Source of the DNA: an uncultured Verrucomicrobiales bacterium
GTDB taxonomy: Bacteria; Verrucomicrobiota; Verrucomicrobiia; Verrucomicrobiales; DEV007
DNA: 64,000 nucleotides
NCBI GenBank assembly: GCA_913058215.1
Contig: CAJXQE010000002.1
Coordinates: 1 to 64,000, forward strand
Direction: 5' to 3'
The stretch's first letter is position 1, and each line of letters opens with the position of its first letter. Below the pieces are notes generated by a model. The model searched no databases. It saw only the letters and a program-made list of their open reading frames with translations, and was not told the DNA's origin. The translations under genes and the position numbers were made by a program. Shown piece after piece: positions 1 through 64,000 of the stretch.

Positions 1-11
1 AGGGGAGCTTT

Positions 12-1841
12 GTGCAGTCTGAAGACAAAGGGAAACAAGTTCGTGAAACGGTCGCGAAGCCGAAGCAGTTCCTTCGTCATCATGCCGCGGAACTGATGAG
101 CGGTTACGTTCATGGAAACGCACAGAAGACGGACCCCGCGAAGGACAGTTGGTTTGTCGATGTCTGGATTGATCCGAAAGACCGTCCTGACATGATCGGT
201 CTCCAAATTTCGCAGGGAGACTATGGCCGGCTTGGTTGGAGGACCGCGAATTACGAAACCTATTTTTGGGGCGATGAAACTTCAGGTGAATTGAAAGAAG
301 AACACCAATGGAGCGCTCCGGATCGGGTGAAACGGTTGGGCGATTTGCCAAAGGAATCTGGCTGGATTCGATTGAGAGTTCCTTTCGATCAGCAGATCAA
401 GTCGGTTTCAGGTCAGGCTTTCGAAGCCGTCGGAATGGCATGGCTACAAAGTGGGGGCCGGATCAAATGGGGCGATAGCGGGTTGGAATTGCGGGCTGAC
501 AAAGTGACCGCACTGGAACTGGGGGAGACTGCGATTCGGAAATGGTGGGAGACGCCAGTGAATCGTCAGGTGTTTCAGTCCAGGCTGAAGATGGTTGCAA
601 AGGCGGTGCAGAAACCGGGTGCGACACGGGACAAGGTGGAGAGTGAACTCGCCGTCGAGGTTTTTCGTGAGCAAAGCAATCCGGTAGAGATGGCAGCCCT
701 TCGAGCACTGGAAAGCGAACTCTTTGTGATGCGGTCTCAGGCGATGCCCGTTTTGGTTTCGCGACGAACGGAGAGTGGCAAGGTGACTCGCGTATTGAAT
801 CGCGGGGACTACAATGACAAGTCGGGTGAAGTCGTGACGGCGGCAGTTCCTGAGTTTCTAGGGGGTAAAAAAGGAAATCGACTCGATCTCGCGAACTGGC
901 TTTTTTCCGATGAGAACCCACTAACTGCTCGCGTCTTCGTTAACAGGCTTTGGCACCAGTTCTACGGCCGGGGAATCAGTGAAACACTGGAGGATTCGGG
1001 AACGCAGGGGGACTGGCCTTCGCATCTGTCCCTTCTCGATTGGCTGGCAGCAGAATTTCGGGAGAGCGGATGGGATCGCAATCATATTGTACGGCTTTTA
1101 ACTTCGACGAGGGCTTACCGGTTGAGTTCGAGATCGACCCCGGAACTTACAGAATCGGATCCGGGGAATCGTTGGCATGCGAGGCAGGGGAGATTCCGTT
1201 TAACAGCGGAAGAAATTCGTGATTCTGCTCTGGAAGCCGCGGGTCTTCTGCATCAGAGCGAGACTGTTCCGGAGCAAAGCTTCTTTCCCTATCAACCCGA
1301 TGCCTACTGGACTCGATCCGATAAGGTGATGTTTGGAAGTCGCCACATGGCGTGGGGTACCACCGCGATGCGTGGTCAGTATCATCGCAGTCTTTACTCC
1401 TTCTGGAAGCGGCAGAATATTCATCCAACGATGTTGGCATTCGATGCGCCGACCCGGCAGGAATGCACCGCGAAGAGAAACATCACCAACACTCCGGGGC
1501 AGGCTTTGGCGCTTTTGAATGATCCCATCTTCGTGGAAGCCGCGCGAGTTCTGGCCCATCGTATCTTTAAGGAAGAGAAAGGCGGCGGCGACGATGCTAA
1601 AATCAGTCGTGGGTTTGAGTTGGCTCTACAGCGACAAGCAAGTTCGGCCGAGGTGAATATCCTGGAGAGTTTGCTCACAACACAGCGGGCCATCTATCGC
1701 AAGGATCCGGAGGCTGCCGCGCAGCTTCTCGCCATCGGACAGGCTGAATCGCCGTCGAAAGATAATCTTCCGGAACTGGCAGCATGGACGGCGGTGACTC
1801 GTGCGATCCTGAACCTTCACGAGTTTCTCAATCGATCATGA
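12..1841 (+). CDS. DUF1553 (PSD1) protein, 5'-truncated
   Basis: The reading frame is open to the left window edge with no stop before position 12, so the GTG at 12 is probably internal and the N-terminal cytochrome/DUF1549 part lies outside. What is visible is a beta-rich segment (about residues 45-170), which looks like the carbohydrate-binding-type insert seen between DUF1549 and DUF1553 in PVC proteins. It is followed by a typical DUF1553 domain (about 283-560) with NPLTARVFVNRLWHQ, FRLTAEEIRD and PTRQECTAKRNITNTPGQAL motifs. Family members are exported PVC proteins usually paired with a DUF1501 partner; their biochemical role is not established. The stop overlaps the ATG of the downstream DUF1501 gene (ATGA), so the two are probably translationally coupled. 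Confidence 0.9.
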   Translation: MQSEDKGKQVRETVAKPKQFLRHHAAELMSGYVHGNAQKTDPAKDSWFVDVWIDPKDRPDMIGLQISQGDYGRLGWRTANYETYFWGDETSGELKEEHQWSAPDRVKRLGDLPKESGWIRLRVPFDQQIKSVSGQAFEAVGMAWLQSGGRIKWGDSGLELRADKVTALELGETAIRKWWETPVNRQVFQSRLKMVAKAVQKPGATRDKVESELAVEVFREQSNPVEMAALRALESELFVMRSQAMPVLVSRRTESGKVTRVLNRGDYNDKSGEVVTAAVPEFLGGKKGNRLDLANWLFSDENPLTARVFVNRLWHQFYGRGISETLEDSGTQGDWPSHLSLLDWLAAEFRESGWDRNHIVRLLTSTRAYRLSSRSTPELTESDPGNRWHARQGRFRLTAEEIRDSALEAAGLLHQSETVPEQSFFPYQPDAYWTRSDKVMFGSRHMAWGTTAMRGQYHRSLYSFWKRQNIHPTMLAFDAPTRQECTAKRNITNTPGQALALLNDPIFVEAARVLAHRIFKEEKGGGDDAKISRGFELALQRQASSAEVNILESLLTTQRAIYRKDPEAAAQLLAIGQAESPSKDNLPELAAWTAVTRAILNLHEFLNRS

Positions 1842-3235
1842 ATCAGTCTCACCCTATCGATGTCACGAGACGTCATTTCTTTTCCAGAACAGCGACCGGG
1901 CTAGGCGCTGCGGCGCTTAGTTCATTATTGGGGAATGAAGTTGCTTACGGAGCGTCCGGAGGTTTCCCTAACTTTGCACCCAAAGCAAAACGGGTCATCT
2001 ATCTCTACATGGCCGGCGGTCCCAGTCAGTTCGAGACCTTTGACGATAAGCCAAAGCTACGCGAACTGAATGGCAAAGGGATTCCAGAATCCCTGACTGA
2101 CGGAGTGAAGCTTGCCTTTCTTCAGTACGAAGCGCTCAAGTGTTTCGGGACTGATGTTGGATTCAAGAAATGCGGAAAATCAGGGCAATCGATTTCCAAT
2201 TTGCTTCCGCACCTGCAGGCGGTCGCCGACGATTTGTGTGTTGTGCGGACTCTGGAGACGGATCAGGTTAATCACGATCCGGCGCATACCTTCATGAATA
2301 CCGGATTCAGCATCGCCGGTCGCCCGAGTATGGGATCGTGGCTTTCCTACGGACTAGGTTCTTCGTCAGACAATCTTCCCGGCTTTGTCGTGATGCGTTC
2401 GGGTCCACTTGGCCAGCCGATTCCAACTACAGCCTGGCACAATGGATTTCTTCCCGGGAAACATCAGGGCGTCGAATTTTATGGCAGCGAGCAGCCTCTC
2501 AATTATCTCAAGTCTCCCGATGGAGTGAGTAGCTCGACACAAGAGGAGACCATTCAGTCCATCGCTCAACTCAATCGGATTCACAACGACACGGTCGATG
2601 ATCCTGAAATTCTGACGAGGATCAATCAGTATGAGTTGGCATTTCAAATGCAAACCAGTGTTCCTGATCTCGCTAATTTTGATTCTGAATCCGCGGCGAC
2701 GCGAGAACTCTACGGGGTAGGAGACAAACCGGACGGCAGCTTTGCATCGAATTGTCTGATGGCGCGCAGGATGGCTGAGAGAGGTGTTGGATTTGTTCAG
2801 CTATACCATACCGGGTGGGATCACCACGGTGGAGTTGTCAAAGGAGTGACCCAACGGGGGAAAGATATTGATCAGGGCGCGGCTGCATTGATTAAGGATT
2901 TGAAACTGAGAGGGATGCTGGAGGATACACTTGTGATCTGGGGCGGAGAATTCGGTCGAACGCCGATGTCACAGGGAGGAAGCGGGCGCGATCATCACAC
3001 GAAGAGCGGCGCGATGTGGATGGCGGGTGGCGGAGTAAAGGCCGGGGCCAGCTTTGGTGAAACAGATGAATTTGGATTTGGAGCTGCAAAAGATCCGTTT
3101 CACGTTCACGATTTTCACGCCACGGTTTTGCATTTGTTAGGAATAAATCACAAGCGGCTCACTCACAAATACAAAGGGTTCAATTTCCGTCTCACCAATG
3201 TTCATGGTCATGTGGTGAAAGATATTCTGGCCTGA
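1838..3235 (+). CDS. DUF1501 protein, Tat-exported
   Basis: A 465-aa protein of the DUF1501 family, which is related to the sulfatase/alkaline phosphatase fold. The start was set at the ATG at 1838, which overlaps the upstream stop and puts a twin-arginine signal at the N-terminus (TRRHFFSR followed by an Ala/Leu/Gly-rich stretch). An upstream in-frame start at 1784 would bury this signal. Family motifs are visible: RVIYLYMAGGPSQFETFD, GWDHHGG, GEFGRTP, GRDHH and MWMAGGGVKAG. It forms a coupled pair with the DUF1553 gene before it, the first of three such pairs in the window. Substrate unknown. Confidence 0.92.
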   Translation: MNQSHPIDVTRRHFFSRTATGLGAAALSSLLGNEVAYGASGGFPNFAPKAKRVIYLYMAGGPSQFETFDDKPKLRELNGKGIPESLTDGVKLAFLQYEALKCFGTDVGFKKCGKSGQSISNLLPHLQAVADDLCVVRTLETDQVNHDPAHTFMNTGFSIAGRPSMGSWLSYGLGSSSDNLPGFVVMRSGPLGQPIPTTAWHNGFLPGKHQGVEFYGSEQPLNYLKSPDGVSSSTQEETIQSIAQLNRIHNDTVDDPEILTRINQYELAFQMQTSVPDLANFDSESAATRELYGVGDKPDGSFASNCLMARRMAERGVGFVQLYHTGWDHHGGVVKGVTQRGKDIDQGAAALIKDLKLRGMLEDTLVIWGGEFGRTPMSQGGSGRDHHTKSGAMWMAGGGVKAGASFGETDEFGFGAAKDPFHVHDFHATVLHLLGINHKRLTHKYKGFNFRLTNVHGHVVKDILA

Positions 3236-3245
3236 GGTTTTTTGG

Positions 3246-3285
3246 TTCAAGATTCTTGAATCGATCACCTAAGCCTCTTGAATCG
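3246..3285. promoter_or_regulatory. Dyad and direct repeat upstream of GNAT gene
   Basis: A perfect 15-base dyad (TTCAAGA-T-TCTTGAA, 3246-3260) lies just after the DUF1501 stop. The 10-mer TCTTGAATCG occurs at 3254-3263 and again at 3276-3285, a 22-base period or two helical turns. This is operator-like geometry ahead of the acetyltransferase gene. No T-tract follows, so a simple terminator is less likely. Function is inferred from geometry only. Confidence 0.35.
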
Positions 3286-3314
3286 TCCTGCAGCTTGATG
3301 AAAGGTGAGGCACT

Positions 3315-3812
3315 ATGAGCGAGTGGGAAATTCGAGATGCAGGACCTCAGGATTTTGAGGAGATCGCCGCGATTTACAATCATTACATCAAGGACACCGT
3401 AGTCACTTTCGAAGAGGATGAAGTGACGGGGGAAGAAATGGGGCGACGAATTACTGCAGTGACGGATAGCGGATTTCCCTGGTTATCAGTTGTTCAGGAC
3501 GGAAGAGTCGTGGGGAGTGCCTACGCTTCGCAATGGAATAAGCGGAGCGCCTATCGGTTTTCCGCGGAAGTTTCCGTCTACCTTGATCATCGCGCGACCG
3601 GAGGAGGTCTGGGAAGTTATCTCTACGATGCGCTTTTTGAAATTCTGAAAGGGAAGTCAGTCCACACGGCTATCGGTGGAATCGCTCTACCGAATCCGGC
3701 CAGTGTGGCTCTACACGAAAAATTTGGAATGGAGAAGGTCGCTCACTACAAAGATGTCGGATTCAAATTCGGTAAATGGATCGACGTTGGCTACTGGCAG
3801 GTGATACTCTAG
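3315..3812 (+). CDS. GNAT N-acetyltransferase (phosphinothricin acetyltransferase-like)
   Basis: A 165-aa GNAT-fold acetyltransferase. The N-terminus IRDAGPQDFEEIAAIYNHYI, the central WLSVVQDGRVVGSAYAS strand pair and the acetyl-CoA loop (RATGGGLGSYLYDAL, about residues 95-109) match the Pat/MnaT (YncA) subgroup, which acetylates amino-group substrates such as phosphinothricin or methionine sulfoximine/sulfone. The C-terminal part (NPASVALHEKFGMEKVAHYKDVGFKFG) is also typical. It is cytosolic, with no signal peptide. It sits alone between the DUF1501 gene and a small lipoprotein. The exact substrate cannot be told from sequence. Confidence 0.9.
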   Translation: MSEWEIRDAGPQDFEEIAAIYNHYIKDTVVTFEEDEVTGEEMGRRITAVTDSGFPWLSVVQDGRVVGSAYASQWNKRSAYRFSAEVSVYLDHRATGGGLGSYLYDALFEILKGKSVHTAIGGIALPNPASVALHEKFGMEKVAHYKDVGFKFGKWIDVGYWQVIL

Positions 3813-3881
3813 TTCGGAATTGAATTGGAAGGGGATTGAAATGGCAGTGCAATCGATCCGAGACAAAGGCCTCAGGAATTT

Positions 3882-4232
3882 ATGAAAGCAGGAGCCCTGA
3901 TATTCCTAACCCTATGCGGAACACTCCTTTTCGGTTGCGCGACACAGAGAACGGGCGGGAAAGACTATCGGGCCGGGGCGGCAAAGGCGCAGCAAGACAT
4001 AGGGAACGGAAATCTTGTAAGACTTGATCCGTATGGAATCATTCGGACTGGCACACTCGACATGCGTAATCTGCTGAAAGAAAAGTATGGGATTAGTTAC
4101 AAACTCGATCGCCGGGTCTCTTCGGCTTTCGCTAGAGCTTACAATGAAGCTATGTCGGCTGAAGCTCGGAGAAAGTTTGGAGACGATTACTACGAGGATG
4201 CATTGCTGGAGTTGGAGCTCGATACAATTTGA
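3882..4232 (+). CDS. Small lipoprotein of unknown function
   Basis: A 116-aa protein with a lipoprotein signal (MKAGALIFLTLCGTLLFGCA) whose lipobox LFGC places the lipidated cysteine at residue 19. The mature part is charged and predicted soluble, with a C-terminal acidic stretch (DDYYEDALLELELDTI). An AGGA-like ribosome site precedes the ATG. I do not recognise the family. It is convergent with the PQQ-propeller gene at 4356, with about 120 bases between them that hold nothing I can name. Confidence 0.7.
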   Translation: MKAGALIFLTLCGTLLFGCATQRTGGKDYRAGAAKAQQDIGNGNLVRLDPYGIIRTGTLDMRNLLKEKYGISYKLDRRVSSAFARAYNEAMSAEARRKFGDDYYEDALLELELDTI

Positions 4233-4355
4233 TTCGCTCCTGACAATCTTATCGTCCTTTATCCTCAAGGCTTCTCACGGACGCATCGGTTCCGCGAAAA
4301 TCGCTTAAAGGATCAACACTTCTTTGTGGAGGAGTAGCCTTCTTCTCCAGCTGCA

Positions 4356-5594
4356 CTATTCCCCAACTCTGACCAGTTCCTTATCGGTTCGGATAAAGAA
4401 AGATCCGTCAGCGACAGCAAATGAACTGAGACCGTGTTCGCCGATGTCGTTCTCGGCGACTTTTTCAAATTCACGACCGGGTTTGATGACGGTGGTGATT
4501 CCGTCTTCATTTTGAAAATAGATGTGGCCTCCGGCATAGACGGGGGACGCGGAGTAGCTGCCTTTGGCGATCCGGCTTTGCCAGATTTCCTCTCCAGTTT
4601 TACCATCGAGTGCTGTGGCGACACTGCTGTCGGCGTTCATGTAAACGATTCCGTCGACAACAATAGGGGAGCTTTCCTTTGGGACGGATTTCTCATATTT
4701 CCAGACGATGTTGCTGTCAGTGAGATCTCCTTTACCGCCGGGCTTGATGGCATAAATGATGGCCTTGTTGAAACCGGAACAAACATAGAGAAGTCCGTCT
4801 GCATAAACCGGACGGGGGACAACGGAGTAGCCTTCGCCGTAGCCCACTCGCCAGATCTCTTTCCCCGACTCCGGGTCATAGGCGACCACTGCGCCGCTTG
4901 CCGGGCTGATGATCTGAGTTTTGCCATCGACTTCAATGGCGAGAGGTGTGGCAAAGGAAAACTTGCGGGAGACCTCGATTTCGCGAGGTGTCTTCCAGGC
5001 AATGCTTCCGGTGGATTTGTCGAGAGCAATGAGAAGCGGGTCTTTAGCGCCATCGGCACTGAAGATGAGATGGTCTCCCACTAGAATGGGAGAGCTTCCA
5101 GTGCCGTGGACAGGTTCGTATTTTAGAGATTCCTGTTTCCAGAGAACTTCGCCGGTCTTGGCGTCGACCGCTGCCGTGCCGTAGTGGCCAAAATGAGCGT
5201 AAATTTTTCCGTCCTCATAGACTGGAGTCGGAGAAGCCTGGCTGTTTTTCTTGTGTTGCTTCACCGTCTCCATCTTGAAGACCTCGGTGTCCCAAACTTC
5301 TTTGCCGTCCGAAGCTTTCAATCCGATCACGCGAAGTGAAGTGTCGCCGCCTCGTTCCACCGCTGTCGTCACATAGACGGCAGCCCCAATCACGATAGGT
5401 GAGGACCAGGCCTGTCCGTCGATTCGGGAAGACCATTTTACATTTTTGCTGCGGCTCCATTCGGTGGGAACCTTGCTGTCGCTGGAATGTCCCATTCCGT
5501 CCGGTCCACGGAACTGAGGCCAGTCCTCTGCGGAGAGTGGTGCGGTCAGCAGTAGTGCTGCGGAGAGGGCGAAGGGAAGAAGAAGTCTATGCAT
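4356..5594 (-). CDS. PQQ-type beta-propeller protein (BamB-like)
   Basis: A 412-aa exported protein. The start was set at the ATG at 5594 because it gives a clean signal peptide (MHRLLLPFALSAALLLTAPLSAEDW); 35 extra in-frame residues upstream do not look like a leader. It opens with the PVC signature DWPQFRGPDGMG and carries repeated propeller blades of the type ALDKSTGSIAWKT, AYDPESGKEIW and ALDGKTGEEIW. In PVC bacteria such proteins occur in many secreted-enzyme loci. PQQ binding is not implied, and BamB-like scaffolding is an alternative. The gene is divergent from the 892-aa orphan at 5727. Confidence 0.88.
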   Translation of the reverse strand: MHRLLLPFALSAALLLTAPLSAEDWPQFRGPDGMGHSSDSKVPTEWSRSKNVKWSSRIDGQAWSSPIVIGAAVYVTTAVERGGDTSLRVIGLKASDGKEVWDTEVFKMETVKQHKKNSQASPTPVYEDGKIYAHFGHYGTAAVDAKTGEVLWKQESLKYEPVHGTGSSPILVGDHLIFSADGAKDPLLIALDKSTGSIAWKTPREIEVSRKFSFATPLAIEVDGKTQIISPASGAVVAYDPESGKEIWRVGYGEGYSVVPRPVYADGLLYVCSGFNKAIIYAIKPGGKGDLTDSNIVWKYEKSVPKESSPIVVDGIVYMNADSSVATALDGKTGEEIWQSRIAKGSYSASPVYAGGHIYFQNEDGITTVIKPGREFEKVAENDIGEHGLSSFAVADGSFFIRTDKELVRVGE

Positions 5595-5696
5595 TTTCAC
5601 AGCAAGAAAGTGGGCTGATGAAGCCGAGAGGGCAAGTCGAAAGGTCTGGCGGATATCGTGAAAGTTTTGAGATGAGAAACGGGTGGAAGCTTGCCC

Positions 5697-5708
5697 CAAT
5701 CGGGATTG
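5697..5708. promoter_or_regulatory. CAATC-N2-GATTG dyad in divergent promoter region
   Basis: The dyad CAATC-GG-GATTG sits in the 132-base divergent region between the PQQ-propeller gene (start 5594, minus) and the 892-aa gene (start 5727, plus), about 19 bases before the plus-strand start codon. The same half-sites with a two-base spacer occur at 25403-25414, in another divergent promoter region of this window. A regulator binding site is inferred from symmetry and recurrence. Confidence 0.4.
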
Positions 5709-5726
5709 TCTTGCTAGGATGAGTCA

Positions 5727-8405
5727 ATGTTGGCTGGTATTTGGAAGAATTGCTCGATGATACTTCTTGGGGCGGTTTGTTTTCAGTTGAGCGGTGTTGC
5801 TCACGGTCAGGGGGGAAGCGGGTTTTTCCCTGAAGCTTACCACCCTTATGTCGAGGAGTGTCTCCGGGGTGGCAAGAATGAGAATTCGGTGGATGATGAA
5901 GATCTGGAAGCTGTCCTTGATCAGTTGGTTCGACTGGGAGAATTTGGGGGCGCGATTGAATTGCTGAAATCACGAGGCGAACTGCTCTCGTACCGGTATC
6001 GATACCTACACGGTATTCTATTGGAAGAGTGTGGACAGGGTGCTTTAGGCTCTGCAATATTTCTCGCGCTTGCCCGGGATATGGCAGAGGAAAGTGGAAG
6101 GGAGATGTGGAATGTTGAAATGCTTCGGGATTCGCAGAACAGAATTCCGCAGGCCTTTAATCACGTTGTGCGCCGACCGGTGATGCATTTCAGGAACGGT
6201 TTGGAGGATGTGTTCGGGAAGAGCGAAGGCGACGAGCTCGCTGCGAAGGTTCATGTGCATCTGGGGATTTCTTTCGAAGCGAAGAGTAAGCGAGATTCTT
6301 TTCCGTCGAATAATCCGAAATTGGACAAAGGGGATAGGGGATTGTTTTCCGAAGGTGACAGGGGTGATGAATACGATTTGCCGATGCTTCGGGGGAATGC
6401 TTTGATTTCAAGCGAGCCCAAGTCTGAAGAATGGATGTCCGAGACCTTTGAGTTTTTCCGGAAGACCGCTCCGGAGTTCAGTCTCATTTCATTATCGCAG
6501 ATGAAGACTCAGAAAATGAATGCACCGATTCCGGATCAGGAAGTTTTGCGCCTGGTTGAGTCGATTGATGAAGTGAATGAGAATGCGGTTCGAGCATTTA
6601 TCGAACTGATTCCCGACTTTCCGGAGATAGAAGAGAGAGCGTTGGAATTGTTTGTTCAGGCAAAGGGTGAGGGGCAGATATTCTCGTCTCGAACATTTCT
6701 CGCCCTGGCTGATGTCTTGTCTGCGGAAGGAATTATAAAGCTGGTCGAGGATGAGTTGGATAATTTTGCTGCGATTCGTCGGCACCAGTTCATGAGGCTG
6801 GAACCGAATTTTGATCATCTTTGGCCGGGAAGTGCAGAGCCTCTAATGAATGCCGGGCTATCGCTCTCTCTTTTGACCTGGCTCTCCTTAGGGGGTTTTC
6901 CTGAGGATTTGGATTTCAGCGGTATTGATCACACTGCGTTCCAACTGGTATTGGCGATACGTATGAAAAAAGAGGAAGGCGTAGAGAGCGCACTGCGAGA
7001 GTTGATTTCGGCAGGGGATTCAAGCGCTTTCATTCTCGCTTCTTCATATCTGGGAGCGAAGGGGGAACTGGAACAAGCGATGGGAATCCTGACAGACGCA
7101 GAAGGGCTCGTGGCCGGCGAAGTTGAGAAGCAAAATCTTCTCCATGCGCAGATCAATCTTTGCGTTCGGTTTCGGAGCAGCAAGGTGTCCGGTCTGGCTG
7201 AACTCGCCAAGCGGTCCACCACCGCGATACAATTTTCGCCTCTGAACGATTTTGATAGAAACCGTCTGGTCGATTCCATGTGGTTGTTGGGTTTGGAAAG
7301 GGACATCAAGATCAACCAGAACCGGTTTCGGGGATATCGAGGTTTGAGTCATCCCGGCGACCCGGACGAGTGGTCGAGAGGTCCGGCAGACCGGAGCGTC
7401 CGGCTTGCGACATTGGAAATGCTTCAGTATGAGAAATCCTGTCTCCTTTTTGGATTCGAAGGGCTGGGAAGGCGGGGAAGTTACCGAACGAGAATCTTGC
7501 TGCGGAATTCCGATCAGGAAAAGAGTCGCTATGCGATGGCGTCGCTTCTTTCGGGGCGGGCCGGGGATAGTATAGGCGTGTTCTCAGCAATGAAGAAAAA
7601 TTATCCGAACAAGCCGGTTTTTCAGAAGAGGTGGGTTGAATCCGAGCTTATTGCCAACCGGGTGACGGTTGAAACTGTGAGCGCTCTTAAGGAGGACTCT
7701 GATTTATGTGGCGAAGTTTTCTCTCAGATCGAGAGAATGAAGGGAGAAGGGAGATTACTGATTAAGGGGATTCTCAGGAGGTTGACCTTTGACAGCGCTC
7801 CGGATTTCAGAAGCAGGGTGATCTCGCTGGCAGTCAGTAGTTTTTCGAATTCAGGGTCCGGCAGTATTCGTCCATATCGCGCACCTGTAGATCCTTTTGC
7901 GGCTCCCGATCCATTTGGTGGCGGAAGGAACCCCAGCATCTCGAAAGAACTTCTCGAGTTGCTTTATACCGCTCCGGAGCTTGGTGCGAGGGAGTGGTTA
8001 GTGTTGGCTCTTTCCTCTGAGGGCTTGGTTTTCGAGGGGCAGCAGTCGATGGGGGGGATTCTGCAAACTATTGCAGAGGATATTGTTAAGAAGAAGGGGA
8101 GTCGGGACTACCAGCCCGCGAAGTCACTCGATTCAAGATTGCTGGCGCTGTCGGTCCTCGAAGCTTGCAGCAGAGAGAAAGGATTCGATTTCAGCGATTT
8201 GGATGATTTTATTCAAACCCTTCACGATGGAAAGGTTGATGAATGGTGGGAGAAATTGAGCAAACTGAACGCCTTGCGAAAAGGAGAGCCGGGAAGTCTG
8301 ACGAGAGCCATGGAATGCTTTACCGAAAATGATCTGCTCTTTGATCCGATACTGCCCTTTCTACAGGGGCTATCAGGAGAGAGCAGCGAGGAAGGTGAAG
8401 AGTGA
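5727..8405 (+). CDS. Secreted 892-aa protein of unknown function
   Basis: Residues 1-28 form a Sec signal (hydrophobic core around MILLGAVCFQLSGVAHG), so the product is exported; a second ATG at 5757 could also serve as the start. The rest is mainly helical by eye, with repeated hydrophobic/acidic heptad-like patterns suggestive of a TPR- or HEAT-like solenoid (for example ALDLVRLGEFGGAIELL-type and SYLGAKGELEQAMGILTDAEG segments). A proline/glycine-rich linker lies near residues 710-740 (PYRAPVDPFAAPDPFGGG). I do not recognise a family. It is divergent from the PQQ-propeller gene and followed after 112 bases by bcp. Confidence 0.8.
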   Translation: MLAGIWKNCSMILLGAVCFQLSGVAHGQGGSGFFPEAYHPYVEECLRGGKNENSVDDEDLEAVLDQLVRLGEFGGAIELLKSRGELLSYRYRYLHGILLEECGQGALGSAIFLALARDMAEESGREMWNVEMLRDSQNRIPQAFNHVVRRPVMHFRNGLEDVFGKSEGDELAAKVHVHLGISFEAKSKRDSFPSNNPKLDKGDRGLFSEGDRGDEYDLPMLRGNALISSEPKSEEWMSETFEFFRKTAPEFSLISLSQMKTQKMNAPIPDQEVLRLVESIDEVNENAVRAFIELIPDFPEIEERALELFVQAKGEGQIFSSRTFLALADVLSAEGIIKLVEDELDNFAAIRRHQFMRLEPNFDHLWPGSAEPLMNAGLSLSLLTWLSLGGFPEDLDFSGIDHTAFQLVLAIRMKKEEGVESALRELISAGDSSAFILASSYLGAKGELEQAMGILTDAEGLVAGEVEKQNLLHAQINLCVRFRSSKVSGLAELAKRSTTAIQFSPLNDFDRNRLVDSMWLLGLERDIKINQNRFRGYRGLSHPGDPDEWSRGPADRSVRLATLEMLQYEKSCLLFGFEGLGRRGSYRTRILLRNSDQEKSRYAMASLLSGRAGDSIGVFSAMKKNYPNKPVFQKRWVESELIANRVTVETVSALKEDSDLCGEVFSQIERMKGEGRLLIKGILRRLTFDSAPDFRSRVISLAVSSFSNSGSGSIRPYRAPVDPFAAPDPFGGGRNPSISKELLELLYTAPELGAREWLVLALSSEGLVFEGQQSMGGILQTIAEDIVKKKGSRDYQPAKSLDSRLLALSVLEACSREKGFDFSDLDDFIQTLHDGKVDEWWEKLSKLNALRKGEPGSLTRAMECFTENDLLFDPILPFLQGLSGESSEEGEE

Positions 8406-8444
8406 ATGCAAGTTGCTCAAATTTGCCCTTTTGTTTTGGGAAGA

Positions 8445-8488
8445 GTGCAGACTGATTTCTCAGAACCCAACTAAGAAAGTCCCTGCAC
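8445..8488 (+). terminator. Imperfect hairpin between orphan gene and bcp
   Basis: Arms GTGCAG (8445-8450) and CTGCAC (8483-8488) pair perfectly, with inner partial pairing (ACT with AGT, TTCT with AGAA) across small bulges. A run of five T lies at 8497-8501. It fits a weak terminator for the upstream gene or a structured leader for bcp; the long loop and offset T-run lower confidence. Confidence 0.3.
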
Positions 8489-8517
8489 AGACCTGATTTT
8501 TCGTTTACTGCTTGGCC

Positions 8518-8994
8518 ATGGCAAAACAACCTGTGGCAGGCGACAAAGCTCCGAATTTTTCTCTTCCCCTTATCGGTGGCGAATATGAAGGGGAATCTAC
8601 GATTTCTCTTTTTGATCTCAAAGGCTCGAAGGTCGTTCTTTATTTTTATCCGAAGGACGATACGCCGGGCTGCACGACCCAGGCCTGTGGGATCCGCGAT
8701 ACCTGGGGCGAGCTTTCGGCCAAAGCAAAAGTCTTTGGAGTCAGTATCGATCCGATCAAGAAGCATCAGAAGTTTATCGATAAATATGATTTACCGTTCC
8801 CGTTGATCAGTGACGAGGAGAAGAAGATGGTCGAAGCCTACGGCGTCTGGGTGGAGAAGAAGATGTATGGGAAGACCTACATGGGAACAGAGCGGACGAC
8901 CTTTGTGATCGATGAAAAGGGCAATATTGCCGCAGTATTTCCAAAGGTGAAACCGGCGCTCCATGTCGACCTGCTGCTAGAAGCATTGGGCTGA
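8518..8994 (+). CDS. bcp: Thioredoxin-dependent peroxiredoxin Bcp (PrxQ type)
   Basis: A 158-aa peroxiredoxin that reduces hydrogen peroxide and organic hydroperoxides using thioredoxin. The start is the ATG at 8518; a TTG two codons upstream is less likely. The active site YPKDDTPGCTTQACGIRD gives the peroxidatic Cys52 and resolving Cys57, five residues apart as in E. coli Bcp. The downstream SIDPIKKHQKFIDKY and GTERTTFVIDEKG segments are typical. It is cytosolic. It begins a plus-strand run with rsmA (25 bases on), the YafK-like gene and glpD. Confidence 0.95.
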   Translation: MAKQPVAGDKAPNFSLPLIGGEYEGESTISLFDLKGSKVVLYFYPKDDTPGCTTQACGIRDTWGELSAKAKVFGVSIDPIKKHQKFIDKYDLPFPLISDEEKKMVEAYGVWVEKKMYGKTYMGTERTTFVIDEKGNIAAVFPKVKPALHVDLLLEALG

Positions 8995-9019
8995 TAGAAT
9001 TTACAATTTTTTACACCTC

Positions 9020-10357
9020 GTGAACCTTTCAGAACTTCAGTCGCTGTTGCGAAAAACGAATCTCAAGCCGAGTCGAAAACTTGGGCAGAGTTTTCTGGTG
9101 GACGACAATGTCTCCGGCTGGATTGCGCGTCAGATTGATCCGCAGCCGGAAGACACCGTTATTGAAGTCGGACCCGGATTCGGGGCACTGACAGAACATC
9201 TCGCGGGAAAAGTAAAACGCCTTGTCCTGATCGAGACCGACGGGAGGCTCTCCGAATTTCTCGAGGAACGCTATGCAGACCGGGGAGTGGAAGTCATTCA
9301 TTGCGACGCAACCCAATATGATATCCGTCCACTCTTTGCAGAGGGACCTGTTAAATTTATCGGCAACCTTCCCTATTCCTGTGGGAACGAAATTCTGCGG
9401 CTTTTTCTCGATGCTCCTTCTCCAGTTTCGCAGGCGATTGTGATGGTTCAAAAGGAAGTGGCGGACCGTTTTTGTGCCGAACCGCGGACAAAGGCCTACA
9501 GTGTTCTTGGCTTGATGTTGCAGGAGCGTTGGAAAATCTCGGCGCTGAAAACTGTCGGGCCAAACCTTTTCCATCCGAGACCGGCCGTCGATTCGACCAT
9601 TGTCAGGTTTGATCCGCGCCCTGTGGATGAATTGCCTCTCTATTCCCCGGAAATTTTCGGCAATGTAGTGAAGCGGGGATTTGCACAGCGCCGAAAGCAA
9701 TTGCACAACAATCTGAAAGTGGAGAGCGAACGGTGGGCGGAGATTTGTGAGGACTTGGGATTCAATGTCGGGACTCGTGCAGAGGAGTTGGATTTGAAAG
9801 ACTGGGTGCGACTTTCCAATGTACTCGAGCCTCACCCCTGCAATGGGCTTCCGCCATCGTCGACAGAGTCGCTTGATGTGGTGAATGAACAGGATGAGGT
9901 GATCGAGCAACTTCCGCGTGGGGAAGTTCACGAGCGGAACCTCCTTCACCGTGCTGTTCATGTTTTCGTTACAAACAAGGGTGGCGATCTTTTTTTGCAG
10001 AAACGTTCAATGCTGAAGGATTCTCATCCCGGCAAATGGGACAGCAGTGCTTCGGGCCATGTTGATCCAGGGGAAAGCTATTCTGACTGTGCTGTTCGAG
10101 AGATGTGGGAAGAGATCTGGGTGGAGCCCAAAGGCGAGCTGAAACAGGTCGTTCGATTGGAAGCGGGAGAGAATACCGATCAGGAGTTTATTGAAGTGTT
10201 TGAGGGCAAGGCTGCCGGTAAAATCAGGGTGCATGGTAAAGAGGTCGACAGTGGCCGGTTCTTTTCTCCTCAGCAGATTGAAGACTGGATCGAGAGACGT
10301 CCGGAAGATTTTGCGACAGGCTTTATGACCTGTTTCAAAGCGTGGCGGAATCTCTGA
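9020..10357 (+). CDS. rsmA: RsmA (16S rRNA dimethyladenosine transferase) fused to Nudix hydrolase
   Basis: A 445-aa two-domain protein starting at GTG. Residues 1-270 are RsmA/KsgA, which dimethylates the two adjacent adenines near the 3' end of 16S rRNA: GQSFLVD (22-28), SAM motif IEVGPGFGALT (48-58), acidic IETD (71-74) and catalytic NLPY (116-119). Residues 285-445 are a Nudix domain of the YfcD/IDI-like type (VFVTNKGGDLFLQKRS, SSASGHVDPGE). Its Nudix box at 346-368 is complete (G-x5-E-x7-RE-x2-EE) except that Trp367 replaces the last Gly. The join is a short Pro/Ser-rich linker. Standard RsmA is about 270 aa, so this is a true fusion: one uninterrupted frame with no internal start that looks better. 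Confidence 0.93.
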   Translation: MNLSELQSLLRKTNLKPSRKLGQSFLVDDNVSGWIARQIDPQPEDTVIEVGPGFGALTEHLAGKVKRLVLIETDGRLSEFLEERYADRGVEVIHCDATQYDIRPLFAEGPVKFIGNLPYSCGNEILRLFLDAPSPVSQAIVMVQKEVADRFCAEPRTKAYSVLGLMLQERWKISALKTVGPNLFHPRPAVDSTIVRFDPRPVDELPLYSPEIFGNVVKRGFAQRRKQLHNNLKVESERWAEICEDLGFNVGTRAEELDLKDWVRLSNVLEPHPCNGLPPSSTESLDVVNEQDEVIEQLPRGEVHERNLLHRAVHVFVTNKGGDLFLQKRSMLKDSHPGKWDSSASGHVDPGESYSDCAVREMWEEIWVEPKGELKQVVRLEAGENTDQEFIEVFEGKAAGKIRVHGKEVDSGRFFSPQQIEDWIERRPEDFATGFMTCFKAWRNL

Positions 10358-10414
10358 GCCGCAATGTTTTGGATTTTCTGGAAGGAAATCCCAATCTGGA
10401 CGTATAATTATTCC

Positions 10415-11218
10415 ATGATGCGTCTGATACCTCTTCTTCTCTTAGTTGTGGTGTCCTCGTCCTGTGATGCACGAAACAAAGAGAAGAACACCCCGGAGCT
10501 GTTTCTTGGAGGTGAGTCTGACATTCTGTCCGATGACGAAGATCGGGCGTCGAAGGCTATCAAAAAGTGGTCATCTCCCGATGGAAAGCAGGACGGAAAA
10601 CCGCTCAGTAAAAAGCCCTATTTTTGGGATCATACAAAAGTGGGGCGTCATGTTTTTATCCGGGTCATCAAGAATGATAATCGAAAAGGCTTGTTGGAAG
10701 TATTCCTGAAAAATCCAGCAACAGGGGAATACGAAAAGTTTAAAGGATACCGGATTAAAATCTTCAGTGGTCGGCCCGGCCCGAAGTTTGAGCAGGGTGA
10801 CGGTCAGGCGCCGGAAGGTTTCTATTTCGTCAGTCGAGGAAGAATGAATCCGAAAAGCGATTTTCACCTGTCGATGGACCTGGGTTACCCCAACGCATTC
10901 GATAGATCCCACGAACGCACCGGCGATTTTCTGATGATCCATGGCAGCTTCATGTCCATTGGCTGTTTTGCGATGACCGATTGCTCAATTGAGCAGATAT
11001 ACACGCTGGTTCATAAGGCATTCCAGAACGGTCAGAAATACGTCAGGGTTCACAGTTTTCCTTTTCCCATGTCTGAAGAAAATTTGTCGGAGCAAGAGGA
11101 TAGTGAACACTTCGAATTTTGGAAGAATCTCAAGGAAGGCTGGGATCTTTTCGAGGAGACCCGGCGACCTCCGAATGTGGAGGTGGAAGATAAGGCTTAT
11201 GTCTTCTCTGAGCTGTGA
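10415..11218 (+). CDS. YafK-like L,D-transpeptidase-fold lipoprotein
   Basis: A 267-aa protein of the YkuD fold, YafK/DpaA subgroup, acting on peptidoglycan cross-links or peptidoglycan-protein links in the periplasm. The start at 10415 gives a lipoprotein signal (MMRLIPLLLLVVVSSSCD, lipidated Cys17); the longer frame upstream is unlikely. The catalytic signature HGSFMSIGCFAMTD places nucleophile Cys184 and His176. It lies 57 bases after rsmA and 61 before glpD. E. coli YafK (DpaA) removes Braun lipoprotein from peptidoglycan; whether this protein cleaves or forms links is not shown. Confidence 0.88.
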   Translation: MMRLIPLLLLVVVSSSCDARNKEKNTPELFLGGESDILSDDEDRASKAIKKWSSPDGKQDGKPLSKKPYFWDHTKVGRHVFIRVIKNDNRKGLLEVFLKNPATGEYEKFKGYRIKIFSGRPGPKFEQGDGQAPEGFYFVSRGRMNPKSDFHLSMDLGYPNAFDRSHERTGDFLMIHGSFMSIGCFAMTDCSIEQIYTLVHKAFQNGQKYVRVHSFPFPMSEENLSEQEDSEHFEFWKNLKEGWDLFEETRRPPNVEVEDKAYVFSEL

Positions 11219-11279
11219 GTGATCCGAATTTCAACATAGACGCAATTGGATTTGGCATTACGATGGGAGCGCCCCATTT

Positions 11280-12743
11280 ATGAACCGTTCCGAAATTCTC
11301 TCCCGACTCGAAGACAATTCTGAAACCTGGGATGTGATCATCATCGGCGGGGGAGCGACGGGCCTGGGAATTGCGGTCGATGCGGCAACGCGTGGATACA
11401 AAGTCGCTTTGGTGGAGCAGGCGGATTTCGGTGAAGGGACTTCGTCGAAGAGCACCAAGTTGATTCATGGTGGTGTTCGGTATCTTCGCAGTGGGGAAGT
11501 GAGCCTCGTAAAAGAGTCGCTTCGGGAGCGGGGTAGACTTTTTCAAAATGCTCCCAACTCGGTAAAAGCCCTGGCATTTGTGGTCCCGGCTTACCGTTGG
11601 TATGAGCGACTTTTTTACGGAGCAGGTCTTTTCCTTTACGATTTTCTGGCAGGGAGTCTCGGAATTAAAAAGACCGCTCATCTCAATGCAAAGGAGATCC
11701 TCGAAGTGTTGCCCAACCTCAATAGCGAAGGACTTCGCGGAGGCACTCTTTATTGGGACGGGCAATTTGATGACACCCGGCTCTTGATAGCATTGGCCCG
11801 GACGGCTGTCGCCAATGGTGCTGCGGTGATCAATCATGTCAAAGTGACCGGGTTGATCAAAGAGAACGAAAAAGTAATCGGGGTGAATGCCGTAGAACAG
11901 GTCAGCGGAAATGAGATTTCCCTGAAAGCCAAGGTTGTGGTGAACGCGACGGGTGCTTTTACTGATGCCATCCGCAAGATGAACAATGAGGAAGCTGAGG
12001 AGGTGATTACTCCAAGTCAGGGGATTCACATTGTTCTGGAGCGAGAGTTTCTGGATGGTGACACAGGAATCATGATTCCAAACACGGATGATGGTCGCGT
12101 TCTTTTCGCGATCCCGTGGCACAACAGGGTTCTTTTGGGAACGACAGATACGGGGGATGTTCCCGTTTCCCTGCACCCAAAACCTCTCAAAGAAGAGATC
12201 GATTATCTGCTCGAACATGCCGGCAGGTATCTGACTAAGGCTCCGACTCACAAGGATATCAGAGCAAGCTTTGCGGGGTTGCGTCCACTGGTGAGACCGC
12301 CGGATTCAAAAGGGAAATCGACCTCCAAAATTTCCCGCAGCCACAGTATTTTTGTGAGCGATTCGGGGATGCTCACGATCGCAGGTGGTAAGTGGACCAC
12401 TTATCGGCAGATGGCGGAAGATGCAGTGGACCGGGTCGCTGAACTTGGCGACTTTCCGAATGCACCCTGTAGCACATACGATCTAAGCCTCCTGGATCAA
12501 TCGACTGCTGAGGATGAAGCGGCGGCAGATGAGTCGCTTCGCCAGCCTCTGGATCCGGAATTGCCCTACACGATGGCTGACGTCGCAGCAGCAGTTCGAA
12601 CGGAGATGGCAGTGACCCTCGAAGATGTTCTTCATCGCCGCACTCGTTGTGCTTTCCTTGACGAGTCTGCTGCCAGTCGTTGCAGTGGAAAAGTAGTGAC
12701 CTGGATGGAGAAAGAAATCGGAGGCACTGTTCCGGAATTGTAG
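11280..12743 (+). CDS. glpD: FAD-dependent glycerol-3-phosphate dehydrogenase
   Basis: A 487-aa GlpD, the membrane-associated flavoenzyme that oxidises sn-glycerol 3-phosphate to dihydroxyacetone phosphate and feeds electrons to quinone. The FAD dinucleotide motif IIGGGATGLG is at residues 21-30. It is followed by the GTSSKSTKLIHGGVRYL flavin segment, LLGTTDTGD, the conserved AGLRPLVRP, GGKWTTYRQMAEDAVD and a short C-terminal domain with VLHRRTRCAF. Slightly short for the family (usually about 500-560 aa). No glpK or glpF lies nearby. It ends 15 bases from the convergent 72-aa gene. Confidence 0.95.
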   Translation: MNRSEILSRLEDNSETWDVIIIGGGATGLGIAVDAATRGYKVALVEQADFGEGTSSKSTKLIHGGVRYLRSGEVSLVKESLRERGRLFQNAPNSVKALAFVVPAYRWYERLFYGAGLFLYDFLAGSLGIKKTAHLNAKEILEVLPNLNSEGLRGGTLYWDGQFDDTRLLIALARTAVANGAAVINHVKVTGLIKENEKVIGVNAVEQVSGNEISLKAKVVVNATGAFTDAIRKMNNEEAEEVITPSQGIHIVLEREFLDGDTGIMIPNTDDGRVLFAIPWHNRVLLGTTDTGDVPVSLHPKPLKEEIDYLLEHAGRYLTKAPTHKDIRASFAGLRPLVRPPDSKGKSTSKISRSHSIFVSDSGMLTIAGGKWTTYRQMAEDAVDRVAELGDFPNAPCSTYDLSLLDQSTAEDEAAADESLRQPLDPELPYTMADVAAAVRTEMAVTLEDVLHRRTRCAFLDESAASRCSGKVVTWMEKEIGGTVPEL

Positions 12744-12758
12744 GGAGGGAGGACGCTC

Positions 12759-12977
12759 CTACTTTGCAGGATGCCGTTCCGGCATCTCGACCTCATCGGT
12801 GACATCCTTTGCCTGCTTGATGAGGCGACAAAATTCCTTTTTCGTAACGACGTGGCGAGTGCCTTCAAGAAGGTCCTCCGGATCGAGGTGCTTGTAGTCC
12901 ACAGAGAGCCGCTCAAGGCTAACGATCCGGTAAAGATCTTTGCCCCTTTTCCAAAGCTGATTCTGATGAAGTTTCAT
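12759..12977 (-). CDS. Small conserved protein, 72 aa
   Basis: A 72-aa basic cytosolic protein without signal. The pattern LWKRGKDLYRIVSLERLSVDYK then TKKEFCRLIKQA resembles small verrucomicrobial proteins I recall only as hypothetical, so this is preferred over the overlapping plus-strand frame. It is the last gene of a minus-strand run with the SpeE-like and SGNH-DUF1080 genes (gaps of 42 and 43 bases). Function unknown. Confidence 0.7.
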   Translation of the reverse strand: MKLHQNQLWKRGKDLYRIVSLERLSVDYKHLDPEDLLEGTRHVVTKKEFCRLIKQAKDVTDEVEMPERHPAK

Positions 12978-13019
12978 ACTTTCTCACCTATACTCGCGAC
13001 TGTTCTCTAAAGCGAACGA

Positions 13020-13769
13020 TCACCTTCTTCGATTCTTTTTCTTTTTTCGAGGCGGATTTGGATTCGTGACTGGAGTTTCCGAGCGTTCCCCGACATAGAT
13101 TCGGTGGATTGCCTGCTTTGCTTTTTCGTGGGTTTTCACCGAATACCACTCTGTCGAAAAGCCTTCTTTGCTCAATGGTTTTTCGAGTCCCTGCTCCCGG
13201 GTTGCGGCCCAGAAAGCAACCCGACCCCCGGGGGTTAAAGATTGGTGGATCGCTGTCAGACCCGATGTCCCATACATTTGTCCGTTCTGGGGCTGAACCA
13301 GTGAGCTTGGCCCGTTGTCGGTATCGAGGAGCATGGCATCGAAAGGTCTGGCCCTTTTTTCTGCAGCCTTACGGATGCACTCATAAACGTCGCCTTCGAA
13401 AATCGTGACCCGTGGGTCGTCCATCAATTTGCCGTTCACGTCCATCAGAAAATCCCGGTTCCATTGGATTACTTCGGGAAGGAGTTCGGCAACGACGACG
13501 TCGGCATTTGGACCAGCGAGCTCGAGGACACGTTGAAGGCTGTAACCGAGTCCCATTCCCCCGATCAATACCCGGAATTTGGCACGCTTTCCCTTCTTCG
13601 AATCTTTAGGGAACGCATAATCGGCGAGGAGCCTTTCGGACAGTGTCCAGGTTGTGCTCATCAACTGAAGCCCATTGAGCTTCAGGAAATATTCTCCGTC
13701 ATGTTCGTGGAGGGAGAACTTCGAGCCATCCGGTGTCCGGGTTTCAGCGAGATTTTGAACGGGAATCAT
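13020..13769 (-). CDS. Spermidine synthase-like methyltransferase-fold protein
   Basis: A 249-aa protein with the Rossmann core of the SpeE/spermidine synthase-like family. Visible are the nucleotide-binding strand FRVLIGGMGLGYSLQRVLEL (about 65-84), the acidic end of the next strand VVVAELLPEVIQWNRD, and the LLDTDNGPSSLVQPQNG segment that occupies the active-site DxDxP position. The C-terminus is a Lys/Arg-rich tail (PPRKKKKNRRR). No polyamine genes are nearby, so aminopropyl transfer is not certain; methylation or an unknown transfer is possible. A second family member is at 19134. Confidence 0.8.
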   Translation of the reverse strand: MIPVQNLAETRTPDGSKFSLHEHDGEYFLKLNGLQLMSTTWTLSERLLADYAFPKDSKKGKRAKFRVLIGGMGLGYSLQRVLELAGPNADVVVAELLPEVIQWNRDFLMDVNGKLMDDPRVTIFEGDVYECIRKAAEKRARPFDAMLLDTDNGPSSLVQPQNGQMYGTSGLTAIHQSLTPGGRVAFWAATREQGLEKPLSKEGFSTEWYSVKTHEKAKQAIHRIYVGERSETPVTNPNPPRKKKKNRRR

Positions 13770-13812
13770 GGAAAAATAGAAGAGGGGAAAGCTGGCCTAA
13801 GCCTCGGCGATG

Positions 13813-15135
13813 TCACTCACTCAGTTTCTTCATTCGAATGCGGCGGTATTCCATTTGGCCGCGGTCGCCTTCGAGCCCGATAGGTCCGGTTTCAGGAACT
13901 GCCATCGCATCTTCGAGAACTTCACCATTGCAGGTGGAATGAGCCTTGCCGCCTTTAACGGTGATAATGATCTCGTTCCAGTCCTGAGCTTTGTAATTTT
14001 CAAGGTCCTTGTAGGGACCGGCCAGAGGAAAATCGCGGCACTGCAATTGTGGCTTGCGAATGAAGACGCCACTGTCGGCGTTGGGAGTTGCACGGAACTC
14101 CAGCTTGAGGATGAAATCGCTTGGGAACTCGGCTGTCGTCCAGATCTGCTGGATCCTTCGCCCCTCCGCTGGAGTCTTAGCGACCAGCCGTCCATTGATC
14201 GCTTCATAGCGACCGTCGGAGCTGATTGTCTTTCCATCAAAGCTTTCTGCTTCCTTGATCTCGACAAACTTGAGTGCGTTCGGACGAGGCTTCTTGGGTT
14301 TCTTGCGAGGTGGAGTGGGGCGGTATCCCCACCCAGTGAGATCTTTGCCATTGAACAGACTGACAAAACCTTCTTCGGGTTTAAAATCGTCCGACTCAGT
14401 TTCCAGGAAACCGAGCGTAGCGAAGAGTGGCCGAAGTGCCGCTGCCCAGCGCTTGTAACCTTCCGGATTCAAATGGAGGAGATCTTTGAACCAGGTGGGA
14501 TCTGCATCACCACTCTCATTGGCAAAAAGTGTCCACGTATCCAGAACCGTGACTTGTGAATCATTTCGGACAATGGATTCGCAAAGTTCATTGAGCTTCG
14601 TAATTTCTTCCTTCGGCCTGTCCTTTTCCTCGGAACTCGGGAAAACACGGCAAAGAATAAGTGGTGTGTCAGGATTCTTCGCCTTCAATTCTTTGTAGAT
14701 GAGTTCGAAGTTGTAAGCTGCATCTTCCGGCGAAATGTTGACCTCAATATCGTTGGTTCCCATGAGCATCACAATCGCAGCTGGATTGATTTCGTGGATG
14801 TCCTCGAGCCGGATCAGGATTCCACGGGTGGTGTCTCCTCCGATCCCGCGATTGGCGAGCTTCATCCCCGGAAACTCCCCTTTGAAATCATTTCCCCAGC
14901 CCTGGGTAATGGAGTCCCCCAGAAAAACGACGGAACCCCGATCTGCTTCCACGCTTTTTGACCACTTTTCCCGGAACTCCGGCCAGCGTTTCAAATAGGC
15001 CTCGTAGTCGCGAAGAGCGCCTTTACCGGGGAGCTTACTGAGATCTGTTGGTAGCGCGAACTTCGCCTGTGCCTCTACAAAGGACGGGGAAGTCAGGAGA
15101 TATAGAAAGGACAGACTGAATAGGAAAACTTTCAT
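13813..15135 (-). CDS. SGNH hydrolase fused to DUF1080 (3-keto-disaccharide hydrolase-like)
   Basis: A 440-aa exported protein. The start is the ATG at 15135 (signal MKVFLFSLSFLYLLTSPSFVEA); a TTG three codons upstream is less likely. Residues 45-240 are an SGNH esterase domain with block I VVFLGDSITQGW, block III MLMGTNDIE and block V DLLHLNPEGY, giving the Ser and Asp-x2-His catalytic set. Residues 255-440 are a DUF1080 jelly roll (FVSLFNGKDLTGWGYRP to IGLEGDRGQMEYRRIRM), a family that includes 3-keto-glycoside hydrolases and glycan-binding members. The combination suggests deacylation of a carbohydrate that the second domain binds or cleaves. Divergent from the SIMPL gene. Confidence 0.9.
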   Translation of the reverse strand: MKVFLFSLSFLYLLTSPSFVEAQAKFALPTDLSKLPGKGALRDYEAYLKRWPEFREKWSKSVEADRGSVVFLGDSITQGWGNDFKGEFPGMKLANRGIGGDTTRGILIRLEDIHEINPAAIVMLMGTNDIEVNISPEDAAYNFELIYKELKAKNPDTPLILCRVFPSSEEKDRPKEEITKLNELCESIVRNDSQVTVLDTWTLFANESGDADPTWFKDLLHLNPEGYKRWAAALRPLFATLGFLETESDDFKPEEGFVSLFNGKDLTGWGYRPTPPRKKPKKPRPNALKFVEIKEAESFDGKTISSDGRYEAINGRLVAKTPAEGRRIQQIWTTAEFPSDFILKLEFRATPNADSGVFIRKPQLQCRDFPLAGPYKDLENYKAQDWNEIIITVKGGKAHSTCNGEVLEDAMAVPETGPIGLEGDRGQMEYRRIRMKKLSE

Positions 15136-15231
15136 GAGAGGCAATGCTAGCGGGGGTGCGGGATCGGAGCAACGGGTATTTATTCGGAGATTCTGCTTCT
15201 GTCCGGATTTCGCGTGGACAATTCTTCTGAT

Positions 15232-15939
15232 ATGAGAATTCTACTTGTTACCACCTTCCTTTTTGCGGCCGTGTTTGTCTCGAATGGACAGGAAGTGGGC
15301 GCCAGCCAAGCCCGGTCTATTTCCGTATCCGGAACGGCTGAGCGGATCTCGACGGCGAATCAAATCAGGATTTCTGTGGAGATTCGAACGGTGGACGAGC
15401 AATTGTCGGAAGCTCAGGGGAAATCAAAAAAGGTGTTCGACGGGGTTATTGAAGATATTGGGGCTCTCGGGGTAAAAGCGGAGGAAGTGCAGTTGAAGGA
15501 TCATGAGTTTGGAAAGGAATACGTTGACGGTCCAAACCGGCAGAAAATATGGAAGGGCTTCTTCAGTACGCGCGAATTCTTGGTGATTCTCGATCAGGTA
15601 GATCAGTTGGAACTAATTCACAGCAAGCTGGCGGAGAATCCGGAAATTGAAGTAAGCGGGACCCGGTTTTTGCGGACGGATGACATTGAGATCCGAAAGG
15701 AGCTTCGCACGGAAGCCCTTAAAGCTGCCCGCGAGAAAGCATCCGCGATGGCTGAAGTATATGAGTTAACCCTCGGAAAACCTCTCAAGATTGAAGAAGG
15801 TAACTTCAATGGCTATTTTCTTTCCATTAGCATCAACATAACGAGAAACACGGGGATTGATCGCACGCAGGAGGGAGTCGCCCGGGGAAAGGTGAGCCTG
15901 TATGTTACTGTGAAAGTGGTCTTCGAGCTGGTTAATTAA
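15232..15939 (+). CDS. SIMPL (DUF541) domain protein, exported
   Basis: A 235-aa protein with a Sec signal (MRILLVTTFLFAAVFVSNGQ) and a SIMPL domain from about residue 30: ISVSGTAERISTANQIRISVEIRT, LSEAQGKSKKVFDGVIEDI and EALKAAREKASAMAEVYE are typical. Members are periplasmic or outer-membrane-associated and are linked in some bacteria to oxidative stress, but no activity is assigned. The ATG at 15232 is chosen over a GTG six codons upstream. It ends 20 bases from a convergent HEAT-repeat gene, with an AT-rich palindrome (TTAATTAATTAA) around its stop. Confidence 0.88.
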   Translation: MRILLVTTFLFAAVFVSNGQEVGASQARSISVSGTAERISTANQIRISVEIRTVDEQLSEAQGKSKKVFDGVIEDIGALGVKAEEVQLKDHEFGKEYVDGPNRQKIWKGFFSTREFLVILDQVDQLELIHSKLAENPEIEVSGTRFLRTDDIEIRKELRTEALKAAREKASAMAEVYELTLGKPLKIEEGNFNGYFLSISINITRNTGIDRTQEGVARGKVSLYVTVKVVFELVN

Positions 15940-15959
15940 TTAATCAATCGATGCCCCTT

Positions 15960-16823
15960 CTACAACTGCGCCAACTGCAGAATACTCTGTGCAGCACGGT
16001 ATCTGACATCCGGATGTGAATCATCAAGAAGAGGAATGAGAACCGGGATGAGTTTGATGTCTCCCACGTCACCGGCGAATGTTGCCGCGTAAGTACGAAT
16101 GGCAGGGTCCGGGGATAAGGTGTTAGCTCGCAAGGATTCGAGTCCGGCAGGATCACCGAGGGCGGCAAGGGCATGCTGAACATAGGCCTTAATCACTGGA
16201 TCCGGAGCGGCGGCGATACGAGGTCTCAGTCTTTCAATATCGGACGGCTCACCAACGCGACCCAAAATCCAGGCTCCAATGCGAATGCCTTCGGGATCGT
16301 CTGAAGCAAGAGCTGCTCGAACCGCTTCGATGGGTTCCGGAGTTTCGCCGATACGAATCAGTGCCGCTGCCGCCATGAGGGTAAGTTTGATGTCTGACTT
16401 GGCGGCGAATGCTTTCTTCATGGTTTCGAGATCGCCTACGGAATGAACTTTAAAGAGGCTCTCCGCCGCATGGATATGAGCATAAGGCTCTTCGCCCATT
16501 AAAATATCGGCCATCACTTTGATGTGATCCGCTTCCCCGGCTCGGACCAACTCGCGGGCAACTCCGCAAAGTTGCTGTTGGTCTTTTTCGGTAGTGAGTT
16601 TCGGCTTCAAATGTTTGATCACTTCATCACCATGACCTGCCAGGGTGAGGCCTTCGGCCGCGTGGATCGAAGGCCAGAATTCCTTATCCTGAATTCCAGA
16701 GCGGAGGATTTCGAGGCACTTGCCCGCAGTCTCCTGATCTACGTGGTTGTAGGTGACTGTTGTTTCATTGCAGCTCACCAGAAAAAGGAGAGCCGTTGAT
16801 GCGAAGAGTGTTTGAAGTTTCAT
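15960..16823 (-). CDS. HEAT-repeat lipoprotein
   Basis: A 287-aa lipoprotein (signal MKLQTLFASTALLFLVSC, Cys18) whose mature part is a solenoid of HEAT/PBS-lyase-type helix pairs. Recurring patterns include HAAESLFKVHSVGDLE, AAAALIRIGETPEPIEAVRAAL, GAWILGRVGEPSDIERL, HALAALGDPAGLESL and DVRYRAAQSILQLAQL. Such repeats make protein-protein contacts, and no catalytic motif is seen. It is the last of three minus-strand genes with the membrane protein (gap 37) and the PQQ propeller. Confidence 0.85.
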   Translation of the reverse strand: MKLQTLFASTALLFLVSCNETTVTYNHVDQETAGKCLEILRSGIQDKEFWPSIHAAEGLTLAGHGDEVIKHLKPKLTTEKDQQQLCGVARELVRAGEADHIKVMADILMGEEPYAHIHAAESLFKVHSVGDLETMKKAFAAKSDIKLTLMAAAALIRIGETPEPIEAVRAALASDDPEGIRIGAWILGRVGEPSDIERLRPRIAAAPDPVIKAYVQHALAALGDPAGLESLRANTLSPDPAIRTYAATFAGDVGDIKLIPVLIPLLDDSHPDVRYRAAQSILQLAQL

Positions 16824-16860
16824 GGCTTGGAAATGATTAAGATGTGGATCTCTCTATTTT

Positions 16861-17727
16861 TTAAGATGGTTTGATGAGCTTGGCGAGTTCGGAGGTGGCC
16901 GGAGATCCGCCAGTAGTTTGATTGATCAAGGTCGCTTTGATCTGATGAGTGTCGCAGGCCGGACATTTGAAAAGCTCAACGGTCACATTGGCGAGGGCCT
17001 TTTTCTTTTGTGACTGGTCCAAATGGCCGATAGCACTTTGAATTGTTTCATAAGGCGTTGCTTCATTTTCCTCAAAGAGCTGACCGGTGCGCATTATGGA
17101 GGAGTTAATTGCACCGACGAGGATATCTTCCTTCTCCGGCTTCTTTTTCTTCCTGAGGTCCGCTGTTGTTTCGTCGGAGGAAATGAATCCGGTTCGTTGC
17201 TTTTTCAGGTAGAAGTTACAACGGTCGCAATATGCCTGAGTCCATAGTGAGGCGACCGGGTAGATCGAGCCAATAGATACCCCCAGTCCTTCGAGGAGCA
17301 GAAAGAAGTAGCCCAATTTTCCGAGAGGATCTCCGTATTCTCCGTTACTCCCGGACTTCTCGAAACTCAAACCCTCTGCGTAAGCCTGAATATATTGAAT
17401 GAAGGTGAACTCCTCCGTATTCACGAACATCCGATAGCTGATGAAGTGAGAAATCACATAAGCAGTGATGCTGATGAGTAAAATGAGCCAAACAAAAACG
17501 CCGACAATCTTACTGTTAGTCCATTTCGATGCGAAATAGTATCCGGTGCCGCTTGCGAGTCCCACAAGAATTGCCCCGAGTGGAATGACAAACAACCAAT
17601 ACCAGCCGATTACATTGAAATCAGTTCCAGCCAGAAGAGTGACAATTACGAGGCTGATAGTTGTGGTGATCAGTCCGCAGAAAATAACCAGCAAACCTGG
17701 CGAGCGTGTAGAAGTGGCGTGACTCAT
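16861..17727 (-). CDS. Polytopic membrane protein with two CxxC pairs
   Basis: A 288-aa protein with three to five hydrophobic segments in the first 170 residues (for example LLVIFCGLITTTISLVIVTL and VGVFVWLILLISITAYVISH). A soluble C-terminal region follows, carrying CDRC and CPAC motifs that together could hold one zinc (zinc-ribbon-like). Between them is a Lys/Glu-rich stretch. The ATG at 17727 is used; a GTG at 17742 is an alternative. Family not recognised. It lies in a minus-strand run between a PQQ propeller and a HEAT lipoprotein, so an envelope role is plausible. Confidence 0.78.
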   Translation of the reverse strand: MSHATSTRSPGLLVIFCGLITTTISLVIVTLLAGTDFNVIGWYWLFVIPLGAILVGLASGTGYYFASKWTNSKIVGVFVWLILLISITAYVISHFISYRMFVNTEEFTFIQYIQAYAEGLSFEKSGSNGEYGDPLGKLGYFFLLLEGLGVSIGSIYPVASLWTQAYCDRCNFYLKKQRTGFISSDETTADLRKKKKPEKEDILVGAINSSIMRTGQLFEENEATPYETIQSAIGHLDQSQKKKALANVTVELFKCPACDTHQIKATLINQTTGGSPATSELAKLIKPS

Positions 17728-17780
17728 CAACCAATATGACACTGACGAAACCGACTTCGGTCAAGAATGAAACTGAAGCC

Positions 17781-19010
17781 TTATTCACCAATGCAATACA
17801 AGTGCCCCTCGCTGCGGACGAATAATTGATTTTCGAAGACAGCCGGGGAGGCGAAGACGTTCTCTCCAGTTTCACTTTGGGCAATCACATCAAAGGTCGG
17901 GCCCGGTTTTACCACGGAGACAATTCCTGTGTCCGAGGTGAAATAGGCAAGGCCGTTGGCAGCAATGATCGAGGCGCTGTGTTTGCCGGGTAGTCGCTCT
18001 CGCCAGAGTCGATCCCCGGTTTTGGCAACGAAACAACTGGCGACTCCGTTGTCGGCGACGACGAGAAAGTAGTCACCAATTGCAACGGGGCTGGGAACAT
18101 AAGAAGCGCCGGCAGTGTCGCGCCATTCGATATGAGTGTCAGTGACGTTCCCTTTACCATCCGGACGAATTGCCATCATGTGCTTCTGAGGAAATCCACA
18201 GGTAAGGAAAAGGAGATTCAGCTTTTCATTATAAACCAGCGACGCCACAAACTGTTCTGTTGGGCCGTCGATTACCCAATGCTGCTCACCCGTGTCGGGG
18301 TCATAGCTGGCGACGGACAAGCTGCCTGAGAGAATCATTTGATTGCGTCCGTCGATTTTTCGAATGATAGGAGTGCAATAACTTCGTGTTTTGTTAGGGC
18401 GGTCTGTCTTCCAGATTTGTTCCCCTGTCTTTTGATCGAGGGCAACGATATAAGCATCGCCGTCGTGGTCTCCGTTGATAATTACTTTCTCGTTCCAGAG
18501 GACGGGGCAGGAACAGTAACCGTGCTTGCTGGAAAATACGCCTGGCTCGGTTTTCCAAAGTTGCTTCCCTTCGAAGTCGTAGGCTGCGGCGAACATGTTG
18601 TCCCCGTGTAGAAAACTGACATAGATCCGCTCGCCGTCGGTCGCAGGGGTGCTTGAGGCACGGCTGTTCAGTCGATGGATATCTTCAAATGGAGCTTCGA
18701 GAACGACTTTTGACCAGAGCTGCTTCCCACTTTTTCTGTCGAAGCAAAGAAGGGAGCGGGTGCTCGAATCTTCGTCGGCGGTTACAAGAAAAACCCGATC
18801 TCCCCAAATCACAGGGGATGCGTGTCCAATTCCCGGAACCTTGGTTTTCCAGACGGTATTCTTTTCGATATCAAACTTCACCGGAAGTTTTTCAGCGTTC
18901 GCGACTGTGCCGTCCCCTCGCGGGCCCCGCCATCCAGGCCAGTTTTCCGGGGCAGCGTTTCCTACTGTCACGGAAAAGATCAATGAAAACAGAGTGATAA
19001 ACTTCAGCAT
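17781..19010 (-). CDS. PQQ-type beta-propeller protein (BamB-like)
   Basis: A 409-aa exported protein with a Sec signal (MLKFITLFSLIFSVTVGNAA) and the opening signature NWPGWRGPRGDGT. Propeller blades are visible as CFDRKSGKQLWSK, AYDFEGKQLWKT, ALDQKTGEQIWKT, SYDPDTGEQHW and VAKTGDRLWRE. It is paralogous to the propeller gene at 4356. It is the first gene of a minus-strand run with the membrane protein and HEAT lipoprotein. Ligand unknown; scaffolding and quinoprotein-like roles are both possible. Confidence 0.9.
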   Translation of the reverse strand: MLKFITLFSLIFSVTVGNAAPENWPGWRGPRGDGTVANAEKLPVKFDIEKNTVWKTKVPGIGHASPVIWGDRVFLVTADEDSSTRSLLCFDRKSGKQLWSKVVLEAPFEDIHRLNSRASSTPATDGERIYVSFLHGDNMFAAAYDFEGKQLWKTEPGVFSSKHGYCSCPVLWNEKVIINGDHDGDAYIVALDQKTGEQIWKTDRPNKTRSYCTPIIRKIDGRNQMILSGSLSVASYDPDTGEQHWVIDGPTEQFVASLVYNEKLNLLFLTCGFPQKHMMAIRPDGKGNVTDTHIEWRDTAGASYVPSPVAIGDYFLVVADNGVASCFVAKTGDRLWRERLPGKHSASIIAANGLAYFTSDTGIVSVVKPGPTFDVIAQSETGENVFASPAVFENQLFVRSEGHLYCIGE

Positions 19011-19070
19011 TGGCGAAGATGGGAGGGATTTAGCGAATTCGCAAATGGCGGGGATAGGGAATCATCAAGA

Positions 19071-19087
19071 TTTGGGATTTGGGATTT
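19071..19087. repeat. Tandem TTTGGGA heptamers
   Basis: Two exact TTTGGGA units plus TTT lie 47 bases upstream of the SpeE-like gene at 19134, in the divergent region with the PQQ gene. A similar heptamer pair (TTTGTGA twice) lies at 56354-56367, 40 bases ahead of another plus-strand gene. Role unknown; promoter element or small slippage repeat. Confidence 0.45.
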
Positions 19088-19133
19088 CTGGAAACGGCCT
19101 CTATTGTGATGTTACCTTTCCACTCCCATCCAG

Positions 19134-19889
19134 ATGTCTCAGCCAATTCCCAGATTTGAAGAACTCGCTTTTCACGAAACGCCTCTAGGTGATTTGAGCC
19201 TCCGTCGTCGTACCATTCTTTCTCTCGATAATCAGGAGGTTTACGAAATTATCCTGGGCGACGCGTATTTGATGTCCAGCCTGTTCACCGAGGTGGAGAA
19301 GGCCCTGTCTAATCTCGGTCTTGCCAGCATTGCGGAGTCATTCCCCGAAGGCGAGAAACTCGATGTTGTTGTCGGCGGATTGGGACTTGGGTATACCGCT
19401 CGCGAGGCATTGCTTAGTGATAGGGTTGGTTCGCTCTTTGTTGTAGATTATCTCCAGCCGGTAATTGACTGGCACCGGGAAGGGCTGGTCCCTCTGGGAG
19501 AGGGCTTGAGCGCTGATTCACGTTGTCAGTTTGTTCACGGGGATTTCTTCAAACTTGCGCTAACTCCGCAGACACGCCCAACTTTCGATCCGAAGACAGC
19601 AGGTAAACGATTTCACGCGGTGCTCCTTGATATCGATCACTCTCCGGCGAACCTGCTGCACGAGAGGCACAACTCCTTCTACGAGGCGGACGGATTACAA
19701 AAGCTTGCGGCAAAATTGCACCCGGGCGGGGTCTTTGGCCTTTGGTCCGACGATCCTCCGGAAGAGACTTTCATGGCTGCTCTTGAAGAGGTCTTCGAGA
19801 GTTGCGAGTCACACGTCGTCTCTTTTTACAATCCGCTTCAGGATAAAGATTCGAAAAGCACCGTATACCTGGCCAAGGTGGCCGACTGA
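19134..19889 (+). CDS. Spermidine synthase-like methyltransferase-fold protein
   Basis: A 251-aa protein with the same fold as the gene at 13020: DVVVGGLGLGYTAREALL (about 81-98) as the nucleotide-binding strand and loop, SLFVVDYLQPVIDWHREG after it, and HAVLLDIDHSPANLLHE at the active-site position. An N-terminal beta part (LGDLSLRRRTILSLDNQEVYEIILGDAYLMSS) resembles the N-terminal strand domain of the family. The substrate is not evident and no polyamine pathway genes are near. It is divergent from the PQQ gene at 19010, with heptamer repeats between. Confidence 0.82.
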   Translation: MSQPIPRFEELAFHETPLGDLSLRRRTILSLDNQEVYEIILGDAYLMSSLFTEVEKALSNLGLASIAESFPEGEKLDVVVGGLGLGYTAREALLSDRVGSLFVVDYLQPVIDWHREGLVPLGEGLSADSRCQFVHGDFFKLALTPQTRPTFDPKTAGKRFHAVLLDIDHSPANLLHERHNSFYEADGLQKLAAKLHPGGVFGLWSDDPPEETFMAALEEVFESCESHVVSFYNPLQDKDSKSTVYLAKVAD

Positions 19890-19998
19890 GGAATCTCACT
19901 CTTTCTAAAACTGGTTGCTTGGCAATCAAGTGATCGGGATCGGATCAGGATGGAAATGTTCTTGTCCATTGAGGTCGCTGCGATAGGATCAAGGGGTT

Positions 19999-20409
19999 AT
20001 GAATATACCGCGTCTCATTATTTCCATTGTTGTTCTGTTTGTCTTCATCAGCGTTTTTGACTTTGTGGCTCACGGAGTCATTCTCGGAAGCGCCTACAAA
20101 GAAACTGCTGAGAGCTGGCGTCCCGAGGCCGACATGATGGCCCGATTGCCTTTGCAATACGCCTGCTATCTCATCATCATGATCGGTTTCGCCACCGTCT
20201 GGGCGCTGGGATTTCCGGATAAAGGTGCCAAGTGTGGCGCCATCTACGGTTTTCTTCTCGGTCTCGTCGGAACCGCCGGGTCAATTCTCATGTTCGTATT
20301 CATCGCTATCCCCGACCGGTTTATGATGCCCTGGATAGTATCGGGAATGCTGGGCAGTATTTTATCCGGAGTTTTGCTTGCGCTTGTATACAAGCCGAAA
20401 GCCTCGTAG
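19999..20409 (+). CDS. Small integral membrane protein, 136 aa
   Basis: A 136-aa protein with about four transmembrane helices (LIISIVVLFVFISVFDFVAH, YACYLIIMIGFATVWALGF, GAIYGFLLGLVGTAGSILMF, GMLGSILSGVLLALVY). A hydrophilic loop (YKETAESWRPEADMMAR) follows helix one. Similar four-helix proteins are usually annotated only as hypothetical. It ends 40 bases from the convergent TPR gene. Confidence 0.8.
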   Translation: MNIPRLIISIVVLFVFISVFDFVAHGVILGSAYKETAESWRPEADMMARLPLQYACYLIIMIGFATVWALGFPDKGAKCGAIYGFLLGLVGTAGSILMFVFIAIPDRFMMPWIVSGMLGSILSGVLLALVYKPKAS

Positions 20410-20448
20410 TCAGAAAACTGCCCCGACCTGGAAACTAAGACGGCTCGC

Positions 20449-23400
20449 CTAATTTACCGCGACCGGTTTTCCGTCAAGTCGATCACGAATCCATGCCGAC
20501 AGAAAATGGAGCGGGTTCATTCCCCAACTGTTTTCGTCAGCGGCCTCAACATATTGCTTGAGAAAGTCAGTGGCTTGCGGTGACTTCCTGACGGCTTCGA
20601 AAATCGCAACTCGGTCGTCGCGGTCAGCAAGCTTGGCAAAGACATTGGACAGTCTCCGCAGAGAATCATTGTGGAGATCGACGAAGTCGGGGTTGTCTAG
20701 AATTTTCAGGGAATGGTCAATGCATTCACTCCAGTTTTTCGCGCGAAACGCGATTGCCGCTCGAAAGTCGTGAACTTCGCCGACGTACTTCGGATCTTTG
20801 ACGTCTGACAAATAAGCATCGATCGCATCCTCTACCGGTTTCGGATCCCACGGAAGCTGATTGGGTAGTTCTCGGCGAATGTAGTCGGAAGCAATAAACG
20901 GATTCTCCGGAAAGGGGGCAGCCGAGCTGTAGAGAAGTGGTCGCCTTGCACGGTAGGCGGCTCTCATGTGGAGCAGGTGTATCGCCTCTCTTTTCAGGCT
21001 GGTCGGGTATTGCTTCAGAAAGTTCTCTGCGCCTTTTTCAACCTCTGCCCAGTCGCGTGTCTCAACGGTAGATTCACCGGGAGCATGGGGTTCCGCCCGG
21101 GCAGGTGTATCGAGACGAAATCCGGTATTTGCCAGAATGAAAAGCCGGAGGCATTCCAGTCTATCGGCGACGGGTTTCATTTCAGGGGCTGCAAGGGCTG
21201 CTCGAATCTCCTGGTCGACAAAAGCATCCACTCTGGGACCTCCGGTACTCCGAATCACCGGACTGACTGGCTGAAGCTTGACCCGGTTGTGCCAGGCCAT
21301 CACATTGATGGCCGAACGCCTGACTTCAAAGTAACGGATTCTCACCTCAGCCGGTGGTGGATCTTTTACCGAAACCATTTCGGCGAGATCCTCGATCGCA
21401 TAGTGAATGCATGCGTTGTTCCAATGCGTGTAGATAACACGGGATCGCTGCCGGAGGTGTTTCATATGAAAAGCCAGCTCAAAGGCATTTCCTCCCGCAT
21501 CAATGGCGTAGAGCTCATCCAGCAGTTTTTGATATCCTCCATTGTTCTCACGCGGATCTGACTTGCGATTCTGAGGGGATTCTAAAAGAGATTCATAGAG
21601 AAATTCCCGGTGGCGAATGTAGTCCTGACTGAAACCGTAGAGGTAATTGGTCCATCCTGTTGACTCCTGGTCAAAAGGATCACTTGTCGCGGGGTCTACT
21701 TCAGGTTTCTGTTCACCGTTAATGTTATCGACCTTCGGCTTTCTGAAGAAGGGGCGAGCCGCCGCCACAGCTTCAGGACTTCCGGGGCAATCGGTTTGAA
21801 GTTTGGAATAGAAATGTATGGCCCGGGCGTTCCAGTCGTTCTCCGCAGCGAACTTACGTGCAAAAGGGGTTGCCATGGCGACCAAAGGTAAGGCCTCCAG
21901 AATTTCGGCAAGTGCGGTAGCTTGTGTTTGAGATCCGGGTTCCGCGAGTTCGGCGGCCCTTTCCCACGCGTCGATGGCATTTGTCAATTCGTCCATCTGA
22001 AGGACCCGGTCGGCTGCGCCTTCAGAGAATCCAATGGCGATAGCGTTTTCGATTCTCAGTTCCTCGGCCGCGCTGCTGTGATCATCTTCAAAAATTCTCT
22101 GACGGTCAAGTTGCAGGGCGGGGGAGGTGAGGCGACCTCTTGCTTCGCGCCACGCGTTTCCGAGATTCAGAAAGGTCACGGCCGACGGGTTTTTGTTCGC
22201 GGCCGATGAATAACTTGCGACTTCTTTTGCCAAAATTGCTTCATCGCGACCTGCGAAATTCATAGCAATGTCAGGGTGGCCTTCCGAGAGCGCCCGGCCG
22301 AGAATAATGATCCGGATTTTTTTCCAAGCCTCGGGAGTCAGGGCGGATTCCATTTGCTGGAGCTCGGACAGTTCAGGAACAGGGGCAAATTGAAGCAGGG
22401 CATCGAGATACTGATTTACCTGGTCCTCTTCAGCCACCGTCAAACTTGGACTCAATGCGCTCGCCGCCCGGGGCAGGTTGCTGTAACTGTTAGGATAGAG
22501 CTGGCTCTCGTAATAGGACGGCGTGTAAACTGCTCCGTCAACATGCTGCAGTTCATGTTTGTTGGAGAGTTGCAGCAGGCTGGCGACAGCGTCACCGCCT
22601 CTTCCAGCATCCTGATACGCGGTGGCCAGCCGGAACGAGGCTCCTTCCCGGAGCGGGCTGTTCGGGAAGTCAGCCAGAAAATTCCGGTAGGCTGAAACCG
22701 CCTTCTCAGCGTCGCCTGAACGTTGCAGAATCACTGCGTGAACGAAGGAAAGGTCATCTGAGTTCGGAAGCTCATCGCTGTAGTTGTGGACGAAGGCGAG
22801 GGCCTTTTTCTGATCTCCGGCATTGCTGGCTGCGTGTGCCTGAATGGCCGCAAACCAGGCCGTGAGTCCGCGATCGTCCCAAACTTTCTTGTTCTTTTCG
22901 ACGGCGCTTGCTAATCGTGGCAGCCAGTGCTTTCTCCATTTCTCAACGACTTCCGGGTGGTCGTAAAATCCATTGTAGATATTCGCTTCCGGGGCATATA
23001 GGATCCAGTAGACCGTCCCCATCGCAATTTCAGGACGAGATGCGATATCTTCGATCGGTCCTTCATCCGGTTTAGATAGCACGACGGCCATGACCCGTTC
23101 CACCATCCGTGATGCGCTGCGTGTGATCTCAGGATGATCCGGAACGTCCAGCTGTTTGACATACCAGGACATCGCCTTCGCATAATTCTCGCGTCGCACT
23201 TCGATCCCTCCGAGCCAACCGTAGACATCACCCACAAAACGACCCTCTGGATATTTTTTCAGATACTCTTGGAACGCATTCGTGGCGGTAGTCAGCTTTG
23301 CGGGATCGGGAGGATCTCCCCACCCTTTTCGCGAATCATCGAGCGCAGCCCGGCCCTTCATGAAGAGAGCTGTTTCTGCTCTGGGGTGATTCGGGTAGAG

Positions 23401-23991
23401 TTCGATCACCTGGGAGAATTTTGTAAATCCGCACTGAGCCCGACGGTTATTACTGAGGAATTGGCTGGCCCCTAGCAAGTAGTGAAAGTGCGCAAGGATT
23501 CGGCTGTTTCTCGTGGTGATCTGCTTATTAATCGCAGTCAGCTGTTCCTTTTTCAGATTTCCCACAACGGGCCCCAGGGCGATTCTCCAGTCACAATAAA
23601 AAATGGCGGCGTTCGCGGGTGTCTCGGTGTCGGAAAGGCAATCACGGATATCATGAAGCATATTTACCCAGCCGTTATGGATCTTTCCGCTCAGGCGGAT
23701 TTCTGCGAGGAGCTCATCGCACTTCGCTATTCCCTCCTCCCGTGAGACTTCCTTTGCCATCTTGGTGATGCGCGGAATTCGCCATTCCATTTGAGATTCT
23801 TCGAGGAAAACCTCCTCGTCTTTCTTCACGGCATTCTGGTTAGTCTCCTCCATCAACTCAGCCAGCGACTTTGCCGGTAGGCGTTTCACGAAGTGACTCA
23901 ATCCTTTGGGTGGTGATGCCCAGTAGCCGGAGGCAAACACAAGGTTGGCGGACAAAGTCAGAATCAGCAGGGTGTTGGAGATTTTTTTCAT
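20449..23991 (-). CDS. Large exported TPR-like protein, 1180 aa
   Basis: A Sec signal (MKKISNTLLILTLSANLVFASG) precedes a long helical solenoid with TPR-type units. Clear examples are VIELYPNHPRAETALFMKGRAALDD, LKKYPEGRFVGDVYGWLGGIEVRRENYAKAMSW and SFRLATAYQDAGRGGDAVASLLQL, much like BamD/YbgF-type tolerance for envelope partners. The ATG overlaps the stop of the upstream DUF3142 gene by four bases (ATGA), so the pair is translationally coupled. A role as a large periplasmic scaffold is inferred; no enzyme motif was found. Confidence 0.85.
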   Translation of the reverse strand: MKKISNTLLILTLSANLVFASGYWASPPKGLSHFVKRLPAKSLAELMEETNQNAVKKDEEVFLEESQMEWRIPRITKMAKEVSREEGIAKCDELLAEIRLSGKIHNGWVNMLHDIRDCLSDTETPANAAIFYCDWRIALGPVVGNLKKEQLTAINKQITTRNSRILAHFHYLLGASQFLSNNRRAQCGFTKFSQVIELYPNHPRAETALFMKGRAALDDSRKGWGDPPDPAKLTTATNAFQEYLKKYPEGRFVGDVYGWLGGIEVRRENYAKAMSWYVKQLDVPDHPEITRSASRMVERVMAVVLSKPDEGPIEDIASRPEIAMGTVYWILYAPEANIYNGFYDHPEVVEKWRKHWLPRLASAVEKNKKVWDDRGLTAWFAAIQAHAASNAGDQKKALAFVHNYSDELPNSDDLSFVHAVILQRSGDAEKAVSAYRNFLADFPNSPLREGASFRLATAYQDAGRGGDAVASLLQLSNKHELQHVDGAVYTPSYYESQLYPNSYSNLPRAASALSPSLTVAEEDQVNQYLDALLQFAPVPELSELQQMESALTPEAWKKIRIIILGRALSEGHPDIAMNFAGRDEAILAKEVASYSSAANKNPSAVTFLNLGNAWREARGRLTSPALQLDRQRIFEDDHSSAAEELRIENAIAIGFSEGAADRVLQMDELTNAIDAWERAAELAEPGSQTQATALAEILEALPLVAMATPFARKFAAENDWNARAIHFYSKLQTDCPGSPEAVAAARPFFRKPKVDNINGEQKPEVDPATSDPFDQESTGWTNYLYGFSQDYIRHREFLYESLLESPQNRKSDPRENNGGYQKLLDELYAIDAGGNAFELAFHMKHLRQRSRVIYTHWNNACIHYAIEDLAEMVSVKDPPPAEVRIRYFEVRRSAINVMAWHNRVKLQPVSPVIRSTGGPRVDAFVDQEIRAALAAPEMKPVADRLECLRLFILANTGFRLDTPARAEPHAPGESTVETRDWAEVEKGAENFLKQYPTSLKREAIHLLHMRAAYRARRPLLYSSAAPFPENPFIASDYIRRELPNQLPWDPKPVEDAIDAYLSDVKDPKYVGEVHDFRAAIAFRAKNWSECIDHSLKILDNPDFVDLHNDSLRRLSNVFAKLADRDDRVAIFEAVRKSPQATDFLKQYVEAADENSWGMNPLHFLSAWIRDRLDGKPVAVN

Positions 23992-25376
23992 GGGACGATC
24001 TCGAGCTTGTGCCTCTGACCATGGTCGAGGCTGTAATTAATTTGCAGTGAATTGGGCGGTTCGCGAATAAGAAATAGTCCGGATGCGAGAGATTCACCGG
24101 CGTGAAGATGATGAAAATAGAGGCTCACCTCAGTTGCGGCAAACGCCGGGACCGGTTTTTCGTTTCTGACAAATACAGCCTTGGAAAACTCGCCCGGTTC
24201 AAGTTCGCGCAGGAACGGTCGGTCGGATGAGATAATTACTTTGTGGAGTTCTCCCGGATTGAGGGGGATATCAACAGGTCCCGGATTTGAAAGGTGAAGG
24301 CGATTTTCTCGGATCTCCGCTTTTCCCTTGAAGCCATATTCATGAAAATTTCCGGCTAGCTCCGGGACGCTCCATCCATTTGATGCGAGACCTTCGCGGG
24401 GCAGTTGATACCAGACGATGCTTTCAGCCGAGGATTGTTCGCCTGCTTCGAGAGATTGTGCGAGAGCTTCCCTGTCGCACTGACGAAAGCAGAGCCAGTC
24501 ATCTTTTTGCAAGCTGACGGTTCCAATTCGGGTAGGGCTTGTTACCTGGAATATGAAAGTGCCGATTCGACCATTGCTATCGAAGCGGATCGCTGGATTT
24601 TCCATCAACTCCTCTTTCGTCCACGAGCGGATGTGCCCCTGCGGCTTGCCGTTTCGGAAGATCGAGAGGCGCCTAAAATTCGGAAGCCCCAGATGCCAGG
24701 GGATCGAGACTCCAGCTTCCCATTTTCTAAGCTGAGCGGAAAAAGTGCTGAATTCGATCAAGGGGAGTGCGTTTGAAGGACGGTTGCCCGATTGCGGAGT
24801 TTCGGGAAGAGCATCGTAAAACATGGGGTAGATCGAATCGACGGCCTCTTCGAGTTCAGCAAAGTCGCTGGAGTCAGTCCAACTGAGGAGGGCTGTGCAG
24901 CTCAAATCGATCTCGCCGTATGCCTGCCGAAATTCTGTAAGAAGCTTTGCATAGCGGGGAAGAAGTCGGGTAGGGCAGTCGAAGTCAAATTGGATGGATC
25001 CTGTTGCTCCGGCGGCTTTGACCCGGGACGCCAGCTCGACCGGATCGACTTCTGAAGGATCCTGAATGCTCGAATCGAGGCGAACAACCGGATGAAACTC
25101 GATCTTATCAGTGCTCTCTGGAAGCGGCCACTGGCCTATCACGGCAAGCTTGCCATCTTCCAATTTCAGTTCGCCTATCTGCCAGAAGATCGTTTGAATT
25201 CCTGCTTCGATTAGCTGGGTTTGCTCTTCTTTCTGGAAAGGGGTAGACCGATTCCATACCCAGGCCGCTCTCGGTAAACTGGTCGTCTTCCCGGTTTCCG
25301 AAACAGCGGTTTCCTCACATCCCGTCAAAGTAAGAAGTGTAAAGCAGGCAACTGCGGTTCGGAAAAGCATCCCCAC
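23988..25376 (-). CDS. DUF3142 lipoprotein
   Basis: A 462-aa lipoprotein (signal MGMLFRTAVACFTLLTLTGC, Cys20). The region from AAWVWNRSTP through TGSIQFDFDCPTRLLPRYAKLL and SIYPMFYDALPE matches my memory of DUF3142, which looks like a TIM-barrel glycosidase relative with unknown substrate. The C-terminal third is beta-rich (NPGELHKVIISSDRPFLRELEPGEF). It is the first gene of a coupled pair with the 1180-aa TPR protein and diverges from the GH2-like gene, with a perfect 14-base palindrome between the two starts. Confidence 0.72.
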   Translation of the reverse strand: MGMLFRTAVACFTLLTLTGCEETAVSETGKTTSLPRAAWVWNRSTPFQKEEQTQLIEAGIQTIFWQIGELKLEDGKLAVIGQWPLPESTDKIEFHPVVRLDSSIQDPSEVDPVELASRVKAAGATGSIQFDFDCPTRLLPRYAKLLTEFRQAYGEIDLSCTALLSWTDSSDFAELEEAVDSIYPMFYDALPETPQSGNRPSNALPLIEFSTFSAQLRKWEAGVSIPWHLGLPNFRRLSIFRNGKPQGHIRSWTKEELMENPAIRFDSNGRIGTFIFQVTSPTRIGTVSLQKDDWLCFRQCDREALAQSLEAGEQSSAESIVWYQLPREGLASNGWSVPELAGNFHEYGFKGKAEIRENRLHLSNPGPVDIPLNPGELHKVIISSDRPFLRELEPGEFSKAVFVRNEKPVPAFAATEVSLYFHHLHAGESLASGLFLIREPPNSLQINYSLDHGQRHKLEIVP

Positions 25377-25401
25377 AAAATGACACCTTGCGGGAAGTCG
25401 T

Positions 25402-25415
25402 GCAATCGCGATTGC
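25402..25415. promoter_or_regulatory. Perfect 14-base palindrome in divergent promoter region
   Basis: GCAATCGCGATTGC is a perfect palindrome located 26 bases before the DUF3142 start (minus) and 48 bases before the GH2-like start (plus). It contains CAATC-N2-GATTG, the same dyad as at 5697-5708. The position suits an operator controlling both genes. Confidence 0.5.
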
Positions 25416-25462
25416 TTGCGCTGCGATGAAGGGTGTGGTTTGATCGGTCTCTTCAGATTGCT

Positions 25463-27295
25463 ATGAGTCGAATTCCATTCCTTTTCCTAATCTTCGTGTT
25501 TCAATTTGCAGTCGTGGCTCAGGATGGCCCAACAGGGTCAGATCGATCATCCCACTCTGCTGAATCGATGGGACTGGTAAAGGTGGAGAAGTCCGGATCC
25601 GATGACTTTAAGCTTCTGGTTTCCGGAGAAGAATTCGTGGTGAAGGGAACCGGCGGAGATGGACCCAAAGAATTGTTGGCGAAGTATGGTGGAAATTCAT
25701 TCCGGACCTGGGCGATTGATGAAGATACGGGAGCACTTCTGGATGAAGCGGAAGAGCTTGGTCTGAAGGTGACACTCGGATTTTGGTTGGGGCACGAGCG
25801 CCATGGCTTTTCCTATGAAGATTACGCTCAGGTGGATGATCAAATCGAACACTTCAGGGATGCTGTGAAGAAATACAAATCTCATCCGGCCCTTCTGATG
25901 TGGGCTGTTGGAAATGAGATGGAAGGCTACGCCGACGGAGGCAATCCGGCCATCTGGATGCATATCGAACATCTCGCGCGTATGGCCAAAGACCTGGATC
26001 CGGATCATCCGGTGATGACGGTCACAGCCGAAATCGGTGGCCGCCGGGTGGAATCGATCAATCGTTATTGTCCCAGCATCGATATTCACGGGATCAACAG
26101 TTACGGCGGCGTCGTTTCTTTGCCGAGTCGCTATCGTGAAGCTGGTGGAGTGAAGCCTTATATTGTGACCGAGTTCGGTCCGTCCGGTACCTGGGAGTTA
26201 CCCCCGGGGAAATGGGGCATGCCTGATGAACCTACCAGTACTGAAAAAGGACAATCTTATCGAGCCGCCTATGAAGCCGTTCATAAGGACTCTCTCTGTC
26301 TGGGAAGTTATGCCTTTACCTGGGGCGCGAAGCAGGAGGCCTCAGCCACCTGGTTTGGAATGCTTTTACCGAGTGGTGAGAAACTGGCGGCTGTCGACGA
26401 ACTGACTGAACTGTGGTCGGGAAAGTCTCCGGAAAACCGGTGTCCGATTATTTCTGAGTTGGAGTTTTCCACTGCGAACGAATTGCTGGAAGCCGGCGCA
26501 GAGGTAAGCGTCACATTGAAGTGTTCAGATCCGGAAGGGGATGAAATGAAGGTGAAGTGGGAGTTGACCGAGGATTGGAAAGAAGTCGCCGAAGGCGGAG
26601 ATTTTCGTCCCTCTCCTCCGAAATTCCCAGAGGCGGTGATTCGATCAGGAAATGAGGGCGCCACTTTCCGAATGCCGGACAACGGAGGCACCTACCGGAT
26701 CTATGCTTATGTTTACGACGGCGCCGGAGGTGCCGCGACGGGAAGCCTTTCTTTAAAAGTGAAAGGGGACTACAAAGCCGGACCGTCATCGAAGATTAAA
26801 ATGCCTTTGACGATTGCCGGAGGCGATCCCAGAGATACACAGCCTTACGCCGCGAGCGGGTGGATGGGGGATACGGATAAGATGAAGCTTACCCTGGACT
26901 CCCGAGAGAACCCGAAGGTGGGAGAACATTGTGTGAAAATCGAATTTACCGAGCCTGCAGGATGGGGAGGAATCGTTTGGCAGAGTCCTGCTGGTGATTG
27001 GGGGGATCAACCGGGAGGCTTTGATCTGGCGGGGGCGAAGAAGTTGAGCTTCTGGGCGAGAGGACAGGAAGGCGGCGAATCGGCAAAGTTTGGTTTTGGG
27101 ATCATTGAAGAGGACAAGACCTACTTTGATACGGCGAGGGTGGTATCAGAAATTTCCCTGACCTCTGAATGGAAGAAGTATGAGTTGCCGCTCGAAGGAA
27201 AAGATCTCTCAAGGATTAAATCCGGATTCTACGTAGTGACCGAGTCGAAGGGGCTTCCCTTTGAATTCTATGTCGATGAAGTAGTGGTTGAGTGA
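25463..27295 (+). CDS. Secreted GH2/GH5-like TIM-barrel glycoside hydrolase with C-terminal binding domain
   Basis: A 610-aa exported enzyme. The start at 25463 gives signal MSRIPFLFLIFVFQFAVVAQ. The TIM barrel (about 60-310) begins with VKGTGGDGPKELLAKYGGNSFRTWAI and carries the retaining-glycosidase pair: acid/base Glu152 in AVGNEMEG and nucleophile Glu237 in YIVTEFGPSGTW. An Ig-like domain (about 330-445, with SDPEGDEMKVKWEL) and a C-terminal jelly-roll binding domain (about 465-610, KKLSFWARGQEGG) follow. Clan GH-A membership is solid; the exact family and substrate are not. It diverges from the DUF3142-TPR pair. Confidence 0.85.
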   Translation: MSRIPFLFLIFVFQFAVVAQDGPTGSDRSSHSAESMGLVKVEKSGSDDFKLLVSGEEFVVKGTGGDGPKELLAKYGGNSFRTWAIDEDTGALLDEAEELGLKVTLGFWLGHERHGFSYEDYAQVDDQIEHFRDAVKKYKSHPALLMWAVGNEMEGYADGGNPAIWMHIEHLARMAKDLDPDHPVMTVTAEIGGRRVESINRYCPSIDIHGINSYGGVVSLPSRYREAGGVKPYIVTEFGPSGTWELPPGKWGMPDEPTSTEKGQSYRAAYEAVHKDSLCLGSYAFTWGAKQEASATWFGMLLPSGEKLAAVDELTELWSGKSPENRCPIISELEFSTANELLEAGAEVSVTLKCSDPEGDEMKVKWELTEDWKEVAEGGDFRPSPPKFPEAVIRSGNEGATFRMPDNGGTYRIYAYVYDGAGGAATGSLSLKVKGDYKAGPSSKIKMPLTIAGGDPRDTQPYAASGWMGDTDKMKLTLDSRENPKVGEHCVKIEFTEPAGWGGIVWQSPAGDWGDQPGGFDLAGAKKLSFWARGQEGGESAKFGFGIIEEDKTYFDTARVVSEISLTSEWKKYELPLEGKDLSRIKSGFYVVTESKGLPFEFYVDEVVVE

Positions 27296-27306
27296 TTGAC
27301 CAAATT

Positions 27307-28185
27307 TTATTTTGCGGCGTTCCAGGCTTCCCATTCGGATAAGATTTCATCGCGGCTGCATTTTTCCCGGAAGATCGCTCTCGCTTGAAGTGTGTACTCC
27401 GCATTGACTTCGTATTCCGGGATGATGAATTGAAAATCCCAGGCAGGGTTGGTGGTTTCGCGTTCTGCATTGCCACCTCCTCCTGAAGGAGAATGACTCA
27501 ATCGAATCAGACCATCATCACTCTTCAACATCACAGCAAAAGTATGGTCGTCGAAATTCCCGTAAAACATCGAGGTGTCGAACTGCATTGGTGAAAAGCT
27601 TTTGTAAAGAGTCTCCCTGGTATCATCGGCAAAAGTCATCTGGAAATTGTCTTTAACTCCTCTGACGGTGCTGTCGCGGTTGTGCATTTGTGAGCAGAAC
27701 TGCGACCAAAGCGGTCGGGTCTGTCCGGGAAGTCCGCCGCGAAAGTAGATCGACTTGTCTGCAGGGGCATTGATGTAGCTTGCCCAGAAAAGGCCGATGT
27801 ATCCAAAATTGAAGGCATGCTGATCAGGCCTGCAGCGAAAAGTCATATCGATCGCGTGGGGAGGACTCATCTTGAAAGTCGTCCAGCTTTCCAGATGGAA
27901 AGTCGGCGTTGGAGGTTGGTACAATTCGCATTCCGTATCCGAAATTTTCCGATACGTCATCGGAGCCTTCCGGGGCTCGAAGAAGATGTCCCGGTTCTCT
28001 TCTCCTTCTCCACTGACAATGTGCTCAAAATTCAAACCGGCTATACCCGGAACGAATAGACTGCGTGTTCCGCTTTGGTGCTGGAGTGACCAGACTCCGT
28101 TGTATCCCGCGCGATGATTTTCATGTTCGGAATTATCCCCGATGACGGCTGTGAGTTCTCCCGCCTGAAATGTGCCGTGTCCCAT
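27307..28185 (-). CDS. Unrecognised 292-aa protein, beta-rich
   Basis: No signal peptide is seen (MGHGTFQAGELTAVIGDNSEHENHRAGYNG). The sequence is rich in aromatic and beta-type segments (FNFGYIGLFWASYINAP, HTFAVMLKSDDGLIRLSHSPSGGGG), which could suit a sugar-binding beta-sandwich or a mutarotase-like fold. That is a guess. It is the last gene of a three-gene minus cluster with an M14-amidotransferase fusion (gap 18) and a zinc protease. It converges with the GH2-like gene, with 11 bases between. Confidence 0.75.
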   Translation of the reverse strand: MGHGTFQAGELTAVIGDNSEHENHRAGYNGVWSLQHQSGTRSLFVPGIAGLNFEHIVSGEGEENRDIFFEPRKAPMTYRKISDTECELYQPPTPTFHLESWTTFKMSPPHAIDMTFRCRPDQHAFNFGYIGLFWASYINAPADKSIYFRGGLPGQTRPLWSQFCSQMHNRDSTVRGVKDNFQMTFADDTRETLYKSFSPMQFDTSMFYGNFDDHTFAVMLKSDDGLIRLSHSPSGGGGNAERETTNPAWDFQFIIPEYEVNAEYTLQARAIFREKCSRDEILSEWEAWNAAK

Positions 28186-28203
28186 GGTGTTGTGAAGTCC
28201 GGT

Positions 28204-29679
28204 TTAGTGCGAAGTTTCTAATGCCCAGTCGAGTAATTGGGGAAGGACGTCGCGCAGCCCTTCAGTCTGCTCGGGATGAGGACTGATTCCGACGACACGT
28301 CCTTTTCCGAATCCTCCCCGCAAGATTGCAGGAGAGTCGATTTGAATTCCTTTAGGCGATCCATTCTCAGCGGTCTCCGACTTGAAAAGGGCAACGGTTT
28401 CATAGTCAGGAATTGCGTCCGAATTGGCGGGTCCCATGACCGGTCCATTGACATAGACTACGGAAGCGTCTCGTGAATCGAGATTTAAACTGGAAAAGAT
28501 CGACTCGGCAAACTCGAGATCAAGCGTGGCGCGGCCACGTTTCCATTTGGATGAAAGGGTTTTCGCGTCGAGAATTTTCAGACCCCAGGAAAAATTCTCG
28601 CAGGCGAGATAACAACCGGCGCAGACGCCGACATAGGCTCCTCCACTTTTGATGAATTCGCGGACTTCCTCTCGTCCTGCTTCGCCAAGGGCGGCGGCTT
28701 GCTTGCTTCCGCTTCCGCCCGGGAAAATTACGGCATCAAATTCCGTCAGGATTCCGTTTCTGATTTCAGCACCGCCAATGATTCTTGTGGAGAACTTTCC
28801 CTTAGCGGAGTCGAGTTTTTCGCGAATCGCACCAGGGCCGTTCCCACCAACTCCGGAGTCCTGAAATACTGCGATGTACTGGGTCTTCTCTGCTTCTCCT
28901 CGAAACACCAACTGGTCGGGGCCGTTTTCGATCATGCCGAGATTTTTTAACACGCGGTGAACCATGAGCCGGTGCTGCCGAATTCGAACAGGAAGAGGTT
29001 GACCTTCGTAAGTGGTTTCGAAGATTGCCCCGACGGCACCGAGTCGCTGCATGGATGCTCTCACGAGGCTTCCGTTTACGGTGAGATTCTCATCCTTTAA
29101 GATAAAGAGTTTCGCTGGATCATTGATCGATGCGTTGACGACAGCGATCGCGTGCTCAAAATGCATGCGTGTCGATTTGTCTGGGTTGCAAAGGATGCTG
29201 GAGCCAACGGACTTGGAGTTCTGGCGATTGATTGCGAACCCCTCATGAAGGTCGATGACCCAGTCGGGCTTCAGTTCCGTGACAAATGCCCAGATCGCTT
29301 TGGCAAGAACCGTTCTGGCTTCATTGGGTTCGCCAGTTTTGGGAAAATTTCGATTGAGGTCACTGCTTGCTGTCGGGAAATCAGGGATCCGGCGCTGGCG
29401 GGCGCTCAATGCCTTTTGATTCGCACGCGGAATGACGATCAGTTTTCCTGTAAGCACTGGCCAGTGTCGGATTTGGGCGGCAGCAGCAGCTCCGGCGGGC
29501 TCGTTGCCATGCATCCCGCCAATGATGACGACCGTCGGCCCCTCTTTGCCGGAGTCGTAAGTATAGGCTGGAGTTTCCCATTCAGTGCCTTTCGCGAGAA
29601 GATCGTGGGTCGATCCTGCGTCGGCAAAAGCGGTTCCCGAAAAGAGGAGAAATACCAGGAGCCAAAGGTGATGTTTCAT
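28204..29679 (-). CDS. M14-type zinc carboxypeptidase/deacylase fused to amidotransferase-like domain
   Basis: A 491-aa exported protein; the start at 29679 gives signal MKHHLWLLVFLLFSGTAFA. Residues 30-250 are an M14 (succinylglutamate desuccinylase/aspartoacylase-like) domain: zinc ligands His57 and Glu60 in GGMHGNEPAG, His145 in VIDLHEG, and the substrate arginine in SSDLNRNFP (Arg110). Residues 265-491 resemble the class I glutamine amidotransferase-like N-domain of biotin-protein ligase: AVIFPGGSGSKQ, then a nucleophile-type cysteine in YVGVCAGCYLA, and SPHPEQT near the end. It sits between a metzincin-type protease gene and an unknown. Confidence 0.85.
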   Translation of the reverse strand: MKHHLWLLVFLLFSGTAFADAGSTHDLLAKGTEWETPAYTYDSGKEGPTVVIIGGMHGNEPAGAAAAAQIRHWPVLTGKLIVIPRANQKALSARQRRIPDFPTASSDLNRNFPKTGEPNEARTVLAKAIWAFVTELKPDWVIDLHEGFAINRQNSKSVGSSILCNPDKSTRMHFEHAIAVVNASINDPAKLFILKDENLTVNGSLVRASMQRLGAVGAIFETTYEGQPLPVRIRQHRLMVHRVLKNLGMIENGPDQLVFRGEAEKTQYIAVFQDSGVGGNGPGAIREKLDSAKGKFSTRIIGGAEIRNGILTEFDAVIFPGGSGSKQAAALGEAGREEVREFIKSGGAYVGVCAGCYLACENFSWGLKILDAKTLSSKWKRGRATLDLEFAESIFSSLNLDSRDASVVYVNGPVMGPANSDAIPDYETVALFKSETAENGSPKGIQIDSPAILRGGFGKGRVVGISPHPEQTEGLRDVLPQLLDWALETSH

Positions 29680-29728
29680 GAGCAAAGGATAGAAGATCCC
29701 AATGGATCGTCGAGGACGTGATTCGGTC

Positions 29729-31108
29729 TCACTTCTTATCAAGCCGAAGGACAGCATCGAGACCATTCTCTGCTATGGCTGAGATTCGGGTTAAGTCATC
29801 GCTGCCGAGAATTGACTTCCACTCGCCTGCCGGAATCAAAATATTCGTTTGTTCACCGGTGAACTCTTTGAACTTCGAAACGCTGTCTTTCTGCCAGAAT
29901 CCCACCCAGTGAATTGGAGTTTCGGATTCAATTTTGATGTCACCGCTTTCATGGAAGAGGGTAATGCGCGGACGGGATGAGTCCATGAATGGTGGGGCGT
30001 CCAGTTGAAACCATCGGCTCCATTGAAGATAAGAGGCGCTGATCGGAGCAAAGTAAGCAACATCATTATCCTGAAACGGGATCGCCTTGAGCCTTCTTCC
30101 TCCGGGAGGGTCGACAAAAGTGAAAGCACGATTCAATTTGTCGAAGCCCCGCGTCATGATCCCGTTCGGGTCAGTGCAGTGGGGGAGACCGAATGCGTGT
30201 CCCATTTCGTGCAAAGTCGCTCCGAGAGTTGTCGAGGCAAGCCCCCAAACGGTGTGACGCCCGGCGCTGTCGTCGTGAACTTTTGCCGGGTCAATCTTTT
30301 CGTCGCTCAAAAAAGTGTGGGTGATATCCTGGATCGAGTCCGGCCAACTGAAAACGGAGGCTCCACCGAAGAGTCCCATATTCCCTCCACCGAGAGCAGT
30401 GTGCGCCTGCATCTTTCCTGTCTCTGGATTCTTCCTGGTGTAGGAAGCGATGACGATGTTTTTCACAAAAGGATCCGGATATTCTTTGTTCAACCACTGA
30501 TTGATTTCGCGATACCATTGCTGATCGCCAATCGAATAATAATGTGCGGCTTCTTTGGGAGCAGACAGGGTGTGGACTTTCACTTTCCCCGTGTCGCCGT
30601 CGAGTTCGAGTTTGAAGGTTTTTCGGCCATATCCGGCATCAAACATCCGTTCGGCACTAAATGTCTGTAGCATTTTGGCGGCAAGGTCGAGCTTCTCTAA
30701 ATAGTTCTGAGGGTCCTTCTCATAACTGGTTGCATAATTGGTGGCGCCGCCCTTGTCAGTCATCCAAATCACCCGGACATAGTGAGGGTTTGTCTGGGCT
30801 TTGTAATTGAGAATCAAGTCCGTCTTTTTCGACTCATCCGCTGAAAGAGTGATTCTGTTCTCGCCGGGAACCAGTTCGACCAGCACCTTAAATTTTCCAC
30901 CGGATGTTTCACCCTTGATCGTCCCGGAATTCAGGTTTGAAGATTCATTTTTCGCCTGAATCAATTTCGTTCCTTCATCGACCGTTCCTTTGAGAATGAC
31001 CACAGGGTAGCGGACCTCCGAACCGGGCTTGTGATTGGTTACCACCGGCTGAGCAGAAACAGAAAGCCCTGCAAAAAAGAAGAGGAGAGTTCCGAGGATG
31101 AAGCGCAT
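29729..31108 (-). CDS. Exported metzincin-type zinc metallopeptidase
   Basis: A 459-aa protein with a Sec signal (MRFILGTLLFFFAGLSVSAQ). An N-terminal Ig-like domain (about 22-105) precedes a peptidase domain with the extended zinc motif HEMGHAFGLPH (His300, Glu301, His304, His310) and a following Met (GIMTRGFD) that could form the Met-turn. It is similar in layout to the fungal YIL108W-type putative peptidase family. The C-terminal part is beta-rich. It is first in a three-gene minus cluster. Peptidase activity is likely from the complete motif; the substrate is unknown. Confidence 0.82.
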   Translation of the reverse strand: MRFILGTLLFFFAGLSVSAQPVVTNHKPGSEVRYPVVILKGTVDEGTKLIQAKNESSNLNSGTIKGETSGGKFKVLVELVPGENRITLSADESKKTDLILNYKAQTNPHYVRVIWMTDKGGATNYATSYEKDPQNYLEKLDLAAKMLQTFSAERMFDAGYGRKTFKLELDGDTGKVKVHTLSAPKEAAHYYSIGDQQWYREINQWLNKEYPDPFVKNIVIASYTRKNPETGKMQAHTALGGGNMGLFGGASVFSWPDSIQDITHTFLSDEKIDPAKVHDDSAGRHTVWGLASTTLGATLHEMGHAFGLPHCTDPNGIMTRGFDKLNRAFTFVDPPGGRRLKAIPFQDNDVAYFAPISASYLQWSRWFQLDAPPFMDSSRPRITLFHESGDIKIESETPIHWVGFWQKDSVSKFKEFTGEQTNILIPAGEWKSILGSDDLTRISAIAENGLDAVLRLDKK

Positions 31109-31281
31109 GGCGAAAGGATGGAGCGAAGGATTCTAATCGCAAGCGCAGAATCGAATATTCACTTCTTCCCTGAATGTCACAGGGGATCTCGACAATTGCT
31201 TACCAGAAGGCTGGGGGCAGCTTTTCGGTGAAGGAGGATTGAAAACCTACGTGGAGTCCAAATTTCCTCACAAAAAAGAAG

Positions 31282-31322
31282 ATGTCGGGGATATCCCCGC
31301 TAATGGTAGGGGATATCGACAT
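31282..31322 (+). promoter_or_regulatory. Hairpin sequestering selO ribosome site and start codon
   Basis: ATGTCG (31282-31287) pairs with CGACAT (31317-31322) and ATATCCCC (31291-31298) with GGGGATAT (31309-31316), a 14-pair stem with a GGG bulge and a 10-base loop. The ribosome site AGGGGA and the first two bases of the selO ATG (31321) lie in the 3' arm. It is likely to hide the start from ribosomes until melted or bound; the regulation is inferred. Confidence 0.55.
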
Positions 31323-32787
31323 GCCTTTTCCTTTTGATAATTCCTATGCCAGTTTGCCGGAAGCATTTTTTGCTCCTGCCAATCCTTCACCCGTCAGTGA
31401 TCCCGCTTTCATCGCCCTGAACCGGGAACTGGCGCTGGATCTTCGAATTGATCCGGACAAACTCGATTCTCCTGAGGGCCTGGCCTACCTTGCCGGAAAT
31501 CAAGTTCCGGATGGAGCGCAGCCGATTGCGATGGCGTACTCGGGGCATCAGTTTGGTGGATTCAATCCTCAGCTCGGGGACGGGCGGGCCACGCTTCTTG
31601 GCGAGGTTCTCGACAAGAAAGGCATTCGACGTGACATCCAGCTTAAAGGATCCGGACCGACGCACTTTTCGCGGAGGGGAGACGGCTTGTCTGCTCTTGG
31701 TCCGGTGATTCGTGAGTATCTGGTGTCCGAGGCAATGCATGCCCTCGGGGTTCCCACTACCCGGGCGCTGGCGGCAGTCTGGTCAGGGGATCAGGTTCGA
31801 AGGGAAACCATGGAACCGGGCGGTGTTTTCACCAGAGTGGCATCTTCTCACATTCGTGTTGGCACATTTCAGTATTTCGCGGCACGTCAGGATCACGAGA
31901 ATCTCAAGGTCCTCGCTGACTATGTGATTGATCGCCATTACCCTGCGTCCCGTGACTCGGAAAATCCGTATCGGGCGATGCTGGAGGCGGTGATTGAAAG
32001 ACAGGCGAACCTGATCGCTCATTGGATGTCCTTTGGATTTATCCATGGGGTCATGAACACCGACAATATGGCTGTTTCCGGCGAGACGATTGATTACGGC
32101 CCCTGTGCATTTCTTGATGACTACGATCCGGCAAAGAAATTCAGCTACATCGATCAGGGTGGGAGGTACGCTTTCGGAAATCAGTCAAAGATGGCGCACT
32201 GGAATGTGACTCGCCTTGCCGAGGCAATTCTTCCCCTCTTAGGGAAAGCTGAAGATGAAGCGGTGAAGGAAGCTGAAGGAGCGCTCGACAGTTTTCCTGA
32301 CACATTTCAGAATGCCTTTCAAAAGCGGTTCACTTCGAAGATTGGAATTGCAGAGGAAGTCGAAGGGGATTGGGAGCTTGTTCAATCATTGCTTAGCCTG
32401 ATGCATAGCAACAAGGCCGATTTTACTCTGACATTCCGACATCTGAGAGATGCTGTCGGGGACGGAAACGATCAAGCTCTTGTTTCGCTGTTCGACAAAC
32501 AGGAAGCAATCCGGGAATGGCTGGGACAATGGCGGCTTCGAATTCAGAAGGAGGACGTCGGAACTGAAAATGCACGAGACCTGATGATGAAAGTGAATCC
32601 TGTTTTCGTTCCGAGGAATCACCGGGTGGAGGAGGCGATCCAGGCCGGAATGAAGAAAGATTTCGAGCCATTTCACCGTCTCGACAAGGTCTTGCGAAAC
32701 CCGTTCGAAGAGCAGGCTGAGTTTGCGGATTATGAAGCAGCTCCGAAAGCTGACGAGATCGTTTGCACGACCTTCTGCGGAACCTGA
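31321..32787 (+). CDS. selO: SelO/YdiU protein adenylyltransferase
   Basis: A 488-aa SelO pseudokinase, which transfers AMP from ATP to protein hydroxyl groups and is linked to redox control. The start at 31321 matches the usual N-terminus (FDNSYASLPEAFF). Conserved parts are visible: AYSGHQFGGFNPQLGDGRA, KGSGPTHFSRRGDG, the catalytic HGVMNTDNM segment and DYGPCAFLD for metal binding. The last residues TTFCGT carry the conserved C-terminal cysteine, which is selenocysteine in some eukaryotes; here a normal Cys codon is used. Translation is probably controlled by the hairpin over its start. Confidence 0.95.
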   Translation: MPFPFDNSYASLPEAFFAPANPSPVSDPAFIALNRELALDLRIDPDKLDSPEGLAYLAGNQVPDGAQPIAMAYSGHQFGGFNPQLGDGRATLLGEVLDKKGIRRDIQLKGSGPTHFSRRGDGLSALGPVIREYLVSEAMHALGVPTTRALAAVWSGDQVRRETMEPGGVFTRVASSHIRVGTFQYFAARQDHENLKVLADYVIDRHYPASRDSENPYRAMLEAVIERQANLIAHWMSFGFIHGVMNTDNMAVSGETIDYGPCAFLDDYDPAKKFSYIDQGGRYAFGNQSKMAHWNVTRLAEAILPLLGKAEDEAVKEAEGALDSFPDTFQNAFQKRFTSKIGIAEEVEGDWELVQSLLSLMHSNKADFTLTFRHLRDAVGDGNDQALVSLFDKQEAIREWLGQWRLRIQKEDVGTENARDLMMKVNPVFVPRNHRVEEAIQAGMKKDFEPFHRLDKVLRNPFEEQAEFADYEAAPKADEIVCTTFCGT

Positions 32788-32797
32788 ATGGCTCAGG
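32783..32797. terminator. Small hairpin between convergent selO and DUF1501 genes
   Basis: CCTGA-ATGGC-TCAGG forms a five-pair hairpin covering the stop codons of both convergent genes, which end five bases apart. There is no T-tract on either side, so termination strength is doubtful. Confidence 0.3.
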
Positions 32798-34211
32798 CTA
32801 GAATGTCCTTTACCACATTTCCATACACATCCGTCAGTCGGAAATCGCGCCCGGCGTAGTTAAAGGTCAGCCTCTCGTGATCGAGCCCTAACAAATGCAG
32901 GATGGTTGCATGGAGGTCATGGATATGAACCGGCCTGTCGATGGCCTTGTATCCAAAGTCGTCCGTCGCGCCGTGATTGTAGCCTCCTTTGACACCGCCT
33001 CCTGCCATCCACATGGAATAGCCTTTGTTGTTATGATCACGACCGTCGCCAAGACCCTGGGCGTAAGGGGTGCGTCCAAATTCCCCGGTCCAGACGACCA
33101 AAGTATCCTTCAGCATTCCTCTCTTCTTCAAGTCGGAAAGGAGAGCTGCGATCGGTTGATCAGTCACTTCGCTGCTCTTTTTTAAATTGTCATTGAGGAG
33201 ACTATGATGGTCCCAGCTCGTAGGAGCCGTCACTTCGACGAAACGGACTCCGGCTTCTACCAGTCGACGGGCGAGAAGGCATTGTTTGCCAAAGCGTTCC
33301 CCGGCGCCATTTCCTCCAATTCCGTAGAGTTTCTGGATCGACTTCGGCTCTGAGTTAAGGTTGAGGATGTCGGGAATCTCATCCTGCATCCGATAGGCGA
33401 GCTCGAATGATTGTATCGACCCTTCGATCTCAGGGTTGTAACGATCTTGATTCAGCTTCTCCTGATCCAGTCCGGCGATTAAATTGATCTGGGCACGCTG
33501 CGTCTCACGGGAAATGTTCGGGTTGTCGATGTTTTTCATGGGAGGACCCGGTTCCTCCGTTTTTCCTGACAAAGCCGAAAAAAGCGCAGGAAGCTGGCCG
33601 CCTCCGATTTTCGCTCCCTGGTAAATCGCCGGAAGAAAGGCACTGCCGTAATTATTGGCCCCACCCATATCAGATGGCGGACTCAAGGTGACAAAGCCGG
33701 GAAGGTTTTGATTCGATGATCCCAGCCCGTAAAGTGACCAGGCTCCCAGCGACGGCCGGGTGAACTGGAAGCTGCCGGTATGCAATTGAGCATATGCCTG
33801 TGGGTGATTCGGCAAATCGGTATGCATGCTGTTGATCACGCAGAGATCGTCTGCGTGATGTTTGGCAAGGTTTGGAAATAGGGATGAAATCCGGATTCCG
33901 GACTCGCCGTGTTTCTTGAACTCCTGAGCTGATGAAAGGAGACGCGCCGCACCCCCGCGCCAGGCCTCGCCGTTTCGTTTTTGCAATTCCGGTTTGTAGT
34001 CAAAGGTGTCGACATGGGACGGGCCACCTTTCATGCAAAGAAAGATCACCCGCTTCGCCCGCGCCGGGAAATGAGGTGCCCGGACAGCAAGCCCGTTCGC
34101 CTTTCCTTTCGCTGCCTCGATCGTAGCCAGGCTGGAAAAGGCAAGGTAGCCGAAACCGGAGGACAGGGATTTCAGGGCTGCTCGCCTTGAATGGGAATTT
34201 GTTGGATTCAT
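32793..34211 (-). CDS. DUF1501 protein, Tat-exported
   Basis: A 472-aa DUF1501 protein with a twin-arginine signal (SRRAALKSLSSGFGYLAFSSLA). Family motifs are RVIFLCMKGGPSHVDTFDYKP, SWDHHSL, GEFGRTPYAQG, GRDHNNKG and MWMAGGGVKGG. It follows the DUF1549/DUF1553 gene by three bases, an operon-type junction, and together they form the second such pair in the window. It is transcribed last in a three-gene run that starts with the LVIVD gene. Enzymatic role unknown. Confidence 0.93.
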   Translation of the reverse strand: MNPTNSHSRRAALKSLSSGFGYLAFSSLATIEAAKGKANGLAVRAPHFPARAKRVIFLCMKGGPSHVDTFDYKPELQKRNGEAWRGGAARLLSSAQEFKKHGESGIRISSLFPNLAKHHADDLCVINSMHTDLPNHPQAYAQLHTGSFQFTRPSLGAWSLYGLGSSNQNLPGFVTLSPPSDMGGANNYGSAFLPAIYQGAKIGGGQLPALFSALSGKTEEPGPPMKNIDNPNISRETQRAQINLIAGLDQEKLNQDRYNPEIEGSIQSFELAYRMQDEIPDILNLNSEPKSIQKLYGIGGNGAGERFGKQCLLARRLVEAGVRFVEVTAPTSWDHHSLLNDNLKKSSEVTDQPIAALLSDLKKRGMLKDTLVVWTGEFGRTPYAQGLGDGRDHNNKGYSMWMAGGGVKGGYNHGATDDFGYKAIDRPVHIHDLHATILHLLGLDHERLTFNYAGRDFRLTDVYGNVVKDILA

Positions 34212-34214
34212 TGT

Positions 34215-36686
34215 TCAGTCGAGGTTGCGGAACCGGGCGGTGGAAAGGAGCGATTGGCAAAATCGCTCGAGGGAGTCTGGTCCTTTGGCTTTTTCAAAAA
34301 AGGTTTCTGCAAGAGCGCGTTCGTCCGGAGCGGGGGACCTGTTGAAGGCGAGTCGAAAGGCTTTATCAATTCGATCACCCTCCGAAGGCTCGACCTTGAC
34401 GCGGGCAGCGAAGCTCTGAGCACGATCTTCGACAAAGGTGCTGTTCATGAAATACAAAGCCTGCATCGGTACGTTGGTCGTTTCCCGGTGCCCTGTAACC
34501 AGGCTGGACTCTGCAAAATCAAAAAGCTCCAGGAGATCCGGCAAGCGATCCCTTACCACCGGGAGGTAGACAGAGCGGTGCACTGATCCATCAAGATCCG
34601 CAGGAATGCTTTTGGCGAAGGGAAGGAGGGCGGCGTTGCGGTCACCGGTCCGGCCGATCCAGGAAGCGAGAGGTCGGGATTCATCCAGATCGCCGGATAC
34701 GGAAAGCATTGCATCGCGGATTTCCTCGGCATTGAGGCGTCGTTTCGACATTCTCCAGACGAGTCGGTTTTCGGAGTCTTTGAGAAAGGCTTCTTCGCGG
34801 TATTCTGATGACTGACGGTAGGCGCGCGAAAGAACCAGTTCGCGAATCAATCCCTTTACCGACCAATGGTGTTCCTCAGTGAACTGAAGAGCCAGGTAGT
34901 CGAGGAGTTCCGGATGACTGGGGCGCTCCCCGTTGTATCCAAAGTTATCAGTGGTTCGAACAATCCCTGTCCGGAAGAGGTGTTTCCAAATGCGATTGGC
35001 CATGACCCGGGCCGTGAGGGGATGGTCCGGATGAGTCAGCCACTTCGCATACTGGAGTCGTCCACTTTTGCCGTCCGGGATATTCAGTGGATCAGACAGT
35101 TGAACAACTTCCGGAAATCCACGCGGCACCTTCACTTCGCCGGGAGTTGCGAGTTCACCGCGTTCGTAAACCGGGGAGTTGATGATCGCATTGGATTCGG
35201 TAACTCCCATGCACATCACATTGGGCTGGCCATTTTCATCCACGAGGGAGAGTTTCCCGTCGATGCTTCCTTTTCGCCAGATGTTCCCGATGGCCATTTG
35301 CAGGCTGAATTCTTCTGCCGGGTCTCTGCCTTCTTCCCGCGCTTTTACGGCCCGTTCCTTTGCCGCCTTTTCAGCGACGATTAGATCCTTCTTATCCTGC
35401 TTAAGCTTTTTCACCGCCTCTGCAGTGCTCGGTTTGTAAAAAGTCGGAAGGCCAAGTGATTCTGGTAGATGGATTAATTCACCGCCCAGTTGATTGTCCG
35501 GCCCTACCGCGGTACCGACAAAAGTCTTACTGCTCAGAAAAATTCCGACCATGGCGTAATAATCCTTCATCGAGAAAGGATCGAACTTGTGGTCGTGGCA
35601 CCTGGCGCAGGCGACGGTCGAAGCCATAAAAGCCTGGGTGCTGGCATTGATTTGTTCGTCAGCGATATCAGCGAGGTATTGCTCTCGACTCATTTCATTC
35701 AGACTGAGCGGTCCGACAGCCAGGTAACCTGTAGCAACCAGAAAGCGGGCTCGCTCTGCATCATCTTTTGCGGGCAGTAAATCACCGGCGAGTTGTTCTG
35801 TTATGAACCGGTCAAAAGGAAGGTCCTCGTTGAAGGCGTCGATGACATAGTCGCGATATCTCCAGGCTTCCGGATAAGTGAAATTGGATTCCTTTCCGCT
35901 CGACTCTGCAAAGCGGGCCACGTCGAGCCAGTGTCGCCCCCAGCGTTCGCCGTAACGATCTGACGCAAGCAGCCGATCCACGAGCTTTGCGAGCGCGGAA
36001 TCTATTCCGTCGCTGGAAACACTATTGAGGAAGCTTGCTTTGTCAGCGATGGAGGGAGGGAGACCTGTCAGATCGAAATAGACTCGCCGAAGCAGAATTG
36101 AAGGCTCTGCGTCAGGGGAAGGGGTGAGCTGATTTTCCTGCAGTTTCCCGAGAACAAACTGATCGAGCTTTGATTTTGCCCACTTTGGATTCTTCGCCGA
36201 TTTCGGAATCGGATGAGACACCGGTTTCTGAAAGGCCCAGAACTTTCTTCCCGATTCCAGATCAGTAGGAGAAGCAGAGAGTTTTCCTGTCGATTCCGTC
36301 CGTGGATCTGCGGCACCTGATTCGATCCATTTTTCAAAATCACCAATGACCTTATCTGGAAGTCTTTCTTTTTTCGGAGGCATCTCAAGATCGGGCTGCG
36401 CGTGGGAAATTGCCGCGATCAGTAGGCTTTCTTCAACATTGCCCGGAACTACTGCCGGTCCATTGTCTCCCCCTTCACGGATTCCGTCTTTTGTGTCCAG
36501 CAACAAGCCACCCTTTGATTTTCCTTCTTTTACCGAGTGGCATTTGTAGCAGCTGTCGACAAGAACGGGCCGAATGTTCGTTTCAAAGAAAGTAAAATCT
36601 GAAGTATCTTTTTCGCTGGCAGACAGGAGAGCCCAGGGAATGAAGAGCGTTTGGGTTATGGCAAGGCGCAGGATCATCCTGCTCAT
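34215..36686 (-). CDS. Planctomycete cytochrome C + DUF1549 + DUF1553 protein
   Basis: An 823-aa exported protein. After a signal peptide (about residues 1-24) comes a PSCyt1-type cytochrome domain with heme motif CYKCH at 46-50. A DUF1549 domain (about 160-365, WAKSKLDQFVLGKLQENQL, VYFDLTGLPPS, ERWGRHWLDVARFAESSG) holds a second CxxCH (ACARCHDHKFDPFSM), and a DUF1553 domain (about 535-790, HPLTARVMANRIWKHLF, RLNAEEIRDAML) ends the protein. The full set is present, unlike the cut copy at the window start. It is likely periplasmic and heme-bearing. It sits 44 bases after the LVIVD gene and three bases before DUF1501. Confidence 0.94.
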   Translation of the reverse strand: MSRMILRLAITQTLFIPWALLSASEKDTSDFTFFETNIRPVLVDSCYKCHSVKEGKSKGGLLLDTKDGIREGGDNGPAVVPGNVEESLLIAAISHAQPDLEMPPKKERLPDKVIGDFEKWIESGAADPRTESTGKLSASPTDLESGRKFWAFQKPVSHPIPKSAKNPKWAKSKLDQFVLGKLQENQLTPSPDAEPSILLRRVYFDLTGLPPSIADKASFLNSVSSDGIDSALAKLVDRLLASDRYGERWGRHWLDVARFAESSGKESNFTYPEAWRYRDYVIDAFNEDLPFDRFITEQLAGDLLPAKDDAERARFLVATGYLAVGPLSLNEMSREQYLADIADEQINASTQAFMASTVACARCHDHKFDPFSMKDYYAMVGIFLSSKTFVGTAVGPDNQLGGELIHLPESLGLPTFYKPSTAEAVKKLKQDKKDLIVAEKAAKERAVKAREEGRDPAEEFSLQMAIGNIWRKGSIDGKLSLVDENGQPNVMCMGVTESNAIINSPVYERGELATPGEVKVPRGFPEVVQLSDPLNIPDGKSGRLQYAKWLTHPDHPLTARVMANRIWKHLFRTGIVRTTDNFGYNGERPSHPELLDYLALQFTEEHHWSVKGLIRELVLSRAYRQSSEYREEAFLKDSENRLVWRMSKRRLNAEEIRDAMLSVSGDLDESRPLASWIGRTGDRNAALLPFAKSIPADLDGSVHRSVYLPVVRDRLPDLLELFDFAESSLVTGHRETTNVPMQALYFMNSTFVEDRAQSFAARVKVEPSEGDRIDKAFRLAFNRSPAPDERALAETFFEKAKGPDSLERFCQSLLSTARFRNLD

Positions 36687-36730
36687 AGTTTCGTATGATT
36701 TGAAAGGCCGTCAACGGATGGATTTCCGCT

Positions 36731-39700
36731 CTACCTGTTCAGGATGAGCAAACCCGAGTATCCATTCGGGACGAGCACTTTGTCATTTGTGCTGGAGACA
36801 CGACCGGGATTCCCCGGAGTCTGGATTCGTTTGACCAGGCGGGGATTTTCAAGGTCGCTGATGTCTACCACTGTCAGAATTCCTGATGCCCGGTGGGCGG
36901 CGTAAAGGGTATTCCCGGATACGGTGGGAACTCCGAGGTGGTCACGAATCCCTTCAATCTGGTGCGGCGGAAGCTCCTTCACGGGGCGTGTTTCCTCTAG
37001 ATCCAGTAGCAGAAATCCTCCTCGAACAGTTGCGAGAGTCTTTCCCTGAAAGATCGTCATCCCATTGGAGGACCCGGTTCTCTCGGGGTAGTTGTTTCCG
37101 CTGAAAACCGGAGCCGGACTTGCCAGAAGATCAAACCAGTGGAAGCCGGAGACATGCCAGAAAACGCATGCATATCGATCGTCGATCTGCCCCCGCATCA
37201 TTTGATCTCCGTAAAGCAAACCGTGCCGGGCATCTTTTAAAACCTGTCGGGGAGACACGGGATCCGAGACATCCACGATATAAAATTGATTGGCCCCGAC
37301 TTGCAACATCGCATGAACCCCGTCCTTCGAAATCTCGACCTGACGGATAGCCTTTCCCGGTACCTCGAAACGCGAAATTGCTTTCAGATTCTCTCCCTCC
37401 TCAGGGATCTCCAAAATAGTCAAGCCGCCGGCACTTTCGGCTACAAAAATATGCTTGTCCGATACGCTGACGTCTGTGGCGAAACCAGTCGTCGGGTATT
37501 TGGAAATCGGGAATGGCTCTTCTGCAAAATCGACAAGGTGAACTCCTGCGCTTCCGCATGCGACCACGGCGACCGAGTCGGAAAGGAGTTCGGCGGCGTA
37601 AACCTGCGCTCCCGGCCTGTATGCTTTCCACAGTTCGTCCCCGCGCGGTTCGGGGGCCTCTTTCAGAACAGGAGCTTTGCCGGGATCTTCATCGGCCAGC
37701 GCGGCCATGTCCTTTGCTTGAATTACATGGAGATCAGTGAAGCCTCCTGCGAGAAATACGCGGTCCTTTGCCAAGGCCAGTCCTCCAACGAATCCGTTCG
37801 TTTTTCGGGATTCTACGAGAGGCAACTGATGGCGGCCTGCAAAGCGAAGGTTTTCCGGGTCGCGGATATCGACGACAAACAATCCGTTGTAGGTGTCGGC
37901 GACGAAGGCGTGACCGTTGGAGATAGTGACGCTCCACATATCATTTCCGATTTCGTAGAGAGGCGGAAATTTGATACGCGAAACATACTTCGGGTTTCCA
38001 GGATCGGAGAGATCAAACACTTCCAGCCCATGCCCTTTCCCAAATCCGGGATCACCCGGGTTTTTGCGGGGCCGTTCGCCGGAATGATGACCGGTGGCAG
38101 CGTAGAGGAAGTTGCCGGAGACTGCGACGCCGTCTCCGTAACCATCGAGGGGAACCTTTGAAAGGATTTCCGGGAAATAGGGGTCTTGAATGTCGACAGA
38201 TACCACCTCGGAACTGGCCCAGACTCCGGCATAGAGTATTCCGTTCCGGGAAGTGACGGATTGAGCCTCACCGGTCCGAACCGTGCTGAGGTGTCGCGGA
38301 TTTTCGGGATCCGAGACATCCACCAATTCCACACCGTAATGCCTGCAGGCCACAAATAGAATATCCCCGGAGATAGCGACGCCGGTGGCGAACTCGACCG
38401 TGTCGTAATGATTCAGAAGGCGCGGTTTTTCAGGATCAGTCGCATCAATAATGAAAAGGCCATCCTGTCGGGAAGTCACATAAGCGACGCCGTCTTTGAC
38501 CACGATCTGGCGAACGCTGCCGAGTCCGGAAAGTTTTCCCAATACTGCAGGCTGGTCCGTGTTTGATATGTCCAAAATGTGTAAAGCTCCCTGACCGATT
38601 GCGAAGGCATGTTGGTTTTCAATTGCCACATCCATGACGGGCCCGATGCCTGCTACATCGATTTGAGGAAGGCTGGGGCCAAAGGTCTCCGCCGATGGTT
38701 TCTCATCCTTGAAATGCCGGGCATAGAGATGAAGACCAACGACCGAGAACAGATAGTGGGTTTCCCCGGCCGATATATTCTTAAGATCCACCGAGGTCAG
38801 CATGTCCCAGGAATGAAGCGCGTTGCTGTCGATCAAATCCGGACTCTCGCTGAGCAAGGCCATGTGAAACCCACCTAGCGGAAATCTCACGTGAGCCAGT
38901 GCGGCGAGACCGGCATGATCCTGCTCAAGTATTTCCGTCTTGAATGATTTCCATGCAGGGAGAGCCCCTTTTAAATTCGGGCCTCCCCAGGAAAAGGCCT
39001 CTTCGACTTCCTTCCACACTTCTGCGCTGTGAAATTTTCGGTAAAATTCACCGGGGAATTCCCGGGACAGTTGCATATTCACCGATTGTTTCAGTAAGCC
39101 GCCAATTACTTTTCTTCGCTCAGGATTCGTTTCCAGTTGATACCAGGCATGGACCCGAAAGGCATTTTGATTCGCATAGATCGGATGACCATTGATCTTC
39201 ACTTGGGGACCCGGTTTGACCTGCTCCCAGCGTTTCCCTTCGTTTTCAGTTAGAAAGGTTTCGTAAAGTTCGCTCCAATGATCATCACCCGTCCCTTGGT
39301 GAAGAGCGAGAACTGAGGGGAGAAGGATGGAGGCATGACTGGAATTGAATCCTTTCCAGGAAAACCCCACATGAGCCTGAGTCTTTCCATCGGCGCGGAC
39401 GATTGACCAGTCGTGTCTTTCGAGGCGCCGCCCGACTTTTCCAAGCGATTCCCGAATCCACGCTTTGTCTGCTTCCGTTGCCAGTTTGGATTTGGAAAAG
39501 AGCGCCAGGCTGATGATGTAGGTCGTGTGCTGATCCATCGAAGAATCATCGAAGTAGGCGGATGGATCGTCCGGATGAGGCCCTCGCGGAACCAGTCCTG
39601 ACAGCTCCGGCTTCCCTGCTTTTGGATGTGTTTCCGGAAGGGAGCCTATCCATTTCAGCGCTTCGAAATGAATGCGAATCTGTTTCTCCAGAAATGGATC

Positions 39701-40045
39701 GGGACGGGACGTGTGAGCATCTAACAAGGCCACCAGCATGTGCCCCGTGTGTAAAACCGTGTCAGCGACTCGAGATCCATAGCCCCAGGGTTTAGGCTTC
39801 TCAGCGAGAATATCAGCAGGGGAAGTCCAAGAGCCTCTTCCCGAAAGTCGGGAGCCGTAGAGAACGCCAGTCTCCGGATGCTGAAATTCCCGGAAGTATT
39901 CCCGCGCGAGTGAGAATATATGTTCCGTGATTTCGTCATCTGAAACCGATTTATAATTCGAAGTTTGCGCAGTGCCCCGGGCAGCGAATAGTGTGATGAT
40001 GCAAGCAGTGGCTGCGAGAACGCGAGGCAATGAAATCATGCGCAT
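36731..40045 (-). CDS. 1104-aa exported protein: helical barrel-like domain plus about eleven LVIVD repeats
   Basis: A Sec signal (MRMISLPRVLAATACIITLFAARGTAQ) precedes two parts. Residues about 35-470 are helix-rich with conserved-looking aromatic and acidic residues (YFREFQHPETGVLYGS, FDDSSMDQHTTYIISLALFS, HVGFSWKGFNSSHAS), resembling an (alpha/alpha)6 barrel of glycosidase or lyase type. From about 485 on there are some eleven LVIVD-type repeats (GLFIIDATDPEKPRLL, GVELVDVSDPENPRHL, GLEVFDLSDPGNPKYV, FYIVDVSDPVSPRQVL), enough for one or two beta-propellers. It diverges from the cassette at 40169 and leads an operon with the cassette at 34215. Function unknown. Confidence 0.85.
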   Translation of the reverse strand: MRMISLPRVLAATACIITLFAARGTAQTSNYKSVSDDEITEHIFSLAREYFREFQHPETGVLYGSRLSGRGSWTSPADILAEKPKPWGYGSRVADTVLHTGHMLVALLDAHTSRPDPFLEKQIRIHFEALKWIGSLPETHPKAGKPELSGLVPRGPHPDDPSAYFDDSSMDQHTTYIISLALFSKSKLATEADKAWIRESLGKVGRRLERHDWSIVRADGKTQAHVGFSWKGFNSSHASILLPSVLALHQGTGDDHWSELYETFLTENEGKRWEQVKPGPQVKINGHPIYANQNAFRVHAWYQLETNPERRKVIGGLLKQSVNMQLSREFPGEFYRKFHSAEVWKEVEEAFSWGGPNLKGALPAWKSFKTEILEQDHAGLAALAHVRFPLGGFHMALLSESPDLIDSNALHSWDMLTSVDLKNISAGETHYLFSVVGLHLYARHFKDEKPSAETFGPSLPQIDVAGIGPVMDVAIENQHAFAIGQGALHILDISNTDQPAVLGKLSGLGSVRQIVVKDGVAYVTSRQDGLFIIDATDPEKPRLLNHYDTVEFATGVAISGDILFVACRHYGVELVDVSDPENPRHLSTVRTGEAQSVTSRNGILYAGVWASSEVVSVDIQDPYFPEILSKVPLDGYGDGVAVSGNFLYAATGHHSGERPRKNPGDPGFGKGHGLEVFDLSDPGNPKYVSRIKFPPLYEIGNDMWSVTISNGHAFVADTYNGLFVVDIRDPENLRFAGRHQLPLVESRKTNGFVGGLALAKDRVFLAGGFTDLHVIQAKDMAALADEDPGKAPVLKEAPEPRGDELWKAYRPGAQVYAAELLSDSVAVVACGSAGVHLVDFAEEPFPISKYPTTGFATDVSVSDKHIFVAESAGGLTILEIPEEGENLKAISRFEVPGKAIRQVEISKDGVHAMLQVGANQFYIVDVSDPVSPRQVLKDARHGLLYGDQMMRGQIDDRYACVFWHVSGFHWFDLLASPAPVFSGNNYPERTGSSNGMTIFQGKTLATVRGGFLLLDLEETRPVKELPPHQIEGIRDHLGVPTVSGNTLYAAHRASGILTVVDISDLENPRLVKRIQTPGNPGRVSSTNDKVLVPNGYSGLLILNR

Positions 40046-40054
40046 AATTCAAGG

Positions 40055-40075
40055 CTTGCAGCATGGTGCTACAAG
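40055..40075. promoter_or_regulatory. Imperfect dyad in divergent region of the mirror locus
   Basis: CTTG-C-AGCA-TGG-TGCT-A-CAAG forms an eight-pair dyad with one mismatch, 10-30 bases upstream of the LVIVD-gene start on the minus strand, in the 123-base divergent region shared with the DUF1549 gene. It could be an operator or a leader hairpin over the minus-strand ribosome site. Confidence 0.4.
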
Positions 40076-40168
40076 GGACGGGATCCAGTCGAAGTGGGAT
40101 GGCATTTCCCTGATATGGCCCGCAGACGCGCCGTTGTAAGTCAAAGACTCACTAGTATTCTTGTGTCC

Positions 40169-42742
40169 GTGAATCGCCTGTTTACCATCATGGGAGCTGT
40201 CCTCTGGATTTCGTCCAGTTGTCTTCTGGCGACCCCGGCTAACAAGAAGGCTTTCGAGAAATACTTTGGCCCCACTCTTTCGAAGGAGTTGAAGAGTTGC
40301 GCAGTCTGTCACGTGAAGGCTGAGGCTCACGGAGCGGAGTCGTTGAAAGAGTTTCCCCACAATCCTTTTGGTAAGAAGGTCGCGGCGCTTGATGGAAAAA
40401 TCGCTGAGCGTTTCGACACGGTGTTTAAGGACGCAGGTCTACTCGACAAGGTGCTCTCCGGAAGGTTCCCTGCGAGTAAAGAGGGTGCAATCGATGACCC
40501 GGGACTCTTGGATCAGAAGCGCGCGGAGTTTGCGGAATTCCGGAATCGATATCCGTGGAGGCCCTACGAACAGGTGAAGAAACCAAAGCCTCCGGAAATC
40601 GAAGATACTGATTGGGCCGGGAGCGAGATCGATCAATTTATTCTGGCGGAACACCAACGCCTGGGCCTTTCGAAGCGGCCTGAGGTTTCACCGGAACTCT
40701 GGTTGCGCCGGGTGACCGTGGACTTAACCGGGCTGGTTCCGACAGTCGAAGAGATTCGGGCATTTCAAAAGGATCCCAATTACGAAGCCAAAGTCGACGA
40801 GCTTCTTGCGAGCCCGCGCTATGGGGAAAGATGGGGGAGGCACTACATGGATGTTTGGCGTTATGCCGACTGGAGCGGATACAAAGGGGCGCTTCGGTCG
40901 AGCGCCAGGCACATCTGGCACTGGAGGGACTGGATCGTTGAATCTCTAAATGCCGACAAAGGATATGATCAGATGATTCTGGAAATGTTTGCTGCGGATG
41001 AGTTGTATCCTGAGGATGACAAAAAACTGCGGGCCACCGGCTATCTTGCGCGGAACTTTCACACTGATCACAATCAGTGGATGGATGATGTGGTGACCCA
41101 TACATCCCAGGCTTTTCTTGGTGTAACGATGGGGTGCTCCAAATGTCATGATCACATGTATGATCCGTTTCCTCAGACGGACTACTTTGCGATGCGAGCA
41201 GTCTTTGAGCCATACCGGGTCCGGACCGACCGTGTTCCGGGTGAGTTGGATGTCATGAAAGCGGGGATGCCGCGTGTTTACGATGTCAGTCTGACTTCCA
41301 AAACGCTTCTCCTTGACGGTGGAGATGAACGTTTCCCTTTAAAGGATCGACCGATTCCTCCCGGGGTGCCTGCAGCCCTTGGCGGGGAACTTGCTATCAA
41401 AGAAATTCCATTGCCGGAACGGGCAGCTGAACCCTGGAAGCGTGAGTTTGTGAGGAGTGAATTGATGGCGGTACGTGATGCCGATTTGAAAAAGGCGGAA
41501 GCGGCTCTGGCAAAGGTGCCAAAAGATGGAGACGCGAAGAAGTTAGAGGAGGTCCAGTTTCAAGTTGCCGCGATGAAGTTGAAGAAGTCAGCACTTGAGG
41601 CGGAGTTCGCGGTTGAGGAAATCGAAAAGACTGACAAGGAGTGGAAGTCAAAGGCGGAGACGACTTTTGAAACTCAGCGCAAGGCACAGGAAGCGGAAGC
41701 AAAATGGAAAGAAGCAGCGGCTTTGAATGCTAAATCAAAGTCCAAGGCGGACCTTGTCGCAGCTAAAGAGAAGAAAGATGCGAAGGCCATCGCCTCTGCA
41801 ACTGCTGCTGGAAAAGTGGCGACAAAATTGAGCTCAGCAGCCACCAAGTTGGTAGCGGACGCCAAAAAGAAAATGGCGGAGAAACTTTCCACCAAATATG
41901 CGCTGCGCGATAAGGTGTATCTAAAGGCTTCATCCGGGCGCAGGGCCGCTTTTGCGCGCTGGATTGCAGACAAGAAGAATCCTTTGACTGCCCGGGTGGC
42001 GGCGAATCATATTTGGCTCCGGCATTTTGAGCATGGACTTGTCCCGACAGTGAATGAATTTGGTGCGAATGGCAGAGAGCCAACTCATCCGGCTCTGTTG
42101 GACTGGCTGGCTGCGGAATTGATGGAATCTGATTGGAGTCTAAAATCTCTTCACAAGGAGATTGTGCTCAGTGCGACGTATCGGATGGAAAGCACCCCGG
42201 ATTCTTCGAATTTGGCGATCGACCCGGATAACAAGTATCTTTGGCGGATGCCAACCCGACGAATGGAAGGGGAGATTGTAAGAGACAATCTTCTCTGGGT
42301 CGCGGGACGATTGGATACCGAAATGGGAGGACCCGATATTCCTAATAATCAGGCACAGACATCTACGAGGCGATCCATTTATTTGCGGCATGCTCATGAG
42401 AAGTTGGTCGAGTTTGTTCAGATTTTTGACGGTCCAAAAGTCAGCGAATGTTATTCGCGTGAAGAGAGCATCCAGCCTCATCAGGCACTGGCGATGCACA
42501 ACAGTTTATTAACTCGCAATGCAGCGAAAGACTTGGCTGCCGATCTGGAATCGAAAGTGAAAGGGGATGGGGAACTGATGATCAACGAAAGTTATCTTCG
42601 ATTACTGGGGCGAGTTCCCCGGAGTGAGGAGAAAGAGCTTTGTCTGGAATTTCTGACGAAACCGGGCAGTGATCCCAAACGAAACAGGGAGCGTCTCTTG
42701 ACCGTGTTGCTGAACCATCACGAGTTCGTTACGGTGCGATAG
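40169..42742 (+). CDS. Cytochrome-like + DUF1549 + DUF1553 protein with coiled-coil insert
   Basis: An 857-aa protein from GTG 40169, chosen because it gives a basic-hydrophobic signal (NRLFTIMGAVLWISSSCLLATPA); the ATG at 40190 is an alternative. Heme motif CAVCH is at 44-48. DUF1549 (about 147-350) contains SEIDQFILAEHQRLGL, VTVDLTGLVPT and a second CxxCH (CSKCHDHMYDPF). A Lys/Ala/Glu-rich segment at about 430-577 looks like a long coiled coil, unusual for the family. DUF1553 (about 587-810) has NPLTARVAANHIWLRHF. It pairs with the DUF1501 gene 15 bases downstream. Confidence 0.93.
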   Translation: MNRLFTIMGAVLWISSSCLLATPANKKAFEKYFGPTLSKELKSCAVCHVKAEAHGAESLKEFPHNPFGKKVAALDGKIAERFDTVFKDAGLLDKVLSGRFPASKEGAIDDPGLLDQKRAEFAEFRNRYPWRPYEQVKKPKPPEIEDTDWAGSEIDQFILAEHQRLGLSKRPEVSPELWLRRVTVDLTGLVPTVEEIRAFQKDPNYEAKVDELLASPRYGERWGRHYMDVWRYADWSGYKGALRSSARHIWHWRDWIVESLNADKGYDQMILEMFAADELYPEDDKKLRATGYLARNFHTDHNQWMDDVVTHTSQAFLGVTMGCSKCHDHMYDPFPQTDYFAMRAVFEPYRVRTDRVPGELDVMKAGMPRVYDVSLTSKTLLLDGGDERFPLKDRPIPPGVPAALGGELAIKEIPLPERAAEPWKREFVRSELMAVRDADLKKAEAALAKVPKDGDAKKLEEVQFQVAAMKLKKSALEAEFAVEEIEKTDKEWKSKAETTFETQRKAQEAEAKWKEAAALNAKSKSKADLVAAKEKKDAKAIASATAAGKVATKLSSAATKLVADAKKKMAEKLSTKYALRDKVYLKASSGRRAAFARWIADKKNPLTARVAANHIWLRHFEHGLVPTVNEFGANGREPTHPALLDWLAAELMESDWSLKSLHKEIVLSATYRMESTPDSSNLAIDPDNKYLWRMPTRRMEGEIVRDNLLWVAGRLDTEMGGPDIPNNQAQTSTRRSIYLRHAHEKLVEFVQIFDGPKVSECYSREESIQPHQALAMHNSLLTRNAAKDLAADLESKVKGDGELMINESYLRLLGRVPRSEEKELCLEFLTKPGSDPKRNRERLLTVLLNHHEFVTVR

Positions 42743-42757
42743 ACTTGGAGTGTTAGT

Positions 42758-44236
42758 ATGAATTCGAATCCTTTTCAATCGCGCCGAACGTTTCTGGGAG
42801 ACACCGGAATGGGAATGACGGGAATGGCCCTGTCGGCAATGTTGTTCCGGGACGGGAAGGCAGCTTCCAAAGAAGGCGTGAGGCTGGATGCAGAGCCGCA
42901 GTTCGCAGCTAAGGCGAAGTCTGTAATCTGGATTTTTAACATCGGTGGAGTCTCGCACCTGGAAAGCTTTGATCCCAAGCCGATGCTCAACAAGTATGCG
43001 GGGATGTCGATTGATGAGACTCCCTACGCGGAGGCTTTGGCGCCGGAGAAAATTAACGGGATTCTTCTCGATCCGAGCAAGGCTAAGCGGGAGGTGTTTA
43101 AGAAAATTCTACCTTTGCAAACGGGCTACAAGAAGTATGGCAAAAGCGGGATCGAAGTAAGTGACTGGTTTCCTCACATGGGTGGCGTCGCAGATGAACT
43201 TTGCGTTGCGCGCGGTATGTGGACCATCGATAACAATCACGGAGCGCAGTTGACCTATCACACCGGGCGAAAAATCACGGAAGGCGCTTTTCCCACGATC
43301 GGCTCATGGGTGAGTTACGGCCTGGGGACTTTGAACAAGAATCTGCCGGAGTTTGTTGTCCTGGGAAATCCGAGTGCGGACTGTTGTGGTGCGGCATGGA
43401 CTCATGGAGCGAGTTATCTTGGTCCCCAGCATGCCGGCGTTCGGATGAAAGTGGATCCAAAGAATCCTCTCAGTTTCGTGAGACCTTCGGATGAAGATCT
43501 GACGCCGGAAGAGCAGAAGGAGAATTTCGGCTTGCTCGGAAAACTTAACCGGATCTCAGGGATCGACTATCCGGATGACGCAAAACTCAAGGCGAGAATT
43601 AAGAGTTACGAGCTGGCCTTTGAAATGCAGACGGCTGTTCCCGAGGTGATGGACCTCGAGAAGGAGCATCCGGAAATTCGCAAGATGTATGGTCTTGAAG
43701 ATTCGGCTACAAAACCTTTTGCCGAGAAATGTCTGGCTGCAAGGAGGCTCGTCGAACGCGGAGTTCGCTTCGTTCAAATCTTTCACGGTTACACCGGCAA
43801 CGCTGGCGGATGGGATTCGCACCGGGAGATCAAAAAGAATCACACCTTGAGATCGAAACAGGTAGATCAGCCTGTTGCCGCATTGATACAGGATTTGAGA
43901 TTAAGAGGATTGCTCGATGATACTTTAGTCGTCTGGGGAAGTGAGTTTGGCCGGACTCCCGGTGCTGACATGCGCGGGAATAAAGTTGGCGACGGACGGG
44001 ACCATCATCCTCATGGTTTCAATGTGGTGATGGCAGGAGGCGGAACGAAAAAGGGATTCGTCTACGGGGCTACTGATGAACTGGGTTTCCATGCGGTAGA
44101 GAAGCGTCATTACGTGACGGACCTGCATGCGACAGTCCTGCACCAGATGGGAATCAATCCCACGACGATGGAGGTTCCCGGGAGGAAGCGGCTGGAACGC
44201 GACTTCGGGGAAGTGATGCACGGAGCACTCGCTTGA
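42758..44236 (+). CDS. DUF1501 protein, Tat-exported
   Basis: A 492-aa DUF1501 protein with a twin-arginine signal (SRRTFLGDTGMGMTGMALSA). Motifs are SVIWIFNIGGVSHLESFDPKP, GWDSHREIKKNH, SEFGRTPGAD, GDGRDHHPHGFN and VMAGGGTKKG. It has a longer insertion between EFGRTP and GRDHH than the other two copies. It is the third DUF1501 partner in the window, 15 bases after its DUF1549/DUF1553 gene. It converges with a sialidase, with two hairpins between. Confidence 0.93.
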   Translation: MNSNPFQSRRTFLGDTGMGMTGMALSAMLFRDGKAASKEGVRLDAEPQFAAKAKSVIWIFNIGGVSHLESFDPKPMLNKYAGMSIDETPYAEALAPEKINGILLDPSKAKREVFKKILPLQTGYKKYGKSGIEVSDWFPHMGGVADELCVARGMWTIDNNHGAQLTYHTGRKITEGAFPTIGSWVSYGLGTLNKNLPEFVVLGNPSADCCGAAWTHGASYLGPQHAGVRMKVDPKNPLSFVRPSDEDLTPEEQKENFGLLGKLNRISGIDYPDDAKLKARIKSYELAFEMQTAVPEVMDLEKEHPEIRKMYGLEDSATKPFAEKCLAARRLVERGVRFVQIFHGYTGNAGGWDSHREIKKNHTLRSKQVDQPVAALIQDLRLRGLLDDTLVVWGSEFGRTPGADMRGNKVGDGRDHHPHGFNVVMAGGGTKKGFVYGATDELGFHAVEKRHYVTDLHATVLHQMGINPTTMEVPGRKRLERDFGEVMHGALA

Positions 44237-44244
44237 CGTTCACG

Positions 44245-44296
44245 GACCTTTGTTCAGGTCGGTGGTCGCCGCAGGAAGCGCTGTCTTTTCGCTTCC
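44245..44296. terminator. Tandem hairpins between convergent genes
   Basis: GACCT-N6-AGGTC (44245-44260) and GGAAGCG-N9-CGCTTCC (44274-44296) are two perfect stems in the 60-base gap between the DUF1501 and sialidase stops. A TTTT lies shortly after the second stem on the plus strand. A two-way terminator is the likely role. Confidence 0.5.
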
Positions 44297-45397
44297 CTAC
44301 TTTTCCGGTGCTTCCCAGACACTGACACCCATATGATAGCCAGTGTGCTGAGGGGACTCCTTCGAATACCACGCGGTAGCAATTTTTCCGCTCGGTAACT
44401 GGACACTGGAAGGGTAACCGCAGTCGCCGCCGTCGATAGTGCGGGCGAGACGGACAGGCGTACCCCAGGTCTTCCCTTCATCCTTGCTGAATTTTGCACA
44501 GACTCCGCGTCCGCCATCGACCCGAACCCCGTAAGCTAGAAGCAGTCGATTGTCCTTGAGCCGAATGATTTGCCCATTGATTTCGTTCCGTTTCGTAACG
44601 GGAACCGGCTGTTCCCAGGTAAGTCCATTGTCTGAACTCCGAATCAATTCCATTTTATCGATTCTGGCGGCAGCGAGCCAATCTTTTCCGCCAAGATAGA
44701 AGAGGGCGGTTTCGTTGTGCCTCTCACCGATGACAGAGACCGTTTCCCAGGTCTTTCCGTCGTCCAGACTTTTCAAATGCCATGAACGCCAGCCGTCAGT
44801 CTTGAATGATTGAGTCGGGTCTTTGAATTTTCCATGGTAACAGGAAACATGAAGAGCTCCATCTTCTCCGGCCCAGATGTCGCCGAAGGGGATGTATTCA
44901 CACCAGCCACTTTCTGGAGCAGGAAACTGCTCACGTTTGTCCCATGTCTTTCCACCGTCGGAGGAGCGCAAGACCCAGCTGCGGATGACTGCGTCGCGAA
45001 AGGCATCTTGCTTCGGCCGTTCCGTTTGTTTGATATCGGTCCATCCGGAGCAGAGCACTACTAAATCCCCGTTCGCAGCGAGGCCTGCTGCGTGATTCAT
45101 TCGGATCGTGTCAGGATCGTGTTGGGTGATTGTGCTGCGTTTGGTCCACTCGATACCGTCCGTGCTGGCGTAACAATCGATGTCGGCTTCCTGTTGGCCG
45201 TGACTTGGCCTGTTGTGGAAAATTGCGATGATCGTTCCATCACGTAGCAAGGTAAGGTTGGGCCAGGCACAAACCTCTTTTACAGCAACGACGTGTTGAA
45301 TCACAGCAGGATCAGGCGCGTCTTTTGATTCCGTTGCCTGAATCGGAGAATGGCAAAAGGCGATGAAGCTTACCAAGGATATGACGAGAGGTTTCAT
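44297..45397 (-). CDS. Exported BNR-repeat sialidase-family protein
   Basis: A 366-aa protein with a Sec signal (MKPLVISLVSFIAFCHSPIQA). Four Asp-box motifs mark the six-bladed sialidase fold: SSDGGKTW, SLDDGKTW, SSDNGLTW and SKDEGKTW. An early Arg/aromatic segment (PNLTLLRDGTIIAIFHN) matches blade one. Members hydrolyse terminal sialic acid or, in PVC bacteria, may act on other acidic glycans. It lies 13 bases before the metallophosphoesterase-like gene end, same strand, so the two probably form an operon. Confidence 0.87.
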   Translation of the reverse strand: MKPLVISLVSFIAFCHSPIQATESKDAPDPAVIQHVVAVKEVCAWPNLTLLRDGTIIAIFHNRPSHGQQEADIDCYASTDGIEWTKRSTITQHDPDTIRMNHAAGLAANGDLVVLCSGWTDIKQTERPKQDAFRDAVIRSWVLRSSDGGKTWDKREQFPAPESGWCEYIPFGDIWAGEDGALHVSCYHGKFKDPTQSFKTDGWRSWHLKSLDDGKTWETVSVIGERHNETALFYLGGKDWLAAARIDKMELIRSSDNGLTWEQPVPVTKRNEINGQIIRLKDNRLLLAYGVRVDGGRGVCAKFSKDEGKTWGTPVRLARTIDGGDCGYPSSVQLPSGKIATAWYSKESPQHTGYHMGVSVWEAPEK

Positions 45398-45410
45398 GGA
45401 TCGTTAAATG

Positions 45411-46289
45411 TCAGGGGGTAGGGATCCATTTTTGCTTATCAAGTCGGCGATCAAAGGTAAAAGGTTCTGCTGGATTGCCGGTCACGGTCACCTGGACTGG
45501 TGGGAATTTCGCGTTCAGGAGATCAATTTGCAAACGGGTGAAGTTTGTAACCGACAAATCCGGTTCATAAATCCATTTATGGCCATCAGCATGCAAATAA
45601 AGTACAGGTTTTCCGTATTTCTTTATGGGAGCCATCATCTCTTTTCGAAAGGAGGGGAACTTTACTCCGGGAGAGGCCTGGGCGAAAATCACCGTGCTGT
45701 GGCATTGACTGCCGTAGCGGGTCAGTAGGTCTGAAATCCACTCGGTATCCTGCTTTAACCTTGTCTTCCACTCCGTAGCGTCGTGCACTTTGCCGCCCAC
45801 TTTGTTGATGCCAATGAAGAGAACGTCTTGTTTAATAAAGGCGAAATTTTCAGAACGGACGGTCTGACGCTCCACCTTCCATTCGCTTCCAAGGGTCCAC
45901 TTCTCATCAAAATTCAGAAAGTGTTTTTCCCAATATCCCCAGTGTCGATCCGGGTCGACCTGATCATTCCACTCGTTGTCACCGGGAACGATAAAGGTGG
46001 GTATCTTGTTGTTTGCAGACAGGAGGTCGGCCACTCTCACATATTGAGACTCGGGCCAATCTACTTTCTTCCCGGTAACGATATCGCCACAGTGAATTAG
46101 AAAAGAACTTTTCATCTCCTCGTTTTCCAGTTTGATAAATCGTTCGAGGGCAGTTTCCGCATCAGCATTGTAGGGGCCACATCCCATCGCTGAAAAAACT
46201 ACGGGGACTGGCGAAGGTTCCTGAGCCAAACTCCGATAGGGGAATGCGACAAAGAACAAAAGAGCAATAAGGTAGAGCCGTAGTTTCAT
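45411..46289 (-). CDS. Exported metallophosphoesterase-like protein with incomplete motifs
   Basis: A 292-aa protein (signal MKLRLYLIALLFFVAFPYRSLAQ from the ATG at 46289). It keeps two calcineurin-type metal motifs, HCGDIVTG and PGDNEWND, and a late HADGHKW. The usual first D-x-H appears replaced (FSAMGCGPYN), and the final GHxH is altered. Hydrolase activity is therefore uncertain; a phosphodiesterase with one altered site or a binding protein are both possible. It is co-directional and close to the sialidase at 44297, and divergent from the heme-binding dehydrogenase gene at 46434. Confidence 0.72.
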   Translation of the reverse strand: MKLRLYLIALLFFVAFPYRSLAQEPSPVPVVFSAMGCGPYNADAETALERFIKLENEEMKSSFLIHCGDIVTGKKVDWPESQYVRVADLLSANNKIPTFIVPGDNEWNDQVDPDRHWGYWEKHFLNFDEKWTLGSEWKVERQTVRSENFAFIKQDVLFIGINKVGGKVHDATEWKTRLKQDTEWISDLLTRYGSQCHSTVIFAQASPGVKFPSFRKEMMAPIKKYGKPVLYLHADGHKWIYEPDLSVTNFTRLQIDLLNAKFPPVQVTVTGNPAEPFTFDRRLDKQKWIPTP

Positions 46290-46433
46290 AAGGAATTTTG
46301 AGTAGTGTAGCAAAGCCTGATGTGAGGTCGAACTCAATGGAGAGCCCACCATGATCGCGTCGGTTCCCGCTTCCCTGATCGAGGTGCTGAATCATGTTGA
46401 GAGTCCGCGATGGTCAGCCGCATACTAAGGGCG

Positions 46434-49391
46434 ATGATTTTACGCAAGCTAGCTCTGATTCTTCTGTTGCTGAATTTGTTCTTGTCAGGAACGAGTCAGG
46501 AAAAAGGCGTTAATGCCGATGAGTTTCTGAGAATTCCGCCAAAGTCTCCTGAAGAAGAGCTCGCCAGCTTCAAAGTGAAAGCGGGGTTTCGCCTCGAGTT
46601 GGTCGCATCTGAGCCAATCGTGGAAGATCCTGTGGCGATGTGCTTTGATGAGCAGGGACGACTCTTCGTCGTGGAGTTACATGACCATCAGTATCTTCCC
46701 GATCCGCGCACCAGCAAAGTGAAGATGCTGACTGACACGAATGGAGATGGACGATTTGACGGGTTTGTTACTTTGGCTGAAGGCCTCGGTTGGGTAACTG
46801 CAATCGCACCCTGGGATGGCGGAGTGTTTGTTGGAATGAGTCCGGATCTGATTTATCTCAAGGATACGACTGGAGACGGCAAGGCTGACCTCAGACAAAC
46901 GATCTTCTCAGGTTTCGACATGACGGAGAAAGGGGAGCGCTTAAAGAATTATCATCATGAGCGTTCCATGAACAACTACAATTGGGGACCGGGGAACCGA
47001 TTCTTCTGTGCCGGAGGATTGAATGGTGGTTTTGTCAGAAATGTTGCCCATTCCGGGGAGGCTCCTGTTGTCCTGAACCGACTGGATTTTTCCTTCGACC
47101 CGCGAACTTTGACGATGCGCCCGGAGACGGGATCCAGTCAGCACGGGATGGGGATGGACGACTGGGGGAATCGCTTTCAGACGAGAAACAGTGATCCTGC
47201 CGTGTACCCATCCTATGATCTTCGCTATCGTCAGAGAAACCCCGGGGCTGCCTTGCCACCCGCGATGGTGTCTATTTCAAAACCGGATCCCAAGGGCCCC
47301 GTTTTTCGCTTGAGCCGAACGGAACCCTGGCGCGAAGCCCGGACGAGATTGCGGGCAGCCGGAATTGAAAAGGGCCCGGTTGAAAAAGGCGGATCAGTGT
47401 CAGGATATTTTACGGGCACAGCCGATTCGGAGATCTACCGGGGCGGCGCATTTCCGGAGGAGTATTACGGATCTCTTTTTGTGGGGGAGGTGAGTGAGAA
47501 TATTGTTCACCGCAAAGTGATCCAGTATCCGAAAGACAGGGTTGAGCCTGTTGCTCTTAGGCCGACTGACGAGGCTGATTTTGAGTTTATTGCTTCGAGT
47601 GACAATTGGTTTCGACCTGTTCAGACCATTAATGGTCCGGGTGGAGCTCTCTACATCTGCGACATGTACCGGGAGATTGTGGAGGCCTGGCATACGATTC
47701 CTGAATACATTCGAGATCACCTCGACAGGGATGGAGGAAAGGATAAGGGGAGAATTTGGAAAGTGGTTCCCGATACGGATCGCGGGTCAAAAAAAGTAGC
47801 GGGTTTTGCCGCCGATCCGGATGCCGGTGAGCTAGTAGCCGCACTGTCTTCGGCGGACAGCTGGGTTCGCGATACGGCTTCGAGACTTTTGTATGCAAGA
47901 CAGGATGCGTCTGCTGTATTTGCATTGAAAAGCCTGGCTGCTGATCCGGCATCAGATCCGCGGGCAGCGCTTCACGCTCTTTACGCACTTGATGGCCTAG
48001 GATCCTTGGACATAGAAGTGGTCAAGCCTTCGCTAAAGTCCGGGGAGCCTCAGTTGCGGATTCATGCGCTTCGACTTCTCGAGAAACTGAAAGCGGGTGG
48101 TGTTGATGTTCCCGCCGAACTTCCTTTGAGCCTTGCTAACGATTCGGATCCACGGGTGCTGTATCAATTGGCGTTTACAATGGGGAGCTACCGGCTGTGG
48201 AGTCAGGGACCGTTTTTTGTTCAGATCGGCTCACACTTTCCTGAAGATGAGTGGCTGGCTGCGGCGATTGCTTCATCGACGGATGAGCTGTCGCTTCCGG
48301 CGGTTCTGATTTTATCCCTGGACTCGATGGATCGATCCAGCGCTATCGTGGCTGCTGTTTGCCGTGAGGCTGGGAGGAAGAAAGTTCCGCTACCGGAAGG
48401 CTTTGCCAATTTAACCGGGGATGATCCGGAACGGTGGCTGCCGGTTTTTGCAGCCTACGGAAGTGGGTTTGTAAAAGGAATGGATCCGGAGACTCTCGTC
48501 TCTCTTCGTGAGCGCTGCAGGACGATTGTCGGAGACAGGGCGAAGTCAGTAGAAACGAGAATCCAGTGTCTGCAGCTTTTACCGGTGTCCGGTCTTCCAG
48601 AGAGGGAACTGATATCCATCGTGATGCCACTATTGGGAAGTGGTGAAGAAGAGGCCTTGGAAGGAGCAGCGCTTCAAGTTTTTCAGACTGGTGTAAAAAG
48701 CGAAAAAGGCGGGCAGGCGATTATGGGATATTTGGCGAAATCGAATTCTAAACTTCGTCCTGAACTGATCCATCTGATGACGCGACGTCCGTCATGGTCC
48801 AGTCAGCTTTTGGGTGCGGTAGAAAGTAAGGTTATTCAATCGATGGAAATCTCTCCTGCTGATGCGGCATCTCTTCGGAGACATTCGGACAAAACTATTT
48901 CGAGAAAAGCCACGAAACTCCTGCCTGAACCACCTGATCGGCAGGAAGTGGTGAAGAGATTTCAGCGGGCACTGGCTATCGAAGGAGAGAGCGGTCGGGG
49001 CGAAGTCATATTTCGAGAGCGCTGTATGGTCTGTCATCGGCTGGGTGAAGAAGGGGGACAGGTCGGGCCGGTGATGGGGGAATTTCAGAAGCACGGTAAA
49101 GGACAGGTTCTTTTGAATTTGTTGGACCCGAATAAGACGGTGCAGCCTGACTACATTGGCTACCTCGTAAAACTGAAGAACGGGGAAACCGCAATGGGAC
49201 GTATCCTTGAAGATACGACGGAGGGGCTGACAGTTCGTGACGTAGCCGGGCAGGACCTGAAGATTGGCCGGGAAGATATAGAATCGGTTACTTCGACAGG
49301 TCGTTCACTGATGGCCGAAGGAATTGAGGCGGGACTGGAAGAGCAGAATATTGCGGATCTTCTGCAGTTCATTGCCACCCATTCCCAGTAG
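46434..49391 (+). CDS. PVC-type heme-binding dehydrogenase: propeller, HEAT and C-terminal cytochrome c
   Basis: A 985-aa exported protein; the ATG at 46434 gives signal MILRKLALILLLLNLFLSG. Residues about 35-420 are the PVC membrane-bound dehydrogenase propeller (GFRLELVASEPIVEDPVAMCFDEQGRLFVVE), with calcium-type loops DTNGDGRFD and DTTGDGKAD. Residues about 430-800 are HEAT-like helices. The C-terminal cytochrome domain has CMVCH at 864-868 and the family end GEVIFRERCMVCHRLG to KTVQPDYIGYLVKLKNGE. The role is probably periplasmic sugar or alcohol oxidation with electron transfer to the heme; the substrate is unknown. Confidence 0.92.
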   Translation: MILRKLALILLLLNLFLSGTSQEKGVNADEFLRIPPKSPEEELASFKVKAGFRLELVASEPIVEDPVAMCFDEQGRLFVVELHDHQYLPDPRTSKVKMLTDTNGDGRFDGFVTLAEGLGWVTAIAPWDGGVFVGMSPDLIYLKDTTGDGKADLRQTIFSGFDMTEKGERLKNYHHERSMNNYNWGPGNRFFCAGGLNGGFVRNVAHSGEAPVVLNRLDFSFDPRTLTMRPETGSSQHGMGMDDWGNRFQTRNSDPAVYPSYDLRYRQRNPGAALPPAMVSISKPDPKGPVFRLSRTEPWREARTRLRAAGIEKGPVEKGGSVSGYFTGTADSEIYRGGAFPEEYYGSLFVGEVSENIVHRKVIQYPKDRVEPVALRPTDEADFEFIASSDNWFRPVQTINGPGGALYICDMYREIVEAWHTIPEYIRDHLDRDGGKDKGRIWKVVPDTDRGSKKVAGFAADPDAGELVAALSSADSWVRDTASRLLYARQDASAVFALKSLAADPASDPRAALHALYALDGLGSLDIEVVKPSLKSGEPQLRIHALRLLEKLKAGGVDVPAELPLSLANDSDPRVLYQLAFTMGSYRLWSQGPFFVQIGSHFPEDEWLAAAIASSTDELSLPAVLILSLDSMDRSSAIVAAVCREAGRKKVPLPEGFANLTGDDPERWLPVFAAYGSGFVKGMDPETLVSLRERCRTIVGDRAKSVETRIQCLQLLPVSGLPERELISIVMPLLGSGEEEALEGAALQVFQTGVKSEKGGQAIMGYLAKSNSKLRPELIHLMTRRPSWSSQLLGAVESKVIQSMEISPADAASLRRHSDKTISRKATKLLPEPPDRQEVVKRFQRALAIEGESGRGEVIFRERCMVCHRLGEEGGQVGPVMGEFQKHGKGQVLLNLLDPNKTVQPDYIGYLVKLKNGETAMGRILEDTTEGLTVRDVAGQDLKIGREDIESVTSTGRSLMAEGIEAGLEEQNIADLLQFIATHSQ

Positions 49392-49458
49392 ATTTCAATA
49401 AGGCGGAATTGTGGTGATTCGTTGCGCTGGCCATGGAGAAGGCGATAGTTTCAATGTT

Positions 49459-52400
49459 ATGAGAAATGATTGTTCAAAAGGTGAAAGGCTATCGGTTTTT
49501 CTGATCCTGACTCTCTTGTGTTCGCTAAACTTTTCGCTGGAAGCAGGAGACTGGCCGATGTGGCGTTATGATTCCAGGAGAGGATCTTCGAGTCCCGATG
49601 AGCTTCCCCAGAACCTGGAGCTTCAGTGGACGCGTCAGTTGGCGGCACCGATGAAGGCCTGGCCGTCGACGCAGGAAAAACTGCAGTTCGATTCCCATGC
49701 CGAGCCGGTCGTGATGGGAGAACAGATATTTGTTCCTTCGAGTCGAAATGATTCGGTCACTGCATATGATACGCGGACCGGAAAAGAGAATTGGCGTTTT
49801 TTCACGGGTGGGCCGGTTCGATTTGCTCCAGTCGCCAAAGATGGAAAGGTGTTTTTTAATTCGGACGATGGTTGGCTCTATGCTGTCAATGCGACGAATG
49901 GGAATCTAATTTGGAAAGTGTTTGGAGGCCCGCAGCAACGCTGGTTGATTGGGAATCATCGCATGATCTCAACGTGGCCGGCACGTGGTGGTGTGGTGTG
50001 GCATCAGGATCGGCTCTATTTTGCTGCCGGCATCTGGCCTTTCATGGGAATCTTTGTTCACTCTCTTGATCCGGATTCGGGTGAGATCATCTGGAGCAAT
50101 AGCGGTGATGGAACCAATTACACCGTGCAACCTCATGACGCCGAGTCATTCGCAGGACTGGTACCGCAGGGGCATTTGGCCGCGGAAGGGGGATCCCTGA
50201 TTGTTCCCGGTGGTCGATCCACACCTGGAATTTATGAGACTGCGAACGGGAAGCAGCGTTTCTTTAATTTCGACAAGAGAGCCGGTGGTCACGATGTTGG
50301 AATCACAGGCGATCTGTTTTTTACGGCCGGACATGCCTACGCCTTGAGAAACGGGAATCCAGTGGGTGGCGGAGCACCGGCGATTTTTGATGAGAGTGTC
50401 CTGATTTCTTCGGACCCCAATGCCATTCATGGGCGTTCCACTAAAGTGGCCTTCGACGTGGAAGAAAAAGTCGATCGCAAAGGGAAGACGATTGAAGAAA
50501 TTACTGCCAAATTTTCCGAAGTATTTTCGACGAAATTGAAGGACGCAGCCCCGGGTAAATGGTTTCTCCGGGCGGGCGAGTGTTATTTTTCCGGAGGAGA
50601 AAATCGGATTGCCTCGTATCGAAAGGGGGGCAGTTCACCGGATTGGGAGCAGAAGCTTGAAGGGAATGTAGTGGGGATGCTTGCTGCTGACGACCGGCTC
50701 TTTGTCATGACGGACAATGATGTCATTCATTGTTATGGATCGGAGTCGGTATCCTCTATCGGTAATCACAAACTGCAGTCAGTGTCGCTTCAGTCAGGAA
50801 AGGATGAATGGGCGGAACGTGCAGCCGAAATTCTTGATGCAAAAAAGAATCGGACTGGGTTCGCTTTTGTTCCCGGGATCGGGAGTGGAAGGTTGATCGA
50901 GGAGTTGCTGGTCCAGTCTGATCTTCATGTCGTGGCGATGGACAATGACGTGGCGAAGGTCGAGGCGATTCGTAAAAAGATGAGCGACGCGGGTCTTTAT
51001 GGTGGCCGGTTCTCTGCGATTGAAGGTGATTTTGAAAAGGATGCGATAGCTCCCTATTTTGCCAATGTGATTGCGAGCGAAGACGGAGGCTGGAGTCGAT
51101 CGGACGTGGTGGCAAAAGCTTACGAATGCCTCCGGCCCTACGGCGGGGAAATGTGGCTTCCGAAGGCAAAGGGAGGAAATGACGTTCACGCGAATTTGGA
51201 TTTGGTGAATGCCGGCCGGAGAAGTGAAGATGCGTATTCAGTCATTGTCAGGGAGGGAGCTTTGCCGGATACCGATGACTGGACCCATCAATATGGAAAC
51301 GCGGCGCAGACTGTCGTTTCCCGGGATGGAAGAGTGAAAGCCCCTTTCGGAGTGTTATGGTTTGGTGGTCCTTCTCATGAAAAAGTGCTGCCACGTCACG
51401 GGCACGGTCCATCTCCGCAGGTGGCGGGCGGTCGACTCTTCATTGAGGGGCCGGACTCGCTGAGGGCCGTCGATGTTTATACCGGTCGACTCCTTTGGGA
51501 GAAAGATCTGAAGGGGCTGGGAACCTACTACGATACGACCAGTCACTTTCCGGGAGCCGGCGAAATCGGGAGCAATTATGTATCCTTACCTGAGCGGATT
51601 TATGTGGTCTACGGTCGTGAGATTCTGGAGCTTGATTCTGCGGATGGTGAAACATTGAAAACCTTCAGCTTGCCGGAGAAGGGTGGTAAAGAATCACCCT
51701 TCTGGGGATTCGCCAGTGTGTCGGGAGACTATCTTGTGGCGACGTCCACCCCGATTGGTATTGATCTGAAAAAGGAGAAAGATGCGAAGCCTTCCGTGGA
51801 AAATTCAGGAGTCCCCGTCATTCCCCGAAACGCAGAATGGAGTTACCTGGTCGGGGGGAAGCCCAGTGCTGGTTGGACCAAGCCCGGGTTTCGAGTTAGT
51901 GCAGATTGGAAATCGGGTCGTGCCGGTTTTGGATATGGTGACAAAGATGATAAGACGGAGTTGGAAATGCGGGGCAAGCATGTTCGCGTTTCCATACGCC
52001 ATGAGTTTGAGGGTAAACTCTTGGCGGATGCGGAAGGGCTCAGTCTTGGGATTTCATTCGATGACGGTTTCGTAGCCTCTCTAAATGGCATTGAAGTAGC
52101 GAGGTCTTCGGTAAAAGGAGACCCTGACGACCATCCCAAAATATCGAGTCATGAAGCCGACGGCCTGGAAGCCTTTGAGCTGAAGGACTGGAAGAAAGTG
52201 GTTCGCCCCGGAATAAATGTCCTTTCGATTTCGGGTTTCAATGTGGGTTCATCGAGTAGTGATTTTTCACTTGATCCAATGCTGACTGCGGTCGGCGCCA
52301 AACCGGACAAAAAGCCGAGCCCCCCAAAGTTGACCGGAATTGAGGAACGCTTGTCATCGACACGCTATGCATCAGGAAGCCGGCGGCTGGTGGTTTTCAA

Positions 52401-53661
52401 TCGTCATACAGGCGAGAAGCTCTGGTCTCGTGATGCGGTATTCAATTTCCGTCACAACAATATTTCACTGAGTGAGGACAAGCTCTTCTGCATCGATCGA
52501 TTAACGGACGAACGGGCGGCTGCACTTTCACGGCGTGGAGTTGAACTGGAAGGGGAGACGGCTCTGTATGCTCTGAACCTGAGAAATGGTGATGTTCTCT
52601 GGAAACGCCACCAGGATGTTTTCGGTACCTTTCTGAATTACTCCGCGGAGCATGATATCCTTCTTCAAGGGGGCAGTTCCTATCGCGATCGGGCGTCGGA
52701 TGAAGTGAAAGTGGGACTGATGGCTCTTCGTGGAAAAGACGGGGGTGTCCTGTGGCACCAGCCTAAGAAGGAATACAGCGGGCCGTGTCTCCTTTGGAAA
52801 GACCAGGTCATTACCAATGGAGCGGGCGGTGCGGCCTTGAACATTTTGACGGGAGTCGATTCGGGTTGGGCCTATTCGCGAATGTATGGCTGCAATACTG
52901 CGGTGGGAAGCGATCACCTGATGACCTTTCGTTCCGGTGCTGCCGGATTCTTCGACCTGGCGAATCACTCAGGAACAGGGAATCTTGGCGGTTTTAAATC
53001 AAGCTGCACAAACAATTTGATTCCTGCGAATGGCGTTCTCAATGCTCCTGATTACACGAGGACTTGCAGCTGTGCCTATCAAAACCAGACTTCCCTGGCA
53101 TTGATCCATATGCCGGAAGCCGAGTTCTGGACTTATGGAGGAAAGTCGAACCCGAAGCGCCTGGGAATCAATTTTGGTGCACCGGGCGATCGTAGGTCCG
53201 CCGAGGGGACATTGTATCTCGAGTACCCGGACGTCGGTGGAAAATCAGAAAGTCTGGATCTGGAACTTAAAGGAGACGGAATCATCTACCACCGGGAGCA
53301 TGCTTCTCTGATCGACAGCGGAGACCTCCGATGGGTGGCTGCGTCACAAGCCGAAGGAATCAATGAATTGAAAGTCACGGTTCCCGGTATGGAGAAGGAA
53401 GGTGCAACGAAGGCCCGGGTGAAATTGATCTTTTACGAATTCAAAGACGTCGATCCAGGTGATCGGGTTTTCACCATTGGAATGCAGGGAAGAGATGTTG
53501 CTGTTAATTTTGATATTGTTTCTGAAGCCGGTGTCGGAGAATCGCTGGTGAAGGAATTTGAAACGACTCTCTCGAACGGAGAACTTTCTCTTTCGCTGAG
53601 GGACGCGGAAAGCAAACTGCGCCCAATTCTTTCCGGAGTGGAAATTATTCTGGAGGAGTGA
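49459..53661 (+). CDS. 1400-aa PQQ-type propeller protein with inserted methyltransferase-like domain
   Basis: The start at 49459 gives a Sec signal (about residues 1-29), then DWPMWRYDSRRGSSSPDELP. A first propeller (about 30-440) has AYDTRTGKENWRF and AVNATNGNLIWKV blades. Residues about 447-600 form a Rossmann segment like class I SAM methyltransferases: FAFVPGIGSGRLIEELL, HVVAMDNDVAKVEAI and GDFEKDAIAPYFANVIASE. A second propeller follows (VDVYTGRLLWEKD), interrupted by a jelly-roll segment (about 790-935), then VFNRHTGEKLWSRD, NLRNGDVLWKRHQ and a C-terminal beta domain. SAM is not expected outside the cytosol, so the inserted domain may be a binding relic. The last 17 bases overlap the convergent ceramidase gene. 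Confidence 0.9.
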   Translation: MRNDCSKGERLSVFLILTLLCSLNFSLEAGDWPMWRYDSRRGSSSPDELPQNLELQWTRQLAAPMKAWPSTQEKLQFDSHAEPVVMGEQIFVPSSRNDSVTAYDTRTGKENWRFFTGGPVRFAPVAKDGKVFFNSDDGWLYAVNATNGNLIWKVFGGPQQRWLIGNHRMISTWPARGGVVWHQDRLYFAAGIWPFMGIFVHSLDPDSGEIIWSNSGDGTNYTVQPHDAESFAGLVPQGHLAAEGGSLIVPGGRSTPGIYETANGKQRFFNFDKRAGGHDVGITGDLFFTAGHAYALRNGNPVGGGAPAIFDESVLISSDPNAIHGRSTKVAFDVEEKVDRKGKTIEEITAKFSEVFSTKLKDAAPGKWFLRAGECYFSGGENRIASYRKGGSSPDWEQKLEGNVVGMLAADDRLFVMTDNDVIHCYGSESVSSIGNHKLQSVSLQSGKDEWAERAAEILDAKKNRTGFAFVPGIGSGRLIEELLVQSDLHVVAMDNDVAKVEAIRKKMSDAGLYGGRFSAIEGDFEKDAIAPYFANVIASEDGGWSRSDVVAKAYECLRPYGGEMWLPKAKGGNDVHANLDLVNAGRRSEDAYSVIVREGALPDTDDWTHQYGNAAQTVVSRDGRVKAPFGVLWFGGPSHEKVLPRHGHGPSPQVAGGRLFIEGPDSLRAVDVYTGRLLWEKDLKGLGTYYDTTSHFPGAGEIGSNYVSLPERIYVVYGREILELDSADGETLKTFSLPEKGGKESPFWGFASVSGDYLVATSTPIGIDLKKEKDAKPSVENSGVPVIPRNAEWSYLVGGKPSAGWTKPGFRVSADWKSGRAGFGYGDKDDKTELEMRGKHVRVSIRHEFEGKLLADAEGLSLGISFDDGFVASLNGIEVARSSVKGDPDDHPKISSHEADGLEAFELKDWKKVVRPGINVLSISGFNVGSSSSDFSLDPMLTAVGAKPDKKPSPPKLTGIEERLSSTRYASGSRRLVVFNRHTGEKLWSRDAVFNFRHNNISLSEDKLFCIDRLTDERAAALSRRGVELEGETALYALNLRNGDVLWKRHQDVFGTFLNYSAEHDILLQGGSSYRDRASDEVKVGLMALRGKDGGVLWHQPKKEYSGPCLLWKDQVITNGAGGAALNILTGVDSGWAYSRMYGCNTAVGSDHLMTFRSGAAGFFDLANHSGTGNLGGFKSSCTNNLIPANGVLNAPDYTRTCSCAYQNQTSLALIHMPEAEFWTYGGKSNPKRLGINFGAPGDRRSAEGTLYLEYPDVGGKSESLDLELKGDGIIYHREHASLIDSGDLRWVAASQAEGINELKVTVPGMEKEGATKARVKLIFYEFKDVDPGDRVFTIGMQGRDVAVNFDIVSEAGVGESLVKEFETTLSNGELSLSLRDAESKLRPILSGVEIILEE

Positions 53662-55036
53662 GTTGACTCTTTGCTGGGAGTTTGAGCCCTGTTCCGATTT
53701 TAATGAGTTCGGTGAAATAGGCACCTCCTCCCGGACCGAGGAAGTTCATTTTCGTTTCGTAGGCGTCACTGTCGTAGATTTCGGGTGGGAGAACATATCC
53801 GATGTAGTCGCCGTTGAATGCCGTTGGTGTCAAAGTTAGGCCTGCCGATTTGGCTTCCTTTCTGATAGGGGAGGAAAGAAGTCCGGAATACTCGACGGGC
53901 AATCCGGCCAGCCAATGTTTGTCCAGGCGAAGCAGGTGAATTGGAGCGCTGCCTGGATGGATTCCATTGGCGATCCATTCCGCAATTCGAATGTCACTGG
54001 AGATCCTGATCTGGAAGTCGGGGAGGGGGACGGTTTCCCTGGAACTTGCGAGTGTGATATCGCTTTTCCATTTGGCTCCATTCAAGAGAGGCCGTAATTT
54101 CCCTGCGAGTCCCTGACCGATAAACCGTGCGCGGTCTTCATCCTCACCTTGTCCAAGAGGGGATTGGCTCCCCACTGATGCGGCACCGAAGGCCGCAAAC
54201 TCAACTTTGTCCGTAGACTCCATTGATTGAACGAATGCCCCTGGGTAGTCCGCATGGAAAGCCATTTGCTTTGATCCCATGCAGGTAGCGTGCGCGCCGT
54301 AAAACGCGAAGAGTCCCACTGCCTCACTGTCTTTCTTGCGTATCGCAATTGCTTCCAGACTTGGGTCAATTGTCCCGTTTTTCACAGTGCGGTTTCTGAT
54401 GAACTCCGGTGCTTCGGATTCCAGCCATGACCACTCTGCAGGAACTGTATTTTCTCTGGCGGCAAGAATAACGCGACTCAGATCGTCAGCCAGGCGATTG
54501 ACGGTGTCTTCAGAGAAGTCGCCGCAGACAGATTCTTCAATCACATTCGGACCCCATCCTCCCGGACCACAGTGAGTGTGAGTCGCAGTGAAGTAGATCG
54601 ACTCTTTTTGAATGCCTGAAGGAGCACAAAGAGCGGCGACCTTTTCGCTAACGCCTGCGTGTATTAGAAGAATATCAGCTGCCACTAGAAAGACTTCTTC
54701 TGTTCCATTTCGAAGGCAGAGAGCTTTCACAAAGAGGTCTTTCCCTCCTGCCGTGGAAGGAGCGCCCCTTCTTGCTCCGTAACCCGCGAGTGGATCACCA
54801 ATTTCACGGGAAAGAGGGCGCTTTGCCCAGCCCGCTTCGAGCTGCGACGAAGCCGCTCGAGCCATGTCCAGATTCATAGCGCCGACGATAGCGGTGGCAG
54901 TTTCAAGTGGCTCGTCTTCAGACCAATCTGATCGATCGACAGGACGCAAACTTGCCGCAGGAATAATCACCAGTAGAGCTAATCCTGTTGAGGAAATTCT
55001 AGCTGCCCACCGGCGAAACTTGCTTCGCTTTTTCAT
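53645..55036 (-). CDS. Neutral/alkaline ceramidase-like protein
   Basis: A 463-aa exported protein; the ATG at 55036 gives a basic-hydrophobic signal (KKRSKFRRWAARISSTGLALLVIIPAAS), and a GTG at 55048 touching the upstream stop is an alternative. It matches the N-terminal domain of neutral ceramidases: DPLAGYGARRG, FVKALCLRNGTEEVFLVAADIL, zinc-type ATHTHCGPGGW and GAHATCMGSKQMAFHADYPG. The catalytic Ser region reads ASVGSQSP instead of GDVSPN, and the C-terminal Ig domain of classic ceramidases is missing. It hydrolyses an amide, lipid or otherwise. Transcribed directly after the sialidase at 55048. Confidence 0.85.
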   Translation of the reverse strand: MKKRSKFRRWAARISSTGLALLVIIPAASLRPVDRSDWSEDEPLETATAIVGAMNLDMARAASSQLEAGWAKRPLSREIGDPLAGYGARRGAPSTAGGKDLFVKALCLRNGTEEVFLVAADILLIHAGVSEKVAALCAPSGIQKESIYFTATHTHCGPGGWGPNVIEESVCGDFSEDTVNRLADDLSRVILAARENTVPAEWSWLESEAPEFIRNRTVKNGTIDPSLEAIAIRKKDSEAVGLFAFYGAHATCMGSKQMAFHADYPGAFVQSMESTDKVEFAAFGAASVGSQSPLGQGEDEDRARFIGQGLAGKLRPLLNGAKWKSDITLASSRETVPLPDFQIRISSDIRIAEWIANGIHPGSAPIHLLRLDKHWLAGLPVEYSGLLSSPIRKEAKSAGLTLTPTAFNGDYIGYVLPPEIYDSDAYETKMNFLGPGGGAYFTELIKIGTGLKLPAKSQLTPPE

Positions 55037-55047
55037 CGATCCAAACA

Positions 55048-56253
55048 CTATGGTGTTCTGACTTTTACGACATAGAGGCTTCCCTCAGCTCCGCGTTCCC
55101 GAGCTTCAGCCCGATCGACGTTCGCCTCGGAAACGGTTATCCAGGACTCATTCGGACTGATAACGGTGATTCCTGAATTTCCAAGGGTGGCACCCTTTTC
55201 CGGAACGAGGATCTGTTCGGTCGATTTGCGAACCACGAGTTTGTCAGGATCAACCTGTGCCATTGCGAGTGGAGCGCGATGCCGAACCACGTGGTCGTTG
55301 TCGAGACCCCGACGGGTGTAGACGAGAAAGAGTCCGTCTCCCAATACAACCCAGTGAGCCTGGGTGTTGTAGCTACCAAGGTCTGATCCATCTTCAAAGG
55401 TCCATCTTTTCTGAGGAGCGTAGTTGAGGCCATCGTCACTGACACTGACGTAGGCATGCAGGTCATTTCGCATCGTGAGAAAATAGCGACCTCGAAATTT
55501 CACAATGGAAGGTTCGTAGAGTCCACGCTTCACATCGAGTTTGAGAATGTTTCCGTGCTCGATCATTTTCAGCTTTTCTCCGTCGAAGCTGCACCTGGCG
55601 AGTGTGGTGGAGAAAGGTTTGTGAGTTCCCTCGCCAATGTAGAGTGGAAAAAGAATAGATCCGTCATCCTCAGTCAGCCATTGGCCGCAGGCGCTTCTGG
55701 CGAAGTTGAAGTTTGATCCTGCCGGCATTTCGAGGCGGTCCCATTTTGACCACTTATTCGTAGCCGGGTCGAACACCGTGTAGGCAGTTTGATGAGATCG
55801 CTCTTTGTCCTGGAGTTGCTTCCCCTTGGCGCTGTAGCGGACCTGGGCGCCGATGGCAATGACTTTACCACTGGGAGCGTGATAACCGGGGGTGACGTCG
55901 GCGACCGCGATGTTGACGTCTCCGTCACGAATCCAGTCGAGGTCCTTTTCCAGTTCGGGAGCACTCCATGAATTGCCCATGTCTTCACTCTTCATGGTAT
56001 AGAGTCCGGAGTAAAAATCTGAGCGGCCCAGAAATTTGAAGAGAACCATCAAAGCGGATCGGTTCTCTCCGCCGCCCGGTGAAGCGGAAGGGAAGACGGC
56101 AGCGCGGGGATGCATCCAATAAGACCCGTCTTTTGTCCCGGGCTCGCGCTTGAGGACAACGCTACGTTCGACCTTAAAGGGAACCGTGTCCTGACCGTAG
56201 GAAAGTGAACTGATGAAAATAGTGAGGAATAGGAATGGGCGAAACAAATTCAT
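55048..56253 (-). CDS. Exported sialidase-family protein
   Basis: A 401-aa protein with a Sec signal (MNLFRPFLFLTIFISSLSYGQ). The layout is of the sialidase superfamily, with one recognisable Asp-box-like unit (SEDMGNSW) and segments such as DGSILFPLYIGEGTHKP, YEPSIVKFRGRYFLTMRND and LGNSGITVISPNESWITVSE. It is more divergent than the gene at 44297. It precedes the ceramidase gene by about 11 bases on the same strand, so the two are probably cotranscribed. Substrate unknown. Confidence 0.82.
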   Translation of the reverse strand: MNLFRPFLFLTIFISSLSYGQDTVPFKVERSVVLKREPGTKDGSYWMHPRAAVFPSASPGGGENRSALMVLFKFLGRSDFYSGLYTMKSEDMGNSWSAPELEKDLDWIRDGDVNIAVADVTPGYHAPSGKVIAIGAQVRYSAKGKQLQDKERSHQTAYTVFDPATNKWSKWDRLEMPAGSNFNFARSACGQWLTEDDGSILFPLYIGEGTHKPFSTTLARCSFDGEKLKMIEHGNILKLDVKRGLYEPSIVKFRGRYFLTMRNDLHAYVSVSDDGLNYAPQKRWTFEDGSDLGSYNTQAHWVVLGDGLFLVYTRRGLDNDHVVRHRAPLAMAQVDPDKLVVRKSTEQILVPEKGATLGNSGITVISPNESWITVSEANVDRAEARERGAEGSLYVVKVRTP

Positions 56254-56353
56254 AATCTTGTAATGAGACTTCTTGAACCTTTATCCCACGAATCTATCGA
56301 GGAGTCTCCAGAAAATTACGGAATCCCCATGCCTGATCGCGTCGACTTAGGCG

Positions 56354-56367
56354 TTTGTGATTTGTGA
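56354..56367. repeat. Tandem TTTGTGA heptamers
   Basis: Two exact TTTGTGA copies lie 40 bases before the SGNH gene start, in the 154-base divergent region with the sialidase gene. They echo the TTTGGGA pair at 19071. Confidence 0.45.
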
Positions 56368-56407
56368 TTGAGAATTGTTGAATGGTTTCTGCCGAAGAGG
56401 GCAGTTT

Positions 56408-57655
56408 ATGAATTCAACGAGCGTATACCCATTCATCTTTTTTGTCGTTTTCCAGTTGGCGACTTTGTTCCCGCTTAAGTCGGCGGAGCCTTTCCCGGGG
56501 ATTAATGAAGCCTTGGAGAAAGGGAGCCAAAAGGTGAAGATCGTCTGCTTTGGAGACAGCGTCACCGGACTCTATTACCACACTGGTGGGGAACGGACCT
56601 ACACCGACATGCTGGGAATCGCTCTGAAGCAGATTCATCCAAAAGCGAGTGTGGAGATGATCAATGCTGGAATCAGTGGGCATACCACTGCGAATGGGCT
56701 GGGTCGGATCGATCCGCATGTTCTCGCCCACAAACCGGATCTCGTAACGGTAATGTTCGGGCTGAACGATGTGGCGAAGGACTCGATTGAAAAGTACCGG
56801 GCAAACCTGATTGAGATCGTGGACCGGTGTCGTGCTGCGGGATCGAAGGTGATTCTTTGCACTCCGAATGCCGTGATCACAACTCCCGCTCGCCCTGTTG
56901 AGAAACTTGAGGCGTATTGCGAAGTGCTTCGGGAAGTCGCACGAAGTAAGAATGTGGTGCTCTGTGATTCATACAATGGATTCGTGGAAATGCGCAAAGC
57001 GGACCCCTTGAAGTGGCGCCTGACCTTGAGTGATGAGATTCATCCAAATATGGCGGGGCACAAAGTGATTGCTGAGCAAATTGCCGAAACGATTACCGGA
57101 GAGCGAACTTCATTGCAGAAAGTAGGCCCTCCCGATTCGCCCTTGAGTAAAACCGGGGCCCTGCTTGTGAAGGGTGGGGGGGGCAGAGTCAGTATTGTGG
57201 CAATGCCGCCATTCGATGGCTTGGTTATCCCTGCGATGAAACGCGATCAAGCGAAGGTGAATGTCAGTGTTTCGCAATGGCCGGTCGAAGGCTTGAGCCT
57301 GGAGCAATTGCGAAAGGATGCGAGCGGTCGAATTCGAAAGATGAAGCCTAATCTAGTTTTGATTGCGATACCTAGAAGTGCCAAGGCTGTAGATCAGGAG
57401 AAATTCATCTACACTCAATACTGGATCGCCAATTTCTCTCTCAGTTTTGGCAAAAAAGAGTGGGACACGGTGGTCATTCATCCCTCTGTGATGAAGCCTG
57501 CGATTCCGAAAGGAGAAGAGAAAAACGACGAGCTGATCAGAACCTTAACGGGAGCCCACGATATGCACCTCATTGATCGTAAGCCCGGCGATGATCGGAA
57601 CGGTGAAGAAATTTTCAACGAGTGGATGCAGATTCACCTGGCGAAAAAAGACTGA
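56408..57655 (+). CDS. Exported SGNH/GDSL hydrolase with C-terminal extension
   Basis: A 415-aa protein; the ATG at 56408 gives signal MNSTSVYPFIFFVVFQLATLFPLKSA. The SGNH domain (about 30-235) has block I IVCFGDSVTGLYYH, the Gly block NAGISGHTT, block III VMFGLNDVAKD and block V LSDEIHPNMAGH, so the Ser-Asp-His set is complete. Residues 245-415 form an extra domain without a recognised family (GRVSIVAMPPFDGLVIPAM). It is likely an esterase removing acyl groups from glycans. Convergent with a DUF1080 gene nine bases away. Confidence 0.88.
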   Translation: MNSTSVYPFIFFVVFQLATLFPLKSAEPFPGINEALEKGSQKVKIVCFGDSVTGLYYHTGGERTYTDMLGIALKQIHPKASVEMINAGISGHTTANGLGRIDPHVLAHKPDLVTVMFGLNDVAKDSIEKYRANLIEIVDRCRAAGSKVILCTPNAVITTPARPVEKLEAYCEVLREVARSKNVVLCDSYNGFVEMRKADPLKWRLTLSDEIHPNMAGHKVIAEQIAETITGERTSLQKVGPPDSPLSKTGALLVKGGGGRVSIVAMPPFDGLVIPAMKRDQAKVNVSVSQWPVEGLSLEQLRKDASGRIRKMKPNLVLIAIPRSAKAVDQEKFIYTQYWIANFSLSFGKKEWDTVVIHPSVMKPAIPKGEEKNDELIRTLTGAHDMHLIDRKPGDDRNGEEIFNEWMQIHLAKKD

Positions 57656-57656
57656 G

Positions 57657-57669
57657 TCTGAAATTCAGA
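57657..57669. terminator. Dyad at convergent gene ends
   Basis: TCTGAA-A-TTCAGA is a perfect 13-base dyad between the stops of the SGNH gene (57655) and the DUF1080 gene (57665). The one-base centre makes it a poor hairpin on its own; a protein site or weak two-way terminator is possible. Confidence 0.25.
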
Positions 57670-58477
57670 GGCGGGTAACTTTGATGTCCTTCCAGAAGAC
57701 GCGTGCACCTTTGGGCCAACCGTTTCCGCGATGAACCTGCAATCCGATCTTACCGGATTCGGAGATCACTTTTGCCGCCTTTTCTTTGTCGAATGAGGGG
57801 TTGGTGGTCTTTGCGGCATCAAAGCGACAGACCTTGAGTCTATTGATCCAGACTTCAATGACCGGAAACTTTCCTTTTCCGGTGCATTTAATATTGATCC
57901 GGTTCCAGTCCGCAGGTTTCCACGCAGCGAGCCATTCTTCGGCGGTGCAGGTTTCTTCGTAAACTCCGTCCGGCCAGTCCTTGGCGCGGGCGTCAGCTTC
58001 AGTTTTTAATGCAGGCTTTCCTTCTTCGATTCGCGAGAATGAAAAGGGACGAAAGGGCGTGCTGTAGGCCTTTGTCTCCAGACGGACATGTCCAACGTTG
58101 CCATTGTCATGATGATCCACATAGATTTGCCAACCTTCGCCTTTGTCGTTGGTCCGTAGAAAAATTCCGCTGCAGGGGCCCCAGTCAGGTCTGATGGAGA
58201 TTCCCATTTCAAATTCACTGAAGGATTCACTGGAAAGCAGTAGGCCACCTTCCCCTGAACCGGGCGGATCCTGTTCCCCGAAAAGCACGCCTTCTTCAGT
58301 GACACCCCAATGGCCACCCTTCCCATGGATTCCGGGCTCGGGTTGCGTGTGCCATCCGCTGAGACTCTCCCCATCGAAAAGAGAGTAGGAGTGATCCTCC
58401 GCTTGCGCCCGTTTGTATAAAGGTGAAGCGAGAGTTAGAACAATAATTAGTATTCCTTTGGGAAGCGATGGAAGCAT
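57665..58477 (-). CDS. DUF1080 (3-keto-disaccharide hydrolase-like) protein
   Basis: A 270-aa exported protein; the ATG at 58477 gives signal MLPSLPKGILIIVLTLASPL. The jelly-roll family core is clear: YSLFDGESLSGWHTQ, HWGVTEEGVLFGEQD, EFEMGISIRPDWGPCSGIFLR, WNRINIKCTGKGKFPVIEVWINRLKVC and GKIGLQVHRGNGWPKGARVFWKDIKV. The family contains hydrolases of 3-keto-glycosides and many binding domains. It is 38 bases downstream of the lipoprotein gene at 58515. Confidence 0.9.
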   Translation of the reverse strand: MLPSLPKGILIIVLTLASPLYKRAQAEDHSYSLFDGESLSGWHTQPEPGIHGKGGHWGVTEEGVLFGEQDPPGSGEGGLLLSSESFSEFEMGISIRPDWGPCSGIFLRTNDKGEGWQIYVDHHDNGNVGHVRLETKAYSTPFRPFSFSRIEEGKPALKTEADARAKDWPDGVYEETCTAEEWLAAWKPADWNRINIKCTGKGKFPVIEVWINRLKVCRFDAAKTTNPSFDKEKAAKVISESGKIGLQVHRGNGWPKGARVFWKDIKVTRL

Positions 58478-58514
58478 TCCCCAGAATACGCAAAGTGCTA
58501 CGCGGGATCGAGAA

Positions 58515-58985
58515 TTACTTTTTCGCAATGTAGGGAAATTTCTCTACGATCTCTTCGAATATTTCGTCGGTGGACGCCTTGATTACAAAAATGTAAGCAC
58601 CGTTCTGCCAGGCCTTAAATCGCCCCGATTGTCCACTGGCCCGGGCACTCCAGCGACCATTGATTTTACCGCTCATTTTGCTGCCGTACCCTTCCTCCAT
58701 CTGGGGAACAACAGTCTCCTTAAAATAGGCATCAAGAGCCGTTTCATTGCCCGACTGAATCATGAGGATCGAAGCCTTTTCGCCAAACTCGAAGCGGGCA
58801 CCATGATAGGTGTCGGGATCGAGTTCAAGCCGAACCGCTCTCATCGCTTCACCGCTGATCTCCGAAGGAACAATGTCTGAGTATTTTTCCTCGCCGGTCG
58901 GAGGAGCGAATTCAGTATTGTAGCTCCCTCCGCATGCGGTGAGAAGAAGGGTAGCGGTGAAAAGAAGAAGGAGTCGGTGATTCAT
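58515..58985 (-). CDS. Small lipoprotein of unknown function
   Basis: A 156-aa lipoprotein (signal MNHRLLLLFTATLLLTACGG, Cys18). The mature part has alternating beta/helix character (ALDAYFKETVVPQM, GRFKAWQNGAYIFVIKAS). No family recognised. It is followed by the DUF1080 gene on the same strand and preceded by the PhoD gene, with a hairpin-forming gap. Confidence 0.75.
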   Translation of the reverse strand: MNHRLLLLFTATLLLTACGGSYNTEFAPPTGEEKYSDIVPSEISGEAMRAVRLELDPDTYHGARFEFGEKASILMIQSGNETALDAYFKETVVPQMEEGYGSKMSGKINGRWSARASGQSGRFKAWQNGAYIFVIKASTDEIFEEIVEKFPYIAKK

Positions 58986-59016
58986 AGGTCGTTATTGTGA
59001 TAAGTGGAAGACGAAT

Positions 59017-59059
59017 GAGACCCGCTGTGATGCAATGCGATTTTATTGAGGCGGGTTTC
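59017..59059 (-). terminator. Inverted repeat after PhoD gene
   Basis: GAGACCCGC (59017-59025) and GCGGGTTTC (59051-59059) pair over nine bases with one wobble, with an overlapping alternative pairing of CCCGCTG with CAGCGGG. It lies between the PhoD stop and the lipoprotein start. No T-run follows on the minus strand, so an attenuator-like or weak terminator role is a guess. Confidence 0.3.
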
Positions 59060-59070
59060 AGCGGGGCTGT

Positions 59071-61395
59071 TCAGGAGATAATATTATCTCCACTGTTTTC
59101 TTTTTGTTGAATCGTAACGGGCCAGCCGGGAAATTGATTCTCCGGTTTCCCATCTGTCGGATCAACGAGGAAGCGAAAGGAATCGAGCGCGTATGTTTTC
59201 TTCTCCGTGTCGATTGTAACGAGCCCGAGCCCGCTTCCCTTCTGGTGCGCTTTGTCATACCGGTTCTTCTCGGTGGCCACTTCCGGATTACCAACGGCGT
59301 AAACGTAGACTTTGTTTCCACAGCCATCGAGATACTCTCCCGTGTTCGGGATGTCATGCTTCGGTCGGTTTTTGTGGGGCATGTTCATATCATCCGGACG
59401 CCACCATCTTGGGTATCCCGCCGCAATTGCAGGAGTGCAGAAGGACCAGTTGCTGTCTCGCTGACGATCGACACCATATTGTGAAAGGGTGGTGAGGTGC
59501 TGGTCGCCATTGATGTGCAGCGCCTTTGATTTTCGAATGATATCGATCGCGCGGTTTCGTGCCGTTTGGGGCCACGCTCCGGAGTCGAGATCCGCCTTGA
59601 GATAGCCGTCGAATTTTCCGTGATGAGTAGCGACACCGGCGAATACCGTCTGGCTCAGCAGCACCTTCATCGTATGCCCATTCCAGTCGTCACCCCATTG
59701 TTCAAGAAAATTTTCCTGACGCTCACCCAGGAGAACAAGCCCCGGCTTATCGAGCGCCGTCGTATCAAAATCAGGATCTTTCACGTGATCGGCCCTTCCG
59801 GATCCGGTGTCGACCCGATCGGGGCCACTCTTCCACTGACGGTCGCCGAGTATGGCGAAGCTCACTCCACCGTAAAGGAGGGTGCCGTAATAGACGCTGA
59901 TATCCTGTTGCGAAGGATTGGAATCGTAAGGGTCGGGATGGTGGGCGGTGTTGGTTTTGTGAACCGCATTGACCATACGTGCTGGTTCGCGATAGCCGCC
60001 TTTTGATGAAGCGCCTCCCGCGATGTCTTTCATGGGAGCTCCGCCTTCGCCCCAGATATTTCCCTGGAAGACATCGTGATCGTCCGGGAGGCAGACGGTA
60101 GGGGCAACAGCCATTGCTTCACGGAATGACCAGCCGAACTGATAATACTTTCTTAAGTAAGAGAGAATGGCAGGCTCGGCCGGATCGCGGATAATTCCAA
60201 ATCCACCGTGGCTCTCGTAGAGTTGATCTCCCGAAAAGTAGAGCATGTCTGGGGCCAGTTTTGCGAGGCTGTTTGCCACCGGTTCGTAGGGAAATGCATA
60301 GTCGTTTTGGCAAGTGAGTGCTCCAAGCCGAAGTGCGCGTCCTTCCGGATTCGCCTGAATTGTGCCGGGCCATTCGTGAACGGTTTCCGTTCCGTTATTG
60401 TGCTTTTCCCGGTAAACAGTTTTGTAGGAAACGCTGGCCCCGGGATTCCAACTGGGAATTTTGAAGGTCGCAGTCCAGGCGTCTGGATCAAGTTTTGCAT
60501 TTCCCATCGACTTCCAGTTTCCGTCCTTTTCCTCGATCAGTAGCTCGACCTCCTGATTGTCCGCCTTTCCAAGTGGGCCGGTCAGGGCGCTGAGTTTCAT
60601 GATGAATCCGTGATGCTTTAGTCGCGAGTCACTCAAGGTATACATGGTCCAGAGCAGGGGACCGAAACGGTTCGTCTTCGAAACGGTAAAGGCATCGCCA
60701 TCGGCTTTCCATCCGGCGAAGCTATAGCCCATTCCATTGCCGCGAGCTTTTGGACCAGTGTATTGGCTGACCAGCGCAATATTACCCTGAATGTTCGCTG
60801 ACTCCACCGATGTAGTGATACTCCCCAGATCCGATCCGTCGGAGGACTCTGCCAAGAGCGTCAATTTTGTTTTCCCCTCAATGGATTCCCCAATTAATGT
60901 CAGCTTAAAATCATTGGGTGTTTTGATAGAAGCCTTTTTCTTTTGTAGAACCAACTCGTCTCCAATTACCCCGGCGTTGATGCCGCCTTTGGCAAAACAG
61001 TTGCTGCGATGTTCATTGATATCGCTGCGAACACCAATTCGGAAACCTGCACCGCCATCTTTCTTGATTTCGTCAGGGCGTCTTATTGTCACCGCGATTC
61101 GGAACGAGCCGTCAGGCTTGGTGATTTGATGAGTCAAAGAATGGATGCTGCGATTCGCGGCTGCGGTCTGACATTCGGCGCGTCCATTGACGATCCGCCA
61201 GTCTTCCATTGGGTTTGCCCAAACTTGACCTCCCAGAAAAACGCGGTCATGGGATTTCTGCCAGTTTTCGAGATCTTCAAGATTCTGCTCGCTCGGGGGA
61301 TCATCGTCCTGAGCAGATACCGGCTTCCCTATGCCGAATAGTGTTCCGAGGGAAAGAAGTTTCAGACTGAGACGACGGGAAATTTTTTCGATCAT
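59071..61395 (-). CDS. PhoD-like alkaline phosphatase/phosphodiesterase, Tat-exported
   Basis: A 774-aa protein with a twin-arginine signal ([16 protein letters not shown]). An N-terminal beta domain (about 40-250, laminin-G or carbohydrate-binding-like) precedes a PhoD-type domain (about 250-774). Metal and active-site segments include [46 protein letters not shown] and [12 protein letters not shown]. PhoD enzymes need calcium and iron and release phosphate from mono- and diesters outside the cell. Classic PhoD is about 500-580 aa, so the N-terminal domain is an addition. Divergent from the deiodinase-like gene at 61464. Confidence 0.88.
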
Positions 61396-61463
61396 GTTGT
61401 GGAATAGAGTGGTAGATAGTTGCTAAGGATCAAAAAGGCCTGGCGAATGAGGAAATTGAAGAA

Positions 61464-62204
61464 ATGAATCGGAGAGTTGTTGTTAGCATCCAGCTATGGC
61501 TGGTGTCGTCCATTTTTATCGGCTGTCAGAAAGAGGTCAATGAGAATACTGATCGTTTCTCGGGAAAAGAAGTGACTGATTTTCAGATGGCTAAGGAACT
61601 GATTCTTGAGCGAAAGGACAATTATCCGAAGGTGGGAGAGCTTGCACCGAAGTTTGAATTATTCGATTTGAACTCGGAATCTCAAAAGTCCCTCGGGGAT
61701 CTGCATCGTGAAAAACCTCTGGTTTTGATTTTGGGAAGTGGGAGCTGTTCTATCCTTTGTCGGTCGGATTCGTGGATCAATGCTTTTCAGGCGAACTATG
61801 GTGACCGATTCAATTTCTCCTTTGTCTACATTCGCGAAGCCCACACCCTTGAAGGGTATCAACCCAGAAGTATGACCGGGTCGATCAGCCCCCTCGTCGC
61901 AGCGTTGGATGATTCCGCCCGGAAGCGAGCCGCAGCGGAGTTCCTAAAGATGAAGGAGCTGACTTTTCCTGTGCTGGTTGATTCCGTATCGGATGATGTC
62001 GCGATTGAATATTCGGCATGGCCTGTGAGGCTCTTTGTCATCGGGACGGACGGTCGAGTTCTCTATTCCGGCGGGCAGGCTCCTTGGTACTATCATCCTT
62101 TTGAAGCCTATCAGCACAGCCCTACGTTTGATCCCGATTTGAAAAAACTCCCCCAAAGCTCTGAAAGTCTCGAAAGCTTTTTGGAGAAAGGAATGGCACG
62201 CTGA
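61464..62204 (+). CDS. Deiodinase-like thioredoxin-fold lipoprotein
   Basis: A 246-aa lipoprotein (signal ending SIFIGC, Cys21). The thioredoxin-fold part (about 57-240) has the iodothyronine-deiodinase family marks: VGELAPKFELFDLNS, an active-site segment LILGSGSCSILCRS, and FSFVYIREAHTLEGY. Cys95 sits where animal deiodinases carry selenocysteine, and Cys99 follows four residues later. Both use normal Cys codons. In bacteria the family is of unknown function; peroxiredoxin-type reduction is more likely than iodide removal. The truncated glycosidase gene follows after 51 bases. Confidence 0.83.
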   Translation: MNRRVVVSIQLWLVSSIFIGCQKEVNENTDRFSGKEVTDFQMAKELILERKDNYPKVGELAPKFELFDLNSESQKSLGDLHREKPLVLILGSGSCSILCRSDSWINAFQANYGDRFNFSFVYIREAHTLEGYQPRSMTGSISPLVAALDDSARKRAAAEFLKMKELTFPVLVDSVSDDVAIEYSAWPVRLFVIGTDGRVLYSGGQAPWYYHPFEAYQHSPTFDPDLKKLPQSSESLESFLEKGMAR

Positions 62205-62255
62205 TTTCCGCAGTCGCGCCGTTTACATCACCGGGCCGATTCGACAGGATTTGGC

Positions 62256-64000
62256 ATGTCGCTACGATTCGGATTTGGTTTTGCGCTTGCCCTGTTATGC
62301 GTAGGGCTCGCTCATTCTCAGAACAATCCACGCGTCGAGTTTACGCGAATGGTCGCTCATTGGTCGCAATACGGTGACGACGATTACCTTGAGTTTATCG
62401 ATGAGGTCCAGCCGGAGTTGGTGCAGCTTGGCTTTTATGGAGGACACTTCTGGAGCCTCGCCCACACTCCGCAATTCGGAGGCTATCCTGCCCATTTCCC
62501 GGTTCAGGGAATTCCGGAATGCGGCAAGTGGTTTAAAGACCGGAACTCGGCACTTCGGAAGAAGAAGGTCAAAGTGATCGGGCATCTCAATGTCGAGTTT
62601 CTGGTAGGGGACCCTGAGGGGCCGGACGGTCCACGTGGATTTTTTAAATTCTACCGGGAGATGTGGGATGAAAAGCTCCTTGGTCCGAAGCCGCCGGTGA
62701 CGGATCCCATGGATTTTCTGGAGAAGGACAAAAGCGGAAAGCCGGTGCCGAACAAGAGTTATTCGATCGGCGGCATGTCTGAATATTTCGCCTGCCTCCG
62801 GAATCCGAACTGGCATCAAGTTCTGAAGGCCTGGGTGACCCACGGAATTAATCAGGGACTCGATGGATTTGTTGCGAACTATTTCTACCGGCACGATTGC
62901 CTTTGTGAACATTGTCAGGATGGCTTCCGGAATTATCTAGGAGAGAGGCATGCCCCTGCCGGGCTGAAAGAGCTGGGGATTGAAAACCTGCAGAGCCATA
63001 TTTTCGAGGAGATTGTATGCTGGCACAAGCCGGAGGAGTCGACACCCTTGCGCCGGGAGATGCTTCGATGGTCTCAAATTTCCAACAAGCAGGTGTTTGA
63101 CGAAGTGTTTATCAAGCATGGGAAATCTATCAAACCGGATCTGATTGTCGCGCAATGGAATCATCTGAGCGACTTCAGTCAGATCAAGGGGGACGAGCGC
63201 TGTCTGCTACCTGCGGACCTTTGGGGAAAAGACGAAGACTACCTTTGGTATAGCACCGGTGCGGCTGCTGTGTATACCGATCTGAAAAATGGAGTTCTCG
63301 GAGATGCGACCCTGCAGGCGCGCTACATACGCGGAGCATTCGATGACAAGCCGTTTACACTGGGCAAATACGAAGCGGTGCGGACACGTGCCGCGATAGC
63401 AGAACTTGCCGCCAACGGCGGATCGCCGATGGGATTTTACGCCAAGTTCAAAGATCCGGATGCGCGGTCGGTCTTTGCTCAGTATTACCAGTTCCTCGAA
63501 GAGCATCATCGGATCTTTCATGCGAATCAGTCGTTGGCGGAAGTGGCTCTTCTTTTTCCTCGTAAGGCAATTCACAGGGGTGAGCTTGAGTCACTGGAGC
63601 GCTTTAAAAAGAAGGGGCGGAGTTTGCTTGATCAACACATTCTGTTTGATGTCGTGCCTGATGATATTCTGGATGAGAGTGATATGAGCCAATACGTGGC
63701 AGTGATTGATCCCTCGGAGAAAGGGGCGGATTTACCAAATGAGAAACTGAGTTCCATCTCTGCGGGACCTTTTGTTCGTGCTTCAGTGAGCCGACCATCC
63801 GGAGGAGGGGAGATAGATTTGCATTTGGTGAACTACAATCGCAAAGAGTTGCCACCTCACAAGAACGGCAGGCCTAATCATGGGCGTGGACCGGGCGATG
63901 AGAATCCGATAGCAGCAGATCCAGTTTCGGTGAGTTACCGGTGGACCAATGATGATGGAAAAGTTGTAGAGTCTGTTGAATTGAACACTCCGGAAGGGGA
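62256..64000 (+). CDS. Secreted TIM-barrel glycosidase-like protein, 3'-truncated
   Basis: An open frame runs from ATG 62256 through at least 581 codons to the window edge without a stop. It begins with a Sec signal (SLRFGFGFALALLCVGLAHSQ). The sequence reads as a glycoside-hydrolase-type TIM barrel: FTRMVAHWSQYGDDDYLEF, LVQLGFYGGHFWSLAHT, GLDGFVANYFYRHDCLCEHC with a cysteine-rich CLCEHCQDGFRNYL patch common in PVC barrel proteins, and SPMGFYAKFKDP. A beta-sandwich seems to begin near the edge. It resembles GH29/GH42-type or related uncharacterised barrels; catalytic residues cannot be set. The end lies outside the window. Confidence 0.8.
   Translation, partial: MSLRFGFGFALALLCVGLAHSQNNPRVEFTRMVAHWSQYGDDDYLEFIDEVQPELVQLGFYGGHFWSLAHTPQFGGYPAHFPVQGIPECGKWFKDRNSALRKKKVKVIGHLNVEFLVGDPEGPDGPRGFFKFYREMWDEKLLGPKPPVTDPMDFLEKDKSGKPVPNKSYSIGGMSEYFACLRNPNWHQVLKAWVTHGINQGLDGFVANYFYRHDCLCEHCQDGFRNYLGERHAPAGLKELGIENLQSHIFEEIVCWHKPEESTPLRREMLRWSQISNKQVFDEVFIKHGKSIKPDLIVAQWNHLSDFSQIKGDERCLLPADLWGKDEDYLWYSTGAAAVYTDLKNGVLGDATLQARYIRGAFDDKPFTLGKYEAVRTRAAIAELAANGGSPMGFYAKFKDPDARSVFAQYYQFLEEHHRIFHANQSLAEVALLFPRKAIHRGELESLERFKKKGRSLLDQHILFDVVPDDILDESDMSQYVAVIDPSEKGADLPNEKLSSISAGPFVRASVSRPSGGGEIDLHLVNYNRKELPPHKNGRPNHGRGPGDENPIAADPVSVSYRWTNDDGKVVESVELNTPEG

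Follow-up and report, generated by a model that had tools for sequence, protein, structure and literature searches.

What is a methyltransferase-like domain doing in the middle of a protein that appears to leave the cell? The question is raised by an open reading frame at positions 49459-53661 (+ strand) of the window, by which is meant the whole stretch of 64,000 nucleotides that was analysed. SAM is regarded as restricted to the cytoplasm. The frame begins with an ATG at 49459 (there is also an in-frame GTG at 49411) and encodes 1400 amino acids. It runs from a signal-like N-terminus through a PQQ-like propeller, the methyltransferase-like domain and a second propeller, which a beta-rich insert divides, to a malectin-like end (Table 1). 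This whole architecture is not covered by any single matching Pfam or NCBIfam model.

Table 1. Features of the 1400-residue protein in the window, and of stand-alone methyltransferases at related loci
Feature	Coordinates	Strand	Basis
Sec-type signal peptide, residues 1-30	49459..49548	+	Hydrophobic core; same place in 72/90 testable rows; putative cleavage before DW31
Propeller 1, eight-bladed BamB/PQQ-like, residues 31-430	49549..50748	+	PQQ_2 match, structure matches of model
Methyltransferase-like Rossmann domain, about residues 450-598	50806..51252	+	Profile matches, AF2 models, Foldseek, VIA-align
Motif I: Val471 replacing the acidic residue, then PGIGSG	50869..50889	+	Motif position and 92-row alignment
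D495, acid ending beta 2	50941..50943	+	D/E in 82/92
GD523-524 after beta 3	51025..51030	+	D524 in 49/92
RPYGG 559-563, family signature	51133..51147	+	R559 90/92, P560 92/92, G563 90/92
Propeller 2, first part, WTH motif, residues 600-775	51256..51783	+	Boundaries from predicted strands
Beta-rich insert, about residues 785-955	51811..52323	+	Strands in AF2 model; in 12/92 aligned proteins
Propeller 2, second part, four conserved Cys (1145, 1183, 1203, 1205)	52330..53109	+	Alignment and model
C-terminal malectin-like carbohydrate-binding domain	53110..53658	+	Pfam Malectin match; boundaries approximate, deduced
Stand-alone methyltransferases, intact SAM motif, lipobox or Sec signal	L071 2602-3369; L083 within 2020-2919; L270 about 4682-5416

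Structure prediction confirms the middle segment as a separate class I methyltransferase fold between two beta-propellers. An alignment of 92 rows was made from the window and 91 homologous segments, taken from 118 loci and filtered for length and duplicates. The AF2 model built from it for residues 430-612 has a mean pLDDT of 92.7, and its order of strands and helices is that of a class I methyltransferase down to the last two strands, that is, a Rossmann sheet with a C-terminal antiparallel hairpin. The profile of the segment finds the methyltransferase 3dlc (E 4.4e-7), and so does Foldseek with the model (E 6e-10), the best PDB matches listed being methyltransferases. The same is true of VIA-align, where all 1000 of the 1000 chains listed have Z of at least 5 and the best is 2o57 (Z 17.8, 155 residues, rmsd 2.9). 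Methyltransf_25 matches 67 of the 92 segments at E<=0.1, and the window segment with 24.7 bits (E 4e-5), slightly below the cut-off of 27. When residues 31-1217 are modelled together (pLDDT 92.0, pTM 0.86), the helices and strands of the segment are unchanged and it is positioned outside propeller 1. The first propeller, in turn, resembles complete propellers: PQQ_2 matches the whole protein with an E of 6e-30, and VIA-align with the 31-1217 model, which covers propeller 1 only, aligns model residues 1-400 with closed eight-bladed propellers such as Rv3035 (9p3g, Z 30.7), tetrathionate hydrolase (Z 27.6) and BamB (about Z 26). Since the segment keeps its own structure in the full model and the propeller ahead of it resembles a complete eight-bladed propeller by itself, the segment is not part of the propeller. 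A chance resemblance, or a piece of propeller with no methyltransferase fold, might be suspected from the window segment alone being below the Pfam cut-off, but is contradicted by the AF2 model, the structure matches and the profile matches, and its probability is negligible.

The positions that bind SAM in such enzymes are in a different state from the fold. The window has GIGSG for GxGxG and keeps D495, the acid of beta 2; the acid of motif I at the end of beta 1 is a Val, and is acidic in only one of the 92 aligned segments. Ordinary methyltransferases of the same genome were used as controls (35 Methyltransf_25 matches, 30 of them with a locus, of which the 25 non-propeller proteins with the motif covered were kept; L127, L136, L141 and L144 were left out as propeller proteins and L143 because the motif is absent). 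The motif-I acid is kept in 21 of these 25 and absent in 4. All three glycines of GxGxG are present in 42/92 segments (the first in 84, the second in 50 and the third in 58), the beta-2 acid in 82/92 and D524 in 49/92. The original prediction had read PGIGSG, AMDND and GDF as methyltransferase motifs, and these lie at residues 472-477 (50872), 493-497 (50935) and 523-525 (51025). The proposed check, whether SAM-contact residues are conserved among homologues, has a split outcome, with the motif-I acid lost, the glycines partly kept and the beta-2 acid retained.

The best-conserved residues are mostly found away from the usual SAM positions. R505 (91 of 92), R517 (87), Y533 (87), R559 (90), P560 (92) and G563 (90) are near invariant, and a ranking of 118 columns over 130 rows is led by R505, P560, G467, G515 and G473, then G563 and R517, with D495 38th and the acid column 85th. 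From the 92-row counts, the controls and the column ranking it follows that motif I has been loosened, except for its first glycine, while other positions stayed fixed. As R505, R517, Y533 and R559-P560-GG are near invariant, the fold is retained while the SAM pocket decays; that these residues form an interface is a guess. In the 24 members where Trp replaces the acid, G475 is found in 3 and G477 in 5, yet R505, Y533, R559 and P560 are found in all 24 and R517 in 23.

These counts suggest that the window domain has lost SAM binding. With GIGSG, the Asp of beta 2 and GD all in place, it may still bind SAM, SAH or another nucleoside to some extent. An alternative explanation, close to the nucleotide- or sugar-binding module that the original prediction had suggested, is that the Rossmann pocket has been re-used for another ligand, such as a nucleotide, a nucleoside or a sugar derivative. 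Such re-use would account for the beta-2 acid outlasting the motif-I acid, and for members of a second architecture (below) that often keep the glycine loop and in which His replaces the acid in 27 of 50 rows. In the Trp subgroup, however, the glycine loop is mostly lost too, which makes a single common ligand for the whole family unlikely, and we give this explanation a minor share of the probability.

Export of the protein is probable from the N-termini across the family. A hydrophobicity rule alone (a 12-residue mean KD of at least 2.0, or at least 1.8 in a wider set) classes the N-terminus of the window protein, MRNDCSKGERLSVFLILTLLCSLNFSLEAG, as signal-like. Of 90 testable rows, 72 have a signal-like stretch ahead of the mature start, versus 1 of 25 control methyltransferases; of the 18 misses, about eleven look, by eye, like signals slightly under the threshold, and the rest have cut, long or non-signal-like N-termini. 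In the wider set, with the looser threshold and complete N-termini, 98 of 113 members with the domain in mid-position and 48 of 55 with it in early position are signal-like. Twin-arginine signals are rare (7/136), and export through that route with a bound cofactor was set aside for this reason. The original prediction was borne out in its main proposal, a methyltransferase-type Rossmann domain between two propellers of a protein with a Sec-type signal. Of the two outcomes that it had named as speaking against it, neither appeared: the segment is a separate domain in the 31-1217 model and does not lie within the propeller, and most homologues have signal-like N-termini.

The clearest indication that export would include the domain itself comes from the second architecture, in which other paralogues have the methyltransferase-like domain directly behind the signal peptide, with a sequence pattern such as GGLIVHLGCGDGKLTAALR...VHGLDTD. 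Here R505 is found in 48 of 50 rows but R517 in 17, and R559 is not comparable as the 3' part of the alignment is gappy. The classes follow the position of the domain in frames read from stop to stop, which may have put a few truncated frames or ordinary methyltransferases in the wrong class.

Propeller 2 is nearly always preceded by the domain. The domain was looked for in ten genomes reached via homologue loci, and the beginning of propeller 2 in nine of these; the comparison covers 73 domain places and 50 propeller starts in the nine genomes, leaving out two domain pieces of G392 and the propeller starts of G000, G114 and G347 (the last being the same places as in G394). A methyltransferase-like domain lies directly upstream of the propeller 2 start in 49 of the 50 places, and a detected propeller start follows 49 of the 73 domains; many of the other 24 are early-position proteins, with a propeller perhaps too distant for the profile, or small frames.

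The explanation that we favour, with reasonable though far from full confidence, is that the protein is exported and that the domain between its two propellers is a pseudo-methyltransferase, forming an obligate part of propeller 2. A class I methyltransferase would have been fused long ago ahead of the PQQ-like propeller of an exported protein, and nearly all descendants, including the window protein, would since have lost the acid with which motif I binds the methionine moiety of SAM. The fold, we propose, was retained because it had become an obligate component of the propeller next to it; its role would be structural, as a rigid docking or linking domain, possibly forming part of a ligand pocket. 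Among the observations that count against this reading are the glycine loop, beta-2 Asp and GD that the window domain keeps, the 4 of 25 controls that lack the motif-I acid themselves and the existence of eight fusions in which the acid is kept.

These eight are found among 139 rows with the domain at position 260 or later (one more, L193, belongs to the early-position set; L209, an acidic but non-propeller protein, was removed from the list by hand). G475, G477 and the acid of beta 2 are likewise kept in them, and the six that have a complete N-terminus are all signal-like, one of them barely at the threshold. In addition there are stand-alone methyltransferases of exported type with the motif IDLGSGPG or IDIGGGPG, which adjoin a propeller-methyltransferase gene in three genomes: two Phycisphaerae (L071 and L083), where a lipoprotein-type protein with IDLGSGPG is encoded just upstream, and an Omnitrophota genome (L270), where the protein has a signal peptide and is encoded just downstream. 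Three proteins of this type reach 57-71 bits with Methyltransf_11, for which the cut-off is 21. In a fourth genome (L269) the stand-alone gene has no such neighbour within the fetched stretch, and in 199 genomes drawn around G390 a match (E<=1e-15) was found in 2, neither with a signal peptide by eye.

The acid-retaining fusions and the three neighbouring stand-alone proteins are what could be expected if the domain were still a SAM-dependent methyltransferase, acting outside the cytoplasm with SAM from lysis or export. We consider this quite unlikely, as the motif-I acid is missing in the window domain and in all but one of the aligned segments, we know of no SAM pool outside the cytoplasm, and the twin-arginine signals that could carry a pre-loaded cofactor are so few. 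A broader version is a long shot as well: in Planctomycetes, Verrucomicrobia and their neighbours, the acid-retaining fusions and the stand-alone secreted or lipoprotein enzymes might transfer methyl groups from SAM outside the cytoplasm, with the degenerate propeller-bound domains as non-catalytic partners, in the way that METTL14 is the non-catalytic partner of METTL3. One propeller-methyltransferase with an intact motif I (L256, 163-4158) has CHB_HEX_C and 3-keto-disaccharide hydrolase domains at its end, and a tie to 3-keto-glycoside breakdown is possible for this protein.

A tree of 56 rows, partly a random sample of those available, gives these relatives an order. Ordinary methyltransferases fall outside (99/98), and the stand-alone exported proteins form one group with a signal-less 3dlc-like protein (89/62), sister to all propeller-bound domains (99/96). 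Within the latter the basal group holds seven acid-retaining fusions and one that lost the acid (87/86, moderate support), and two changes of acid state are required. FastTree with 175 rows gives the same outline.

Outside the cytoplasm the protein of the window probably binds or acts on carbohydrate, by way of propeller 2 with its beta-sandwich and malectin-like domains. This is deduced from the malectin-like domain, where Pfam Malectin scores 29 bits, above the gathering cut-off of 23 (best stretch residues 1320-1384), from a LamG domain in the relative L242, and from the 3-keto-disaccharide hydrolase family, which occurs as a fused domain in L256 and as a separate gene in the window at 57665-58528. 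The beta-rich insert, counted as present in rows with at least 150 residues there, had been described as a jelly roll; the insertion is there in the model, and a jelly-roll fold is putative. The four Cys of propeller 2 (about 52891-53073, the last two as CxC) are conserved in at least 90% of 91 rows and are candidates for disulphides, or for a metal or active site.

The gene neighbourhood at 80 homologue loci points to no substrate. Immediate neighbours (73 upstream and 66 downstream proteins, each cut at 500 amino acids) have no family in common, the commonest being ABC_tran upstream (6/73) and ThiF, Esterase and Metallophos downstream (2/66 each). In the window a DUF7133 protein with CxxCH (46410-49391) lies directly upstream on the same strand, about 70 bases from the gene start; CxxCH is found in 3 of 139 neighbours, so this protein is not a conserved partner.

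Several known systems share parts of this picture. The 3dlc-like class I methyltransferases (Methyltransf_25/_11) have the same fold and motif order, give the best PDB profile and Foldseek match, and in the tree the 3dlc-like protein and the stand-alone exported enzymes cluster with the propeller family, apart from ordinary methyltransferases. The window family differs from them in being apparently exported and fused to propellers, in the lost motif-I acid, and in the extra signatures GLYGxR and LRPYGG. BamB, Rv3035, YxaL and tetrathionate hydrolase have the eight-bladed PQQ-like propeller in common with propeller 1 (Z 25-31), but the window protein is well under the equivalog cut-off for BamB (TIGR03300, 51.6 versus 285.2) and has extra domains. 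PQQ repeats are also shared with PQQ-dependent dehydrogenases and "acido-empty-quinoproteins", where the window protein is again below the cut-offs (TIGR03075 37.0 versus 480.05, and 31.7 versus 650 bits). METTL14 and TRMT6 are intracellular pseudo-methyltransferases, in which an inactive methyltransferase fold is kept as partner or scaffold; the window domain would be inactive likewise, but sits in apparently exported bacterial proteins. The titles and abstract openings returned by a literature search contain no account of such an exported, propeller-borne methyltransferase-like domain. A large and old family of apparently exported methyltransferase folds, mostly decayed and with a few intact, makes methyl transfer outside the cytoplasm, past or present, a testable idea, and raises the question why a dead enzyme fold persists on a secreted propeller across many phyla and what its job is outside the cell.

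Roughly two hundred related proteins carry the domain. In the phylum of the window, 34 of 387 genomes match the domain profile at E<=1e-5. A scan with the whole protein found, in the best 80 of 191 relatives, members from Planctomycetota, Verrucomicrobiota, Omnitrophota, Hydrogenedentota, Latescibacterota, KSB1, Sumerlaeia, Acidobacteriota, Armatimonadetes, Bacteroidales and others; these are mostly MAGs, so single taxonomic placements may be binning errors. The genome of the window has eight domain matches, one of them partial. At two loci of this genome (L213 2850-2868 on contig C226 and L216 16-34 on contig C218) the contig ends bear adapter, presumably Nextera transposase sequence, and the frames end in it; this sequence is absent from the window itself. 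The 5.1 Mb genome G391, from which L082 comes, has 22 matches to the domain model, a strong expansion of paralogues.
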